Part shown: piece after piece, positions 1-64,000 of the stretch | Layout: the number at the start of each line of letters is the position of its first letter | How positions within the stretch are numbered: the first letter of the stretch is position 1 | NCBI RefSeq assembly: GCF_024713945.1 | Contig: NC_134677.1 | Location: 3,909,001 to 3,973,000 of the forward strand | Length of the DNA: 64,000 bases | DNA from: Dermatophagoides farinae | Lineage: Eukaryota; Arthropoda; Arachnida; Sarcoptiformes; Pyroglyphidae | Direction of reading: 5' to 3' | Made by a program: the position numbers and the translations under genes | Notes under the pieces: model-generated | Database searches by the model: none | The model's input: only the letters and a program-made list of their open reading frames with translations | What the model was told of the DNA's origin: nothing

Positions 1-75
1 TTCAAAGATGGTATTATGAATCTGCAAGGCAAAGATTATGTCTTTTCACGAGCTTTAGGTGATGCTGAGTGGTAA
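1..75 (+). CDS. Possible C-terminal coding tail, unrecognised
   Basis: Frame 1 is open from the first base to a TAA at 73-75 and gives 24 residues ending in VFSRALGDAEW. The composition looks like real protein, and AT-rich non-coding DNA follows at once. I do not recognise the family. The upstream part lies outside the window, so it could equally be a chance open frame. Confidence 0.3.
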   Translation, partial: FKDGIMNLQGKDYVFSRALGDAEW

Positions 76-3000
76 ATATACAGACAATGCAAATGATATC
101 ATCATCGGATGAGATCCATTTCTCATTTTCATCTCGTCACATCATTTTCATCATTCTCGTTGAGCGTGTCATAAAACTCATTTATTTTTTTTTTTGATTT
201 TCATTGAAAAACACGGATCGATCGGAAAGGATCGGTTCGATAAAAAAAATCGCAAATTCAAATTAAAAATATTTACCTTCAATTTCTAACCGGAAACACA
301 GTTTATTATTTCCCAATATTCTTGTTCCGGCCTTCAATCTTGTCTATCCTCCTTAATTTTCTTTGTGTTTTCTTCTTTTTGATAATTTTTTCCTTTTCAA
401 TACACACAACCACCCACTTATGAACCGAAACAAATTTATAATTCCACTTAAAAATGATCACATGTAGCTGGAAAAAAAACCAGACCATCATCGATTGGTG
501 AATTTCTTTGACCAGTTTTTTTTAAACTGGATTTTCATTCAAATTCAATTCAATTGTTTTGATACCCTTTTTTTCTAAGCAAACGTGTATTGCATTCATA
601 CATCCATCATATACACACCTACACCAACCAGACAGACAAACATACATTTTGCGATTCATTTTCAATTATCAATCAAAATTGTGTAATCATGCGAGTTTTT
701 TTGTGCGCGAAAACATCACTTTCATTATGATTATTATTATTGTTTTGAATGAAAATTTAAAATTTGAAAAAATAATTTCTGACAAATTCAATTATCAATT
801 AATTAAATAAAAATCTAAAAAATTTTCACGTAATCAATAGATGTCGCTGATAATTAAATGAGTCTTACGCAATTTTTTATTTTTTTGTAGTCATAATGTT
901 ATAGCAAAACGAGTTTCACCTGATAGTTATAGAATGAACTGAACTGCCATAGGTTTGGTTTCTTAAATAGATGCTTCTACCTCATTGTGCAATCATGATA
1001 GTAGTAGTTTTATGTTTTACTGTAAAATGGCGGTTTATCTACAAAGCAACAACCTGTTGTTACTTTTTTTTTCTATCCCGCTTTCCATTATTTATTCGCC
1101 GTCGGTCATTGTGGATCGTCGAACTTTTCTGAATTTCTGTGTGTATGTGTGTGTCTACGAATTGAATGCTTTATTCAAAAAACATCATTTGAAAATATTA
1201 AAAAATTCAATGCATGATCATGAAGAATTTGTTAATGAACATGAACATAGAATGTGAATCGATCGACTAGAATGAACATCAAATGAACCAATACGAACAA
1301 TGAAAAGGTAAATTTTTCCTCTCACTATTCTACCTGTATATCCGGTAGTTTTAATTTGTTAAAAAATTGGCTTTATCCTGTTTTGTGTTAATTGCAATAA
1401 TGATTCATTATTCACATTTTTTTTTGCTCAATGCATTATTGTAAGCGAATGAGTAATATAGCCCATTTGGCCTTCTTTATTTTCACTTCCTTTGTATATA
1501 GTTCATAAAGGGTAATCTTTCATTGGCCAGTGATTCGCCTATTCAATTTCATTATGAAATTCAGTTCAACGAAAAATATGGCAATAATTTTTATTTGTTA
1601 TCGATTGGCCTACTGTTAGTTTATTTGATAAAATAAATGACTGCCAAACAATTGCATTTAGTTTAATAATTTTAAACGTACGTTTCAAATGAATTTCAAA
1701 TGAAGGATCGGCAAAATTTAAATAACTATGTAAATCTTAGATCATTCATGTGTCAGCATTTTAAATCCCAAGTTTTTTTTTGCAAGCCAGAACTGCAATC
1801 GATCATTTGTGACTGTCTCCTTTTTTCCTTGCTTTATGCATACGATCTACATCGATGATGGACGTTTCAAAATCGATTGAATATATCCGGTGTGGACATC
1901 GATAATTGAATCCATCTGTTAAGATCATTAAATCGAATACTGAAAAACTAATAATTGATCATTCAAATCGATTAAAGTTTCATAAAAATGGTCAAGTCAT
2001 TTTGTAGATATTTCCCGATAATGTCTCAAAGTTCATACAAGATCCAGTATCATGATCTGTTTGGATCAGTTAAAGATTATAATCGAATGTTGGATCGGCC
2101 AAAATTTACATTATATGTACGGCCGTATACAGCAACAAGAAAAAACGATACTTTGATGAAAAATTGAATTTTCCTAACACTGGTTGATTATATGTATACA
2201 CATGACGTCAAGCTGATATCTATCTATCTACATCTGATTGAAATGAATGATAATATCCAACAAATCAAATTTATTTTGATCAAAAAGTGTCAATCATTTG
2301 TGAATGAATAAAAAAAGAAGAAATTTTCCTTATAATTACTATAATTTTTTTTTCAATTGATTTAAATATTTTTTCCGTTCATGGCCTTCGTATTAATGAT
2401 TTTTTTTAGTGATTTGTTTATATGCTCATTATATAAATTAGCATTCATAATCCGATCTAATTTTTGATCGTATATGATAGGATTGTGTGTGTGTGTATTT
2501 GGAAAAATTTTTTTTTTCATTTCCAACTTCCTCAAGGGATTATATATTATAATAATTATTCACGATAATTGATATACACTTTTAGGAATTCATGAAATCT
2601 TTTTCAAATATTAAAAAATGGACAAACCGTTTGTTTTGGTTTTCATATTGAATCACAAGACTAATCGATCGGTACAATTACCTTGGTCATAATTTATTGA
2701 TTTAATGTTTTTCTTTCCTTAATTGTTTTTTGTTGTTGTTGTTGTTGTTGCTATTTGTTTGAAACCAATCGATTGTCTTATGATCTGACAATTTTTAATT
2801 GAATATTCATTTATTCAATTCAATTCTTGATTAACGTCATTATTGAAAAAGTTAAGATTGTTGAAAAATAAGTAAATATATCTATTATTATTGCATTTAT
2901 TTTTTTTCGGTACAAAATATAAAATTTCCCTTTTTATATTATTGAAAATTAATGGGTTATTTCAAGTGTTGTTTTCGGTTTCGCCTCATCATTATGTTTC

Positions 3001-3314
3001 ATTGTGAATAGATTAAATGATTTTTATCTGCTAATCCGACTTGTTTTTTGTTTTTTTGACTTTTAATTTAGTATTCATCATCACGTCAACATCAGATAAA
3101 AACAAAACAAAATCTTAGACCACATGATTTTTTTTTCTGCTAAAATTCATTTACCAATCCACCTTTATCTATCGTCGCGTATGGTTTACATCAATTTTCC
3201 GAAAAACTTCGATACAGGATTGTCTATTGTGGATAAATGTGATTGTTAAATCCTGTTTTTTTCCGTTTGTTTGTTTTTTTTATGTTTTCGTCTTTATGTA
3301 TCTATGTATGAATT
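76..3314. other. Non-coding, upstream of the Rho gene
   Basis: AT-rich DNA with poly-T and short CA/GT runs and no coding signal that I can support. The open frames are short, low in complexity and lack splice context. Promoter and 5' UTR of the Rho-like gene probably lie near its right edge, but no clear core promoter could be picked out. Confidence 0.6.
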
Positions 3315-6300
3315 ATGATCAAAATGTCTAAATCAACGGAATTATCGGTTAGCCATCACCATCACCATCATAATCATCATCATACTAAACAACAGTCGAA
3401 TTTGCCATCAAAATCACAACAAACAAAAGTGACAAAAAAATTACGTAAATTAAAATGTGTATTTATTGGTGATGATGCTATTGGTAAGACTAGTTTAATC
3501 GTATCATATACAACCAATGGTTATCCAACTGAATATGTACCAACCGCATTCGATACCTATTCCGGTAAGTTTTCACATGTTTTTTTGAATTAATTTGATA
3601 AAATTTATATGTTCATGTTGATCACTACCTGGTTGTCTTTCCAAGTAATGAGATGTTAATTCCTTTACATCGTTTAACCATAACTAATTCATTTATGCTA
3701 GTATAACATAGTCTTTGATTGGATTTTTTATTTTTCGTTTGATCAATGAAAGTGATAAATGATGATGTAGATGTCTGGCCAAACGGATTTATCATTATCT
3801 TTATTTTTTCGTTATAAGAACGGTCTATTTTTACTACATCCATACATCCACAAACATTTGTAATCATCATCTCAGCAAAAAAAGCAAACTTGTATTATTC
3901 GAATATCGTTAAGTAAATTTACCACCATTTTAGCTCGTGGTGATGATGATGATGATGATGATAATGATGATGATGATGGTTGCCAATAGCTAAATGCATT
4001 CCTATTTAACCATTTTCTAATATTTGTATTGATAGATGTTTGTGTGTTTTATATTCGAATTTTTCTTTTCACTATTTTTATATTTCTCACATGATTCGAT
4101 TCATCAATTGGATTTTTGTTTTCAAAAAAAAAGTTTCTATAGTTTTGCAATTATCATTTCGATTTTTTTTGTTCATTCATTTATTGAATTGATTCAAAAA
4201 TAGCAGCATTACAATTGTGTTTGTATGTGTGGATCAATGATGGGATTGTTGATGGTCCGGGAATAGTAATTAGATTTTGATTTAATTGATTTTCATCAAA
4301 GTCTTTCAATCATATGATTTATAATTGAAAAATTGAATGTATGAAATCATATTCTGGCCATTATTTTTATTATTATTATTATTATTATTTCTAGACCTAA
4401 ATTACTGTCTAATATTATTTAATCTGATTTTTTTTTCTACCCACAAAAAAAAGTGTTGGATAGTTATAATTATATTTTTTCATAAATAAAGTTGTCATAT
4501 ATCATCGTTTGTTTATGACATTTGTTATCTGACAAGATAAAATATCGTTGTACTTGTTTGTCCATCAATCGAATGAATATGAAAATAATTTTTCCATTCA
4601 ATTTAGACCAATGACTATTGAGATATTCACTTATTCATTCGTTTTTTTTTCTGACCAAAAAAATAACTATGATTTTGTCTATATCGAGTGAATCGCAAAA
4701 AGACCACACGAAAAGATAGAGATCAAGAAATGGTCAGTCCTTTACTCATAATGAAAAAAAAAATTGACAGACATTTTGTGAATTCTATTTTTAAATCATT
4801 TTTTTTTATTATTATTATGATCATGATGCATGTAACCGAATAGATAGATAGATAGATAGATCTAGCAAAAACCGTTTTTGTTGCTGTTGTTGTTGTTGTT
4901 TCGTTTAGTTTTGTACGACCGAATATGCAATCTATGTAACTAACTCTTATTGTATATATGTGCTTTGAAAGCTTTATTCATCCCATATTTCAATTGAACG
5001 ATCGATCGATCCGATCGATTGATTGATTGAATGATTGATGTTTTCGTTCAAATATGATTGATGGGATGTACTATTTATGTTTTGAAATTGAATTCAATTG
5101 AATTGAGTACTACCCGGTTCCGTTATTTTTTACTGTTTTAAATCTTTCAGGTTTTTTTTCACATAAAAAATTGCTATAAATATGAATCAAAGTGATAATT
5201 TTTTCTCTTTTTTTTGATAAGATACATGTTATTAATTTCATCATCATTTTTTTCAGAGTTTTGATTGCATTTTGATTGAAATTGAATTTTGTATCCTGTA
5301 AAATTATATTTGTGGTTGGAATCAAAATTCTTTTTCTCGATCTCTTCTTTTTTTTCACATTCATAATCATTATCACGGATGAATGGCTAAAAATGAATGA
5401 TAATTTTGAATGAGAAAAATTCTTTAACATTAAGAATCAATTCAAAAAATCGTTAAAAGTGTTAATTATTATCAGAAATCAATCATATATTTATTTATAC
5501 TTGATCAACAGGTTTCATTAGTCTTATCATAGGATTTCCAAAACAAACAATAGTAGGGTATATGAATACAGGGAGAAACATGTGGTTACAGTTATTATCC
5601 ATTCGTTCTCTCATCATTCACAATTTTCTTACAGCAAAGTTAATTTTTTTTAAAAAAAAGACCAGTATGGATGATGATGATGATAATGGTTTTTTTTGCT
5701 AGTATCATCGACCTTCATTATTTTTGTTGTTTCAATTGTTGTTGATGAATCGATTGTATGAAATATTATTCATTTCTATCTATCTATTTTCAGGATTGAG
5801 CACATGTATTGAATTAAACTGATGATGATGATGGTGATGATGCATTTGAATGAAGAATTCACAGTGTGTATATTATGGTGGGCTGTAATTTTTTTTTTGC
5901 AATTTGAATCTATTCTGCTTTCAAATGAATACATTGAATTGAAGTGATCGATGACAATGGTCATATAACGGCATTTTGGTTGTAATCAATTTCAATATTT
6001 CTTTTCAATTGAAGGTAATTCAAACAGAAATCACATTCATCATTACCTCCATCATCATCATCACCACCACCACCACCACCTATGCATTTATAAACTCATG
6101 GTGTGGTCTCTTTCATGATGGAGTTTTTTCGATCCATCAATCCCATTGATAATGGGCTAGTAGATTTTTTCTTTACTTTTTCTGTTTCTATTAAAAACGT
6201 AATGATTTCCTGAATCCGATAATAAACACTACACAGCTATGTGATGGTATGGTTATTTATGTGATTCATAATAATAGCCATGACCTGACAATCTTGTTGT

Positions 6301-9300
6301 TTAATTTTAATTTTTTTTTTAATAAAATTTAATTCAATTACACACACACACGAATAAATGATGGTCCAGTCATGACGGCAATCACCATCATCATCATGGT
6401 AATGGAGATTGTTATCTGCCGTGAATGACAGACAAATCAAACAATGTGATAGCTTTGACCATTGGCCATATATTTGTTGAGACATTCCACCGCAATCATA
6501 ATTCTAATATTAAAAATAATAATAATTTGAAATTCGCTAATCTCAGTTCTGTTCGTTTCATCATCATCAATGGACAATCTCTCACATCTTTCTATCTATA
6601 TATCAATCAATCAATCAATCTAAAAACAACGTTTTTTGAGGAGAGAATGAGGGAAGAAAAATTGAATTTTTCTCTTTTTTTTATTATGTCTGAAGTTTTG
6701 TCATTTTTTTCTTTTTTTTTATTTTCTATGGATCTCGATGATCTTTGGTGTATATAATATTGTACACGCAAACATCATTCCGGTCATACGTGTACGTGCG
6801 ATAACCTCACGCGATCACGAGCTCTTTATTCGGGAATTTTATATCTGCTTCCTTGTCTCCAAGTATGTTGTAGATTAGCTAATTATACCTAAACATGTTG
6901 ATGATGATGATGATTGTTTATGCTTTGGATGCAATTGTTCAATCTTTGCAGAAATCTTTTTCAATATTTTCATGCGAATGATATTTATGAATTTTCAAAC
7001 ATAATAATGTCTGGATGATGAGAAGAATACATTGTTGTTCCTGTCAAATTTGAAGATAGACAAAAAAAACAGAAAAGTGTTCCAGTTGATAAAATCCATC
7101 AATTCAATACAATGGAACAAATGATGCATCAAACAGCAATAATAATTTTGTCAAATTATTCAATCAAATTTATTTATCTTGTCCATCATCAAATTGGTTC
7201 CAATTTATAGCTTTTTTTTGTTCTGAAAGCATATTTGACATGTAGAAAAAAAAATGATTTGGATTTGCTTTTGTTGTGAATTGAATCTAATCAAAGAAAT
7301 GAAAAGAAAAAAAAATATCCCGATTGTGTCGATTGATGAGGCAGATATAAATGTATTTAGAATTTGGCTAAGCCAAATAGATCAAAAAAAAATAAAATAA
7401 TAATTCCTGCGATTAAGTTTGTATTTGATTTCTATTTTTAAAGGAATTTTTTTTTATAAATCTCAATAAAAGATGTCATAGTGTAAACAAACAGAATTTT
7501 TCTCGCCCATCATTTTCACATTTATCAATTGATTGAATTTATTTTAATACATCCGTTATTTACTTGAAAATGTTCATCTCATTCTCAAATACATTCTTAT
7601 GAAAAATGAAATGATTTGTTCCGGTCATGTTTTTGGTTTTTTTTGTGTCAAAATTTTTTTGTTTCATTTATTGCCAAAAATTGTTGTTAGATTAAATAAT
7701 CATTTCCGTAATGTTGGTCAATTTTTTCTTTCGCTTTAACATCATTAATGAGATGATAAATAAAGATTATCCTGAATGATGATTGAAATTATTAATGGTA
7801 ATCTGTGAATTGGAAATGTTTTTGTAATACAAATTTATTTATAGACAAAACCTGACACAAGTAATCCATCTATAGATGGATTTTTGTCACCCGGTTGTTC
7901 TTTATTCTTTGATTAAGTCATGATTTTGTGATTTTAAATATCTAATCTTGTCCAGACTGATAAGTTGCCATTCACCTCCTAATCGATCATCATCGATGAT
8001 GTTGATGATTATGTTTGAAAATTGATCGTGATTATTGGTCACCACAAATATTTTGATGATCATATACTATCTCACTTATGTCTAATCAATAATAATATTA
8101 ATGTGCACGATCCGTGTGTTTGCGTGTGTCCATTTTGACACGATGAAGATTGAATGTTTTTTTTTTTTTTTTTTTTTTGAATCTCGTGATGGATATATTC
8201 AATGGATTAAATTATTGTTCATATATGCTCAATCATTCTATTCGTGTATGTCCATGTTGAATGTAACTAATGATTAAATGCAAAAAAAATAATGCTTCTG
8301 ATTTATATAATAATAATAATATTGTTTCTCCTTTCAAACATATATAAATATGAAGTTTTTTTCTGGCTCTGTATATCTTTAATTACAAAAATATTGCTTG
8401 CATAAATTTTGTTGAACTAAAAAAAATGAAAAATAAAAAATTTAAACCATGAATTCATGATTGTATATAATATTCAATGGAAATGAAAAATTGTAGTCAC
8501 ATACTAAAAATATACACAGCCAGCACACACACACACACACATATAAAACATGAACAATAAATGATACCTTGATAGTCAATAATAATGATGAAAGAAGACA
8601 AAAAAAAACTGAATGTCAAAGAAAAATTCAAACCGGCGACCTGATAAACTGAACAAAACAAAATGACCCAACTACTATCGGATTGGCTTTTTCTAGATTT
8701 TTTTTTTCATTTTGCTTTGGCTTAGATTTTCTCCTCTCTCTCTCTCTATTCCTATGTAATGATTGGCCATTTGGATGCAATGCAGCAAATGATCAAATCA
8801 TCACGTTTTACGTTGGATAATAAGAAAATAAAGTACTCAAAAATGTAAATAAATATTTAGGCTCCATAATCATTGACATTATTATTATTATCAGACAGAT
8901 TTTTGATTTTTTTTCATTCATCAACAAAAATCTAATTACCGACTATATTTTATCGAAATTCAGCTACAAATGAGCTACAACAAACCAAAATTGACATTAT
9001 TATGATAATGTTTATAATTTCTATTTAGTATTTCTCATTATGCTAATCTCGAGATGAATGATGATGAAGCAGAAGCCATTTTTGCCATTTTATAACCACT
9101 GTGTTGTTATTGTTGATGAAAATGATTATGATGTTTCAGATATATAAATTTAGAACATGGATCAATAGATAATCATGTTATTGCATACGATTTGCGTTTG
9201 TATTTTGTGGTGATTGTTATCCGTTATCTTCTTGATTTCAACAATTTCATTGATCGTCCATTTTGTTTTGTTGTTTATTGTTCAATATGATGAACCCAAT

Positions 9301-12300
9301 AAAATAAAATTTTTTTTTCTTTATTTTATTTTATTTTAATACTAATCATTGATCATTCCAATGAACCTTGAATAATTTATTCATTATCATGATAAGAATG
9401 AAATTTCATCATAAATATATTAGGTTTAAAGATTTATTACAATAAAGATGTTAAGCATTACACCTTGTCTGCATGCTAAAGATTGATTTTTTTCTTTATT
9501 TCTGTTTTCATCTACATACATTAAGTTATTATACAATCAACAAAATATTCAGTGAAAGTAAATGTTTATGTGAATTTTTTTTTGTCTTGTAATATACATG
9601 ACATTTGAAAATGAAAGAATTTTCATTTGATTTATAATTGTCAATCGGCTATTAATTCATACTCCACCCATTTTGACGGTTAGTGTGTGTGTGTATGTCA
9701 TGCTAGAATGCATCGATTTTTTTTGTCATTTCAATTCTAATAATGACATGTACGTAGCATATAGACAGGAAATGAACAACAACAACAACAATCATCACAG
9801 TGAAAATAAATTTCTCTTATGTTTTATCTGTTCATGTTTAAGTATATTTACGTGTGTGTGTGTGTAATAAATCCACAAAATTATTTTATTGTTCATCATA
9901 ATAAAAAAGCTTATCTTTTTGAAAAAAATACTGTTTCACTGTTACGTTCTGATAGTTTTCACGAGCAAAAAATAAATTCTCGTTTTATTATGTAATGATT
10001 CAGATCAATCAAGGACATTAGAATTAAATTGGATAAAGTCTGAACTATGAATCATCGCTATTGAAATAAAAATTGTATCGAATTCAATTCTATTATTGGC
10101 ATAAAAAAGGAGAGTTTTACTTATAACATTATAATGTTGGCCATTGACCGCCATTCGATTCCAGTGAGGTTGTTTGCCCCAAAAGATTTCTCCCTTTTTT
10201 ATTTATGTTATTGTTCTTCAAGCTATAAACTTATAGACTCGATTTTTTTCTTTGATTTATTACTATTCAATGTTTCCTGAATCTTCAAGTGTTTATTGAT
10301 GCGCTTGATTGATTTTTCTTGACCTATGCGATCATCGAACTTTTTGATTTATCAATCCTATAAGATTTGTAAATCCATTTTTCAATTTTAAGGGTCATTC
10401 TTTGTGTATGTGTGTGGTTAGGTCACCTGTACACAAGCTTGTCAATCAATTAATCGATAACATCTCAAAACAATTTTTGAAACTACCACACACATAATCA
10501 CAAAGATGTCATATCTGTTATGTATTGTCAAATTATTATTATCAGGCTTCATAATATACAGTATGATAAGGTGAAAGGTTATATGAAAAAAAATTATTGA
10601 TGCATCATGCTGATAGAATCAAAACCTAGACAGGTAAAATCTATTGTAAAATTATAATGTTCGTTTGAATATGTAAATGAATTATTTCTTCCAAAAGATT
10701 ACAATGGATAAATTTTTTTTATCCTGCTGCCCTATCGATTATACTATCATATAACCGACAAACAACAAACAGGTCGAGTTTATTGTTGATAATGAAAGAA
10801 GGAAAAAATTCTTTAATCTATTCACCAGTTTTTATCCATTTAAATAAAAAGATAAGAAAAAAATGAACAAATGACACCATCATCAACAATATGATCGGAA
10901 TGTTTTCAACTTATTGTCACGATGGCCATCATGATGATGATGATTTAGATCGGATTCTTCATTGTATATTTGTATGGTAAAGTTAATGTCAATTTTTTAA
11001 CCTTGATCCTCGATTCATTGAAGGAAATGTAAATGGTGAGAAAATAGATTTTACCATTGGCTTTTTTTCAAATAAATTACAACATGTGGATGTTTTTTAT
11101 CATTGTTAGTTTGATCATAATGATGGGAATTGAGTTTTCTGAGAATGGTTAACATTATTCATGGCTAGTTTTTTTCTGGTCATCCTTATAACATAAAATT
11201 TTTTTCCACACACAGACACATTCTTCGATTAAAATCATCATTTTTTAATGAATCCGGAAATGTAGAATTAAAATTCCAATTTTGCTACTGTTTTTTTTTG
11301 ATTAATATTAATGAGATGATGATTTGATTAATATAATCGAATCATCATGATTAAATCATATTGATTAGCCACAATTCAAGAGGTCATTAACTTGGCATGA
11401 AAATAACAACAACAAGCAAATTGGATAGATTGGGTTGATTTTTTCCAGAAATTATTACTGTTTGCGGCATTGATCACAGAAAATTTATCAAAATAAAAAT
11501 TAATCAAATCAAACGGGTTTTTTTGTTGTTGTTTTTCTGTGAAAAAAAACCACTGGTCATTCAAGCAATGTTTTACTTCCTTTATTTTTTATTCTACTGC
11601 GTTTATATGCAATTTTGGATATTATCTCTCAAAAAAAAAAAATTCCATGTTGAAGTAGAATATTTCCACGAATGATTACGGTGTTCAAGTGAACATTTTT
11701 TTTCTTTTTTGATTATGATCTTCATGCACAAACAAAAAAAACTGTACAAGAATTTTCTTTATACTACTACTATATGTTATCTGATGGACAAATTTTTTTG
11801 CTCTAATGATAAAAGACTATCCTTGATTTTTTTTTCTTCTCGGACAAATCATCTTCTTTAACAACATCGCCACCAGCACCTGTCAATTATCGCCACTTCA
11901 TTGTCTATGACGATGTGTGTGTGTGTGTGTCTGTCTGTGTGTATGTATCCGCTGGACAATGCGAATTCGACTCGGTTGTTTGTCGTTGTTTGTTTGGAAC
12001 AAATATTAAAAAAAAAACATAATTTGCATTTAGTATGATTGGATTGTTGTCAAATTGGATTAGTCTGGTTTAAAGGTTATGTGTTCCAGTTTTGTTTTTA
12101 CATGATCATTGTTTTCGAACATATTGAACTAAAAGAAAGGAGAAAAATAAATGATATATGAACTATTGTTGATTATAATTATCAATTAGTTGTGTCATCG
12201 ACTATAATCATCATCAATGGGAAAAAGGGGATGGAATGAACAAATAAAAAAAAATTTGTCTCGACGATTTCGAGCAGACATCGTCATCATGAATAAGAAT

Positions 12301-13778
12301 AATTCGTTTGCCTGAAAATCAAATCTAGCGTTTAATGAACCCTTTTATTATTTCATCACCCATAACATGATGATGATGAACAACATAGAATAAGCACTAT
12401 TAACGTTGATCTTAATTGTCATGGCCTTCATCATAATATCAGTTATGAGAAGAACAAGATTCCTGATCATATTCGTGACCGACTGTGTGTATAATCAACC
12501 CTTTCATTATAGTTGTATCTTGTTTTTGGATTATACATGAAAATTGATGATGATGATGATGATGATAATCATTTAATGATCATAACTCATAATAATAATA
12601 ATCAAACAAATCCATAACATGTCTATGCATACCTAAAACCAATTTTATAATTGTCCATATAGCCGACGACAACAATCAGTGAGACGAGTTCAAATGGTGG
12701 TGGTTTTGATTTTATGCCAATCATCATCATTGGTGTATCTTTTATCTGTTCTGTTTTATTTGTTTGCATGCAAGTCTTCCGCATTCGTTTTGTAACAAGA
12801 CGAACAGGAACAACAAAAAAAATCTGATGTGAAATGATTCTTTGTTTATACAAAACACACAAACACACACACACAATTGGTTGTCTTTTATTATTAAATT
12901 GAAGATTTATTAGTCTCTCGATAGAATATCACAAAACATATTCAAACAAATCAAACCAAACAACAATCAACATTGAGAGTAAGATCCAATTTCGACACCA
13001 TTTTTTTTTACCAACATGGTTGAACATTCATTGTTTTGTTCATCTTTTATAACTTTTGCTTTGTATGATGATTGATGGATTATCATCATCGTCATCATTA
13101 AAATATTGTTGTTTGCATTTTGAATGAATCAAGTTTTATTCCTTCATTTTGTTGTTGATGTGGTTAACACTAAACAGTTTGAAACATACAATGAAATTAT
13201 TATAACAATAATAATACCGAAACATTATTATACTCAATAAATATAACCGGCTTGGATAGATCATCGCTTCATCATTGTTAATGATCTGAATTTCCGTATG
13301 TTTGGCATGGTTTTTTCCTGCCAATGTCGATGATGATAATGATGATGATGATGATGAAGAGGAGGAGGACAAAATCGATGAAAAGATGTTGTACGAATAG
13401 GGAGATGTGTTTACATGAAAATTGTTTTTTTAGTCATTTCATTTCTACAGCTGATTGAAAATGTCCTTAACATCAACAATCCTACAGTGAAGGGGGTTGA
13501 TAGGTCATACTTATTACTCATTATATTTCATCATCATCATTGTTGATTGTGATTGCCGTCGATAATGATGATATTTTTTTTTTTGGAAGGGTCGCCACCA
13601 TCATTAATGTGTCCAATGTCCAACTGAATTTCGAAGTGAATGAATAAAGGTCAATTTTTTATGATCTATTTTGTTGTGGTTCAATGACGATACAAAGATG
13701 ATGATGATGATATTTGAGAAAATAATCGGTTTCTTATCATATGCCCATTTTGGAATGATAATTATCTTTGTGAGGTTT

Positions 13779-13809
<31 letters not shown>

Positions 13810-16800
13810 AAACCATGTTACACAGGTGTGTTTGGTTGATTTTCGTGCATTTTGTGTTCAGAATAATTGTCTTTAAATGTTGTTGATGATGGTGATTCTT
13901 CATGTCATAACTACTGAACAAAATTCAAATAATTACGTAATTTTTTTTGCAAACAGCCTAATGTCCAATTATCTTTAAATTTTCTCTTTCCAATTTTGTT
14001 TAGATGTTTATACATTTGATTGTTATTATTCTTATCTGATGTTAAATCTTTTGTTTTCCTTTGTATAGTGTTGGTCACGATCGACAACAAACCATGTCAA
14101 CTACAACTTTGTGATACTGCCGGCCAAGTAAGTTTTACCTCTTTTTTGTTTATATATAAAGAATCTGCTCACTGATTCATTTAACTGTCGTCGGAAATTT
14201 TTCTTATATCTGGAAATGTAAAATTACTGTTTTTTCAGCTATGTGATCTCATAAACAGGAGTGCGGAATCATTTGTCAAAAAAACTAAACAAGTGGAAAT
14301 TTTTTTTTTGTTTTTGCTCAAAAGTAAAAGAATTTGCATTTTCGTTTGTGACCAATACGATAATATTATATAAACACGCAATCATTTTATTTTTTTTTCT
14401 CTTACTTTACATTTGAATAATGCATCGTTCATTTTTTTGAAAAATTAAACATCTGTACAAGTTGAAATTTTTACATAGCAAAGTTTGAGTGAGAGTGAGA
14501 AACCCTGGACCTTTGACCTCAACATTATTCAAGCACAACGAACTCGTCAAAAGTCAACCGCGCGTTCACACACACCACCATATAGCATAAGAACTGTGTG
14601 AAAAAAAAATATCTTTTTGAATATCATCAATAATATAGCGAAAGAAAAAACAAGTTTACCTTTTCTTCAATTGAAACCTGTTTTTTTTTCTAAATAATAG
14701 TTGCACTTTTACCTTTGGAACCTATGTCAATTCTTTTGAATGTTCAGGGGCCATTTTTTATTTTTCATCAAAAGTCATTTAATTAGCTTTATATTTTCAT
14801 CATGATTATATGATTGCTTTTTTTTACGGCCAAATAATGTTGAATTGATAGTGATGATGGCCGTCATTGTCGATTTCGAAAATACGATTCATTCTGAACA
14901 ATAACATCACTTTTTTTCCACCATAAACATGTATATATTTGCATTTATGTTTATGGTACTTTTCTTTAGACAGCCATTAAATGAAAATTGAAGTAAAGAT
15001 AAAAAAAATTAATTGAATTTGTCAGACCTGTATGCTTTGTTGTGTGTGTGTGTGTTTGTAAATGACTATTTTATTCACGAATTTTACCAGGTGAAACTTG
15101 CACTTTCGAATTTTTTGGTTTGTTTTTCTTTTGAAAAAATCTAGTTTCACACTAATAATTTGCATATAGACAAAGAAAATGAATGTTAAAAATGGTTTCA
15201 TAAAATTTATGACCTTATTTTCTTTTTTTTTCTTATTCATCTCTAAATGCTAATAAGAACCAATCAAAGGTTTTATTTTCAGTTCAACCAATATATGCTA
15301 ATATTTTGTCAATCCATATTGTTCCCTAATAACATTTGAACCAAATGGAAAGAAAAATTTAAATAATCATCATCAATGAAAATGTATGATGGTTAAATCG
15401 TACACTTTAATGTAGTTATATGACGACTAGAAAGAATTATAATCGGTCATCATCAATCGTTAGTTGTTCGGTTATAAACAGTCCAATGGGTATCCTTTTA
15501 TTTTGGATGCTATTATAATATTATCGTAAAAATACTTGGCCATTACTGTCAAGGTTAAACCTTAGCTCGATATAAAAATAGGCAATAAAATGTACGAAAT
15601 ATGGCCAAGTTTTGCCATTATTATTATTATTATTATGTGTAATTCTGATGAAAAAAGCTTATGGTTTTTTTTCAACAGTGGTTTTCAATAACTTTCAACC
15701 GTAAACCAGATTATGGCCCAATGGTTGAAAACCTCTCTAACACTATGCAACTACATTAGGAATTCATCCATACATTATGATGATGATCATGTCGTGCATA
15801 ACATTTTTTTTCTCTTGTTTGATTATATTCGACAAGTTTATCTATCATTTGTAGATGCATTTGTGGTTTTTATATTCCGTTCTCGATTTACAAAGTTCAA
15901 GTATTGAATACCATGATAATGATTATGTTTTGGTTTTAGATTGTTGAACTTTGATCGTATAACAAATAATTAGTTCATTATTGTTTAATCTAATTTTTTT
16001 TATTTCATGTTATGACTGTGATCAAGAATTAGTCGTAAACAAAGTTTCTGATGATTTGTTTTTATCTAAATTTTTTCTCATGTAAAATTATCATTTTAAA
16101 AAATAATCCATGATCATATCATTTTGACCATCAAACATATTTGGAAAAAGGTTTTATAATTATTCAACAAATGATTCGTTCTATTTTATATGGTCACAGC
16201 TGTATATCTAGATAAATTTTTTTTTCTTTTTCTTTTCTTGTAAGAATGATTGACATCCTGTTCATTGCCTGCTATTTCATTGTGGTCAAAGGTCAATAGG
16301 ACCTGTAAAAGTTGTTCATTCGTGTGTATTCATGTGTGTTTCATACTCTGTATCACATATTTTTATCTACACACACCGGCTTAAATGAACCTTGGTAAGA
16401 AAAACGGATATGATAAAGTTCATTTTAAATCCCTCATTCTTTAGTTTTCATTTTCAATGGTTTATTATTAGGATTTTTTTCCTAAAAAAACATTGTTCGA
16501 TGAGATAATAGATTTGCCGACAAGTTATATCAACGAAAAAAAAGCAGCCATTCGCAGCAAACATCGACAACCTAAAAATTTTTTTTCATCCATCTTTTTT
16601 TCCATTCTCATATGATCCAAGCTAGTGATTATCCTTATAGTTTTTCTGTGTATATGTGCGAAGAAAAAATCTTTTACAGGGGTGTTAAATCCTTTAGACA
16701 CACAACACACACAAGCAGAATAAATGATTTGATATGTGAAGCAAAAAGCAAAAAATAAAAAATAAATCGTGAGAACACACACAGGTCACATACAAAAAAA

Positions 16801-19800
16801 AATTTGCTGACGTTGATAATCGTTCGATAGACACCACCTCTTCTTTTTTTTCTTTACGTTTTTTTTCGAAAGTAATTATTATCAGATAACCATCAAACGC
16901 CTACATCATATCGAATGATTCATGGATCGGAGGATTCCCTTCCTTTTCTCTCCCCCTCTCCCGTCAAAAAATGGATTGATTTTTTTTCACAAAAAACTAG
17001 TTTCTGATTTCATTTGTCGTGATTAGTCTGTTTTCGTTGTTTTTCAATTATTTCATACAATGTTCGGATGTTATTACTGGATTTAATCTTTTTTGTTCTT
17101 GTTATTTTTGTTGCTTTATAGGATTTATCTCTTAAACAATGAAAAAAGATCATCCATAATAATATTGATGATGATGATGATGATGATGATAAAGCTATTA
17201 AGTATTTTTTGCATTATTCTCATATATTTGGAACAAAATCTATGAAAGAAAACATAAGGGTTTAACCTAGTTCCAGCATTTGATTGATTTGTCAATTCAA
17301 CAAATTGACATTAAAAATTCTTAATCTGTTCTCATTTAATGTTTTTCTAATTTTTAAAGTTCTGTTGTCCAAATTATTTGTCCATGGATAAATTTTCCTT
17401 ATTGACTCCTACTTAATTTTTTCTTTTTGCTTGTTTTTGAAAATATTGTTTTCTCTTCGCAATACATGAAATCATTGAAATATAATCATGTACAGAGATT
17501 ACCATTTTCCTATGATAATTATCAATCCCTTTGACATTCCTTCTTTTTTTACGCTTGTTCATTTGTCTGCCTAATTTGGATAAGCTTCCAAATTCATTTT
17601 TTTATATGAAAAAAATACTAATAGAATTGAATGATAACAATTCATGTGTAGGTGTTTGCTAAGATTTTCATTTTGATCTCATGTCAAATTAATAATTCTT
17701 ATCCGTATTATTTTCATGATTATGCAACAACATGTGATCACATGTTTGAGTGTAATAATTTTTTTTTGTTGTTTTAATGTTCATTTGTATATTAATAAAA
17801 ATTTTTCAAAATCTGTTTATTTTTTCCTATTCACAATGTTTATCAATTACCTTTATATAGATAGGATAACAGGTGTAATATAATATAAGTAACAGGTGGC
17901 ATCCAATGGCCATCTGGATTATTATTTTGATATTTTATTGAATTGATTAACATTGATCAGTTCAAATTTGTCAATCAAAAAAATGTTTTGTCTATCTATT
18001 TGTTAAATTAAAACAGTTTGTGTGATTTGGATTACCGAATCGGTTCACATTGTCAACATTAATTGATATATATATGATCATTCTATGGGAACAAAATACA
18101 ATTTTTTTACATCCAGTAATACATATAGATAGATAGTTCATCTGTGTTTATAACAGTAGTAGTAATAGCAGTATTAGGGATGAACTGCCTGCATAAATGA
18201 TCCTCTATCTAATTCTAGAGAAAAAAAATGGTGATGATAATTTAGGATAATTTCTATCGATGCCAACCGAAATAATATAATGATGGTTGTTGTTCTAGTT
18301 TTTTCTCTCTTTGATTGAATTTCCATGTTTTGTTTAAATTCATCCAATTAGCAGTCAAAAAAAGATTAAATCAAACCAAGTCACCGTTGTCATTAGGGAT
18401 TTCGAAATCGAAAAAAATATTTCTACTTCGGCCTTAAACTCAAAAATGTCAATGATTGAGATTTTTTTTTACATTTTCATTGTTGATTTTTGTTATCATT
18501 TGTATGTATACGTCAATCACTATGATCTTTATCAATTTGACCTTAAAATTTTGTATATTGTTTTTAATCCTTATTTTCAAAAAGAAATATTGAAACGGAA
18601 ATCCAATTGTTGCTGCTTGCCCGAAGGGTTTTTTCGACGACAAAACACGAACAGAACACTTTTTATGGGTTTTCAAATTTTCATTTTTCTTATCATCGAT
18701 GACCGTAATGTTGATGCTATCAATATCTTGTCAATGATGATATAATAATGGTAATATAAAAGGTATAATTAGATAGTAAAAACGAATTCATGCACGAAGG
18801 CTCATTATCATTATTTTATATATCATTCTTGACTGTCCGAATAACTCGAATAAAATTTGTAGGGCAAATTTCATTATCATCGTGATGATCGAAAAACACA
18901 ACTTGTTAAATCATACACACACACACACCGTTAAAAAACACCGGTCATTGAATAATCAAAGTCAAACATGATGAAGTCGATTCAATTGTAATTATGGACT
19001 ATTGGACTGAACATTTTAAAATATCATGTTTTGATTGTATTGATCGGAAGAATGACTTATTCGATCATCATTAACATGATGGTTGATGGTGGGAAAAGCG
19101 GGGGCAACCAAATGAGTATTATTAGTCATCTCATCATGTAATGATATTTGTTGAACGATGCATTATCATACGAGTTTATGTATAATGATCATCATCATCA
19201 TCATCATCGATGAATGATGGATGGAAAGAAAATCAATTGATTGATTTACTCCAATGACCGAATGATCGATCGATGGACCGACCGGTTTAATCCATCAACG
19301 AAACTGTTGAACATTGATGATGATGATGGACTTGAAGACTGAAAATTAGCCGATGGTAATACTTTTTGGGATGATTTTTGATGGTGGTGGCCATCATCAT
19401 TAATCGGTTGTATCGATTGGCTTTTTTTTCGCCAGTGAGTTTATAAATAAACACATTGGCAAAAAAAAACAGGCCATTTCAGGGATTTCATTTATTGTTA
19501 TGGATACATGAAATCGAGTTGGATCGCATTACATACACTTTGAGTTTTTTTTTGAAAACCAGAGAAAATTTATGGCCTCGAGATTGAATATCCATCATTA
19601 GCGAGATCTAGGTTAAGTGCGTGTATATTTGTATGATGATTCCTATATAATGATCATTTTGACACCTTGGCACGATTCTTTTTTTTTGTTTTTCTCTTTC
19701 ATTTACGAGCAAAATTGAATCAATTGTGTAATAAGACGAGATTTTGTTTGTTCAATTAATAAAATTATTATTTTTTTTCATCTTTTTTCGATATAGGATG

Positions 19801-22149
19801 AATTTGACTCAATTCGGCCATTATGTTATAATCACACTGATGTATTTTTGGTTTCATTTTCGGTCGTATCACCACGTTCATTTCGTAATATTCGTCAGAA
19901 ATGGCTACCCGAAATTCGTCGTACTTTTATGGGTAATCATTCTAAATCCAATCAAATGCAACAACAACGTTCTATGCCACCATTCATATTGATTGGCACG
20001 CAATGCGATCTTCGACATGATGTCAAAGTATTGATTGAATTGGATTCTAATGGTGAGGAACCGATCTCGTCGGATTATGCCAGAAATATGGCGAAAAAAT
20101 TGGGAGCCATCTGTTATATTGAATGTTCGGCATTGACGCAGAAAAATTTAAAGGTTTGTTGAGATGTTTTTTATTTTCATTTTTAATTATTGTCATTCTC
20201 TTTATTTGCAGGAAGTATTTGATTCTGCCATTCTAGCTGGTTTGGAATATCAAAAGAATCAACATCATAAACATCCATATCATCATCATCATCATCATCG
20301 TACTGAATCAATTAAGCATCAGAAAATTAAATTAAATGATTCTCCAAAATCGCCATTTTTATCCAGACGAATGCCTAATGAATTTTACTGTTCACATACA
20401 AATGAAAATAATGTCTATGAAAAAAATTCAATCTATCAGGATTATGGACATCGACATTTCCTTCCATGTACACCACCTAAATTGGCTCAAATATCCGATG
20501 CAAAATTAGTTAGTTGGCGTAAATCATTGACGAAATTATCTGCACAAGAAGCATTAAAATCTGAAGCTGCCGAAGCTAACCGCGAAGTTCATTCTCATTA
20601 TGATGATGATGATGATGAACATTCTTATTATGAATACCATCCTTACTATCATGCAGCTGATTCGTCGAATCTATTACCTTCAAATGTAACTACAGCCAAA
20701 CTATCCACGTTCTCACCACTGCCATCACCGATAACTTCACCAAAATATCCAAAATCTACTTCCAACAATGCCAAAAACAGTAATATTGATAAAAAGTACC
20801 AATCATCATCAACGTCAACATCTAGCTCAAAGATGAATGCAACAAAATCAAAAAAAACCAATAGTTCAAAATCAGCCAAATCATCATCATTATCAAAAAA
20901 TATTAATACAAATAATTTATCACAAACAAAATTTCAAAGTAATATTGATCAAGGTGATCAAACCTTTCAAAATGGTTTCGAATCTTCAAAAATCACTGCC
21001 TCTCATTGTCATAATCCATGTCAACATAGTCTGATGCCAAATTCTCCACAAAAGAATCGGACAATAATCGAGGATGATAAAAGGGTGCAGATTAAAAATG
21101 ATTCTAGTCTAATCATAACACATAAAAAACGATCGAACAATAAATCTAATTATTCCTCATCATCTGGTTATCAACCATCGCCACCATTATCAACGTTGAT
21201 GTCACCACCTTCAACTCCATTGATATATCATCCGGATTCCTGTTACAAATTTTCATCACCTCAAAATTCTTTGAACAATCCTTATGCTATGACGACATAT
21301 GTAACACCATATGGTACAACAGTAACTGTTGTTCCTGCTGCTGTAGTCAAATCCCAATCACCGACACCAATTTACCAAACAAATCATCATTCAAAACAAC
21401 TGCAGCAGCATAAGCAACAGGATTCCGCTCCATCCACTCCTATTGTACACAATCGTTCAATATTCCATCAATTACATCCTAATTTCTGTAAATCGGAAAT
21501 AAAACAATCGAAACAGCAGCGACCTTCACATTCATCAAAAACCAATTTGGCAACCACACTTCGATCATCATCATTCTTTTTTTTACCATCTAACACTATG
21601 AGGATGATGAAAAAACAGCGAGAAACAAATGATAAATCCAAAAAGAAAAAAGATCAAAAGAAAAAATTATCAAAATCTAATTTAACCGCTTCATCCGTTT
21701 CTATGGCTTCGTCTTGTTCATCGTCTTCTTCATCATCATCAATTCATTCATCGAACGAGCTATTTCGAACAAATAATCAATCAAATACAAACAAATCAAT
21801 GTTGGACCTATTTCATCAAATTATGTCTACTAGTGTAACAGAGTTACGTAACAGGAAAAGTTCCATGTTTCGAAGGTTAGCATCATCATTGTCTTCATCT
21901 TCGGGATCAAGTCATCATTCACAATCAAGTCCCCATCCACATAATAATACCTCATCATTGTCAGGGTGTTCATCTAAACAAGAGAAACAAAAATTAAAAC
22001 TGAAGAGTGAAAAGCTCAAAGATTTCTACTATTATGATTCCTATGATTATGAAGAGATTGATCTGGATCGCCGGGGAAAATGCTGCGGTATGCGTATCGG
22101 CAATGGTAACGGCAGTCTTTGGTCTTGTTGCTTTCCAAGGAGTTTCTAA
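3315..22149 (+). CDS. RhoU/RhoV-like Rho GTPase with giant C-terminal tail
   Basis: Four coding exons: 3315-3564, 14069-14127, 19797-20153 and 20212-22149. All have GT..AG borders and consistent phase, giving 867 aa. Residues ~46-235 form a Rho G domain: the P-loop (GDDAIGKTS, 52-60), switch I (EYVPTAFD), switch II (DTAGQDEFD, with the residue equivalent to Rac Gln61 at 103), the TQCDLR base motif and the SAL motif. The run [10 protein letters not shown] fits the RhoU/RhoV (Wrch/Chp) branch best. The N-terminus is His-rich. The last exon adds ~640 residues rich in Ser, Lys, Asn and His, then ends in a Cys-Cys-Phe motif like the palmitoylated tails of RhoU/V, which suggests membrane anchoring (inference). 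The residue equivalent to Gly12 is Asp54. ATG codons at 3315 and 3324 are both possible starts. Confidence 0.88.
3940..3978. repeat. GAT trinucleotide microsatellite
   Basis: Nearly uninterrupted GAT units inside intron 1 of the Rho-like gene. Similar runs recur across the window, for example at 17166-17190. Confidence 0.85.
13783..13809. repeat. CT dinucleotide microsatellite
   Basis: Thirteen CT units following a T run, about 260 bp before exon 2 of the Rho-like gene. Confidence 0.9.
14128..19796 (+). other. Intron 2 of the Rho-like gene (5.7 kb)
   Basis: Starts with GTAAGT and ends with ATATAG before the DEFDS switch II codons. It holds AT-rich sequence with GAT and CA microsatellites. 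No coding or RNA gene is supported. Confidence 0.7.
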
Positions 22150-23709
22150 ATTCAAATTTTGAACAACCTTGCCAAGCATTTATTTACAAAAAAAAAATAC
22201 ATTCAAATTTCCTGAAATCATTTTCATAATTATTTATAAAATTGAATCATGCATCATATATTCAACATTGCCAATCATGTGTTTACAAGGAAATTCTTAA
22301 AGATTCTTGTATTCCTGAAATTGTTTTTAAAAATTAAATAAATCCCTTATTATAATTTTACTTTTACTTGCTGTAAATAATAATCTTCATTTAGTTGAAT
22401 GTTAACAACTTCTATTCATGTAATTAATAAGTGAAGATGAAAATACTCTAATTGATCAGTCATCATACATTTGCTATTAAAGATTACAACTTTTCCATTT
22501 CCAAAATCGACAATTTTTTCTTGATTTATGACGAATTCATGGAATGTTGATAGAATCAAAATTATCTGCAAGGTCGCATTCAAGTTTTGTTCATACGTTA
22601 GTGATTAAAGACAACAGATGTAGTAACAGAATTTGATGTAGATGAATATTTAGCAAACATCCAGTCAGTTTCTGTAAAGTTATCAAATTCTATTTCATAT
22701 TGTTAATTGAAACAATACAGCTACCGAAAATTTATTTGAAAATCGGGATATAGTTTTTGGTATCATATTGTCAGGAAAAAGAATGTTAATACAAAATTGA
22801 AAATATTTTTCGTTTGCCTGATGACCAAATAATCGATATCATTCGTTTTTGTACAAATTTCTATGACACATTCAAAGCATTTATAGCTCCAATAAAAGCA
22901 CAGCTGTATTATCTTCATGGTCATATTTCAGATGATTTAATTTTAGCATCTTATTATTGAGCGAATGGTTAGAATTTAGGTAAAGAAACGGAAATAAAAC
23001 ATTTATAAAGATCTAAAACATGATAATATGCCTTCTGTAAGAATTTTTAACATTTATAATGGAATTGATAATGCACGTCATTTTGAATATCGATATTTCA
23101 TTTTAGCTTGAAAAGTTTCTTGTTTTACGTCGTTGTCGAATATGATTGAAACAAGTTTCATGATAACATCTTTTTAAGCGGATTATTGGCTTGTTGTTTT
23201 TTAAATACGTTGTATTAATTCAATGGACGTAAAAAATAGACAACAAAAGCACAAACATGGTTTGATCAGAAAAATTCTTGATTAGGTACTATATCTCGCC
23301 CACCATCAACATATGTCCCGGATACAGAGAACATTACCCAAAAAATTGTTGACGTTAAAATAACCAAAAAAAAAAAATCCGAAAAATTTCACATTCTCCA
23401 GAATTTCTATAGAGGTCGGAAAAAGTTTTCAATTTCCAAATTTTTCTTTTAAGTTGTTCGTATGCCAAAAAAACATGTAACGCAATAATAATGAGCTTAA
23501 GTTTTTTTTTTATAGAAAAACTGATAACAAGATATATCAGCAGACAATATAGATCGATTGACTTGTTGTAATCGCCATAATTTTTCCTTCTTTCCCGGTA
23601 TTCCGTAATGTAGTTTTTATTGTTAAAAATCTCATTCAAGTGAGAATGATTTTCCTATTTTATTAAAGTCAATATTAATTGAATTGATATAATGAGTTTA
23701 GTCACTGAC
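22150..23709. other. Spacer with a possible decayed coding relic
   Basis: Lies between the convergent Rho-like and GPCR genes. A polyadenylation-type AATAAA occurs near 22340. Around 22830-22945 a plus-strand frame reads about 45 residues of ordinary composition (LPDDQIIDIIRFCTNFYDTF and on) before a stop, and neighbouring frames give further broken stretches up to about 23340. This looks like an old pseudogene, family unknown. Confidence 0.35.
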
Positions 23710-26225
23710 TTACGGCATATTGTTGATATTGCCATTTGGGCTATAACGTGAACTTGTACCTGGATCAGGTATCGAAGTATGACCAACATTTTCTTTTGGT
23801 TTTTGACAGCAAACAACTAGCCGTAGTAGACGCATAAAACCTTTTTGAAATCGAGCACTCATAGTAAGGTAAATTACGGGATTAATTGATGAATGAAGAA
23901 AACCGAATAGGTTTATGCTTAACATTGTGAAATAATAATCATGTTTATCGAAATAATTTTCTTTTTGGTATTGAGTGATTACACTGATTAGAAAATATGG
24001 TGTCCAAGCAATGGTAAACGAAACGACAACTACTAGAATCATTTTGCCAACCTAAAAATGGATAAGATTAAGTGGATATTCATTTAAAATATTTAAATAT
24101 TTTAATTTCCTGATAACATACTTTTCTACGATTAACTTCTTGTCTTAATAGACTACCTTGTCGATGCAATATTGATGTACGTAACAAGGCACGAGCAATA
24201 CAAAAACAGGTGAATGCAATCAATGCCAACGGAATAAGATATAGACAAATAAACAATATGGTAAAATATACCATTCGAAATTCATCATCAAATGTGGGCA
24301 TGCACGTCAATCTTGCAATGGTTCCATATTCACTTTTCAATACATTGATCACAGCCATCGAACCGTGTAGTAGATTGGGCAATGAAGCAAAGGAAGACAA
24401 TAACCATACGGCTAATAATATACGATATGTACGACGTTTGCCTTGTTGCATGCGGCTTTTCAATGGATGTACAATAGCAAAATATCTAATAAAAAGTGAG
24501 ACATGATAGAAACAAAAAAAAAACTCATCAATCAAAGATTACTCTAAATATAAAAAAAAAGTTCTAAAGAATTTTAAAAATCATAACGTTGAATTAAAGA
24601 ATAAAACATTATTGATCAATATATGGAAAATGGAATAAAATCATAAATCAACCAATGTCAATTTACTTTTAACATTTTCATTTATACTAATAAAGTAAAA
24701 AAAAAATTGGTATGATTTAAAAAAAATCAGATCAAATTTCAATCAAGAAAGTGAAATCTATTTTCTTATTTTGCTTCGATTTGATTACAAAATTTCTTTA
24801 TATATGAAAAATTCAGGTTTTAAAACGATTTTCATTATTAAAAAAAAAATCGTGCCTAGATCACTAAATGGGTGGTATTATGTGAACAAACATTGAAAAC
24901 ATTGAAACCAGATAGAATTAACAATCGGAAAATGTTCATGAGAGTTGGATTTTTTCTTTACAACTCAATTTTCATTGATATTCATGTGTAACAAAATTGA
25001 TAATGTTCAACATTCAACCTTATTATTATTAATTTCAAAGAGACTATTTGTGGGTACAATTTCATTGCCACTATAAATAATAAATAAATGATATAATAAA
25101 TCAGTCATTGACACATCATAAAAATATTTGCTTCCATTTTGCTGTATGAAAGCAGTAAAAATCTTGATGCAATAGTCGTAAAATGGCCGAAAAAAAACTT
25201 TAATAATAGTGGAATTTTTAATCAATCATCACCATTTTTGATATATTTCTGCTAAACAAAAAAAAATCTTACTCAATATAAAAATACGAAATCTAATCTT
25301 TGATACAATAAACGAAAAAAAACTGTGTTCACGTTGATTAGTTTTCTTTTTTTTTCTCATTTGACAATGAATGTTGTAATCACTCGAACTAAATAAAAAT
25401 GAGAATGAAAGTAAAAAAAAACTGAGAAATTCTCTTATAATAATAATCATCTTAATAATAAATATAATATGGGTCAGATTTATGATCACAATCTACTGAC
25501 GATCCAAGAATTCTTCGCAATTCGTTTTGCTTTATATACATCTGCATAGGTTTTTCATGTTATTAATTTATAAATAGTTTTTTTCGAAAAACAGATTCCA
25601 TTAGAGATTTATTTTAATTTGTATTTCCTTGTGTTTATCAAAAAAAACTAATTAGATTGATATTATAAATAAAAATAATGTAATTTCAATTGATCACATT
25701 AGAAACAAGGTTTTTTTTTTATAAAAAAAATTACCTTTCGAAACAAGTTGCTACCAGTGTAAGCAGGCTAGCAAATACCATAACTGATTGTAAAAATGAC
25801 ATAACCGTACACCATGTATTATTCAATGCCAACCATTCAGCCGGTGCAAGTAATTCAAGCATTTTGGTAGGTAGAACAAATACACTGATCAGGATGTCAC
25901 AACAGGCTAGATTGACAATATAATAATTGACAATTGTACGCATTTTACGATTTGAAATGACAATATATATGATTAATAGATTGCCCAATGCTGCACTAAT
26001 CATGATTAAAGCATAAAAAAATATGAAGATGAATCGAATAGCGGAAATTTGTGTTAGGTCGGGATATGGATCATATAGTTGCTGTTCATTGTATGGTTGC
26101 TGCTGTTGTTGCTGTTGTTGTTGTAATTGCGAAGTGGCCATTATTATCATGGCTGTGATTGCAGTTGAATCTGTAGTAGTAATGGTCGCCGTTACTGCCG
26201 ATGAAGATGATGTTTTCATTTTCAA
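23710..26225 (-). CDS. Class A neuropeptide-type GPCR
   Basis: Three minus-strand exons: 26225-25735, 24485-24122 and 24051-23710, phase-consistent, 398 aa. Exon 1 has a Ser/Thr- and Gln-rich N-terminus, TM1 (with ALGN), TM2 (NLACCD) and TM3. The ERY motif spans the exon 1/2 junction and is followed by FAIVHPL. Exon 2 carries TM4 and TM5. Exon 3 has TM6 (FTIAWTPYF) and TM7 (NPVIY), then a Cys-Cys pair that is a likely palmitoylation site. The extracellular Cys pair is present (NNTWC and RLTC). The family is rhodopsin-like, peptide-receptor type; I cannot name the ligand. The terminal TAA sits within CCGTAAGT, which also reads as a perfect splice donor, so another 3' exon is possible. Confidence 0.85.
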
Positions 26226-29200
26226 TTTTACAACTAATTTTACTTGTTTATTTCATATTGTTTGGTTCTGACATAGACAATAATGAAGAGGTTGTTGTCA
26301 ATGAGTATCTTTTAGGAGAAAAAGGCAATTGTTCCAGAAAAGAATAATGGTGATGATGATGGATGATAGATTGCCATATAAAATAATAATTTGTCACAAA
26401 AGCCATTTGAATATTCAATTGATAAATTGAGTGAAAAAGCCGTCGTTGTTGTTAATAATGATTCAATGGCTTTTGATAATGTTCAATATATTAGGCAACG
26501 ATGACAATCATTGATTGGCAAGTCACGAAATAGTAGCTAGAATATAAATACAAGAGAAATCGGCAACTGTAACAACAAATGTACTCTTTCGGACAAATAA
26601 ATAATAACAATGACAGATATATGGTTTATAATCTCACTTCTGACATAACGTCATTGCAATATTCTTGACGTTTCAGGGGCTTGGTTGGTAATGTATATTA
26701 TTTTATTTTTTTTTTGAAGTTGTCAATTATTTCACGATTAAATTCTGAAGAAATGTTGATGAAGAAAATTACATTTATGCAACTGTGATTGAATTCAAAA
26801 AATAATAATTAATAATTTTAATTATTCGACAAACATATTCAATATTTTCGACATAAAAAAAATGTATTACAGTGAAGACAACATTTGTCATCATAATCAT
26901 CACCAAGAGATCCATGTTGGAATAGAGAAAGAGCGATGATCATTGATCAATGCATATGAAATTGTGTAAAAAAATTGGGCAAACATTCTGATTCGAATGA
27001 ACCGGTACACTGAGAAAAAAAACATTTTCAACTTTCCATATAACATAGAGGTTTAATTGATTTTTGAATGCTCATCACCCGAAAAAAATTGAGCAAAAAA
27101 AAAAAATCTCTCTAGAGTCTAACGCATCTTGATGTCGACTACCATTTGGCATGGTTATTGTTACTCAATTTTTCGACAAAATTCAATAAGCAAGCAATAT
27201 GGCTCTTATATCATTCAATTATAATGATCGAATAAGAAGAATATTCTCCTGGGGTTTTTTCTCCTAAAATAAAATTGAAACAACTTTAATAGAACAAATA
27301 AAAAATACATTAATATTTTTATACTAAATTTTGAATCAGAAGGCAATCAGTCAGTGAATAAAAATATGAAGCAGGTGTATGTATGTGAAAAGAAACAAAT
27401 GAAAGCGATGTTTTCAAGAATTTCAGAATCTAAGAAATGAACTAAAATAATAAGAAACCCTGAAGAAAAAGCAAACAAACACGACAAAAATTTCATGTCA
27501 CGGAACTAAGAATTTTTTGTGCTAAAAATTGAAATGAAAATATTGAAAATTCATAAACATCATCAAGAATTAGACGGAAACAAATGCGAACTATGAAATG
27601 ATGATCATGATGAAATTATGAAATAATGATCAACGACGACTAGAATCGACGATCATTTATATTTAATATAAATGATAATAAAAATTGCAATACTTTAATG
27701 TAGTTTTTTTTGACAGTCCTATGGGAAAACAAAAGAAAAACAACCAAACAAATGAAATAAAATGGGTACTGAATTTATTCTATTTCAATTTATTTGTTAA
27801 AAACAGTGTGGTTGTCGTTGCAAGGCGAGAAAAAAAAATTTTGTTTGTTTCGCAGCTCAATTTTTGTTTTTTTCTCGACATTCACAAAATGATGATTTTT
27901 TTTGTCACTTTATTTTTCATTGAAAGAAAAAGAACTTTATCATCGTCAGTATAATGGGATTTGTTTGTAAATATATTTTATATATATTTATATATTGTGT
28001 ACAAATTGATTCTTCACACTTGTACCATTTTCAATTGCTATGATGACTTAACTACAATTTGAATGGTTATCTAAATGAATTGCTATTTTCATTCTGCTTT
28101 ACTTGTTAATAATAATATATTACAATGTTCAATGTATGATTGTGTTGAACAAATTTCGATATTTGTACAATAAAGAATGATTATTGTGAAGAAACAAATG
28201 GTAGTCATAAAAAAAATTAATCATTTTCTTGATTCTAAACCAGTGATATATTCAATTTATTTTCTTTTTAAACGGACCTACAATTGAACAACACTGATTA
28301 TGATATAAATCTGTTGTGGAAAATAATTCGTCTATGAAAAATAATAATAAAGATAAATAGACCAAAAAAAAAATTCATCTGTTGACACTTGCAAACTATG
28401 ATAATGATATTAGAAAGAAAAAGTGAATGTAATTTGTTCACAACTCGACAACATTCTTTATCAATCTAGTAAACGAATTAAAGAAATCAAAAACCATGAA
28501 ACGAATCTAAGATTGAATGACAACAAAATATCTCGGATGGATAGCCAAACTATCCGTTATCGAAACATTAGATGCATCGTTTAATTTTTATCTATTTATC
28601 CAACTATCCAAAATTATTACATATGGTACATATTGAACCTATGAAATTATAAAAGCAAATTCTTCAGAATTTAATCAGAAATAATGAATGAATGACAAAT
28701 GATAAAAAAAATGATATGGAAAGAAAACATAAAAATAGGAATACTGTGAAAGAAAGAAAAACTATGGACATCACCATACACCAACGTACAACATTATTGA
28801 ATCGAATGGTGCAAAAAACAACGAAAAAGCAATAAAATAAAAAAAAAATTCAAAAAAAAACAGATTTATAAAAAAAAGTGGATATTTTCCAATGAAAGCA
28901 ACAAAACAAAGCAAACATCAAGAAATCGAATCTCACAGACAAAAGAGAAAATTTGTCTGTTGCACAATTTCCATTCAAAGTAAAGACTTGTATGACATTC
29001 ACTTGTACATATGATAGACGACAAATACATACAATAGAAATAGAAAAAACCAATATATACCATCATTCCTGATGACTATGATAGCATCTGTCGAAAAAAC
29101 ATGCCATACATATAAAGACAGAAACACATAAACAACCAGAATCTTGATTCTTGATGAATACAAAAATCAATTGTGTGTGTGTGTGTGTGCATTGTTTCTG

Positions 29201-30756
29201 GAAGCCAGGCAAAAAACAAAGCAAAAAAAAAAGAAACTAAAAGGAATAATTTGCATTCTCTCTTTTGCAAAACCAAGAATCAAAAAAAAAGAGAGAAAGT
29301 CTAGAGCAGAACAACAACAACAAAAACAAAACACTGATGAATTAATGAATGTGAAAAAATTGAATAAATTAATTTTCTGGAAAATAATACCCGAAATAAA
29401 TATATGATCCTCATCATTCATGAATTAAAATTGATGACCGCGATAAACACATTTTGAAAAGAGAAACTAGGCCATAGAATCTTGATTAAATGGGCTTTTT
29501 CAATTCAAATTTTTATCAATTCATGGAATTTATTATTTGACAAAAGTCAAGGATTATGATGAAGAACTAGACATTACCACTGTAGAACTTTATAATTTAA
29601 TATATTTTGATCGTTGATGTTGTTATCTGTTTTTGTTGGATTCTGTCGAAAAACGCCCTCAAACCAATTTACTATTATTATTATTTACACAACATGCTAG
29701 AAAAAATTGTGAAACAACAATTTAGATTCATAGATGAATCTGTTTTTTTTGCTATGCAACAAGAGCAAAAAAAATATGGAATTTTCAAAAAAAAAAAAAA
29801 TAAATAAATATATCGATTGTCAACCAACAACAACAAAAAAAGAACTTTTTCATATAAAAAATTAATTCAATATTCATCAGAATTATATGAAAAAAAATGA
29901 AAAAAAAAACAAATACCTTGGTCAAAGTAATAAAGTAATCTTTGATGAATAAATAATTCAATTTTCAAGTGAATTTGATGACAAGATAAAAATCTCATAG
30001 GAATGTTTGATGGGCGCAACGACTGTCATCACTGAAGTCGAAATTATCAATGAAAGCGATAGAGAAAAGATACCCGTAGAAGTAGTAATGTGATTCCGAC
30101 GTAAATTGAATTCATTCGTAGGATCTTGATTTTTTTTTTTTTTTTGGATGCGCATTCTCTGTGAATAATTTGTGAAAAAAACAGGCTAAAAATTTGTGGC
30201 ATCAATTTTTCACATTTCTCTATCATCATCATCATCGTCATCATATTCAAGCTGTCAATGGCTGAAATTCATTTGAAGTTCAATTTCAATTTTTTTGTTC
30301 ATTGCTTATATCATCTATTCTATCCAATCGAATCGGTTATCAACAAACATTTATATTTATATTAAAATATGAATAAACAATTTGAAAAACAAAAACAAAT
30401 TCAATATGAATAAAATATGCCTGAATTGTTTCCCGGCGACTTGTCAAAAATCATTTTTGTCGTTTTTCAATATCATTTGTTTATTTATTTACACACCGAT
30501 TGTAAATTTTATTGTCTTTAGACAAAGAATTTTTATTGTCAATAAAAAGATTTAAAATAAATTTTGCTGATAGAAAATATTCATCCAACACAATGATCAA
30601 ATAGAATACATTCATTCGAAAATTCGGAAAAGGATAGTAATCATCATTTCAATTGGCGTACGCGCTTTATGAATAGCTCATGCCAATTTAGCTTCGGCCA
30701 CATGCATGTTTTTTTTTGAAATATTTTAATTTTTGTTTTATAAATCACGAGGAAAA
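26226..30756. other. Non-coding stretch between GPCR and RIOK2
   Basis: 4.5 kb of AT-rich DNA with poly-A/T tracts and a GT run near 29173-29189. The only open frames are short and low in complexity. The two flanking genes diverge, so both promoters should lie here. I see no RNA gene and no repeat-bounded element. Confidence 0.6.
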
Positions 30757-32356
30757 ATGGTCAAACTAGATTTATCATTACTTCGTTATCTTGATAAAGA
30801 TGATTTCCGTGTGCTTACAGCCATCGAAATGGGTATGCGAAATCATGAACTTGTTCCTCGAAGTCTTGTTTATTCTATTTCTGGAATTCAAAATGGATCT
30901 GTCTCAAAAATTTTGATGAACCTGTCCAAGAATAAATTGCTTTCATATGAACGTGGTAAACGATATGATGGCTATCGTTTAACATACCATGGCTATGATT
31001 ATCTCGCATTAAATGTACTCCGGAATAGAGGTAACTGCTTCATCAATCGAAATCGAAACTATTATTAATTTTCTTATTTCAGGTGTAATCAGTTCGATCG
31101 GCCAACAAATAGGCGTTGGAAAAGAATCGGATGTTTATATCTGTTCGAATGACGATGGCCGACAATTTGCAATCAAATTTCATCGTTTAGGCCGCACATG
31201 TTTCAGAAGGGTATCGGATAAACGTGATTATTATCAACGACGTGGTAAGAATCACAAGACAGCCAGTTGGATCTATCTATCGCGTTTGGCAGCAACACGT
31301 GAATTTGCTTTCATGAAATTATTATATGAACATAAATTATTGCCTGTGCCTGAACCAATCGATATGAATAGACATTGTATCGTCATGGAATTGATAGACG
31401 GCATCATATTAAACCAAATTTATTTGGATAATAATAATGAACAACAACAAATCGAAATACTATATGAAAAATTAATATCATTGATGATGAAATTGACCAA
31501 CGAATTTGGTGTCGTACATGGTGATTTTAATGAATTTAACATAATGATACGAAAACGTGAAGACGGATCATTGGATCCGATTCTAATCGATTTTCCACAG
31601 ATGATTTCCGTTCACCATGAATTAGCACAAGATTATTTTGATCGTGATCGTGATTGTATTGTCGATTTTTTCGCTAAACGTTTTCATTATGAATCAGATT
31701 CGATACCAGAATTTGAGCCATTCGATCAAACAATAACTAAAAACGACCTTCAGCAACTGGCCGATGCATTTGATGGTGCAAATGAAGAAACATTTGATTC
31801 AAATCATGAACCAAAAATATCCAGCGACGACAAAAATTCTCCAATCGTTGATGGCAAAAGTGAATTACTTTCAAAATTTTTAAATAGTTTATGTCCTAGA
31901 AACGATGCCGATAACATCGATCATAGTGATCATAAATCAACAATGATCAACGATGATACTACAAAAAATTTATATTATAGCTCAAAGCATAATCAAGATA
32001 TAAATGGCGAAATAGCAATTCTTGATCAACGAATGGCAAAATTGGCTCCAACATCATCGAATGAAAAAAATCCCAATGATTGTGATGAAAATGTGGAGAT
32101 TTCGACCACATTAAATCCTAACGATCGGGATGATGTTTATTCAACGGCAACGAGTACTATCAATCCACAAATGATCAAATCCCGTCTATTGAAAGAACAA
32201 CGCAAACGGGAAACAAAACAACGAATTAAAATGGCTGCCAATGTAAAGAAAAATGTCAAGGGCGACTCGAATGCTTTAAGGCGACGTAAACGTGATGATT
32301 ATCAATCTGCCAAAGAAGATTGGCATGCGTTTAAGGATGCTGTAAATGATTGTTAA
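30757..32356 (+). CDS. RIOK2: RIO-type atypical kinase 2 (RIOK2)
   Basis: Two exons, 30757-31030 and 31083-32356, with a 52-nt intron; 515 aa (human ~552). Residues ~8-91 are the RIO2-specific winged helix (DDFRVLTAIEMGMRNHELVP, ending YDYLAL). The kinase follows with the nucleotide loop GVGKESDVY, ATP-binding Lys ~123 in FAIK, the LGRT..FR segment, the catalytic loop HGDFNEFN (Asp ~239) and the metal-binding motif IDFPQM. The C-terminal third is acidic and ends in a basic cluster. The family acts in cytoplasmic maturation of the 40S ribosomal subunit. The second in-frame ATG was chosen because it aligns with family N-termini; another lies 24 nt upstream. Confidence 0.95.
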
Positions 32357-32423
32357 ATTCGAATATTTTTATTAAAAAAAATTTGTGCTTTCTCAAGAAT
32401 TTTTATATAAATATATCCTATCA

Positions 32424-33088
32424 TTATTTATGATGACCATTGATTAATAATGGTGAGCTATTATTATTAGTGGCAATGGAGTGTTGTTGTTGTTGCATTG
32501 ATGTGCTGTTATTAAGGCTGCCTATATTGTTGTTGGTTAGATTTTGATTTGAGCCAATTTGCCCTTGATTGCTATTCGATTGTTGCTTATTCTGTTGAAC
32601 CGTTTGAAATAATTTTGTCCGTTTTCGAGCATAATGATGCCAATGCAAAAGTATTTGATCATCGATAAATTTTGCACATTGTGTTGATGTCAATTCACGT
32701 CGAAAATGTTCATGCTGTAAGAGATCAAGAAAATGTAAGCACATTGGATATCTAAAAAAAATAAGATTAGTGAAAATCAGAACAATAAAACTGCTGAGAT
32801 AAGTCTTACTTGATGAATTTTGCATACTCGGGCCGTTTCCAATACTGTAGATAGTTAAGATAGTTGATGAATGATTTGTCGTTAAAATATCCACGCTGAG
32901 CTAAAACTATTTTTCATAGCAAAAAAAAGAGGATTTCGTTAGCTCATTAGTTACACAAAATTATCGTAAACATTCTACTCACAATTGAGATAGTTTGGAT
33001 TGGCCAAACATTGTACAAATTCAAGTTCAATCTGTAGCCGAATCTTATCTTCCGATTCTTTAGTATAAACAAAGTTGTTTAAAATCAT
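32424..33088 (-). CDS. MED31: Mediator subunit 31 (MED31)
   Basis: Three minus-strand exons: 33088-32983, 32906-32810 and 32751-32424; 176 aa. The conserved MED31 core is complete: IELEFVQCLANPNYLN, FLAQRGYFNDKSFINYL, YWKRPEYAKFIKYPMCL and LDLLQHEHFRRELTSTQCAK, ending HWHHYARKR. A Gln/Asn-rich tail follows, as in insect orthologues. The family is part of the Mediator middle module and links activators to RNA polymerase II. The stop lies only 68 bp from the RIOK2 stop (tail to tail). The start is uncertain: the ATG at 33088 is in frame, but a short exon at 35035-35005 could also splice in phase to a site near 33066. Confidence 0.93.
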
Positions 33089-33183
33089 TATTCATTGAGA
33101 TAAGAAAAAAGAAAATATTTTTAGAACCCAAAAAAATTCCGATTTCAAGTGTTTGTGTATAAATGTTTCATTGAATTTGTACA

Positions 33184-34249
33184 TTAAGATTTCTGACAAA
33201 AATCAATCCAATAGGATTCATCTTCAAACGAATGTAGATCCGAATATTGAAAATCAGGAATGAGATCTTTAATGGACAACATTCTAAATTGATAATCTCG
33301 ATCTGTTTTCAATTCTTCAGCATTGGAATTCTGGGACAATTTAGCTACGGAAACATAATGTTTTGGATCAATCATTGATTCTTCAAATATCCAATTGCTT
33401 AATGTTTGTTGACTATTGTAATTGCCATTCAATACATTAACGATCGAATCAAAACGACTCTTCTGACTAGGCATAACAAGGTCACTAGGACAAACGAAAC
33501 TAATCTTCGATAGAGGAAATATGATACCACTTCCTTCTGCTTTGACAAAACTTTCTTTCAATGACCAGAGTCGAATGAAACGAGCTAGACGGCCATAATC
33601 TGAAGACGACTGCCGAATATATTTCCATTCATCTTCCGAGAATTGTTTACGCATTATGTTGAAAAAATCATTAAGTTTGTGCATACCGCCAGAATATTCT
33701 ACTTTCATAACATCAATACCTAATTTAGTAGTGGATGAATCAGCAGCAAGTACACAATAATCACCCGAATGAGATATGTTGAATTGAAAATCTTGATAAG
33801 GTATGTGATTACCATTGGAATCGACTGTAATTAATGAAAAAAGGCCCAATTACATCATCCATTTTGAAAAATAAGTAGCCTGTTTTCTTTCACTTACTTT
33901 CAATCAATATTGGCTTTCCTTTATCACTTCTTTCGAGTATCAATTGATCTTCGTTATCAACAAATGATGATTCAGAATTATTCGAAGAATAAAGACAAAA
34001 TCTTTTGCTTCCAACAAAATGTTCACAACATTTTCGTATAAGTAAACGTCCAACTAATGCATGTTTAGCATCTTTTTTATATATATAACGATTGATACGA
34101 TTACGTTCATGATCATTGTCGACCATACGCATTGCTGTTAGCCATTCTGTACGTGTCGGTTGCCAACGATTCGTATTCACAGCCCATCGTAATATTCCGG
34201 TATCTTTATTCGAACATCCTTGTTTTTCACAAACACTATTGACCATCAT
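33184..34249 (-). CDS. AASDHPPT: 4'-phosphopantetheinyl transferase, AASDHPPT type
   Basis: Two exons, 34249-33898 and 33824-33184; about 330 aa (human 309). The order of motifs is as expected: an N-terminal half with RWAVNTNRWQPTRTEW and LVGRLLIRK, then KGKPIL, FNISHSGDY, the Mg-binding GIDVMKVE and LWSLKESFVKAEGSG. The enzyme moves phosphopantetheine from CoA onto acyl-carrier-type domains (fatty acid synthase, aminoadipate pathway). The open frame continues upstream of the ATG with no stop to a possible acceptor near 34352, so a longer N-terminus cannot be excluded. MED31 follows on the same strand about 96 bp downstream. Confidence 0.92.
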
Positions 34250-35004
34250 GGTCACAAGTTTTCTTCTTGACAATTCACCACTTATGAATATCCGAAATAA
34301 ACGGGTAATCAGAAATCTTAATGGAAAACGATTCAGATAATATTGATGAAAAGCTGATGAAAATGATTGATGAGATCATACACATTGACCACCAAAAAAA
34401 TGAGAATTCAATACAGAGATGGTAATAATACAGACACAGAGAGAAAAAAGTAGTATTATGAAAATATCATTTCAGATTAAATTTTCGGTTTAAAATAAAA
34501 TTATTGGTAAACAAATTTCCAACTATATAGGCAATGTGTTTATCGTCATTTTGTGAAGATATCATTTATCAACCATGGAAAAACCCAATAAGAGTGTTTG
34601 TATGTGTGCGTGCGTATTCAATCACATCGACATTATCATATAAAACTATTGACGATGGTCTTTGATGACGAACAAACGTAAACGTACGTTTATTTAAAAC
34701 GCGCCAATAAGCAACAAGCAATATATCCAAGGCAAAAATTGAAAAAAATTAAGGATGAAATACACACATATGTTTGTATGTTGGGAAAATTATCTTTTCT
34801 TTCATCATCACCATATATTTAAAATGTTCAAAAACAACTTGTAATATAATTTTAGTTATGAGAAGCAAAGAAAAAAGAGACAGATTGATAAATTTTAAAA
34901 AGAGAAAATGAAGATGAATAATTACTTCATATTCTCTCTCGGTGTGTAAGTGTTAATGTTTTCTAGATATTATTGGATTGATTATGAAATATCAGATTAC
35001 TTAC
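34250..35004. other. Spacer or intron upstream of the transferase gene
   Basis: AT-rich sequence with no supported gene. If the 35005-35035 exon belongs to a downstream minus-strand gene, this is intronic. Confidence 0.5.
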
Positions 35005-35035
35005 CGCTTCGATTTTGAGCAACTTTTGAATCCAT
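35005..35035 (-). CDS. Candidate short 5' coding exon
   Basis: An ATG followed by ten codons (MDSKVAQNRS plus one base) and a perfect GTAAGT donor. Its phase fits MED31 (giving ..NRSESEDKIRLQIELEF, similar in style to other MED31 N-termini). It also fits an acceptor upstream of the phosphopantetheinyl transferase frame near 34352. The MED31 option would nest the transferase gene inside a MED31 intron. Confidence 0.4.
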
Positions 35036-35481
35036 TATAATGATACGACTACTGGGATTAAATGCTCTTCGGGATTTACGCAAAAACAAAAAAGCCAGAA
35101 ATGTTCTCTTTTGTTTTTGTTATCGATGACGATGATTATTGAAAAATTGAACCCACAAAAAAGATGGTGAAAATCGTTTGAAATAAAATTGATTTTCGCA
35201 ATAAATATAAAAGTTTTTGTATATAGAAGTGTCTGGAAATGAAAGGAATACAGAAAAAAAAATTCAAGGCAATCAACCGTGTTATACGAATGAGTATTTT
35301 GGATTCGAAACAAGTTGCCTATATTGACTGACCTGATTATGAGAGCGCAAAACAGCCACACACACTCATCTCACGTGTTAAATGTTTCATCACCGTGGTT
35401 CCAAACTGGTTTTTTTGGAACAAACACTCGTTATCCTTTTGACGTCTATAATTATTACATAATAATTATTGAAACGAAGAA

Positions 35482-37245
35482 ATGGAGATAATTATTGGAA
35501 CATATGAAGAGTTTCTTGTTGGATTTCAATTGAAAAAACGATCATCGATACAGGTGAGTTTCGTGATCCAGAGAAAAAGAGAAATAGACACGGCACTGAC
35601 GAGTTCATCGAGTTGTATTGATCCGATAATATATCCATTCTAATTTGATTGGATGTAATCAATAATATGCTCGTTCACTAGATAGATTTAATAATATTTT
35701 AATTTTTTCCTTGTTTCAGGAAGAACAAGATAATGTATCAAATGAATATCTGCTGGAACAAAGTTTCACCAATCATGGCCATAATGGAAGTGTTCGATGT
35801 TTAGCTGCATCGAATAAATATATCGCTTCAGGCAGTATTGATGAACGTATCAATTTGATTAATATACGTCATCGTTTGGAAACCGGAACATTAATATCAC
35901 ATTCAGGAACGATAACAGCATTAGAGTTTTTACGTACATCATATTTATTTTCTGCATCCGATGATGGAACAATTGCAATATGGTCAGCAGGAAAAGTATG
36001 GAATTTAGAAAAAATACTTCGTGGCCATAAAGATTCAGTTACAGCCATTAATATACATCCATCCGGTAAACTATTACTATCAATATCTAAGGATCTGACA
36101 TTACGAACATGGAACCTAATCAAAGGAAGATGTGCATATATTGTCAATCTTAAAGATGTTGGCCATCAAGTATTATGGTCTTCTTCATGTTTATATTTTG
36201 CCATCATATTTGACACACATATCGATGTATATGATATAAGCAATGGATCAATTAAATATCATATTTCGCAACGAGATATTGGTTTAATTGGTAAACGATT
36301 GAACAAGATTGTATACATAGATGTAAGTTTTTTAAATAAATTTTTCAAAGATGAAATTAATTAATTTGTCAAAAAAGGATAATCGATTAATAATCACTGG
36401 GGATTCACCTGATTTAATCGTGTTTGATTTGGAAACGAAAAAAATTATAAATAGAATTCAACGGGCACATGAAAATCGTATCAAAGATTTAACATTAATC
36501 GATTGGAATCGAATTGAACCGGATGAAAAATTATCCGAATTGATCAATGAAACGAAACGACAATCACATCAGCGATGGCTTCTTACCTGTTCAAGTGATG
36601 GTTTTATCAAAATTTGGTTGTTCAATTTCAATGACGTAAGTCTGCAGATCAAATCTGATTTCGATAGTTTAAATTTATTAGTTCTGTTTAATTTTTCAGT
36701 TGACGGAAAATCCGATTTTAATCGCCAAAGTTGACAGTACTTGTCGTCCAACTTGTTTAGTCGTTTGGACTTCTGTAATAACTTCTAACGTTGAACATGA
36801 TTTCATCCTGCCGGAACTTAAAATCACAAAAGAAGAATTGGAATCCTGTCGTGCTAAAGCAGCAAAAAAATCCGAAAAAATTGATCCTGAAATTCTAAAA
36901 TCTGATGATGGAAAGAAACAAACGAACATAGTTACTAGTGACAGTCTTATCCATAATAATAATCATGATAATAATAGTGATGAAAAGGAATTGTCATCGA
37001 AATTTGATCATGAAGAAGAAGAAAAAGTTCATCATAAAAACGATAATGATGATGATGATGATGATGAGATAGCAATCCGTGAGATGAAACAGAAATCAAA
37101 AACAATTAAAATGATGATGAAAGATTCGATAAAAAAGAGTAAGAACAAAAAAATGACAACATTCAAAATGCGACAAATAAAAATGGCCAACAAAAAATCA
37201 ATGATGATGAAAACGAAAAATTCAAAATTTAAAAGTAAACGATAA
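35482..37245 (+). CDS. PAK1IP1: WD40 ribosome-assembly factor (PAK1IP1/Mak11 family)
   Basis: Four exons: 35482-35553, 35720-36322, 36378-36635 and 36700-37245; 492 aa (human 392). The WD repeats match the family in order: HNGSVRCLAAS..IASGSIDERI, HSGTITALEFL with SASDDGTIAIW, HKDSVTAINIHPSGKLLLSI with LRTWNLIKGR, then HENRIKD..CSSDGFIKIW. The family segment TCxxPTCLVVW and a Lys/Asp-rich tail typical of a nucleolar protein follow. The family acts in 60S subunit assembly and is also named for PAK1 binding. Exon 3 begins at a poor acceptor (AAAAAAG) but the frame is right. The start lies 447 bp from a minus-strand ATG, so a shared promoter is possible. Confidence 0.92.
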
Positions 37246-37784
37246 TTAAAAACTGCATTTTTTGCGATAAATAAAATGTTAATGTGAATTTTTGAATCAA
37301 TCAATTCGAATGTCTGTTCATATAGAATGTATTTTATACAATTAAGGCGTATGCGCAAAAAATATATTTACAGCTGTCTCATCTGATATATATCAACGAC
37401 GTCAATTTAATGACTCAAAATGAATGATTTGTATACAAAAGTACTGCACCATTTTGGTTTTGTTATTGTAAAAATTCAAACTTATCGTGAATATCATCAT
37501 TGCTATTTCAGTCATCATCAATAATCTAAATTGATAAATATTCTACAATCTGATCATTTGATTTTATATGGCATCGATTTGTAGTATTGTCAAATATTGA
37601 GTCATTTGTTTTGAGATTTTATTCATTATCATCATAATCATTTAACATATTGTTTATTGTCAATTCTTTCATTGTTTTCGTTGTCAATATCAACGTTTGT
37701 TTTTTAGGCGTAATATTCATTTTTTTTTATTTCTTGCTTGAACAATAATTTGCAAAAAAAAACAACCAGTGAATTTTGATTGAA
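37246..37784. other. Spacer between PAK1IP1 and syntaxin
   Basis: AT-rich with an AATAAA-like signal at about 37269-37275 that would serve PAK1IP1. The syntaxin promoter presumably sits in the right half. Nothing else seen. Confidence 0.5.
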
Positions 37785-38892
37785 ATGAGTTTCAACAATT
37801 ATCAATCAACTAGCAATACCGGTAGTGGTGGTGGTGGTGGTGGATTCACCACTGGTAGTAATGATGGATTCCAGGATTTTCCCAAATTGGCTCAAATCGT
37901 GGCGAATAATGTACAGAAAATTTCGAATAATGGTAATCGAATTTTGTTTTTTTCTTTGTTATTTTGATCTTTATTCATCTTTTCTCAGTTAATCAATTGC
38001 AACGAATGGTCAATCAGTTGGGTACTCCACAAGATTCGGAAAATCTTCGTTCGCAATTGTAAGTGTTTATAATTAATTATTGCTATCTCAATTTTTTAAT
38101 TCAAACTATCCAGACATCAGATTCAGCATTATACAAATCAATTGGCCAGAGATACGAATAAAAACTTAAAAGAATTGGCCAATATTCCTGCATCAGGAAT
38201 ATCATCCGAACAGAAACAACGACGAATGCAAAAAGAACGTTTGACGAATGATTTTTCTGAAGCTTTGAAAAATTTTCAGGTCATCCAACGGACAGCTGCA
38301 CAAAAAGAAAAAGAAAGTATCATTCGTGCACGTGCAAATTCACATATAAATGATAATAAATCAGCTCTAATCGATTTGCAAAGGTAATTAATTGATTGTC
38401 AGAAATTAACAATTTTTTTATTGACCAAATGAGCTTTTTAAACTTGATCAAAATTAGCCCACAATCATTTCAGGCACCAAGTCAACCATCATCACAACAA
38501 CAACAAAAACAATTACATATTGAAGAGGATGTTGACATTCAATTATTACAGGAACGAGAGCAAGCAATCCGTAAAATTGAATCTGATATTGTCGAAGTTA
38601 ATCAAATATTCAAAGATTTGGCTTCAATAGTTCATGATCAAGGCGAAGTCATTGATAGTATCGAAGCAAATATCGAATCAACAAACATTCAGATTCATGA
38701 GGGTAATGAGCAATTGGCTAAAGCTAGTGATTATTCTGTAAGCATTTCTTGTCCATTCAATTTATCGATTTTCAAATTAAAAATTCTCTTTTTTCCTTAC
38801 AGAGACGAGCACGAAAAAAGAAAATGATTATGATCCTGATATTTTTGATTATATTGGCCATCATTATTGCAGTTATCTATGTTTCCAATTGA
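37785..38892 (+). CDS. Qa-SNARE syntaxin, syntaxin-7/12 type
   Basis: Five exons: 37785-37932, 37989-38058, 38114-38383, 38458-38737 and 38803-38892; 285 aa, normal for the family. The N-terminus has a Gly-rich run. The Habc region carries VNQLGTPQDSENLRSQL and YTNQLARDTNKNLKEL, followed by RLTNDFSEALKNFQ. The SNARE helix is EREQAIRKIESDIVEVNQIF..IVHDQGEVIDSIEANI, with the central-layer Gln in HDQG. A basic RRARKKK stretch precedes a single membrane helix (IMILIFLIILAIIIAVIYV) and a 2-residue lumenal end. It would act in endosomal membrane fusion. I cannot separate syntaxin-7 from syntaxin-12/13. Confidence 0.93.
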
Positions 38893-39314
38893 AATCAATG
38901 TGATCCGATTCGATACCATTCTCAAAACCAGTTTGCATGAATATGAGGATGATAATCATAAACATTCAATTTTTTTCCATTATTATATTCAAATGTATAA
39001 TCGATTTATTTTATTGTCCTAATTTATGTTCCAAAAAAAACGAAAAAAAATCGTTTTCAATAGTTTTGCTTTCAAACGACATTTAACATTAAAATTTGAA
39101 ATTCAAATAAAAAAATGCATGAAATTTTTTAAAAAATCTAATAATGATAATCTAGTAAATTTTTATTCGTTTTAATTAATTTAATTAATAATTAATAATA
39201 TGGGAGTTTTATGTATGTAACGCTGACTTGACAGTATTTCATGACTAAATATTGCCATCGAATGAGAATGATATGTATTTATCACGATAAAATGTCGAGC
39301 AAAAATCGACATGG
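38893..39314. other. Convergent 3' spacer
   Basis: AT-rich region between the syntaxin and glucuronyltransferase stops with AATAAA-like signals on both strands. No gene seen. Confidence 0.5.
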
Positions 39315-40973
39315 TTAACATTTTCTACCTGAATTTGGATATCGTTCTTTTAGTTGCAATTTAAATTTTCTATACAATATTCGATTACGTTCAAGTTCGA
39401 CATCTTTGGTCGGATGAAAGTCACCTGATGTTTTAAATCCTCGATGGATCAGAAAGGCATTGTTAAGCACGACAAATTGATAACCGGCCATGTTTAATTC
39501 ACATGTCTGACTAATCCGATTGAAGCCATATTGTCGAAATCTTTCATCATAGAATGGCACATTATTCCGACTGATGTAAAATGGCTCCCATGGATCATGC
39601 CATTGAACTTGGTAAAGAATCTGTAATCTGAATCTGTCATCATAAAGGTTGGAAATCGATCTAGAATAGTTGACTAATCGATGATCGTGTAACCATGCTT
39701 CATAATCGGTATATTTATGACATTTCCAACAAAGTTCTATATAAAATGGTCTTACATATCGTTGTTCGATTGCATGAATAAGTTTGATTTTGTCATCGGG
39801 TATGATTTGATCATATTCTTCATCACCAAGATTGTTGTGCTGTTTTCGAGCTAATTCGAGATCAATTTCAAACGTAGGCAGTATGAATACCATTAGAGCA
39901 CTGGAACTCTTTCCTGTTAAATTATCACTGAATGTGTTTGGCGGTTGTTTATCAATATTAAAAAAATCTGCATCTTTGAACAATCGTGAATTTTGTATAA
40001 ATTCAAGAAATTTTTCGTACAATAATTTCGAGGGCACCAGGTCGATATCTATGACTAGCGTATATTCTGTAAGTGAATAGCGACGCGCGATATTACGCAA
40101 TAGATTATTTGGATATTCTACATGATGGTTATAATTTTTACTATCTTTTTTATCCATTTGATCGATCAATTCTTTTATATGGCCACAATTTGCCTTCGAA
40201 ACAAATCGATCGAGTTCGGGATAAGAGTCTTTTATTTCAGACCAACGTAGAAAGTCCAATAAGCTACGAACTTGGCGATTGTTTAGTTTGGAAGAAAAAT
40301 TTAATGGATAAACTAGATGAAAGCTCGTACGTTGTTGGATAAACGGGTTACAATAACGCAACAAAAGAATTGCCTCAACTACAACTGGAATTTGTTGTAT
40401 GGTCACGGCAAATATGGCCATCGATATAGGACCATTCCATCTGCGTGACATCAGATCCAGATTGTACAATTGTGTGACGGTTGAATGTGATGCAATGGAC
40501 AAGTCATTCTTTTTGTATAAATGATTGCCATCCAATGTGTCCAATTTGTTGATGATTGAATAACGCCAACGAGAATTTTTCAATTGATCGGCTGTCGATA
40601 GAAAATGTAGAATTCGATGTTCACCAGATGAATCCAACACTGAACTTAATGATTTTAAGGAATTATACATCTGTTCACGTTCAATATTAACCATATCGAT
40701 TGAATAGAGAACATTCTGTTCTTGTTCGCCAACATTGTTGTTCGTATATTTGAATTTATCACTATTATCACTTTTTTTACTTTGGCTACTCAAATGATTA
40801 TTTTTGATGCTATTGGTCCGTGATTCCAAACGAGACATCAATGACATATGAATTATCTATGTATGAAAATAAAAATTAACAAAAAAAAATTACATTTTTT
40901 ATCATCATCATACCTGAAGGACGGCAATCAAAAAGACGAGAAAAAGTACAACTTTACGAAATAAATGAGACAT
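39315..40973 (-). CDS. B4GAT1: Beta-1,4-glucuronyltransferase 1-like (GT49)
   Basis: Two exons, 40973-40914 and 40856-39315; 533 aa. Exon 1 encodes the start of a type II anchor (KVVLFLVFLIAVLQ). A Ser/Asn-rich stem follows, longer than in vertebrates. The GT49 domain has RWNGPISMAIFAV, YPNNLLRNIARR, the DxD motif in VIDIDLVPS (~290-292), CHKYTDYEAWL, WEPFYISRNNVPFYDERFRQYGFNRISQ, and NAFLIHRGFK. In animals the enzyme adds glucuronic acid to the alpha-dystroglycan glycan in the Golgi and primes matriglycan synthesis by LARGE. It ends convergently with the syntaxin gene. Confidence 0.9.
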
Positions 40974-41141
40974 TTATTCCCATTTATTTTTGAACATTAT
41001 TGTCAAAATTTTCATTGGATTTAGAATTTCATCATTCCAAAAAAAAAATTATCACAGAATCTGATTCTGATTCAGAAACAACATTGTGCCAAAATATCGA
41101 TTGAGCACAATCGCGATTAATGGATTGACACACTGAAAAAT

Positions 41142-41182
41142 ACAGTAAGGCCCCGCTTAATGTTGCTTCGTTTAACGCTGTT
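41142..41182. mobile_element. One end of a short TA-flanked MITE family
   Basis: ACAGTAAGGCCCCGCTTAAT followed by a GTTTAACGCTG block. It resembles the termini of the element at 47526-47739 (CGCTTAACGC cores beside ACAGTAA). Only one end is visible, so the copy is truncated or eroded. Confidence 0.5.
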
Positions 41183-41346
41183 TTTTTATAATATGAAAGG
41201 TTAAAAACTAGCTTATAAGCAAAAAATTTACATAAAGTTACAAAAGTTACATATTAACCTCCATCAAAGATGTAAAATTATCATCACGAAATTCAAAGGA
41301 ATGTTTTGAACTTGGTCTTTTTTGAACGTTTTGATTCAATGATGCT

Positions 41347-41578
41347 ACCCTGGTAGTGCGAAAACGTCTGAAAGACTTCTTTCAGACGTCAGAATTCTGG
41401 GTCGTTTATGGTGATTTTTCAATGCTGAAGTTAGCTAAGTCTGACAACATTCAGACACCACTAGTGGTAGTGCGAAAACGTCTGAAAGACTTCTTTCAGA
41501 CGTCAGAATTCTGGGTCGTTTATGGTACTTTTTTGATGCTGAATTTAGCTAAGTCTGACAACATTCAGACACCACTGT
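41347..41578. repeat. Two direct subterminal repeats of the transposon left end
   Basis: Two ~115-bp copies in tandem, each starting with the GGTAGTGCGAAAACG block and ending with a CAACATTCAGACACCACT block. Each contains a hairpin, GTCTGAAAG-ACTT-CTTTCAGAC. They probably serve as transposase-binding sites (inference). Confidence 0.85.
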
Positions 41579-41799
41579 AGGCAATAGATTTCCCGGGAAT
41601 TTTCTTTCATTTCACTCATTTTGATTTCTGAAATTTTTTTTATATATTATTTATTATATATATTTTAATTTGTATTAGGATAATAAATTAACAAAAATTA
41701 ATTATTAACATAGATATAAACATAGGTTATTACAAATTTAAAAAAATGACTGGAAAAAATAAAAAAATAAGCGAAAAATGATGATATTGCAACATTTAA

Positions 41800-42735
41800 T
41801 TAATCATCATTTGATGTGGATGGTGATTTGACTGACAATTCTGTTTTGTAAAAAAATCAAAATGAAATATAAGTACGATCACATAATAATGTATATAAAA
41901 GACTTACTTTTTTTCAACTGGTACCGATTCCAATTGTCAAAACGTTTGTTTATTCGTTGTTTAGCATTATTTTTTATTTTATTATACTCTCCTCCTTTTT
42001 CAACGACTTTTGCCCTTGAATAATGCTCTAAATGTTGCGATGATATTGGTTGAAGAAAGTTTATTGAAGTGACTTACCAATTAATAAATCGATCGCTTTT
42101 TTAAGCTCGTTTGGAAGATCTTTAATCGACTTGTATTTTTGTAAGATTTTTCTTCCAAAAACCGAATCTAAAAGGTTAGCCAGGTCGCTATTGCCACTAT
42201 CTCTAGCGGCGATATGTAAAAATTCGCCTTTGACTAGCCATTTATCTTCCAATAAAAAATCTCCATTTTTCATAGAATTATTGATTACTAATGGATTGTC
42301 GATTTTTTTCATTTCATTTTTTATCCATATTTCCATCGTATCAACTTTTTCGGACAAATGATTCAATTTTTGTCTTAATTTTGCACAACATAAATTTTCA
42401 CATTGGCAATCTTCATCATCAATAATATTATTAATAATTTCATCGTCTTCATCAATTTTTCGTTCATTCTTTTTATTTTCATTTTCTTCAAAAACTGCAA
42501 GGTCCGTTTCAAGTTTTCCAAAATTAAGATTAGTGAATGCTCGCAAAAACGACAATACATTGTATTGTAGATGATCTTTGAATTCATCTACTGTATTAAT
42601 TTGATTTTCTGAAAAAGAACATGAGGTAAAAAACAAAACATTCTCAAAAGCAAAAACCGAATACTCACCCTGCATATAATTAATAAATGATGAATATTCC
42701 TCGCTTGAATTGCAAAAATTAATTATGGAAACCAT
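41800..42735 (-). CDS. Transposon-encoded accessory protein, possible BEN domain
   Basis: Four minus-strand exons: 42735-42669, 42608-42078, 42027-41908 and 41840-41800, all GT..AG and in phase; about 252 aa. The middle is acidic with a Cys cluster (DCQCENLCCAK), then a coiled-coil-like stretch. Residues ~135-200 (KWLVKGEFLHIAARDSGNSD through LANLLDSVF) resemble a BEN DNA-binding domain. That likeness is by eye and weak. A basic C-terminus follows (KQRINKRFDNWNRYQLKK). It lies head to head with the transposase, about 500 bp apart, and probably helps recognise element ends or regulate transposition. Confidence 0.6.
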
Positions 42736-43229
42736 ATTCGACCACACAAATCTTTTCAAATAATGACGAAATTATTTTTTCAAATGATGACGAAATACTT
42801 TTTTCAAATGATGACGAAGTAATCCATTCAAACAACGGCGAAACAATGGCAGAAAAACCGCAATGTTACACGAAAATAAAAAGAAAAAAATCGAATTCGG
42901 TGCAGCTCATAACTGATAAGAAGAAGCATTTTTTGAACATACACCCTCCGCACATTGGACAGTAGTGTGAAAAAATTTAGTCTTCGCGAAGCACAAACAT
43001 ACACATTTTTTCACACTCATGTATGTTTGGGGCTTTGACATGAGTACGCGCACACCAAAATCATTTTTTTGCAGTTATTTTTTCGCTTTCACAAAAGCGT
43101 AATACTCAACAAGTATCGACAATTTTTATATTGACAATTTTTTTGCACTTGCCTGTTTTTTTCTCTTCCTTCGAGTTTCGAGATTGTTGTTGTTTGATTG
43201 ATTTTTGTTTAATTATCACGTTTATCACC

Positions 43230-45824
43230 ATGAAGCGATCTGATGAATCGGAAAAACAACACGAAATGGCTGATCAACAAATGCCATCCTTTTCCCAAAG
43301 TTATCATAGTGAATCTTTTTTGAAAAAAGTTCAAAGACGAAATGAAAAATTTTCAACTTTTGTCAATAAAGTTTTGAATCGCAATGCACAAGTCTCGGAT
43401 TCAGAATCTCCTGCTGGGAGTTCTGCTGAAACTATAATTAATAAATATCACGTTGAACCTGGAATTATATATGATGATGATGACCTTCAAAAATATGCAT
43501 CTGATAGCGATGATGGTGATGATGAAATCGTACATCAAGAATCAACCATTGAATTTGAAAATTTTTCTCGGAGAATCGAAATGAATGAAATGGAACGTAT
43601 TATGATAATTCTGTTGCATCAGGCAAGATTCAATACCACAAACAAAGAGATTGAAATCTTTTCTAAATCTCTAAACAACATGGCATATCGTCATTGTTGC
43701 ACTACTGGTGGCGAACCTATTGTATCGTGTTCGGACTGGGACACCATAATTACAAAAGTCCCAAATTCGTTTACGCCTACAATTTATAAATATTTTTATT
43801 CGCAATGTGGAGATATCATTGGGCCAGTTAACGAATTAAATATTCCAACAACTTGTTGCTACAGTCATGAATCTTGTCGAATTATTCCATCACAAAAAAT
43901 GAAAAGCGATTCTTCATCATTTTTTTGTTACATCCCTCTCTCCAAGTGGCTTCATCATCAAATTCCATTGTATTATTCAAAATTGAGAATTACACGCCCG
44001 AAAGAAAGTAAATTTTTCCACGATTTATCCAATTCAGAACGATATCGCCAACTCGTAACATCATCATCATCATGTTCAATTCCTACCCTAACTTTGACAT
44101 TGACTTGGGACGGTGTAGCTTACACAAACGATGGCTCTCAAAGTATGTGGCCACTTTGCGCCTATTTAAATGAACTTCCTTTTCAAGAACGTATAAACAA
44201 TCCTATGCTTATTGCACTTCATTCTGGTAGTTGTAAGCCATCCTCTGATATCGTTATAAAGCCACTTGTTGATGAACTCGTCTCATTGTCCACCGATCCA
44301 ATAATTATCGATGTTGATGGTAATGAAAAAAAGTTTTTTGTTAAACTTCTTCTAGCAATTGCAGATGCACCAGCACGAGCCGTTCTTTTAAACAGCACAC
44401 AATTCAATGGTTATTACGGATGCCAATGCTGTGAGATTAAAGGCACGTATGACAATGATTTCAAGTCAATGTTGTATATACCAAATAGAAAATACGACAA
44501 TTCTTTATCATTTGACTTCAAACTTCGGACAAATATAAGCTGGCGGAGCATTGCCAGTAATAATCGTGGAAAGTCAACTATGGGCATCAAAGGAAATTGC
44601 CAGCTTATGAAATTATCCTACGTTGACATGTCGATAATATGTCCACCGGAAGCAATGCATTCCCAATATTTGGGTACGGTGAAGAGTATCATCAATAGAT
44701 GGTTAGATGATGATTTGGCTACGAAAAGATGGTATCAAGTATTACCAAACGAAAAAAAAAATGAATTGAAAACAACAAAATTAAACAAAACACAATTGAG
44801 CATTGTGGATGAACGACTTTCATCAATTAAATTTCCTGAAGGTGTTCTGAAAGCGATGCCTCAATTGTCGCAAAAACGAAATTTAAAAAGTATGGACTAT
44901 GAACTTCTTCTATTTTATGGTTTCATATGTTTTGAAGGAATTGTTGAAAGAGGAAGATGCGAAAATTTCAAACAATTGGCATTTATTCTGTCAAAATTAT
45001 CATCACGTATGATATCAAAAATGACGGATTTACGCCATGTTGATTCTGAAATTGCAAAATTTTTCACATCATTCGACCAAGTATATTCAAGCAAGGAAAG
45101 ATTCATGTGGAAAATCAACGTCCATTTTCTCGCTCACTTTCTGGACATGGTAAAAAATTATGGGCCCCTTCCGGTTCAGACCGCATATTTTACCGAGAAC
45201 ACAATGGGGCTCATTGCAAAACGCGTCAAGACTGGGACAAACGTAACTCAACAAGTTATGAAAAAATTTCTGACCTACCAATCCATCATTTCGTCTTGCC
45301 GAAACAATACATCTCACATGTCAGAAATGTTTCTAAAATCTCTCTACAATTATATGCCGAAACTGTGTCCAAACAACACACCCATCAAAGTTTTCCAGGA
45401 AGTGTATAAACCAATCGGTGCAGAAAATAAATTACTTGGCCAAGGCACATTTCAATCTCAAAAACGAATACGTATCAAAGAAAAAATTGTTTGTACACGA
45501 AATTACAACCAAACCGCAGCAAAATCGACAAATAATCATTGCATCAAAACAGAAATTGGAAAATATTATATCGTGGAAAAAATCATCAAAAACGATAGAA
45601 ATGAAACTTATTTGATTTGTAATGAATTTTTAAATTGCCAAAAATTACTGCTGAGAACAACAGAAAGAAAATTAGAAAATTTGCATTTTTCATACATCAA
45701 AACATTTTCAAAGATTTCTACGATGACCGTTAAATTAAAGTGTTCTGATTTTTTCGAGCTTGCAACATATGCAAATGTAAATGGCGTCAACTATTTATTT
45801 GACATTTTCAACAAACATTTGTAA
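43230..45824 (+). CDS. Tnp2-like transposase
   Basis: A single 864-aa open frame with no stop. The core matches the Tnp2 (Transposase_21) plan: DGVAYTNDGSQSMWPLCAYL, LPFQERINNPM, HSGSCKPSSDI, PLVDELVSL, then IADAPARAVLLNSTQFNGYY followed by GCQCC, and later CPPEAMHSQYLGTVK. A GPLPVQTAYFTENTMGLIAK block follows, and the C-terminus is basic. It would cut and join the element's own ends. I chose the ATG at 43230 because the frame upstream has no methionine and low-complexity content. No terminal-repeat decay or frameshift is visible. Confidence 0.82.
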   Translation: MKRSDESEKQHEMADQQMPSFSQSYHSESFLKKVQRRNEKFSTFVNKVLNRNAQVSDSESPAGSSAETIINKYHVEPGIIYDDDDLQKYASDSDDGDDEIVHQESTIEFENFSRRIEMNEMERIMIILLHQARFNTTNKEIEIFSKSLNNMAYRHCCTTGGEPIVSCSDWDTIITKVPNSFTPTIYKYFYSQCGDIIGPVNELNIPTTCCYSHESCRIIPSQKMKSDSSSFFCYIPLSKWLHHQIPLYYSKLRITRPKESKFFHDLSNSERYRQLVTSSSSCSIPTLTLTLTWDGVAYTNDGSQSMWPLCAYLNELPFQERINNPMLIALHSGSCKPSSDIVIKPLVDELVSLSTDPIIIDVDGNEKKFFVKLLLAIADAPARAVLLNSTQFNGYYGCQCCEIKGTYDNDFKSMLYIPNRKYDNSLSFDFKLRTNISWRSIASNNRGKSTMGIKGNCQLMKLSYVDMSIICPPEAMHSQYLGTVKSIINRWLDDDLATKRWYQVLPNEKKNELKTTKLNKTQLSIVDERLSSIKFPEGVLKAMPQLSQKRNLKSMDYELLLFYGFICFEGIVERGRCENFKQLAFILSKLSSRMISKMTDLRHVDSEIAKFFTSFDQVYSSKERFMWKINVHFLAHFLDMVKNYGPLPVQTAYFTENTMGLIAKRVKTGTNVTQQVMKKFLTYQSIISSCRNNTSHMSEMFLKSLYNYMPKLCPNNTPIKVFQEVYKPIGAENKLLGQGTFQSQKRIRIKEKIVCTRNYNQTAAKSTNNHCIKTEIGKYYIVEKIIKNDRNETYLICNEFLNCQKLLLRTTERKLENLHFSYIKTFSKISTMTVKLKCSDFFELATYANVNGVNYLFDIFNKHL

Positions 45825-46213
45825 TTATTAAACACATAAATAATAATGTTTTTGTTTCAGTATTCGGTTTTTTTGTTTTGTAAATAATCAATCAATATCA
45901 ATAAATTTTAATTCACTAATTGAATACACAACCAAATATATATATGATATATTATATATTAAATATGATCAAATATGATATATTTAATTTAGTCTCAAGA
46001 TAATTTGCAACATTATAATTAATAAAAAAAATAATTATAATTAATTGTATACAAAGTGTGTTCAGATTTTTTAAGCCATAATAAGGAGATTAAGAATTAT
46101 TTTGTCAATTTTCAGATTCAGAAAATTTCTGACGTTCTCAGACATTTTCAGAACCAAAAAAGATGTTTATCAGAAAGATTTTCAGACTTTCAGCCTTTTC
46201 GCACTACCAGGGT
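45825..46213. other. Right subterminal region of the transposon
   Basis: AT-rich with an AATAAATTT signal near 45900 and a dense cluster of TCAGA/TCTGA motifs between about 46110 and 46195, just inside the right inverted repeat. Confidence 0.6.
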
Positions 46214-47039
46214 ATGCTACTTTTCAATTATGATTAGTCGAAACATATTCGTATTGCAACTTGACTTATTTATTTATTGACTGTCATCTCGACTTGCCAA
46301 TTTGAACTCGGCCACTTGTTGACTTATTCACTCGATTGATTTTTGTACCTATCGACTTTTTAAAATGTTCATCTCTGTCTTGAAATGTTCAATCAATGAA
46401 TCATAATTATTGACTGACGATCAAGTTCAATCTTTGCCACATTCATCCGTCACACACATTGGCTACATGAAAATCAATCATTTCGATGGATTCGAATTCT
46501 CATCGCTCTGATCAAAAGAAAATATTCTGGATATTCAGATGAATCTTTCAATTAATGGTAAATTTCTTTATTTCAACGTGACTTATCTCTAATTCTCATT
46601 CACATTCTAATTTCAGATCGTAACTTGGGAATAATGAAAATCATAGATGAACACAACATTCTGGATGAATGGTAAATGATTGAATTTTCATCAACTCATA
46701 TTCTAATTACCATTCCTTTTGTTATACATTAACAAGTGCACGATCGCCGAATGATCAATCAGTCAAAGTCAATCTGGCTATCTCAACTTTTCGTCATCAT
46801 CATCATTTACGAGAATATGGATAACTGAGTAAAGACCCTTGAAATAAATGTAAATTATTCAATTTTTATCAATTCCGATTCTAATTATCTTTTCCATTCA
46901 CAGGCATCCATTGGATTATCAAAATTCTCTGGCTTCATTTTATAATTTATCTCAAAAATTCGACCGTTTCATCAATTTGTGGCTTTTAATTTGAATTTGA
47001 ATTTGTATTTTTTATTTTATCTTCTTATAATAATAAAGT
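46214..47039 (+). other. Exon-like pieces of an unrecognised or decayed gene
   Basis: Several short open stretches sit between GT donors and pyrimidine-rich AG acceptors on the plus strand. One reads WIRILIALIKRKYSGYSDES near 46490-46550. Others read RNLGIMKIIDEHNILDEW (46618-46671) and SPNDQSVKVNLAISTFRHHH (near 46743-46820, then TAA). The first is interrupted by TAA. They could be 3' exons of an eroded gene, perhaps the cytoplasmic end of an older cell-surface gene, but I recognise no family. Confidence 0.25.
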
Positions 47040-47230
47040 ATGCGGCCTCCACACACACACATACCACTCACACTACACAACACCACCACTACCACTAATG
47101 TCACACACACACAAAGGACACGACATGTATATAAGTCATGACACAAACACTGGACACACACTTGTTGTTTAACCTTTGATTAGTTGACTAATAAAGTTCT
47201 TCTTCTCAACCGTTGCACGAACGTTACTAT
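47040..47230 (+). other. Possible solo LTR-like promoter/polyadenylation segment
   Basis: A CA-rich stretch, then a TATA-like TGTATATAAG (47126-47135), and ~60 bp later AATAAAG followed by a pyrimidine-rich run. That order is typical of a retrotransposon LTR, but I could not define TG..CA ends or a target duplication. Confidence 0.25.
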
Positions 47231-47525
47231 AATAATTTTTTAATTTCCTGATTTATTCCGAAAATAAATAAAACAATCAAAAAAATCGGGATACTATCGA
47301 TTGTCATGATAGTCTCGTGATTTGTTGAAACTAAAAACAATCGAAAAAAATCGGGATACTATCGAATAAATCGTTCACCACCCGATTTTTGCTACATGGT
47401 TTATTTCTATGCTTCCAACATTGTTACTTTGGCTGTACAAATTTTCTCTCATTTTTTTCGTAACTATTTTCTATGCTTCTTCTTCAATCCTCACTTCTGA
47501 GAGTGTTTACAGTATTTACAATATT

Positions 47526-47739
47526 TACAGTAAAACAACGCTTAACGCGGGGTTACGTTCCAAAAATATTGAGCGTAAAGCGAAACAACAGCGCAAAGTG
47601 GGGTTATTTTTGCATAATTTACATAATGCATTTTTACTCTTCATATACAATGTAACAATGTATTGCAATGTAATGTAATTGCACAGCGTTATATCGAAAC
47701 AGCGCTAATCGGGGCAGCGTTAAGCGAAGTATTTCTGTA
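47526..47739. mobile_element. TA-flanked MITE, 214 bp including the TAs
   Basis: Imperfect inverted ends: TACAGTAAAACAACGCTTAA at the left and a right end whose complement reads TACAGAAATACTTCGCTTAA. TA lies at both borders, as expected of Tc1/mariner/pogo-type insertions. There is no coding capacity, and the interior repeats the GCGTTAAGCG-type blocks. Confidence 0.7.
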
Positions 47740-47789
47740 ATGTCGTAAAATATGATTGTTATATACGACCATAATTACGTTCTATATTA

Positions 47790-48905
47790 TGGGGGAGGAT
47801 AATGGTCTGGGGGTAAATTACCCCATCATTTATAAATTTGCCTCCCCCATTTACACATATTAACACATATACACGCATATACACATTCGACGTCGGTTCA
47901 AATCCCATCGCGGCCGCCTGGGTTAATATAAAAAATAGTCAGTGCTGGGGGTGGATAGTGGTTTGCGCATAATCACTTATAAATTTGCCTCCCCCTCGCT
48001 TATAAAACCTATTTGTTGGGGAGGATAGTGGACAATCACTTATAAATTTGCCCCCCAATTATTTATATACACATACACACTTGCGCATAAAGTAATTTAA
48101 AAAATAGTCAGTGTTGGGGGTGGATAGTGGTTTGCGCAATCACTTATAAATTTGCCTCTCCCTCGCTTATAAAACCTATTTGTTGGGGAGGATAGTGGAC
48201 AATCACTTATAAATTTGCCCCCCAATTATTTATATACACATACACACTTGCGCATAAATAATTTAAAAAATAGTCAGTGTTGGGGGTGGATAGTGGACAA
48301 TCACTTATAAATTGGCCTCCCCCTTGCTTATAAAACCTATTTGTTGGGGAGGATAGTGGACAATCACTTATAAATTTGCCCCCCAATTATTTATATACAC
48401 ATACACACTTGCGCATAAATAATTTAAAAAATAGTCAGTGTTGGGGGTGGATAGTGGACAATCACTTATAAATTGGCCTCCCCCTTGCTTATAAAACCTA
48501 TTTGTTGGGGAGGATAGTGGACAATCACTTATAAATTTGCCCCCCAATTATTTATATACACATACACACTTGCGCATAAATAATTTAAAAAATAGTCAGT
48601 GTTGGGGGTGGATAGTGGACAATCACTTATAAATTGGCCTCCCCCTTGCTTATAAAACCTATTTGTTGGGGAGGATAGTGGTATGGACCATAATTGTCCG
48701 ATCACTTATAAATTTGCCCCCCAATTATTTATATACACATTTACACATTACATATAAATTAATTTAAAAAATAGTCAGTGTTGGGGGTGGATAGTGGACA
48801 ATTACTTATAAATTTGCCTCCCCCTCGCTTATAAAACCTATTTGTTGGGGAGGATAGTGGTAGGGACCATAATTGTCCGATCACTTATAAATTTGCCCCC
48901 CAATT
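47790..48905. repeat. Minisatellite with ~161-179-bp units
   Basis: Six occurrences of AATAGTCAGTG (TAG at about 47936, 48105, 48271, 48432, 48593, 48772) mark units spaced 169, 166, 161, 161 and 179 bp. Each unit contains two G-rich GGATAGTGG boxes, each followed by ATCACTTATAAATT and a C-rich GCCCCCCAATT or CCTCCCCC block. The two 161-bp units are nearly identical. GC-rich blocks stand out against the AT-rich surroundings. Confidence 0.9.
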
Positions 48906-49184
48906 ATTTATTAAACAAATTAATCTCGAGTATCAAAATATGACTTTATTGATGGAACGACAAAAACGAATTAATAATTACAACTATCATTTAAATCACA
49001 CAACACTTTATGTGTTGACTTTTTGTACTCGCTGTCTTTGTGCAAAAATGCTCGTTTTTTCTCAAGTTTCGTCTTGTTCATTTTTGATGAAATGATCATG
49101 AAATTCTCAACCATATCGAGTTATGATGATTATTTGGTACTGACAAATGTTAACCAATATTTCGGGTATGTCTCATGTTATGAT
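48906..49184. other. Short spacer between minisatellite and second transposon
   Basis: AT-rich with no supported feature. Confidence 0.5.
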
Positions 49185-49880
49185 AAAGGGTATCGCCAAA
49201 TAGCATCAAAAATATGTCTTTTCTTCCGGTTGGTCAATCTTTTGTGGTAACTTTGGTTGTGGGGGTGAAAAAAAATTTTTGGGAGATTTTTGTACAGGAA
49301 GCTCCGCCCACTTCCGGTTAATCCGCAAAAATCACCTTTTCACATAAAATCGATTTTCACAGCCGTTGTTTGAGCGATTTTGACAGAACTTTTTTTATTA
49401 TTATTTTTTAATTAAAATTACACAAGAAAAATATAATTTGAACCTTACGAATTGAATTTTTAAGGGTGAAATATCAAAATAAAGACAAAAAATCGCTATA
49501 TTTCATAGAATACAATTGGTGAGGACTCAATTTTTTTGAATTCAAAAAGTCAATCTAAATCACTACTTAAATTCAAAACCGGAAGACGATTCGATCATGG
49601 TTGCATTTTTGAGAGCCAAAAAACAAATTATGTCCATGCCATTTTTTGTATTGCGATCACGTGATGCTGGTTCGACCAACTGAACTTGCAGTGTAACTGA
49701 CTTACAAATAATTTTTTCCTTGACATATATGATTTTTTACAAGATTAATTAAAAATGTATAGATTTTATTTTATTATTTGAAATGTAAAAAAATGAACAT
49801 TTGATAAACAAAAGATTGAAAACTAATCCCTATCACTATCAGATTCTAAAATCAAACAACGTTGTCAAAGCTTACAATCA
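49185..49880. repeat. Left inverted arm of the second transposon
   Basis: Reverse complement of the right arm, including the shared CCGGTTTTGAATTTAAGTAG-type block. The inner part extends into an inverted copy of the transposase 3' coding end (ATCAAACAACGTTGTCAAAG), with about 22 bp missing. Confidence 0.85.
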
Positions 49881-50427
49881 TGATAAAGCAATCATGCAGC
49901 AATAAAGAGACGAATATCATACACCATTTGTTTCTGCATTTATGACCTTGGTACATTTCTTAGCCATTAATTGGTCATTTTTAGATCATGTTGTTCGTTA
50001 TCTAAATAAATCAAACAAAAAGTTCCGTGTATACCAATGTCATAAATGCACACACTTAATCTTGAAATATTGATTATCTGTTGACAATGTGGTTGTGCAT
50101 TTATGACCTTGGTATACAAGGAAAAATTTGAAGATAACGAACAATTATTGATAACGAAACCCCATGTTCACCTGACATTAGCACAGATAGCTGAAAAGCA
50201 ATAAAAAATCCAATTAGAGAATTTTTGTATAAATATTCTAAGCCAGAAAAGAATCGGTGCTCAGTGTCTAACATAGTTACTAACAAACAAGGTGCTATTT
50301 TTCAACTCTATTTTTCGATATTGAACGATTTTTTTTCATCGTGAATTTTTCATCTCAAAAGTGACATATACCTGAAATTAAAATATCAAGTTAATTTTAC
50401 TAATCAATTTTGTGACAGAAAATAACC
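49881..50427. other. Transposon 5' region with nested small hairpin repeats
   Basis: A block of the form GCATTTATGACCTTGGTA occurs at about 49938 and 50098, and its inverted form lies near 50030-50047. This suggests remains of a small foldback insertion upstream of the transposase ATG. Confidence 0.45.
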
Positions 50428-52578
50428 ATGTCTGAAAGTAGTTCATCGCCAAAAAAATTAAATGAAGCCAGATGTCCAATTTGCGATTTTCGACTACGTA
50501 ATTGTTCTAATGTGGACAGGAAATTAATCAAATCTCAAGAAGATATTGACAAAGTGTTACGATTAATGAATAAGCCCGTGGAAATCGGTGATGTTCTCTG
50601 TGCCAAATGTAATAAAAAACTTTGCAAACAAATCAGTTTGGAAAAAAAACACCTTCTTCCTGATCCTGAACCATGCATTTCTTCAATGTTGACGGACATT
50701 TCGGAACGCTTTGAATCAACTTTGTGCATCAGTGATTTATCTTCGACTACAATCAATAATCAATCAATATTGGCAGATCCAACTTATGAATATACACCAA
50801 TAGTAAAAGAAATGATCGAAATGCCGTTTAGTCGACCAATAATCAGCCATTGTTACTGCTTCATTTGTTCATCAAAAAGTGATTTGAAAGATATCCCCAT
50901 TGAAGCAAGATTACAAGTTTTTTTGAAGCGGAGAATTTTGGTGCCAAAAAGAAATCGGTGTTGTAAACAACATTTAATGAATAAATGGCTTTATGAAGAT
51001 GAAATCGACAATATCAAAATCGTGTCTGATAAATGTGAACTCGAACTATCTGATATGGCAAAATTTATGGACTTATTAGCACCCGATGCTACTTCCTTCA
51101 ACTTTCAAGACAAAATAGATAAGCGTTTGATGCCACAATGTCAGCTTTACGCTCTTACGGGTCATAACTGGAAGGATATTGATCATCTACAAAGTCTTAT
51201 AACATCTATGAGAAACACCAGTAAACGAACTGTTATTCAAGCTATAGTGACATTTCTCTGCAAATTAAGGACCGGAAATGCTAATAGAGTTATTGCTGCA
51301 TTTGCTGGTTTGGATTCGGAAAGACAAGCACAATCATATATCGATTCTGTATTGAAATCTTTTGAAGATGATATTTTACCAAATCAATTTGGACTTCAAT
51401 CGATTACCAGAGATTTTATCATCAACGAGAGAACATCACCTGTGGCGAAAAAATTATTCGATTGTCAAAATCGTCTTATGATAATATGCGATGGAACTTA
51501 TATAAGACATCAAAAAAGCTCAAATAATGTATACCAAAGGAAGTCGTATTCTGGACATAAAAAAACTACATTATGCAAGCCTTTCACTATATGTACTACT
51601 GATGGATTCGTTATCGATATTCCTGGTCCATTCAATGCAAATGAAAACGATGCATCTATCTTGAAGAATATAATCGGACAAAAGAATGGTTTATCGGAGT
51701 TGCTCCAGCCTGGTGATTATTTCGTTCTAGATAGGGGATTCCGGGATGTAGTACCGATTCTGAAAAAACGTGGCTTTAATGTACTTATTCCCGCTCTGAA
51801 AGGAAAAAACAAACAGCTGACGACAAAAGAGTCAAATGAATCGCGATTGGTCACGAAAATCCGATGGGTCGTCGAAGCCGTCCATGGGGTGATTGGACAG
51901 AAATACAAACTGCTTCACAACCAGTTTCAAAATAAGTCCTTACCCAAATTAGCAACTTATTGCCGAATCGCTTGCTTCCTCCATAATAAATTCGGCAAAA
52001 AATTCAATTCTGATTCCGAAAATATGGAAGAGATAATAAACAGTATGAAATCAAGCAACGACGTAAATTCATTGGCCGAAATGGTGGAACAAGGCAGATG
52101 GAACACGAAAAGAAGCTTGTTCAAAACATTTAGCAGCGATGATGCTTTGGATTTTCCGAGAATGTCAATCAAAGAATTGAAAATATTTTTTACTGGATCA
52201 TATCAACTCTCGCAGGCAATATCGTATCTGGCTGAAATGCTGAAAGAAGATGGAACATTAAGCCTGAAATTCGCTAAAGAAAGTAACGATATTCTTCAAT
52301 GGGAAGTGCAATCCCGACACATTAATCGGAAGAAATATAAGTGCTACATAAAATATCTACCAAAATCAAATGGTCTGTCTAGCATCGTAGGCCATTGTTG
52401 CACTTGTGCCAACGGCAACCGAACCGTCGGTTGCTGTTCACATGTTGCAGCATTGATTTATCATCTTAGTTATGGAAGATATTTATCGAGAATCTTCAGA
52501 CCTGCAGAAGCTTTGACAACGTTGTTTGATTTTAACGAAGAGATGACAGTGATAGAATCTGATAGTGATAATGATTAG
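50428..52578 (+). CDS. DDE transposase with C-terminal SWIM zinc finger
   Basis: Intact 716-aa frame. The N-terminus has a Cys cluster (CPICDF..C, CAKCNKKLC) that is a likely zinc-binding region, and a second Cys/His patch (CYCFICSS). The catalytic core follows the DDE_Tnp_4 plan: IICDGTYIRH (first Asp), KPFTICTTDGFVIDIPGPF, GDYFVLDRGFRD (second Asp), and IRWVVEAVHGVIGQKYK (Glu). The C-terminus carries CCTCANGN..GCCSHVAALIY, matching the SWIM plan CxC..CxH. The last codons are acidic (ESDSDND) and lie within the inverted arm. It would act on the element's own ends. Confidence 0.85.
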   Translation: MSESSSSPKKLNEARCPICDFRLRNCSNVDRKLIKSQEDIDKVLRLMNKPVEIGDVLCAKCNKKLCKQISLEKKHLLPDPEPCISSMLTDISERFESTLCISDLSSTTINNQSILADPTYEYTPIVKEMIEMPFSRPIISHCYCFICSSKSDLKDIPIEARLQVFLKRRILVPKRNRCCKQHLMNKWLYEDEIDNIKIVSDKCELELSDMAKFMDLLAPDATSFNFQDKIDKRLMPQCQLYALTGHNWKDIDHLQSLITSMRNTSKRTVIQAIVTFLCKLRTGNANRVIAAFAGLDSERQAQSYIDSVLKSFEDDILPNQFGLQSITRDFIINERTSPVAKKLFDCQNRLMIICDGTYIRHQKSSNNVYQRKSYSGHKKTTLCKPFTICTTDGFVIDIPGPFNANENDASILKNIIGQKNGLSELLQPGDYFVLDRGFRDVVPILKKRGFNVLIPALKGKNKQLTTKESNESRLVTKIRWVVEAVHGVIGQKYKLLHNQFQNKSLPKLATYCRIACFLHNKFGKKFNSDSENMEEIINSMKSSNDVNSLAEMVEQGRWNTKRSLFKTFSSDDALDFPRMSIKELKIFFTGSYQLSQAISYLAEMLKEDGTLSLKFAKESNDILQWEVQSRHINRKKYKCYIKYLPKSNGLSSIVGHCCTCANGNRTVGCCSHVAALIYHLSYGRYLSRIFRPAEALTTLFDFNEEMTVIESDSDND

Positions 52579-53258
52579 TTTTCAATCTTTTGTATTTCAA
52601 ATGTTGCATTTTTCGTTTATCTAATGTTCAATTTTTTTACATTTCAAATAATAAAATAAAATAAAGAGATAAAATAAAATCTATACATTTTTAATTAATC
52701 TTGTAAAAAATCATATATGTCAAGGAAAAAATTATTTGTAAGTCAGTTACACTGCAAGTTCAGTTGGTCGAACCAGCATCACGTGATCGCAATACAAAAA
52801 ATGGCATGGACATAATTTGTTTTTTGGCTCTCAAAAATGCAACCATGATCGAATCGTCTTCCGGTTTTGAATTTAAGTAGTGATTTAGATTGACTTTTTG
52901 AATTCAAAAAAATTGAGTCCTCACCAATTGTATTCTATGAAATATAGCGATTTTTTGTCTTTATTTTGATATTTCACCCTTAAAAATTCAATTCGTAAGG
53001 TTCAAATTATATTTTTCTTGTGTAATTTTAATTAAAAAATAATAATAAAAAAAGTTCTGTCAAAATCGCTCAAACAACGGCTGTGAAAATCGATTTTATG
53101 TGAAAAGGTGATTTTTGCGGATTAACCGGAAGTGGGCGGAGCTTCCGGTACAAAAATCCCCCAAAAATTTTTTTTCACCCCCACAACCAAAGTTATCACA
53201 AAAGATTGACCAACCGAAGGACATGACATTATTTTAGAGCTATTTGGCGATACCCTTT
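52505..53258. repeat. Right inverted arm of the second transposon
   Basis: Begins inside the last ~25 codons of the transposase and runs to the element end at 53258. It mirrors 49185-49880. Confidence 0.85.
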
Positions 53259-53306
53259 CACCTTGCAGTGTACACCGCAGACTTTCGTCTCTGTGTCTCT
53301 GTGCAG

Positions 53307-53533
53307 AAGTTAATCAAATTGAAAACGAGGTTTATGAATATTTCCTACGTGACCTATCACATGGAACAAAATATGAAATCTTTGTTAAAACTTAAATTTT
53401 GGCCGGAAGTGGACCACAATCACAAGTAGTGCTGAAACGTACACTTGATGGAGATATACCACCTGCACAACTTCTAATTGCAAAAGGAAACCACGTCAAA
53501 TTCTATTTCATTACGATGGCATCAAGGAGATAA
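53307..53533 (+). pseudogene. Decayed fibronectin type III exon, Dscam-like
   Basis: An acceptor (TCTCTGTGCAG) is followed by a frame reading EVNQIENEVYEYFLRDLSHG, then TKYEIFVKT, an in-frame TAA at 53393-53395, then ILAGSGPQSQVVLKRTLDGD and IPPAQLL. The pattern Y-x-L-x-x-L-x-x-G-T-x-Y-E-I-x-V with GSGP..S and RTLD..PPA is that of Dscam-type FN3 domains. It lies on the same strand as the Ig cassettes, directly beside the right end of the second transposon. It is likely a relic of the constant part of a neighbouring sDscam paralogue. Confidence 0.6.
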
Positions 53534-53757
53534 TCGTAATTCGATTACAAAAAAACAAGACAAGGTTTGCTTTTAATTTAATTGTGGTATCGAATTTGAG
53601 GTTTAGATTAAATTCTAAATTTTTCATCATAATTTTCACCAAAACGCGGCGCTAATTATCTTATTGAAAACTTGATTTTGAATTTTCTGTCCAAAATACT
53701 TTTTTCGATTGTGTTACTCACATTCAATGTTTGGTTACAAGAAATTTGCCTGTGAAA
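53534..53757. other. Promoter region of cassette 1
   Basis: AT-rich spacer from the FN3 relic to the first cassette ATG, containing the GGCGCTA element at 53639-53654. Confidence 0.5.
53639..53654 (+). promoter_or_regulatory. CTCF-like promoter element, cassette 1
   Basis: CCAAAACGCGGCGCTA, 103 bp before the ATG. By hand it matches 10 of 14 positions of the CTCF core CCASYAGRKGGCRS. Confidence 0.6.
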
Positions 53758-54167
53758 ATGCTGAATTTTATTTCCAAGTTTTTCGCTTTGATCATTTTTA
53801 TTTCATCTGTTCACAGCGATGGTAAGTCTGTTTGTCAATTATTCATTGCTTCAATTAATTCAATTTTTTATCTTTTTAAATATAGAATCTCCAGTACTCG
53901 TTAAACTTTATTCAAAAAATGAACAAACCAAAGGTTCAGATCTTGTGTTGACTTGTAATGTAGCCAAAGGCAGTAAACCATTACGGTTTCAATGGTTCAA
54001 AAATGGTGTTGAATTATCCAATACTGGACGATCGACAATTGAAAATAAAGATATTTTCTCTTTTTTTACATTGAGAAATATCGATTCCAATGATGTGGGA
54101 AATTATTCCTGTGTTGTTACCAATAAATTCGGATTCGATAAACTTTGGATTCAACTAACGGTTACAG
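53758..54167 (+). CDS. sDscam-like variable cassette 1 (signal exon + Ig exon)
   Basis: Signal exon 53758-53821 (MLNFISKFFALIIFISSVHS, GTAAGT donor) and Ig exon 53886-54167, phase 1 at both ends. The Ig has LTCNVAKGS, FQWFKNG and DVGNYSCVVTNKFGFDKLW, i.e. the Cys-Trp-Cys core with a Dscam-like F-G region. The 3' donor is G|GTTTG. In known chelicerate sDscam genes, cassettes like this are used one at a time from their own promoter and spliced to shared downstream exons, giving alternative N-terminal Ig domains for homophilic cell recognition. It is close in sequence to cassette 4. Confidence 0.85.
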
Positions 54168-54199
54168 GTTTGAACAATTTATTCAATGTTTTTTATTGG

Positions 54200-54215
54200 C
54201 CAATATATGGCGCTA
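54200..54215 (+). promoter_or_regulatory. CTCF-like promoter element, cassette 2
   Basis: CCAATATATGGCGCTA preceded by TTGG; 12 of 14 core positions. It survives although the cassette behind it is damaged. Confidence 0.65.
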
Positions 54216-54328
54216 ATTTTACCATTTTGTGGGTTATAATTTTTTTTTTGTTTTGCATAAAATAATTTTACCCATGAAATGTATACTTAAGTTTAAGAGT
54301 ATGAACACACATTGTTTCTGACATAATA

Positions 54329-54692
54329 ATAATTTTATTAACGGTGATTTTTTCAACTTTTTACTTTCATTCAATTGATGCTGGTAATTCATTTGAATTT
54401 TTGTTTTCGATGTTTCTGAATAAATTTCCTGCATCTGAAATTAATCTTTCCATTAATTCATCATACATATTACCATGTTCCATTTCATCAGGATCGACAT
54501 CAATATTTTTTGAATGGTACAAAGATGATCATAAGAAATTATCTTCGACTGAATATAAAATTGTTATTTATGATACAATGTCATCGATTGTATTCAAACG
54601 TCTTAATTCAAATGATGATACCGGAACCTATACATGTAATGCCAGGAATGTTCATGGTACTGATTCGATTACAACAAAACTTGTCATACAAG
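54329..54692 (+). pseudogene. sDscam-like cassette 2, start codon and acceptor lost
   Basis: The expected signal region reads ILLTVIFSTFYFHSIDA up to a donor-like G|GTAATT at 54384, but no ATG is in frame: ATA codons occupy the expected place, and the only nearby ATG (54301) runs into TGA. No AG exists between that donor and the Ig body, where TTTCTGAAT stands in place of a normal acceptor. The Ig itself (about 54420-54692) is open and complete: LPCSISSGS, FFEWYKDD, TGTYTCNARNVHGTDS, ending CAA G|GTTTG. It resembles cassette 5. Confidence 0.65.
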
Positions 54693-54729
54693 GTTTGATT
54701 GCTATTTATTATAATCGTGATTTGCTTGA

Positions 54730-54745
54730 CCAATAGGTGGCCCTT
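54730..54745 (+). promoter_or_regulatory. CTCF-like promoter element, cassette 3
   Basis: CCAATAGGTGGCCCTT, 123 bp before the ATG; 12 of 14 core positions, including a perfect AGGTGGC. Confidence 0.65.
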
Positions 54746-54868
54746 TTAATGCATAATTTGTTTTACCAAAAATTAATTTTTTCTGGTCATCTTCATTTTT
54801 TTCTACTTGAATTGATTATCATTTTGTTGTTGTTGTGTTGTGTTGTGAAATGTTTAAAAACATTCACA

Positions 54869-55284
54869 ATGTTTAAATTGTTGCTGTTTTTCTGTATTTC
54901 ATTCACGGTTATTTATGCTTCAAAAGGTTGGAGAATTTTTTTTTCTAATTTTACGTTTCTAATGTAAATCCCTTGTTTTTCCTTCAGATGCACCTCGAAT
55001 TTCTAAATTGTTTTCAACAGAATTGAATCAATCTGAAGGATAAGTATTGAATATTCCATTTTCGGTTATCAGTGGTTGAACACCACTATCGTTCAAATGG
55101 TTTAAAAATGAACAAGAATTACTTAGACATAGAAATCCGGAATTATCATATCAGATTAAAACAGATAATTTTCTATCATTTTTTACCATTTTGAAATTGA
55201 AAGCTTCTGATTCTGGAAATTATTCCTGTATCGTAGGCAATCAGTTTGGAATCGATATTCAATGGACATTGCTTCAAGTGAAAG
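54869..55284 (+). pseudogene. sDscam-like cassette 3, Ig exon with two nonsense codons
   Basis: Signal exon 54869-54926 (MFKLLLFFCISFTVIYASK, weak donor GTTGGAG) and Ig exon 54988-55284. The Ig frame carries TAA after NQSEG and TGA after FSVISG. The first Ig Cys is replaced by Phe (NIPFSV where relatives have a Cys). The rest is well kept: FKWFKNEQ, SDSGNYSCIVGNQFGIDIQW, LLQVKG. Both stops look like single changes of a TCA codon. It resembles cassette 6. Confidence 0.75.
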
Positions 55285-55334
55285 GTAGTTGTTTGTTTTT
55301 CCGTTTGTTTGTTTGTTTTTGATCATGTTTTCGG

Positions 55335-55350
55335 CCAAAACGCGGCGCTA
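55335..55350 (+). promoter_or_regulatory. CTCF-like promoter element, cassette 4
   Basis: CCAAAACGCGGCGCTA, identical to the cassette 1 element and preceded by CGG; 113 bp before the ATG. Confidence 0.6.
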
Positions 55351-55463
55351 TTGATTCAGTTTTAAATCATTAATTTTTTTATCTAAATTTACCATTGTTT
55401 GAGTGTTTTCACATAATGCTGTCTCTTTCTGTTCATCATAATAATCATAAAGCATTTTTCAAA

Positions 55464-55905
55464 ATGTTTTGTCGGTTTAGTGGTGGTATCATTTTAAAAT
55501 GGTGTATTCAAATCATCATTTTGTTAATATTCCACACGTTAATTATTAACGGAAATGGTAAGTTAAAATTAATTGAATTCATTTGACTTGAATTGATTTG
55601 TTTTCTCTGTTTTTTTCTACCAGAATCACCATTACTTTTGAAACAATTTGCTCATTTAAGTTCGCTAAAAGGATCAGATATAGTGTTCACTTGTAATGTG
55701 GCCAAAGGAACGAAACCTTTTCAATTCCAATGGCATAGAAATAATGTTGAACTTCGAGATCATAAACGATCCAGAATTGAATCAAAAGATATTTACTCAT
55801 TGCTGACATTGTATAACATTGATGTCGAAGACATTGGAAATTATTCATGCATTGTTACGAATCAATTTGGTTTCGATAAACTTTTGTTTCATCTAGATGT
55901 AACAG
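55464..55905 (+). CDS. sDscam-like variable cassette 4
   Basis: Signal exon 55464-55557 (MFCRFSGGIILKWC then a hydrophobic IQIIILLIFHTLII; GTAAGT donor) and Ig exon 55624-55905. The Ig has FTCNVAKGTKPFQFQWHRNN and DIGNYSCIVTNQFGFDK, ending VTG with donor GTTTGC. It shares length (282 bp) and many residues with the cassette 1 Ig, consistent with block duplication of cassettes 1-3. Confidence 0.85.
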
Positions 55906-55958
55906 GTTTGCATTGCATTGCATTGAATTGAATCATACATTTTGATTTGATTATTTGG

Positions 55959-55974
55959 CCAAAATATGGCGCTA
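55959..55974 (+). promoter_or_regulatory. CTCF-like promoter element, cassette 5
   Basis: CCAAAATATGGCGCTA preceded by TTGG, 94 bp before the ATG; 11 of 14 core positions. Confidence 0.62.
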
Positions 55975-56068
55975 ATTCTGCCATGTTTTTGATTGTTTTT
56001 TGAAAATTGAAACATCAACACATATTGTGTATTTGTGATTTAATATTGTCCATTCTAGATTGATTGTA

Positions 56069-56497
56069 ATGATGGCTATAAGAATTTTTTTGTTTTGTTT
56101 TATATTTTTACCATTTTTCATTGCTATTGATTCGGGTAATTTAAATAATTTTTCTGTTGGATTTCATTGATTAATATTCAAAAATTTTTTTTTTCGCTAG
56201 CTAAACCATCGGTAATGCAATTGCCATCTGAAATTCGACTTAGAGAAAATGTTTCTTATATGTTTCAATGTCATGTCATATCGGATTCTAAACCAATATA
56301 CTTCGAATGGCTGAAAGATAATCATCCACTCGTAGCCACTAGCCATTCGTTGTTGTCTGAATATAAAATTGACCATTATGAAACATGGTCAACATTAACA
56401 TTTAAACGTTTGATGATAAACGATATGGCAACATATACATGTCGTGTTAAAAACGTTGAAGGCATTGATACTACTAGCACTAAGCTCATTATACAAG
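56069..56497 (+). CDS. sDscam-like variable cassette 5
   Basis: Signal exon 56069-56135 (MMAIRIFLFCFIFLPFFIAI, GTAATT donor) and Ig exon 56201-56497. The Ig begins AKPSVMQLPSEIRL and has FQCHVISDSKPIYFEWLKDN and MATYTCRVKNVEGIDT, ending LIIQG with donor GTTTGT. It is the intact relative of cassette 2 (same TYTC..N.xG.D and LxIQG pattern). Confidence 0.85.
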
Positions 56498-56578
56498 GTT
56501 TGTATACCATAATCAAGGTGGTGGTTGGTTTTCCAATAATCAAGTGTTAAAATATTTCATCATCGTATTTATTACAAA

Positions 56579-56594
56579 CCAATAGTTGGCGCCT
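56579..56594 (+). promoter_or_regulatory. CTCF-like promoter element, cassette 6
   Basis: CCAATAGTTGGCGCCT, 109 bp before the ATG; 12 of 14 core positions. Confidence 0.62.
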
Positions 56595-56703
56595 TTGGTG
56601 TGTTCAATTTCAATTTTTCTATTCTAGCTTGCTGATTGATTTTAGTTTAGTTGCCTTCTATCTCACTCGTCATATTGAGATTCCAATCAAGAATTGTGCA
56701 AAA

Positions 56704-57064
56704 ATGAATTGTGTCTTGAAATTGTTGATTTTATGTCTTTCAATTTATACCAACATTCTTGATGCATCATCAAATGATGTACCAATTATTTCCAAAATAG
56801 TTTCAACACATATGAGTCAATCACAAGGCTCCATGTTGAATATAATGTGTCCAATTTCTACTGGTTCACAACTGATTACATTTAAATGGTTCAAAAATAA
56901 CATTGAAATTAAACATGAAAATCATCATGTATCGATTGAGAATAAACCTTCGTTTTCTGTGTTGATGATACAGGAATTAGAACCGGATGATTCGGGAAAT
57001 TATTCTTGTGTGGCCAGCAATCCATTCGGTATTGATGTTCAATGGACATTGCTTCAAGTTAAAG
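56704..57064 (+). CDS. sDscam-like variable cassette 6, intronless
   Basis: One continuous exon. The signal MNCVLKLLILCLSIYTNILD runs straight into ASSNDVPIISK and the Ig (IMCPISTGS, FKWFKNN, DSGNYSCVASNPFGIDVQW, LLQVKG), ending with donor GTATCT in phase 1. The junction SSN-D-VP corresponds exactly to where relatives have the 5' intron (G|AT..CC), so the intron has been lost precisely. It is the intact relative of cassette 3. Confidence 0.82.
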
Positions 57065-57087
57065 GTATCTTATTTTTGTTATTCGAA

Positions 57088-57103
57088 TATACGGATGGCG
57101 CTC
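57088..57103 (+). promoter_or_regulatory. CTCF-like promoter element, cassette 7 (weak)
   Basis: TATACGGATGGCGCTC, 136 bp before the ATG; keeps GATGGCGCT but lacks the CCA half (9 of 14). Confidence 0.4.
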
Positions 57104-57239
57104 GTAATGCTAGATTTTTGAAATTTTTATTTTGATAATTTTTTTTTCTCGCTGTTGAATCGTGTGATTTGGTTGTAGAAGTTAAAGAAAAGAGTGATTG
57201 CCTGTCATTCATTTCATCGAATAAAAACATAATCAAACA

Positions 57240-57674
57240 ATGGCATCAATTTCAAATTTTATTATCAGTGTCATTATTTTGTTTTTATTATCGTCAGATT
57301 CGATTGAAACAAGTAAATTTGTTTTTCTTTGTTTATATTACTACTTCTGAGTTTTTTCAATTTAATTTTGATTATATTTAAATCAGGTCCTTCACCACCA
57401 AAATTATTTGATCTACCAAAACGTATTGAATTGCAAGAAAATTTCGATTATACAGTGGCTTGTAATCTTGTTTCAGGCATAAAGCCAGTGATGTTTTATT
57501 GGTCAAAAAATGGTCATAAAATTTCTGAAAAACAATTTCAAATAGATCAAAGTAGCCATTCCTTTACGTCGTTGATATTAAAAGAGATAAAACGTAATGA
57601 TTCTGGAACGTTTACGTGTACGGCACAGAATCAATATGGTATTGATTCAACTTCGACCGAATTATTCGTTCAAG
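57240..57674 (+). CDS. sDscam-like variable cassette 7
   Basis: Signal exon 57240-57312 (MASISNFIISVIILFLLSS, donor A|GTAAAT) and Ig exon 57387-57674. The Ig has VACNLVSGIKPVMFYWSKNG and DSGTFTCTAQNQYGIDSTS, ending FVQG with donor GTTTGC. It is more diverged than cassettes 1-6, and its C-terminal pattern (STSTELFVQ) resembles cassette 5. Confidence 0.83.
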
Positions 57675-57776
57675 GTTTGCATTTCGTTATTTCTAGTTAC
57701 ACATGAAACGAAAATTCTATTTGTTCATTTTACTGATGTGTATGTGTCTTTTCATCATTATTAATGAACTTATAGA

Positions 57777-57792
57777 TTCATTGATGGCGCTA
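57777..57792 (+). promoter_or_regulatory. CTCF-like promoter element, cassette 8 (weak)
   Basis: TTCATTGATGGCGCTA, 113 bp before the ATG; 9 of 14 core positions, 3' half intact. Confidence 0.42.
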
Positions 57793-57905
57793 AATTTCTT
57801 TAGTTACAAAAATAAGAAGCAGCCATATGAATGATTCTAGAATCACGTATTTGTATTCATTCTTTGTTCATTCGTTGATCGTGAAAGACTTGTTGTGTTT
57901 GAACC

Positions 57906-58281
57906 ATGGCTTTATTTTCCGTCAATATTTCTCTGATTATTTTTGTATTCATTTTAACTTTGGTTTTTGCTAATCAAAATCGACCTGAACTTATAAAATC
58001 ACAATCAAATTATCAAAGTCAACCGGTTGGTTCATTGCTTGTGCTAATATGTAATTCCATTAAAGGATCAAAACCATTAGAATTCAGATGGTTAAAAAAT
58101 GGTCATGATATTGAAAAAAATTCACATCGCTTTGATATGGATCGTTATTCTATTGAAAAAAAGAACTCATATTCACAACTAACCATTAATGATGTTTCTA
58201 TCTTGGATTCTGGAAACTATTCATGTGTAGTTAATAATGCATTTGGCCTGGATTCACAATGGTCACAATTTGATGTTAAAG
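57906..58281 (+). CDS. sDscam-like variable cassette 8, intronless
   Basis: Single exon. The signal MALFSVNISLIIFVFILTLV (FA) continues directly into NQNRPELIKSQ and an Ig with LICNSIKGSKPLEFRWLKNG and DSGNYSCVVNNAFGLDSQW, ending FDVKG with donor GTTTGC. There are no GT..AG signals between signal and Ig. A good ATG context (ACCATGG) supports the start. Confidence 0.83.
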
Positions 58282-58502
58282 GTTTGCAATTAATCCAATG
58301 ATCATTTCATTACTTGCAAAATTCTATTGATTTTATTGGTTTTTTCTTTATCAATTTTATTTCAATCAATAATTTCATGGTTGATCAAACAACAACGTTT
58401 TCGGAAATGATATGACCGGAAACAATTTTTTAAGTTTGACCCAGAAACAAACAAATTAACATACAATGAGATTATGAATGTAGCCGTTTCATTCTTTTTT
58501 CA

Positions 58503-58518
58503 CCAAAAGGTTGCGCTT
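58503..58518 (+). promoter_or_regulatory. CTCF-like promoter element, cassette 9
   Basis: CCAAAAGGTTGCGCTT, 133 bp before the ATG; 11 of 14 core positions, with GG changed to TG in the GGCGC core. Confidence 0.5.
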
Positions 58519-58651
58519 ATATCATCATCATTTGTTTGATTTATAAATTTTTTGTCCGAAAAATATCGATGGCAATTCTTTTTGCACATTTCATATCAAT
58601 CGTCAATTCATTTGTTGTCTTTTGATTTCTTTGTGTATTTGTGTTTTAACA

Positions 58652-59071
58652 ATGTTTCGGCCATTCATTTTGATCGTTTTTGTTTTTTTGGCGATTCAAA
58701 ACTTTGTGATTGCTAATGGTAAGCTTTTCGAATTGTTGTTTCTGCGTGACGTACTTATCCAATCTTTTTTTCCAAAAAAATAGATGCTCCTCGTTTGCTT
58801 GAATTTAAAAGTTTATACGGACAACCCGTGAATTCTAGATTTATTTTGACATGTAACAAAATGAATGGAGTAGCACCATTGAAATTTTTTTGGACCAAAA
58901 ATGGTCACTCCATTTCACAATCGCCGGATCCACGAATCAAAATTGATGTTGATGATGATTTTTCAATGATTACCATTAAAAATATTCAAATTGATGATGC
59001 AGGAAATTATTCTTGTACCGTACAGAATCGTTTCGGTATCGATTCACAATGGTCGTTGCTTCAAGTTAAAG
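58652..59071 (+). CDS. sDscam-like variable cassette 9
   Basis: Signal exon 58652-58718 (MFRPFILIVFVFLAIQNFVI, GTAAGC donor) and Ig exon 58784-59071. The Ig begins DAPRLLEFKS and has LTCNKMNGVAPLKFFWTKNG and DAGNYSCTVQNRFGIDSQW, ending LLQVKG with donor GTTTGA. Confidence 0.85.
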
Positions 59072-59110
59072 GTTTGAAACCTACTTATTTTTTTCTGTTC
59101 ATATTTTCCA

Positions 59111-59126
59111 CCAAAACATGGCGCTA
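59111..59126 (+). promoter_or_regulatory. CTCF-like promoter element, cassette 10
   Basis: CCAAAACATGGCGCTA, 119 bp before the ATG; 11 of 14 core positions. Confidence 0.6.
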
Positions 59127-59245
59127 AATTTGTTGTTGTGAAAATTTTGTTTTTACTGTGTTTTTCTTTCGGTTTCATTCATTATTTCATTGCAAAAAAA
59201 ATCTATTGTGAATCATCGGAAATGTTTTTTTTCCATTTCTCAATA

Positions 59246-59647
59246 ATGTTTCGAATATTTATTTTGTTAATTTTTTTCATCTCATTTGGACTTGCTCAAG
59301 GTAATGTTTATTTTCGATTAATGAATCTGCGAAATTTGAAATTAATTTTTTTTATCCCTTAGATCCGCCTAAAATTAATAAAAATGTCATCGTTAATGTT
59401 GAACCAATTGCAAATACGTTTCAACTGTTGAGTTGTAGTCTAATATCTGGTTCTGAACCCATATTTTTTACTTGGTTTAAAGATGATCAGCCTCTTCATG
59501 AAACGAACAATTTGAAAATTGAAATTAATCAACAATTTTCCCTCCTGAAGATTCAAACACCAAGCATAAATGATTCTGGTCGTTATACATGCCAAGTCCG
59601 TAATGCTTATGGAACTGATAGCATGATTTTTCGATTTAATGTAAAAG
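59246..59647 (+). CDS. sDscam-like variable cassette 10
   Basis: Signal exon 59246-59300 (MFRIFILLIFFISFGLAQ, GTAATG donor; another in-frame ATG lies 24 nt upstream) and Ig exon 59363-59647. The Ig begins DPPKINKNVI and has LSCSLISGSEPIFFTWFKDD and DSGRYTCQVRNAYGTDS, ending FNVKG with donor GTTCAT. Confidence 0.84.
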
Positions 59648-59685
59648 GTTCATTTTTTTATGTTTCATTGAGTTTTTATTCGTGG

Positions 59686-59701
59686 TCAAAACGTGTCGCT
59701 A
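59686..59701 (+). promoter_or_regulatory. CTCF-like promoter element, cassette 11 (weak)
   Basis: TCAAAACGTGTCGCTA, 103 bp before the ATG; 9 of 14 core positions. Confidence 0.42.
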
Positions 59702-59804
59702 TTTGTTTAAAATTAGTTTGTCGATTTTTTTCAAATCAATTTTTTGCTTGTTTATCAACATTTTGTTTCAATCGTTTAAATCCAACCAAGCAGTGTTGCT
59801 CAAA

Positions 59805-60194
59805 ATGTTGTTTTTAATTTTCTTGTGTTTTACGTTAAATTTCGTCGTCGCAGGTTTGTTTTAAAATATTTTTTTTCAACAAAAAAATTTCTAAACTCTA
59901 TTTTTCTCTCATTAGATGAACCCAAATTGGTTCCGCTGCAACAACGTTCTGAACTTGTAGATAAATCTACTTTTTCTGTACTCTGTAGTTTAGCATCCGG
60001 TTCTTCAGTATTTTTTGAATGGATAAAAGATGGTCATAAATTATCTACAAACGGAAATATTCGTATCGATAATATCGATCATTATTCAGTGCTATCCATT
60101 ACAAATCTAACCATCACTGATTCGGGCATTTATGAGTGTATTGCCAAAAATACATATGGAAGTACATCGACATCCACACAACTTGTAATCAAAG
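59805..60194 (+). CDS. sDscam-like variable cassette 11
   Basis: Signal exon 59805-59853 (MLFLIFLCFTLNFVVA, donor GTTTGT) and Ig exon 59916-60194. The Ig begins DEPKLVPLQQ and has VLCSLASGSSVFFEWIKDG and DSGIYECIAKNTYGSTS, ending LVIKG with donor GTTGAT. It is close to cassette 12: both start DEPKL and share ECIAKNxYGS. Confidence 0.84.
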
Positions 60195-60237
60195 GTTGAT
60201 GAATGTTTTCGATCATTTTGATTATTTATATTTTTGG

Positions 60238-60253
60238 TTAAAAGTTGGCGCCA
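60238..60253 (+). promoter_or_regulatory. CTCF-like promoter element, cassette 12
   Basis: TTAAAAGTTGGCGCCA, 118 bp before the ATG; 9 of 14 core positions. Confidence 0.42.
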
Positions 60254-60371
60254 TTGTTGATCATTATGGATAAGGTTTTTTTGTTGTTGTTGGTGTTGCT
60301 TGAATTCCAAATTCATTTAGTTCATTCAGGTTGTTGTTCAATTGCTGTTTTCAGTTCATTTCATTGATAAA

Positions 60372-60777
60372 ATGCATCTTTTCAATATTTTTGTTCATAT
60401 TCTTTACATTAGTCAAATAATATCCACTGTCCTTTCAGGTATTTTGGAATGATGAACATTCCAATTTTCTATTTTGAATTTTTTTTTACTTTCAGACGAA
60501 CCAAAATTAGCACCATTTCAAAAAATTGTTGAATTCTTGGAAAATTCAACATACCTATTGACTTGTAATCTATTTTCCGGTACTAAACCAATTTTCTTTG
60601 AATGGAATAAAAATGGACAAAAATTTTCCGGAACAACAAATGTTCGTATGGAAAATACGAATCATTACTCATTACTAACGATGACCGGTCTAACTTCTGC
60701 CGATTCGGGAAATTATGAATGTATTGCTAAAAATGCATATGGAAGTGCTTCGACAACCACACAATTTGTTATAAAAG
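60372..60777 (+). CDS. sDscam-like variable cassette 12
   Basis: Signal exon 60372-60438 (MHLFNIFVHILYISQIISTV, donor GTATTT) and Ig exon 60496-60777. The Ig begins DEPKLAPFQK and has LTCNLFSGTKPIFFEWNKNG and DSGNYECIAKNAYGSAS, ending FVIKG with donor GTTTGA. It is a tandem duplicate of cassette 11 by similarity. Confidence 0.85.
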
Positions 60778-60817
60778 GTTTGACAAAATCAATGTCGATC
60801 AATGAAACTATGTTGAA

Positions 60818-60833
60818 TTCATAGTTGGCGCTA
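60818..60833 (+). promoter_or_regulatory. CTCF-like promoter element, cassette 13 (weak)
   Basis: TTCATAGTTGGCGCTA, 91-103 bp before the two candidate ATGs; 9 of 14 core positions. Confidence 0.42.
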
Positions 60834-60924
60834 TTGTTGCTTATTTTGAATTTTTTTAGCCATTCTAAATTCTATACTTTCATTAGTCAATTTTCAGTCT
60901 TTGAAATTTTTTCAATCTTAACAC

Positions 60925-61276
60925 ATGAATGACAAAATGTTTTTCTTTAAATTTTTTACATTTTTCTCCATAATTTCCATTACCATTTCGGATCCACCGA
61001 AATTATTGCCATTTAATGTTGATCTTCAAGAATTGGTTGAAAACATTACATATCCATTAACGTGTGTGTTGATCAGTGGTTCGAAACCAATATTTTTCGA
61101 TTGGTATCGAAACGATGAAAAAGTCGCTGAACGATTGAATGTAAAAATTGATAATCAAGATCGAATCTCGTTGCTTTCTCTTACAAATGTTCAAACAAGT
61201 GATAGTGGAAAATATGAGTGTTATGCTAAAAATCAATTTGGTCAAGATTCGATTGTTACTAATATTTTGGTTAAAG
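60925..61276 (+). CDS. sDscam-like variable cassette 13, intronless
   Basis: Single exon. The signal MNDKMFFFKFFTFFSIISIT (IS) runs directly into DPPKLLPFNV and an Ig with LTCVLISGSKPIFFDWYRND and DSGKYECYAKNQFGQDS, ending LVKG with donor GTTTGA. ATG codons at 60925 and 60937 are both possible. The DPP start of the Ig matches the intron position of its relatives, so the intron was lost without changing the frame. Confidence 0.83.
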
Positions 61277-61352
61277 GTTTGATTATTTGTTCTACATTCA
61301 AACGCTATTTGGTAGAAAAAAATTTTTATCTTTCATAACCTAACATTGATGA

Positions 61353-61437
61353 CAAATGCACATTCTTAACTATTATACATGTTTGGTACAAAATTCAATC
61401 GGATCAGATAGACAAACAACAATGCTTGTTGTTAAAG
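61353..61437 (+). pseudogene. sDscam-like cassette 14, truncated Ig relic
   Basis: Only the end of an Ig domain remains: NYYTCLVQNSIGSDRQTTML, then VVK and a phase-1 donor G|GTTCGA. A stop lies just upstream, and there is no signal exon and no promoter element. Confidence 0.7.
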
Positions 61438-61738
61438 GTTCGATAGTTTTAGTAATTTAAATCATTTGTGTGTTATCATATTATCATTAAAAAAATATAA
61501 TATCCTAACCATGTTCTTCACCGATTGATACATTTGATACGACAGTATGTAGTATCTTCGATTCATATTACAATCGATGTATGGCGCCTTGTGTTTCAGC
61601 ATTTGTTTGTTCCTGTTCATTTTTTTAATGCGTTTTTTTCTCGGTTGAATTTTGTACGCTTAGTTTTGCAATTCATTTCGATTTGTAGTTGTTGTTGTTG
61701 TTGTTATTTTGGTTTTTTCATATTTCTTACATTCCATC
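61438..61738. other. Promoter spacer of cassette 15
   Basis: AT-rich with a GTT repeat near 61687-61705. It holds the GGCGC element at 61574-61589 and nothing else recognisable. The long open frame crossing this region includes the signal intron and is not in frame with the Ig by normal splicing. Confidence 0.5.
61574..61589 (+). promoter_or_regulatory. CTCF-like promoter element, cassette 15 (weak)
   Basis: TCGATGTATGGCGCCT, 149 bp before the ATG; 9 of 14 core positions. Confidence 0.4.
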
Positions 61739-62212
61739 ATGTTCCATCGCATATTTGTCATCATTTTACTTCTCTTTTTGTTACTACCCGATCGGTTATT
61801 GTCCGAGCTTCTTTTTCATCATCAAGGTATGTTTTGATTGGAATTTCTTTTAATCACGAATCATTTTTATTTTCATTTATTTTTCTTCATCTATTTATTT
61901 CCATCTCTTTTTTGATAGCACCCAAGCTAGCGGAAAATATTCACAATCAAACATTATTGATTGGATCCAAATTCAAATTCTTTTGCTATCTTCAATCATC
62001 CGGCAGTAGACCATTGCACTTTGAATGGCTAAAAGATGGACAAATATTACGACATTATGGCGATAAGCTAACATCGTATACGATTTCAACTACCGAAGAT
62101 GATACACTATTTTCAATTGATAAAATTAGATTGAATGATACAGGCAGCTATACATGCCTTGTTCGTAATAGTTATGGCAGTGATTCAAAAACTATTTCAT
62201 TAACGGTCAAAG
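61739..62212 (+). CDS. sDscam-like variable cassette 15
   Basis: Signal exon 61739-61826 (MFHRIFVIILLLFLLLPDRL, GTATGT donor) and Ig exon 61919-62212. The Ig begins APKLAENIHN and has FFCYLQSSGSRPLHFEWLKD and DTGSYTCLVRNSYGSDS, ending TVKG with donor GTATAT. Its start (SKFKFFCY) resembles cassette 17 (HKFKLFCY), suggesting a separate subgroup at this end of the array. Confidence 0.84.
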
Positions 62213-62434
62213 GTATATTCAGTTTTGAATCTGAATTCTTGTGTGTTCTTTTTTTCAAAATCAAATTTGAATGATTCTGTAGTTTGATTTATCGTTGGTC
62301 ATGATGTAAAAAATTTTGTTCATATTTTTTCTGCCGCTTTTTTTCATTCGTTTAGCATAATTTTTTGCAACCAGACAGGTAAAAGCTCAAGACGATCTGT
62401 CAACTACTAACATCTCATTGGTTTTGTTAAATAG

Positions 62435-62695
62435 CTTCTCGATTGGTTGCTTTTAGATCCAGTCAATCGCAGATGAATGAAACGAAATTCAAACATTGGT
62501 GTACAACACAATACGGAAAAAAACCATTATCATTCAAGTGGCGAAAAAATGATAAAGTTCTTTCATCAAGCAATGACCAATAACAACATCTTTATCATAT
62601 AGACATTGTTACGTATGAATCTGTTTTGACCATTACTTATTCCTGTCAAGTCTATAGTCATTTTGGTTGGGAAATTCAATTTACAGTGCTTACTA
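62435..62695 (+). pseudogene. sDscam-like cassette 16, degenerate Ig
   Basis: After an acceptor (AAATAG), the frame reads ASRLVAFRSSQSQMNETKF, then KPLSFKWRKND, then an in-frame TAA after SSSNDQ. Further on, LTIT joins directly to YSCQVYSHFG, so the usual DxG segment between them is deleted. No phase-1 donor, no signal ATG and no promoter element are visible. Confidence 0.7.
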
Positions 62696-63171
62696 TACAC
62701 TATATTAGCTATATTGTTGTGCGAATGTTGATAGTTACATCCGAATAAATCGAATTTCTTCGGGACAAGCTTTAGCTTCTTGTTTATATATGTCTATGTA
62801 ACTTTCAATTGCATGCAATTAGCATTAGTGACGACAAATGAGCCTCATTCGAATTGCTCTCTATTCATTTGGAATTGATGATTTGTTAGACTTCCGGAAT
62901 GTAATTAGCTATTACATGGATATCGATTGAAATTCAATCAATGAATAGATTCTATGTCAAAGAAGTAGTAGTAGCAATTGTAGCATGATCTATTTGAATT
63001 TCTTATTCATTTCACAAGTATCATCTCTTGTAAAGATTAATAATATCGACCAAAGTGTGGCAGCATTTTTATTCGTATAGAAATGTTGAATTATTTTTTC
63101 TTTGTGGTGTGATTCTATAAGAGATGTTTACTTTATTATTGAATGTTAATGTAATCTGTAACTGTTCCATT
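62696..63171. other. Spacer between cassettes 16 and 17
   Basis: AT-rich with no supported coding signal apart from the promoter element of cassette 17 and an upstream in-frame ATG at 63124. Confidence 0.5.
63050..63065 (+). promoter_or_regulatory. CTCF-like promoter element, cassette 17
   Basis: CCAAAGTGTGGCAGCA preceded by CGA, 106 bp before the preferred ATG; 10 of 14 core positions, with GTGGCAG in place of GGCGC. Confidence 0.5.
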
Positions 63172-63523
63172 ATGTATTTGATGATTATTTCAATCATTTT
63201 ATCTTCATTCATATCTTTCATATCATGTACATCAGTACCTTCGCTTGGTCATTTCAAACCTAGTGAATCATTAAATGTTGGCCACAAATTTAAATTATTT
63301 TGCTATCCATTAGCCGGTGTTCCTCAATTCCAATTTGAGTGGTTTAAAAATGGTCATCCACTTTCATCATCGCCGTCGAATAATCATTACATTATCGAAG
63401 AGATCAATGACGCGTCATTGTTTACAATCGAAACACTTCAACAAAATGACTCAGGAAATTATTCCTGTCGGGTACGAAACCGTTTTGGTCATGATATTCA
63501 ATCGACTAGACTTGAAATCAAAG
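63172..63523 (+). CDS. sDscam-like variable cassette 17, intronless
   Basis: Single exon. The signal MYLMIISIILSSFISFISC runs into TSVPSLGHFK and an Ig with LFCYPLAGVPQFQFEWFKNG and DSGNYSCRVRNRFGHDIQS, ending EIKG with donor GTTTGA. The frame is open from an earlier ATG at 63124. I prefer 63172 because it starts the hydrophobic signal and restores the ~100-bp spacing to the promoter element seen in the other cassettes. Confidence 0.82.
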
Positions 63524-63983
63524 GTTTGACAACATTTTTTTTGTTTGCTTTATTTTCATTTTTTGTTCGAAATTTTTTTGAATATTTTCATCATCTTATT
63601 GAGAAAGATTTCGATTTTCAAATCTCGACCTACCTCTATGTGTATACATGTTATTCGTTGATCGAATAGCTTTATAAATAGCTTGTAGGACTTTATTGCT
63701 TCATTCATCATGTATCAATATGGCTTTTTTTTTCTTTCAATTTAATATCGGTCACGTTGCTCCGGAAATTACTTTCCACACAAGACTTGCATACTATTAT
63801 GAATGTTCATTCATTCATACATTCTCTGCAATATGAGTGTGTGTCTGTGTTTGGTTGTCAAAAAAATAGGTAAATTGCTTTTGCGTTTGATTTTCTTACA
63901 CTAAGATGGATGGATAGATGTGTGTAGATAGATAAATAGATTGATCTACGTTTGGTTATTTGTTTGTTTATTATGGTTCATAT
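63524..63983. other. Spacer after cassette 17
   Basis: AT-rich with short GT and GATA runs. No Ig exon or signal peptide found. Confidence 0.5.
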
Positions 63984-64000
63984 CCAAAACGCGGCGTCTA
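63984..64000 (+). promoter_or_regulatory. CTCF-like promoter element at window end
   Basis: CCAAAACGCGGCGTCTA, nearly the same as the elements of cassettes 1 and 4 but with one extra T. It predicts another cassette within ~150 bp beyond the window. Confidence 0.55.

Follow-up and report, generated by a model that had tools for sequence, protein, structure and literature searches.

The Ig cassettes between 53639 and 64000 of the window (the whole 64,000-nucleotide stretch of Dermatophagoides farinae DNA analysed here) are accompanied by copies of a short element, and on the evidence of its sequence we favour, at about even chances, the reading of this element as an RNA selector steering splicing. 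Half of the element is complementary to a word lying before the constant region, and so its target may be splicing and not the folding of DNA. What the DNA shows directly is that the cores are conserved, that a likewise conserved word complements them, and where both lie. In the two classic diversity systems, vertebrate clustered protocadherins choose by promoters through CTCF and insect Dscam1 chooses by RNA pairing. In the mite gene, the core UGGCGCU, standing in the long pre-mRNA tens of bases past the splice donor of a cassette, would pair with a docking word in the intron of about 100 nt that separates the first constant exon from the last cassette. Such pairing would bring the donor of one cassette beside the acceptor of the constant exon and shut out the other cassettes; that it takes place in the cell and chooses the cassette is what we infer.

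The locus and its cassettes

The stretch from 53639 to 64000 forms the 5' variable region of an sDscam, the shortened Dscam of chelicerates, with the layout of such genes, that is, tandem 5' signal-Ig cassettes followed by constant Ig and Dscam FN3 domains, and the D. farinae cluster is of the sDscam-alpha type. Its Ig exons lie on the plus strand at 53888..54166 (cassette 1), 54416..54691 (2, a damaged unit), 54990..55283 (3), 55626..55904 (4), 56203..56496 (5), 56779..57063 (6), 57395..57673 (7), 57984..58280 (8), 58786..59070 (9), 59365..59646 (10), 59918..60193 (11), 60498..60776 (12), 60994..61275 (13), 61921..62211 (A14), 62431..62697 (A15, a damaged Ig unit whose own spacer carries no element) and 63235..63522 (A16, Pfam I-set). 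The sequence-only reading had numbered A14, A15 and A16 as 15, 16 and 17; A18 is the constant Ig.

In addition to this cluster A, two paralogous clusters, B and C, are found elsewhere in the genome. They are not independent of each other, the last intron of C being nearly the same as that of B. The first cassettes A1 and B1 are orthologous to internal cassettes, A1 to both B4 and C6.

The element and its copies

Sixteen copies had been described from the letters alone, all on the plus strand, and all sixteen were located there. The element before cassette 1 (CCAAAACGCGGCGCTA, 53639..53654) is supported by the CTCF-matrix comparison, the spacer survey and a leave-one-out profile. The matrix and leave-one-out support those between cassettes 1 and 2 (CCAATATATGGCGCTA, 54200..54215, pairing 7/7 with the last-intron word), 2 and 3 (CCAATAGGTGGCCCTT, 54730..54745, 6/7), 3 and 4 (again CCAAAACGCGGCGCTA, 55335..55350, 6/7), 4 and 5 (CCAAAATATGGCGCTA, 55959..55974, 7/7), 5 and 6 (CCAATAGTTGGCGCCT, 56579..56594, 6/7), 8 and 9 (CCAAAAGGTTGCGCTT, 58503..58518, 6/7), 9 and 10 (CCAAAACATGGCGCTA, 59111..59126, 7/7), 10 and 11 (TCAAAACGTGTCGCTA, 59686..59701, 6/7) and 11 and 12 (TTAAAAGTTGGCGCCA, 60238..60253, 6/7). 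Those between cassettes 7 and 8 (TTCATTGATGGCGCTA, 57777..57792) and 12 and 13 (TTCATAGTTGGCGCTA, 60818..60833) are found by leave-one-out, have negative CTCF-matrix scores and pair 7/7. Leave-one-out also finds the elements before A14 (TCGATGTATGGCGCCT, 61574..61589, p 0.005, 6/7), before A16 and after the damaged A15 (CCAAAGTGTGGCAGCA, 63050..63065, pairing only 4/7) and before A17, whose Ig exon lies beyond the window (CCAAAACGCGGCGTCT, 63984..63999, 5/7). The remaining copy, between cassettes 6 and 7 (TATACGGATGGCGCTC, 57088..57103, 7/7), has the 3' half only and was placed by hand. This A7 element is missed by the leave-one-out profile (p 0.145, best match elsewhere), which finds the other 15 of 16 at shuffle p <= 0.005, and it is likewise the one missing from a motif scan (15/16).

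The core GGCGCTA occurs exactly seven times in the window, always on the plus strand and inside the cluster, as against a mean of 0.47 and a maximum of 2 in 100 shuffles, and the 9-12 matches of 14 to the CTCF core CCASYAGRKGGCRS counted by hand in the sequence-only reading were reproduced for 16/16 elements (mean 10.1), a mean reached in 0 of 200 shuffles, where the best match anywhere in shuffled spacers averaged 8.7 and was at most 9.3. The de novo motif discovery that had been proposed recovered gaCCAAaAnaTGGCGCTAA without supervision, far above shuffled sets, which were searched with 30 starts and 30 iterations against 60 and 40 for the real set. The distance to the ATG, given earlier as 91-149 bp, is close to this at 101-156 bp from the core (mean 123, sd 15) for the 14 cassettes with a clear ATG. 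The truncated units 14 and 16 had been said to lack the element, which holds for unit 16 (A15), but unit 14 sits within the spacer of A14 and has no spacer of its own. Moreover, the preceding cassette ends 23-102 bp upstream of the element in 11 of 15 cases, a relation that had passed unmentioned.

Within cluster A the element is present in 16 of 18 spacers, the exceptions being A15, the damaged unit, and A18, the constant Ig; across the three clusters it is present in 44 of 48, four of these 44 being placed by hand. The three spacers that contain the last intron in clusters A, B and C have no element on the coding strand, and no element of the family form precedes cassette C1; both observations were counted in favour of an RNA selector. 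Three other nearby GGCGCTA words, at C1:1932-1940 kb of the genome, never give a motif match above 8 bits.

The uniform orientation of the elements follows from tandem duplication. Their distance to the ATG is steadier (sd 13) than that from the preceding exon (sd 77, n=34), and when four long spacers, the main source of the spread, are left aside, the values are 11 and 19 (n=30). Footprinting between orthologous cassettes was tried and is uninformative at the identity of about 88% that entire spacers share.

The complementary word in the last intron

The intron of about 100 nt between the last cassette and the constant region carries AGYGCCA, a complement of the element core UGGCGCU, in three of three clusters, as AGCGCCA in A and AGUGCCA in B and C. 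Only four of the 48 spacers have this word: it stands in all three last introns, where its index counted from the exon is 23, 20 and 20, and there is a single copy in the spacer before C1. The C/U difference between A and B keeps the pair; beyond this one change no covariation was seen among clusters A, B and C, the elements included.

Of 300 dinucleotide-shuffled introns for each cluster, 0 (A), 1 (B) and 4 (C) equalled the energy of pairing between elements and last intron, one shuffled intron being common to all elements in this control. Pairing is much weaker for other 19-mers of the spacers and for the elements set against the sequence that follows other cassettes. Against the first 104 nt of the intron, the 3' half of the element alone was equalled by 0, 3 and 3 of 300 shuffles, and the 5' half, with 116, 69 and 50 of 300, is unpaired. 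On whole spacers (443-573 nt, including the constant Ig exon) the pairing is not significant (4, 3 and 5 of 40 shuffles). The stem common to the elements spans no more than about 7 bp. Pairing with the word is 7/7 for 24 of 44 elements and 6/7 or better for 41 of 44; those at 7/7 include A7, A8, A13 and B10, all of which fail as sites for CTCF. The docking word on the reverse strand is no CTCF match (-13.6, -15.8 and -14.9 bits).

Since A1 and B1 are orthologous to internal cassettes, the elements before them can be remnants of lost neighbours. Set against an RNA selector are A17, which follows an intact unit yet pairs 5/7 only, and the site of A16, which is CTCF-compatible yet pairs badly.

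CTCF and other readings

The sequence-only reading had called the element CTCF-like, a view that stands in part: the matrix match, the recurrence of the motif in clusters B and C, outside the window, and a CTCF gene speak for it, while the mostly missing G at position 7 and a complementary intron word that DNA binding does not predict speak against it. A CTCF site close to the promoter, whether as the sole role of the element or beside one in RNA, is possible but in our judgement doubtful; mite CTCF would then sit about 100-156 bp before the cassette ATGs and select or insulate promoters in the manner of clustered protocadherins. The search for a CTCF gene that had been suggested gave an 11-finger CTCF encoded in the mite genome, and relative to human CTCF, 12 of 12 contacts are kept in ZF3-5, 1 of 4 in ZF6 and 2 of 4 in ZF7. 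As candidates for the methylation machinery expected of protocadherin-type promoter choice, DNA_methylase (PF00145) matches are present at two loci of the genome. Alignment of the motif with the vertebrate CTCF matrix scores 12.8 as against 10.6 or less in 2000 column permutations, CTCF being picked post hoc among many known factors, and this strong match was counted against an RNA selector. At p <= 0.015 the element is picked up by the matrix in 28 of 48 spacers; in the other 20, four of which have no element, it is not. At the usual place, the C1 and C2 spacers bear CTCF-type sites of 15.5 and 12.8 bits, but the C2 element also pairs 7/7. CTCF-like words are enriched genome-wide over controls (33 vs 1 and 339 vs 34), but the genome's own words need a G at position 7: with it there are 86 against 4 controls, and without it 43 against 14, of which 13 of 43 are sDscam copies, leaving 30 against 14 outside sDscam. 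Among the 23 non-redundant elements, however, only 9 have this G and 14 do not, although 20 of 23 have a purine at position 8. Furthermore, the CCAWWANNYGGCGCT form occurs almost solely in sDscam, with 27 copies against 0 in controls (15 in the clusters, 8 in copied fragments and 4 elsewhere). The form CAATAGATGGCGC is that of a genomic candidate CTCF site. In the 58 kb after cluster A, CTCF-matrix matches of at least 12 bits number five on the minus and one on the plus strand, and a convergent downstream partner is not established there.

The CCAAAA half of the element and the steady distance to the ATG are unexplained by pairing. This half has 0.84 bits as against 0.33 or less in flank windows, and its conservation together with the steady distance would allow the element a further role at the DNA level, which might be to bind CTCF. 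Both features, with the sDscam-specific spelling, would also suit another DNA-binding promoter factor, which we think improbable; like CTCF, it leaves the complementary intron word unpredicted, and YY1/Pho, E2F, CArG and NFI were rejected as readers on core counts that do not fit (ATGGC 9/23, E2F 0, CArG 0 and NFI 0/23). That one sequence serves twice, CTCF reading the DNA for the promoter and RNA pairing with the docking word picking the splice donor, is unlikely, if somewhat less so. A functionless leftover of duplication is very improbable: the cassettes are indeed paralogous and between clusters the element is barely more conserved than its spacer (0.908 vs 0.879), but over the 23 non-redundant spacers the mean for the motif is 1.09 bits per column, and in the flanks it is 0.19-0.20.

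Relation to known diversity systems

RNA pairing in sDscam was reportedly described by Hou in 2022 and is said to aid splicing; the present cluster belongs to the same gene family. Like vertebrate clustered protocadherins, it has tandem alternative first units with one forward CTCF-type sequence near each cassette start, but unlike them its elements mostly lack the position 7 G, and reverse enhancer sites are not established. In mouse Pcdh-alpha a second CTCF site lies in the variable exon, according to PMC7087399, whereas no second site was called in the sDscam Ig exons except for one weak opposite-strand match (9.3 bits, cluster C). For exon 4 of insect Dscam1, PMC8042237 describes selectors behind each variable exon and a docking site behind the last of them; in sDscam likewise a single docking word follows the last variable unit and complements follow variable units. 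What differs from insect Dscam1 is that the variable units here serve as alternative first cassettes, that the stem has only some 7 bp, and that an additional unpaired 5' half is conserved. The word CTCF occurs 0, 1 (a reference) and 0 times in the sDscam-gene papers PMC4835542, PMC5775551 and PMC10154414, a weak absence, subscription journals lying outside this scope.

Thus placed, sDscam stands between the insect Dscam1 and the vertebrate protocadherin systems, its cluster offering a 7-nt word with its complement, which is an RNA prediction, and a CTCF-like site, which is a DNA prediction. Whichever reading holds shows a strategy used by a chelicerate. If the double use of the element were true, one sequence would choose both the unit transcribed first and the unit spliced, and the strategies of vertebrate protocadherins and insect Dscam would be united in one chelicerate gene, which would be new.

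Cluster Layout and Neighbouring DNA

Tandem cassettes, most of which combine a hydrophobic signal exon with an Ig exon, begin at 53.6 kb of the window (cluster A) and are followed beyond it by constant Ig and FN3 exons (Dscam FN3 model PF25059, above cut-off), an architecture matching the sDscam-alpha layout described in excerpts of PMC4835542 and PMC5775551. In four cassettes (56704-57063, 57906-58280, 60937-61275 and 63172-63522) signal peptide and Ig domain share one reading frame, as though the intervening intron had been lost. The window itself spans C1:3909001-3973000. Two paralogous clusters lie on the same contig C1 (not to be confused with cassette C1), B at C1:8127-8137 kb (plus strand) and C at C1:8208-8216 kb (minus strand). 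They share long inverted stretches (C1:8126.8-8139.7 kb and C1:8205.6-8214.9 kb, 94-97% alike), between which CTCF-matrix sites of 18.5 bits (C1:8167656) and 15.8 bits (C1:8192466) are found.

Window positions 53256-55706, which span an FN3 remnant and cassettes 1-3 and run into the start of cassette 4, have copies on three other chromosomes at ~93-99% identity (C2:5249437-5251926, C3:3931024-3933476 and, gapped, C4:3731651-3733864). These are flanked on both sides by copies of the repeat sequence at 47.5-49.2 kb of the window, an arrangement that looks as though part of the cluster had been picked up by a mobile repeat. A DDE_Tnp_4 transposon at 49185-53258 (ORF 50428-52578, 590-bp inverted ends 98% alike) is missing at the matching junction in all three copies. 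The broken FN3 exon directly upstream of cassette 1 (53312-53545) resembles cluster C's constant region at 83% and may be what is left of a neighbouring sDscam since lost.

The Element between Cassettes

A 16-bp coding-strand element stands between cassettes, and all sixteen copies listed by the sequence-only reading, which called them CTCF-like, are present; the core GGCGCTA occurs 7 times in the window, where 0.47 copies would be expected. Of 48 spacers (A 18, B 17, C 13, named by cluster and order), 28 non-redundant ones yielded the motif gaCCAAaAnaTGGCGCTAA de novo with a score of 246, and six shuffled sets, which received a lighter search, reached 83-90; a joint search of both strands gave the same motif. 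The element is present in 44/48 spacers, 40 by scan and A7, B10, C1 and C2 by hand. Leave-one-out profiles recover it in 40/48 (p <= 0.005), failing in these four and in the four without a coding-strand element, namely the damaged A15, and A18, B17 and C13, the last three of which contain the intron following the last cassette plus a constant Ig exon. Motif columns average 1.09 bits against 0.19-0.20 in the flanks in 23 of the 28 spacers, a set that omits C1 and C2 (spelled differently) and A15, A18 and B17 (no site). Orthologous cassettes compared across clusters gave no footprint at the element (0.908 vs 0.879).

The element lies on average 43 bp (sd 19) past the previous exon in 30 of 34 measured spacers, the others being the long spacers A9, B12, A14 and A16, and 132 bp (sd 13) before the ATG in all 34; A17, 460 bp past the previous exon and with no clear ATG, is outside this set. 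The long spacers favour a link between element and promoter. The elements before the first cassettes A1 and B1 do not decide the matter, since A1 and B1 both have internal cassettes as their orthologs, and the missing coding-strand element in all three last introns fits both a promoter role and that of a selector, an element pairing with the last intron.

Predicted RNA Pairing with the Last Intron

The intron joining the last cassette to the constant region carries, 20-24 nt past the exon in all three clusters, a putative docking word AGYGCCA. Its spelling is AGCGCCA in cluster A (C1:3973549-3973555) and AGTGCCA both in cluster B (C1:8136199-8136205) and, on the minus strand, in cluster C (C1:8209162-8209168); outside last introns AGYGCCA occurs once among the 48 spacers, before cassette C1. 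Mean predicted element-intron pairing is -12.4, -13.5 and -12.2 kcal/mol in A, B and C, respectively, compared with -7.3 to -7.8 kcal/mol for control 19-mers against last introns and -8.5 to -9.4 kcal/mol for elements against stretches following other cassettes. Shuffled introns paired equally well in 0/300, 1/300 and 4/300 cases, the results for B and C not being independent since their introns are nearly identical. The signal resides in the 3' half of the element, and its 5' half showed no pairing with the last intron. Pairing with the docking word is 7/7 in 24/44 elements and at least 6/7 in 41/44, the rest being A16 (4), A17 (5) and C1 (4). A16, after damaged A15, and C1, first of its cluster, would need no selector; A17 pairs at 5/7 though its preceding unit is intact, which the selector reading does not explain. 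Scored with the CTCF matrix as opposite-strand DNA, the docking words give -13.6, -15.8 and -14.9 and so are not convergent CTCF sites.

Selector or CTCF Site as Candidate Readings

That the element is a CTCF site, alone or in addition to an RNA role, is ranked second and considered rather doubtful. CTCF reads one triplet per finger, and the genome encodes a CTCF with 11 fingers. An excerpt of PMC10325916 assigns the core to fingers 3-7; of the human contacts, the mite protein keeps 12/12 in fingers 3-5, 1/4 in finger 6 and 2/4 in finger 7. The motif aligns with the vertebrate CTCF matrix at 12.8, against <= 10.6 in 2000 column permutations of either matrix, a control that shuffles columns only, CTCF itself having been picked from many factors. 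This matrix locates the element in 28/48 spacers (p <= 0.015), and CTCF-type sites stand at the usual position before cassettes C1 (15.5 bits) and C2 (12.8 bits). CTCF-like words are enriched genome-wide (CAVYAGRTGGCGCY, 33 vs 1; HNNNNAGRTGGCGC, 339 vs 34); position 4 is A in 61% of the first 100 of the 339 (position 2 is C in 39%) and in 23/23 cassette elements. The 5' half, conserved at 0.84 bits vs <= 0.33 in flank windows, sits where CTCF's CCA should be. Close to where clusters B and C have their 5' edges lie further CTCF-like sites (C1:8124328 and C1:8215896, plus strand, both with an AGATGG core and G at position 7, and C1:8218388, minus strand), none attached to a detected cassette; they are possible boundary sites.

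Position 7, however, is G in only 9/23 elements. Genome-wide, CANNAGRTGGCGC words with this G number 86 vs 4 reversed controls, and those without it 43 vs 14, even though base composition makes non-G several times more frequent; sDscam copies account for 13 of the 43, so that 30 remain. Given this G-dependence, the usual cassette spelling differs from the genome's usual CTCF spelling. CCAWWANNYGGCGCT occurs 27 times genome-wide vs 0; of these, the clusters hold 15 and copied fragments 8, and 4 lie elsewhere. The CTCF label is partly supported by its matrix match and its gene, and weakened by the mostly absent G and the RNA-complementary intron word. Ranked first, at about an even chance, is that the element would act as an RNA selector. 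Judged by sequence, its conserved 3' half appears to have a specific RNA partner and its conserved 5' half none.

RNA pairing in sDscam is reportedly already in print, by the title of Hou 2022. The plan of element and docking word is the same as that of insect Dscam1 exon 4, as outlined in an excerpt of PMC8042237. According to an excerpt of Yue 2016, cassettes further downstream, and not just those near the cap, can be spliced to the constant exon, and a selector device would serve such splicing. Cao 2018 considered sDscam regulation distinct from that of Pcdh, a view that the RNA reading would fit.
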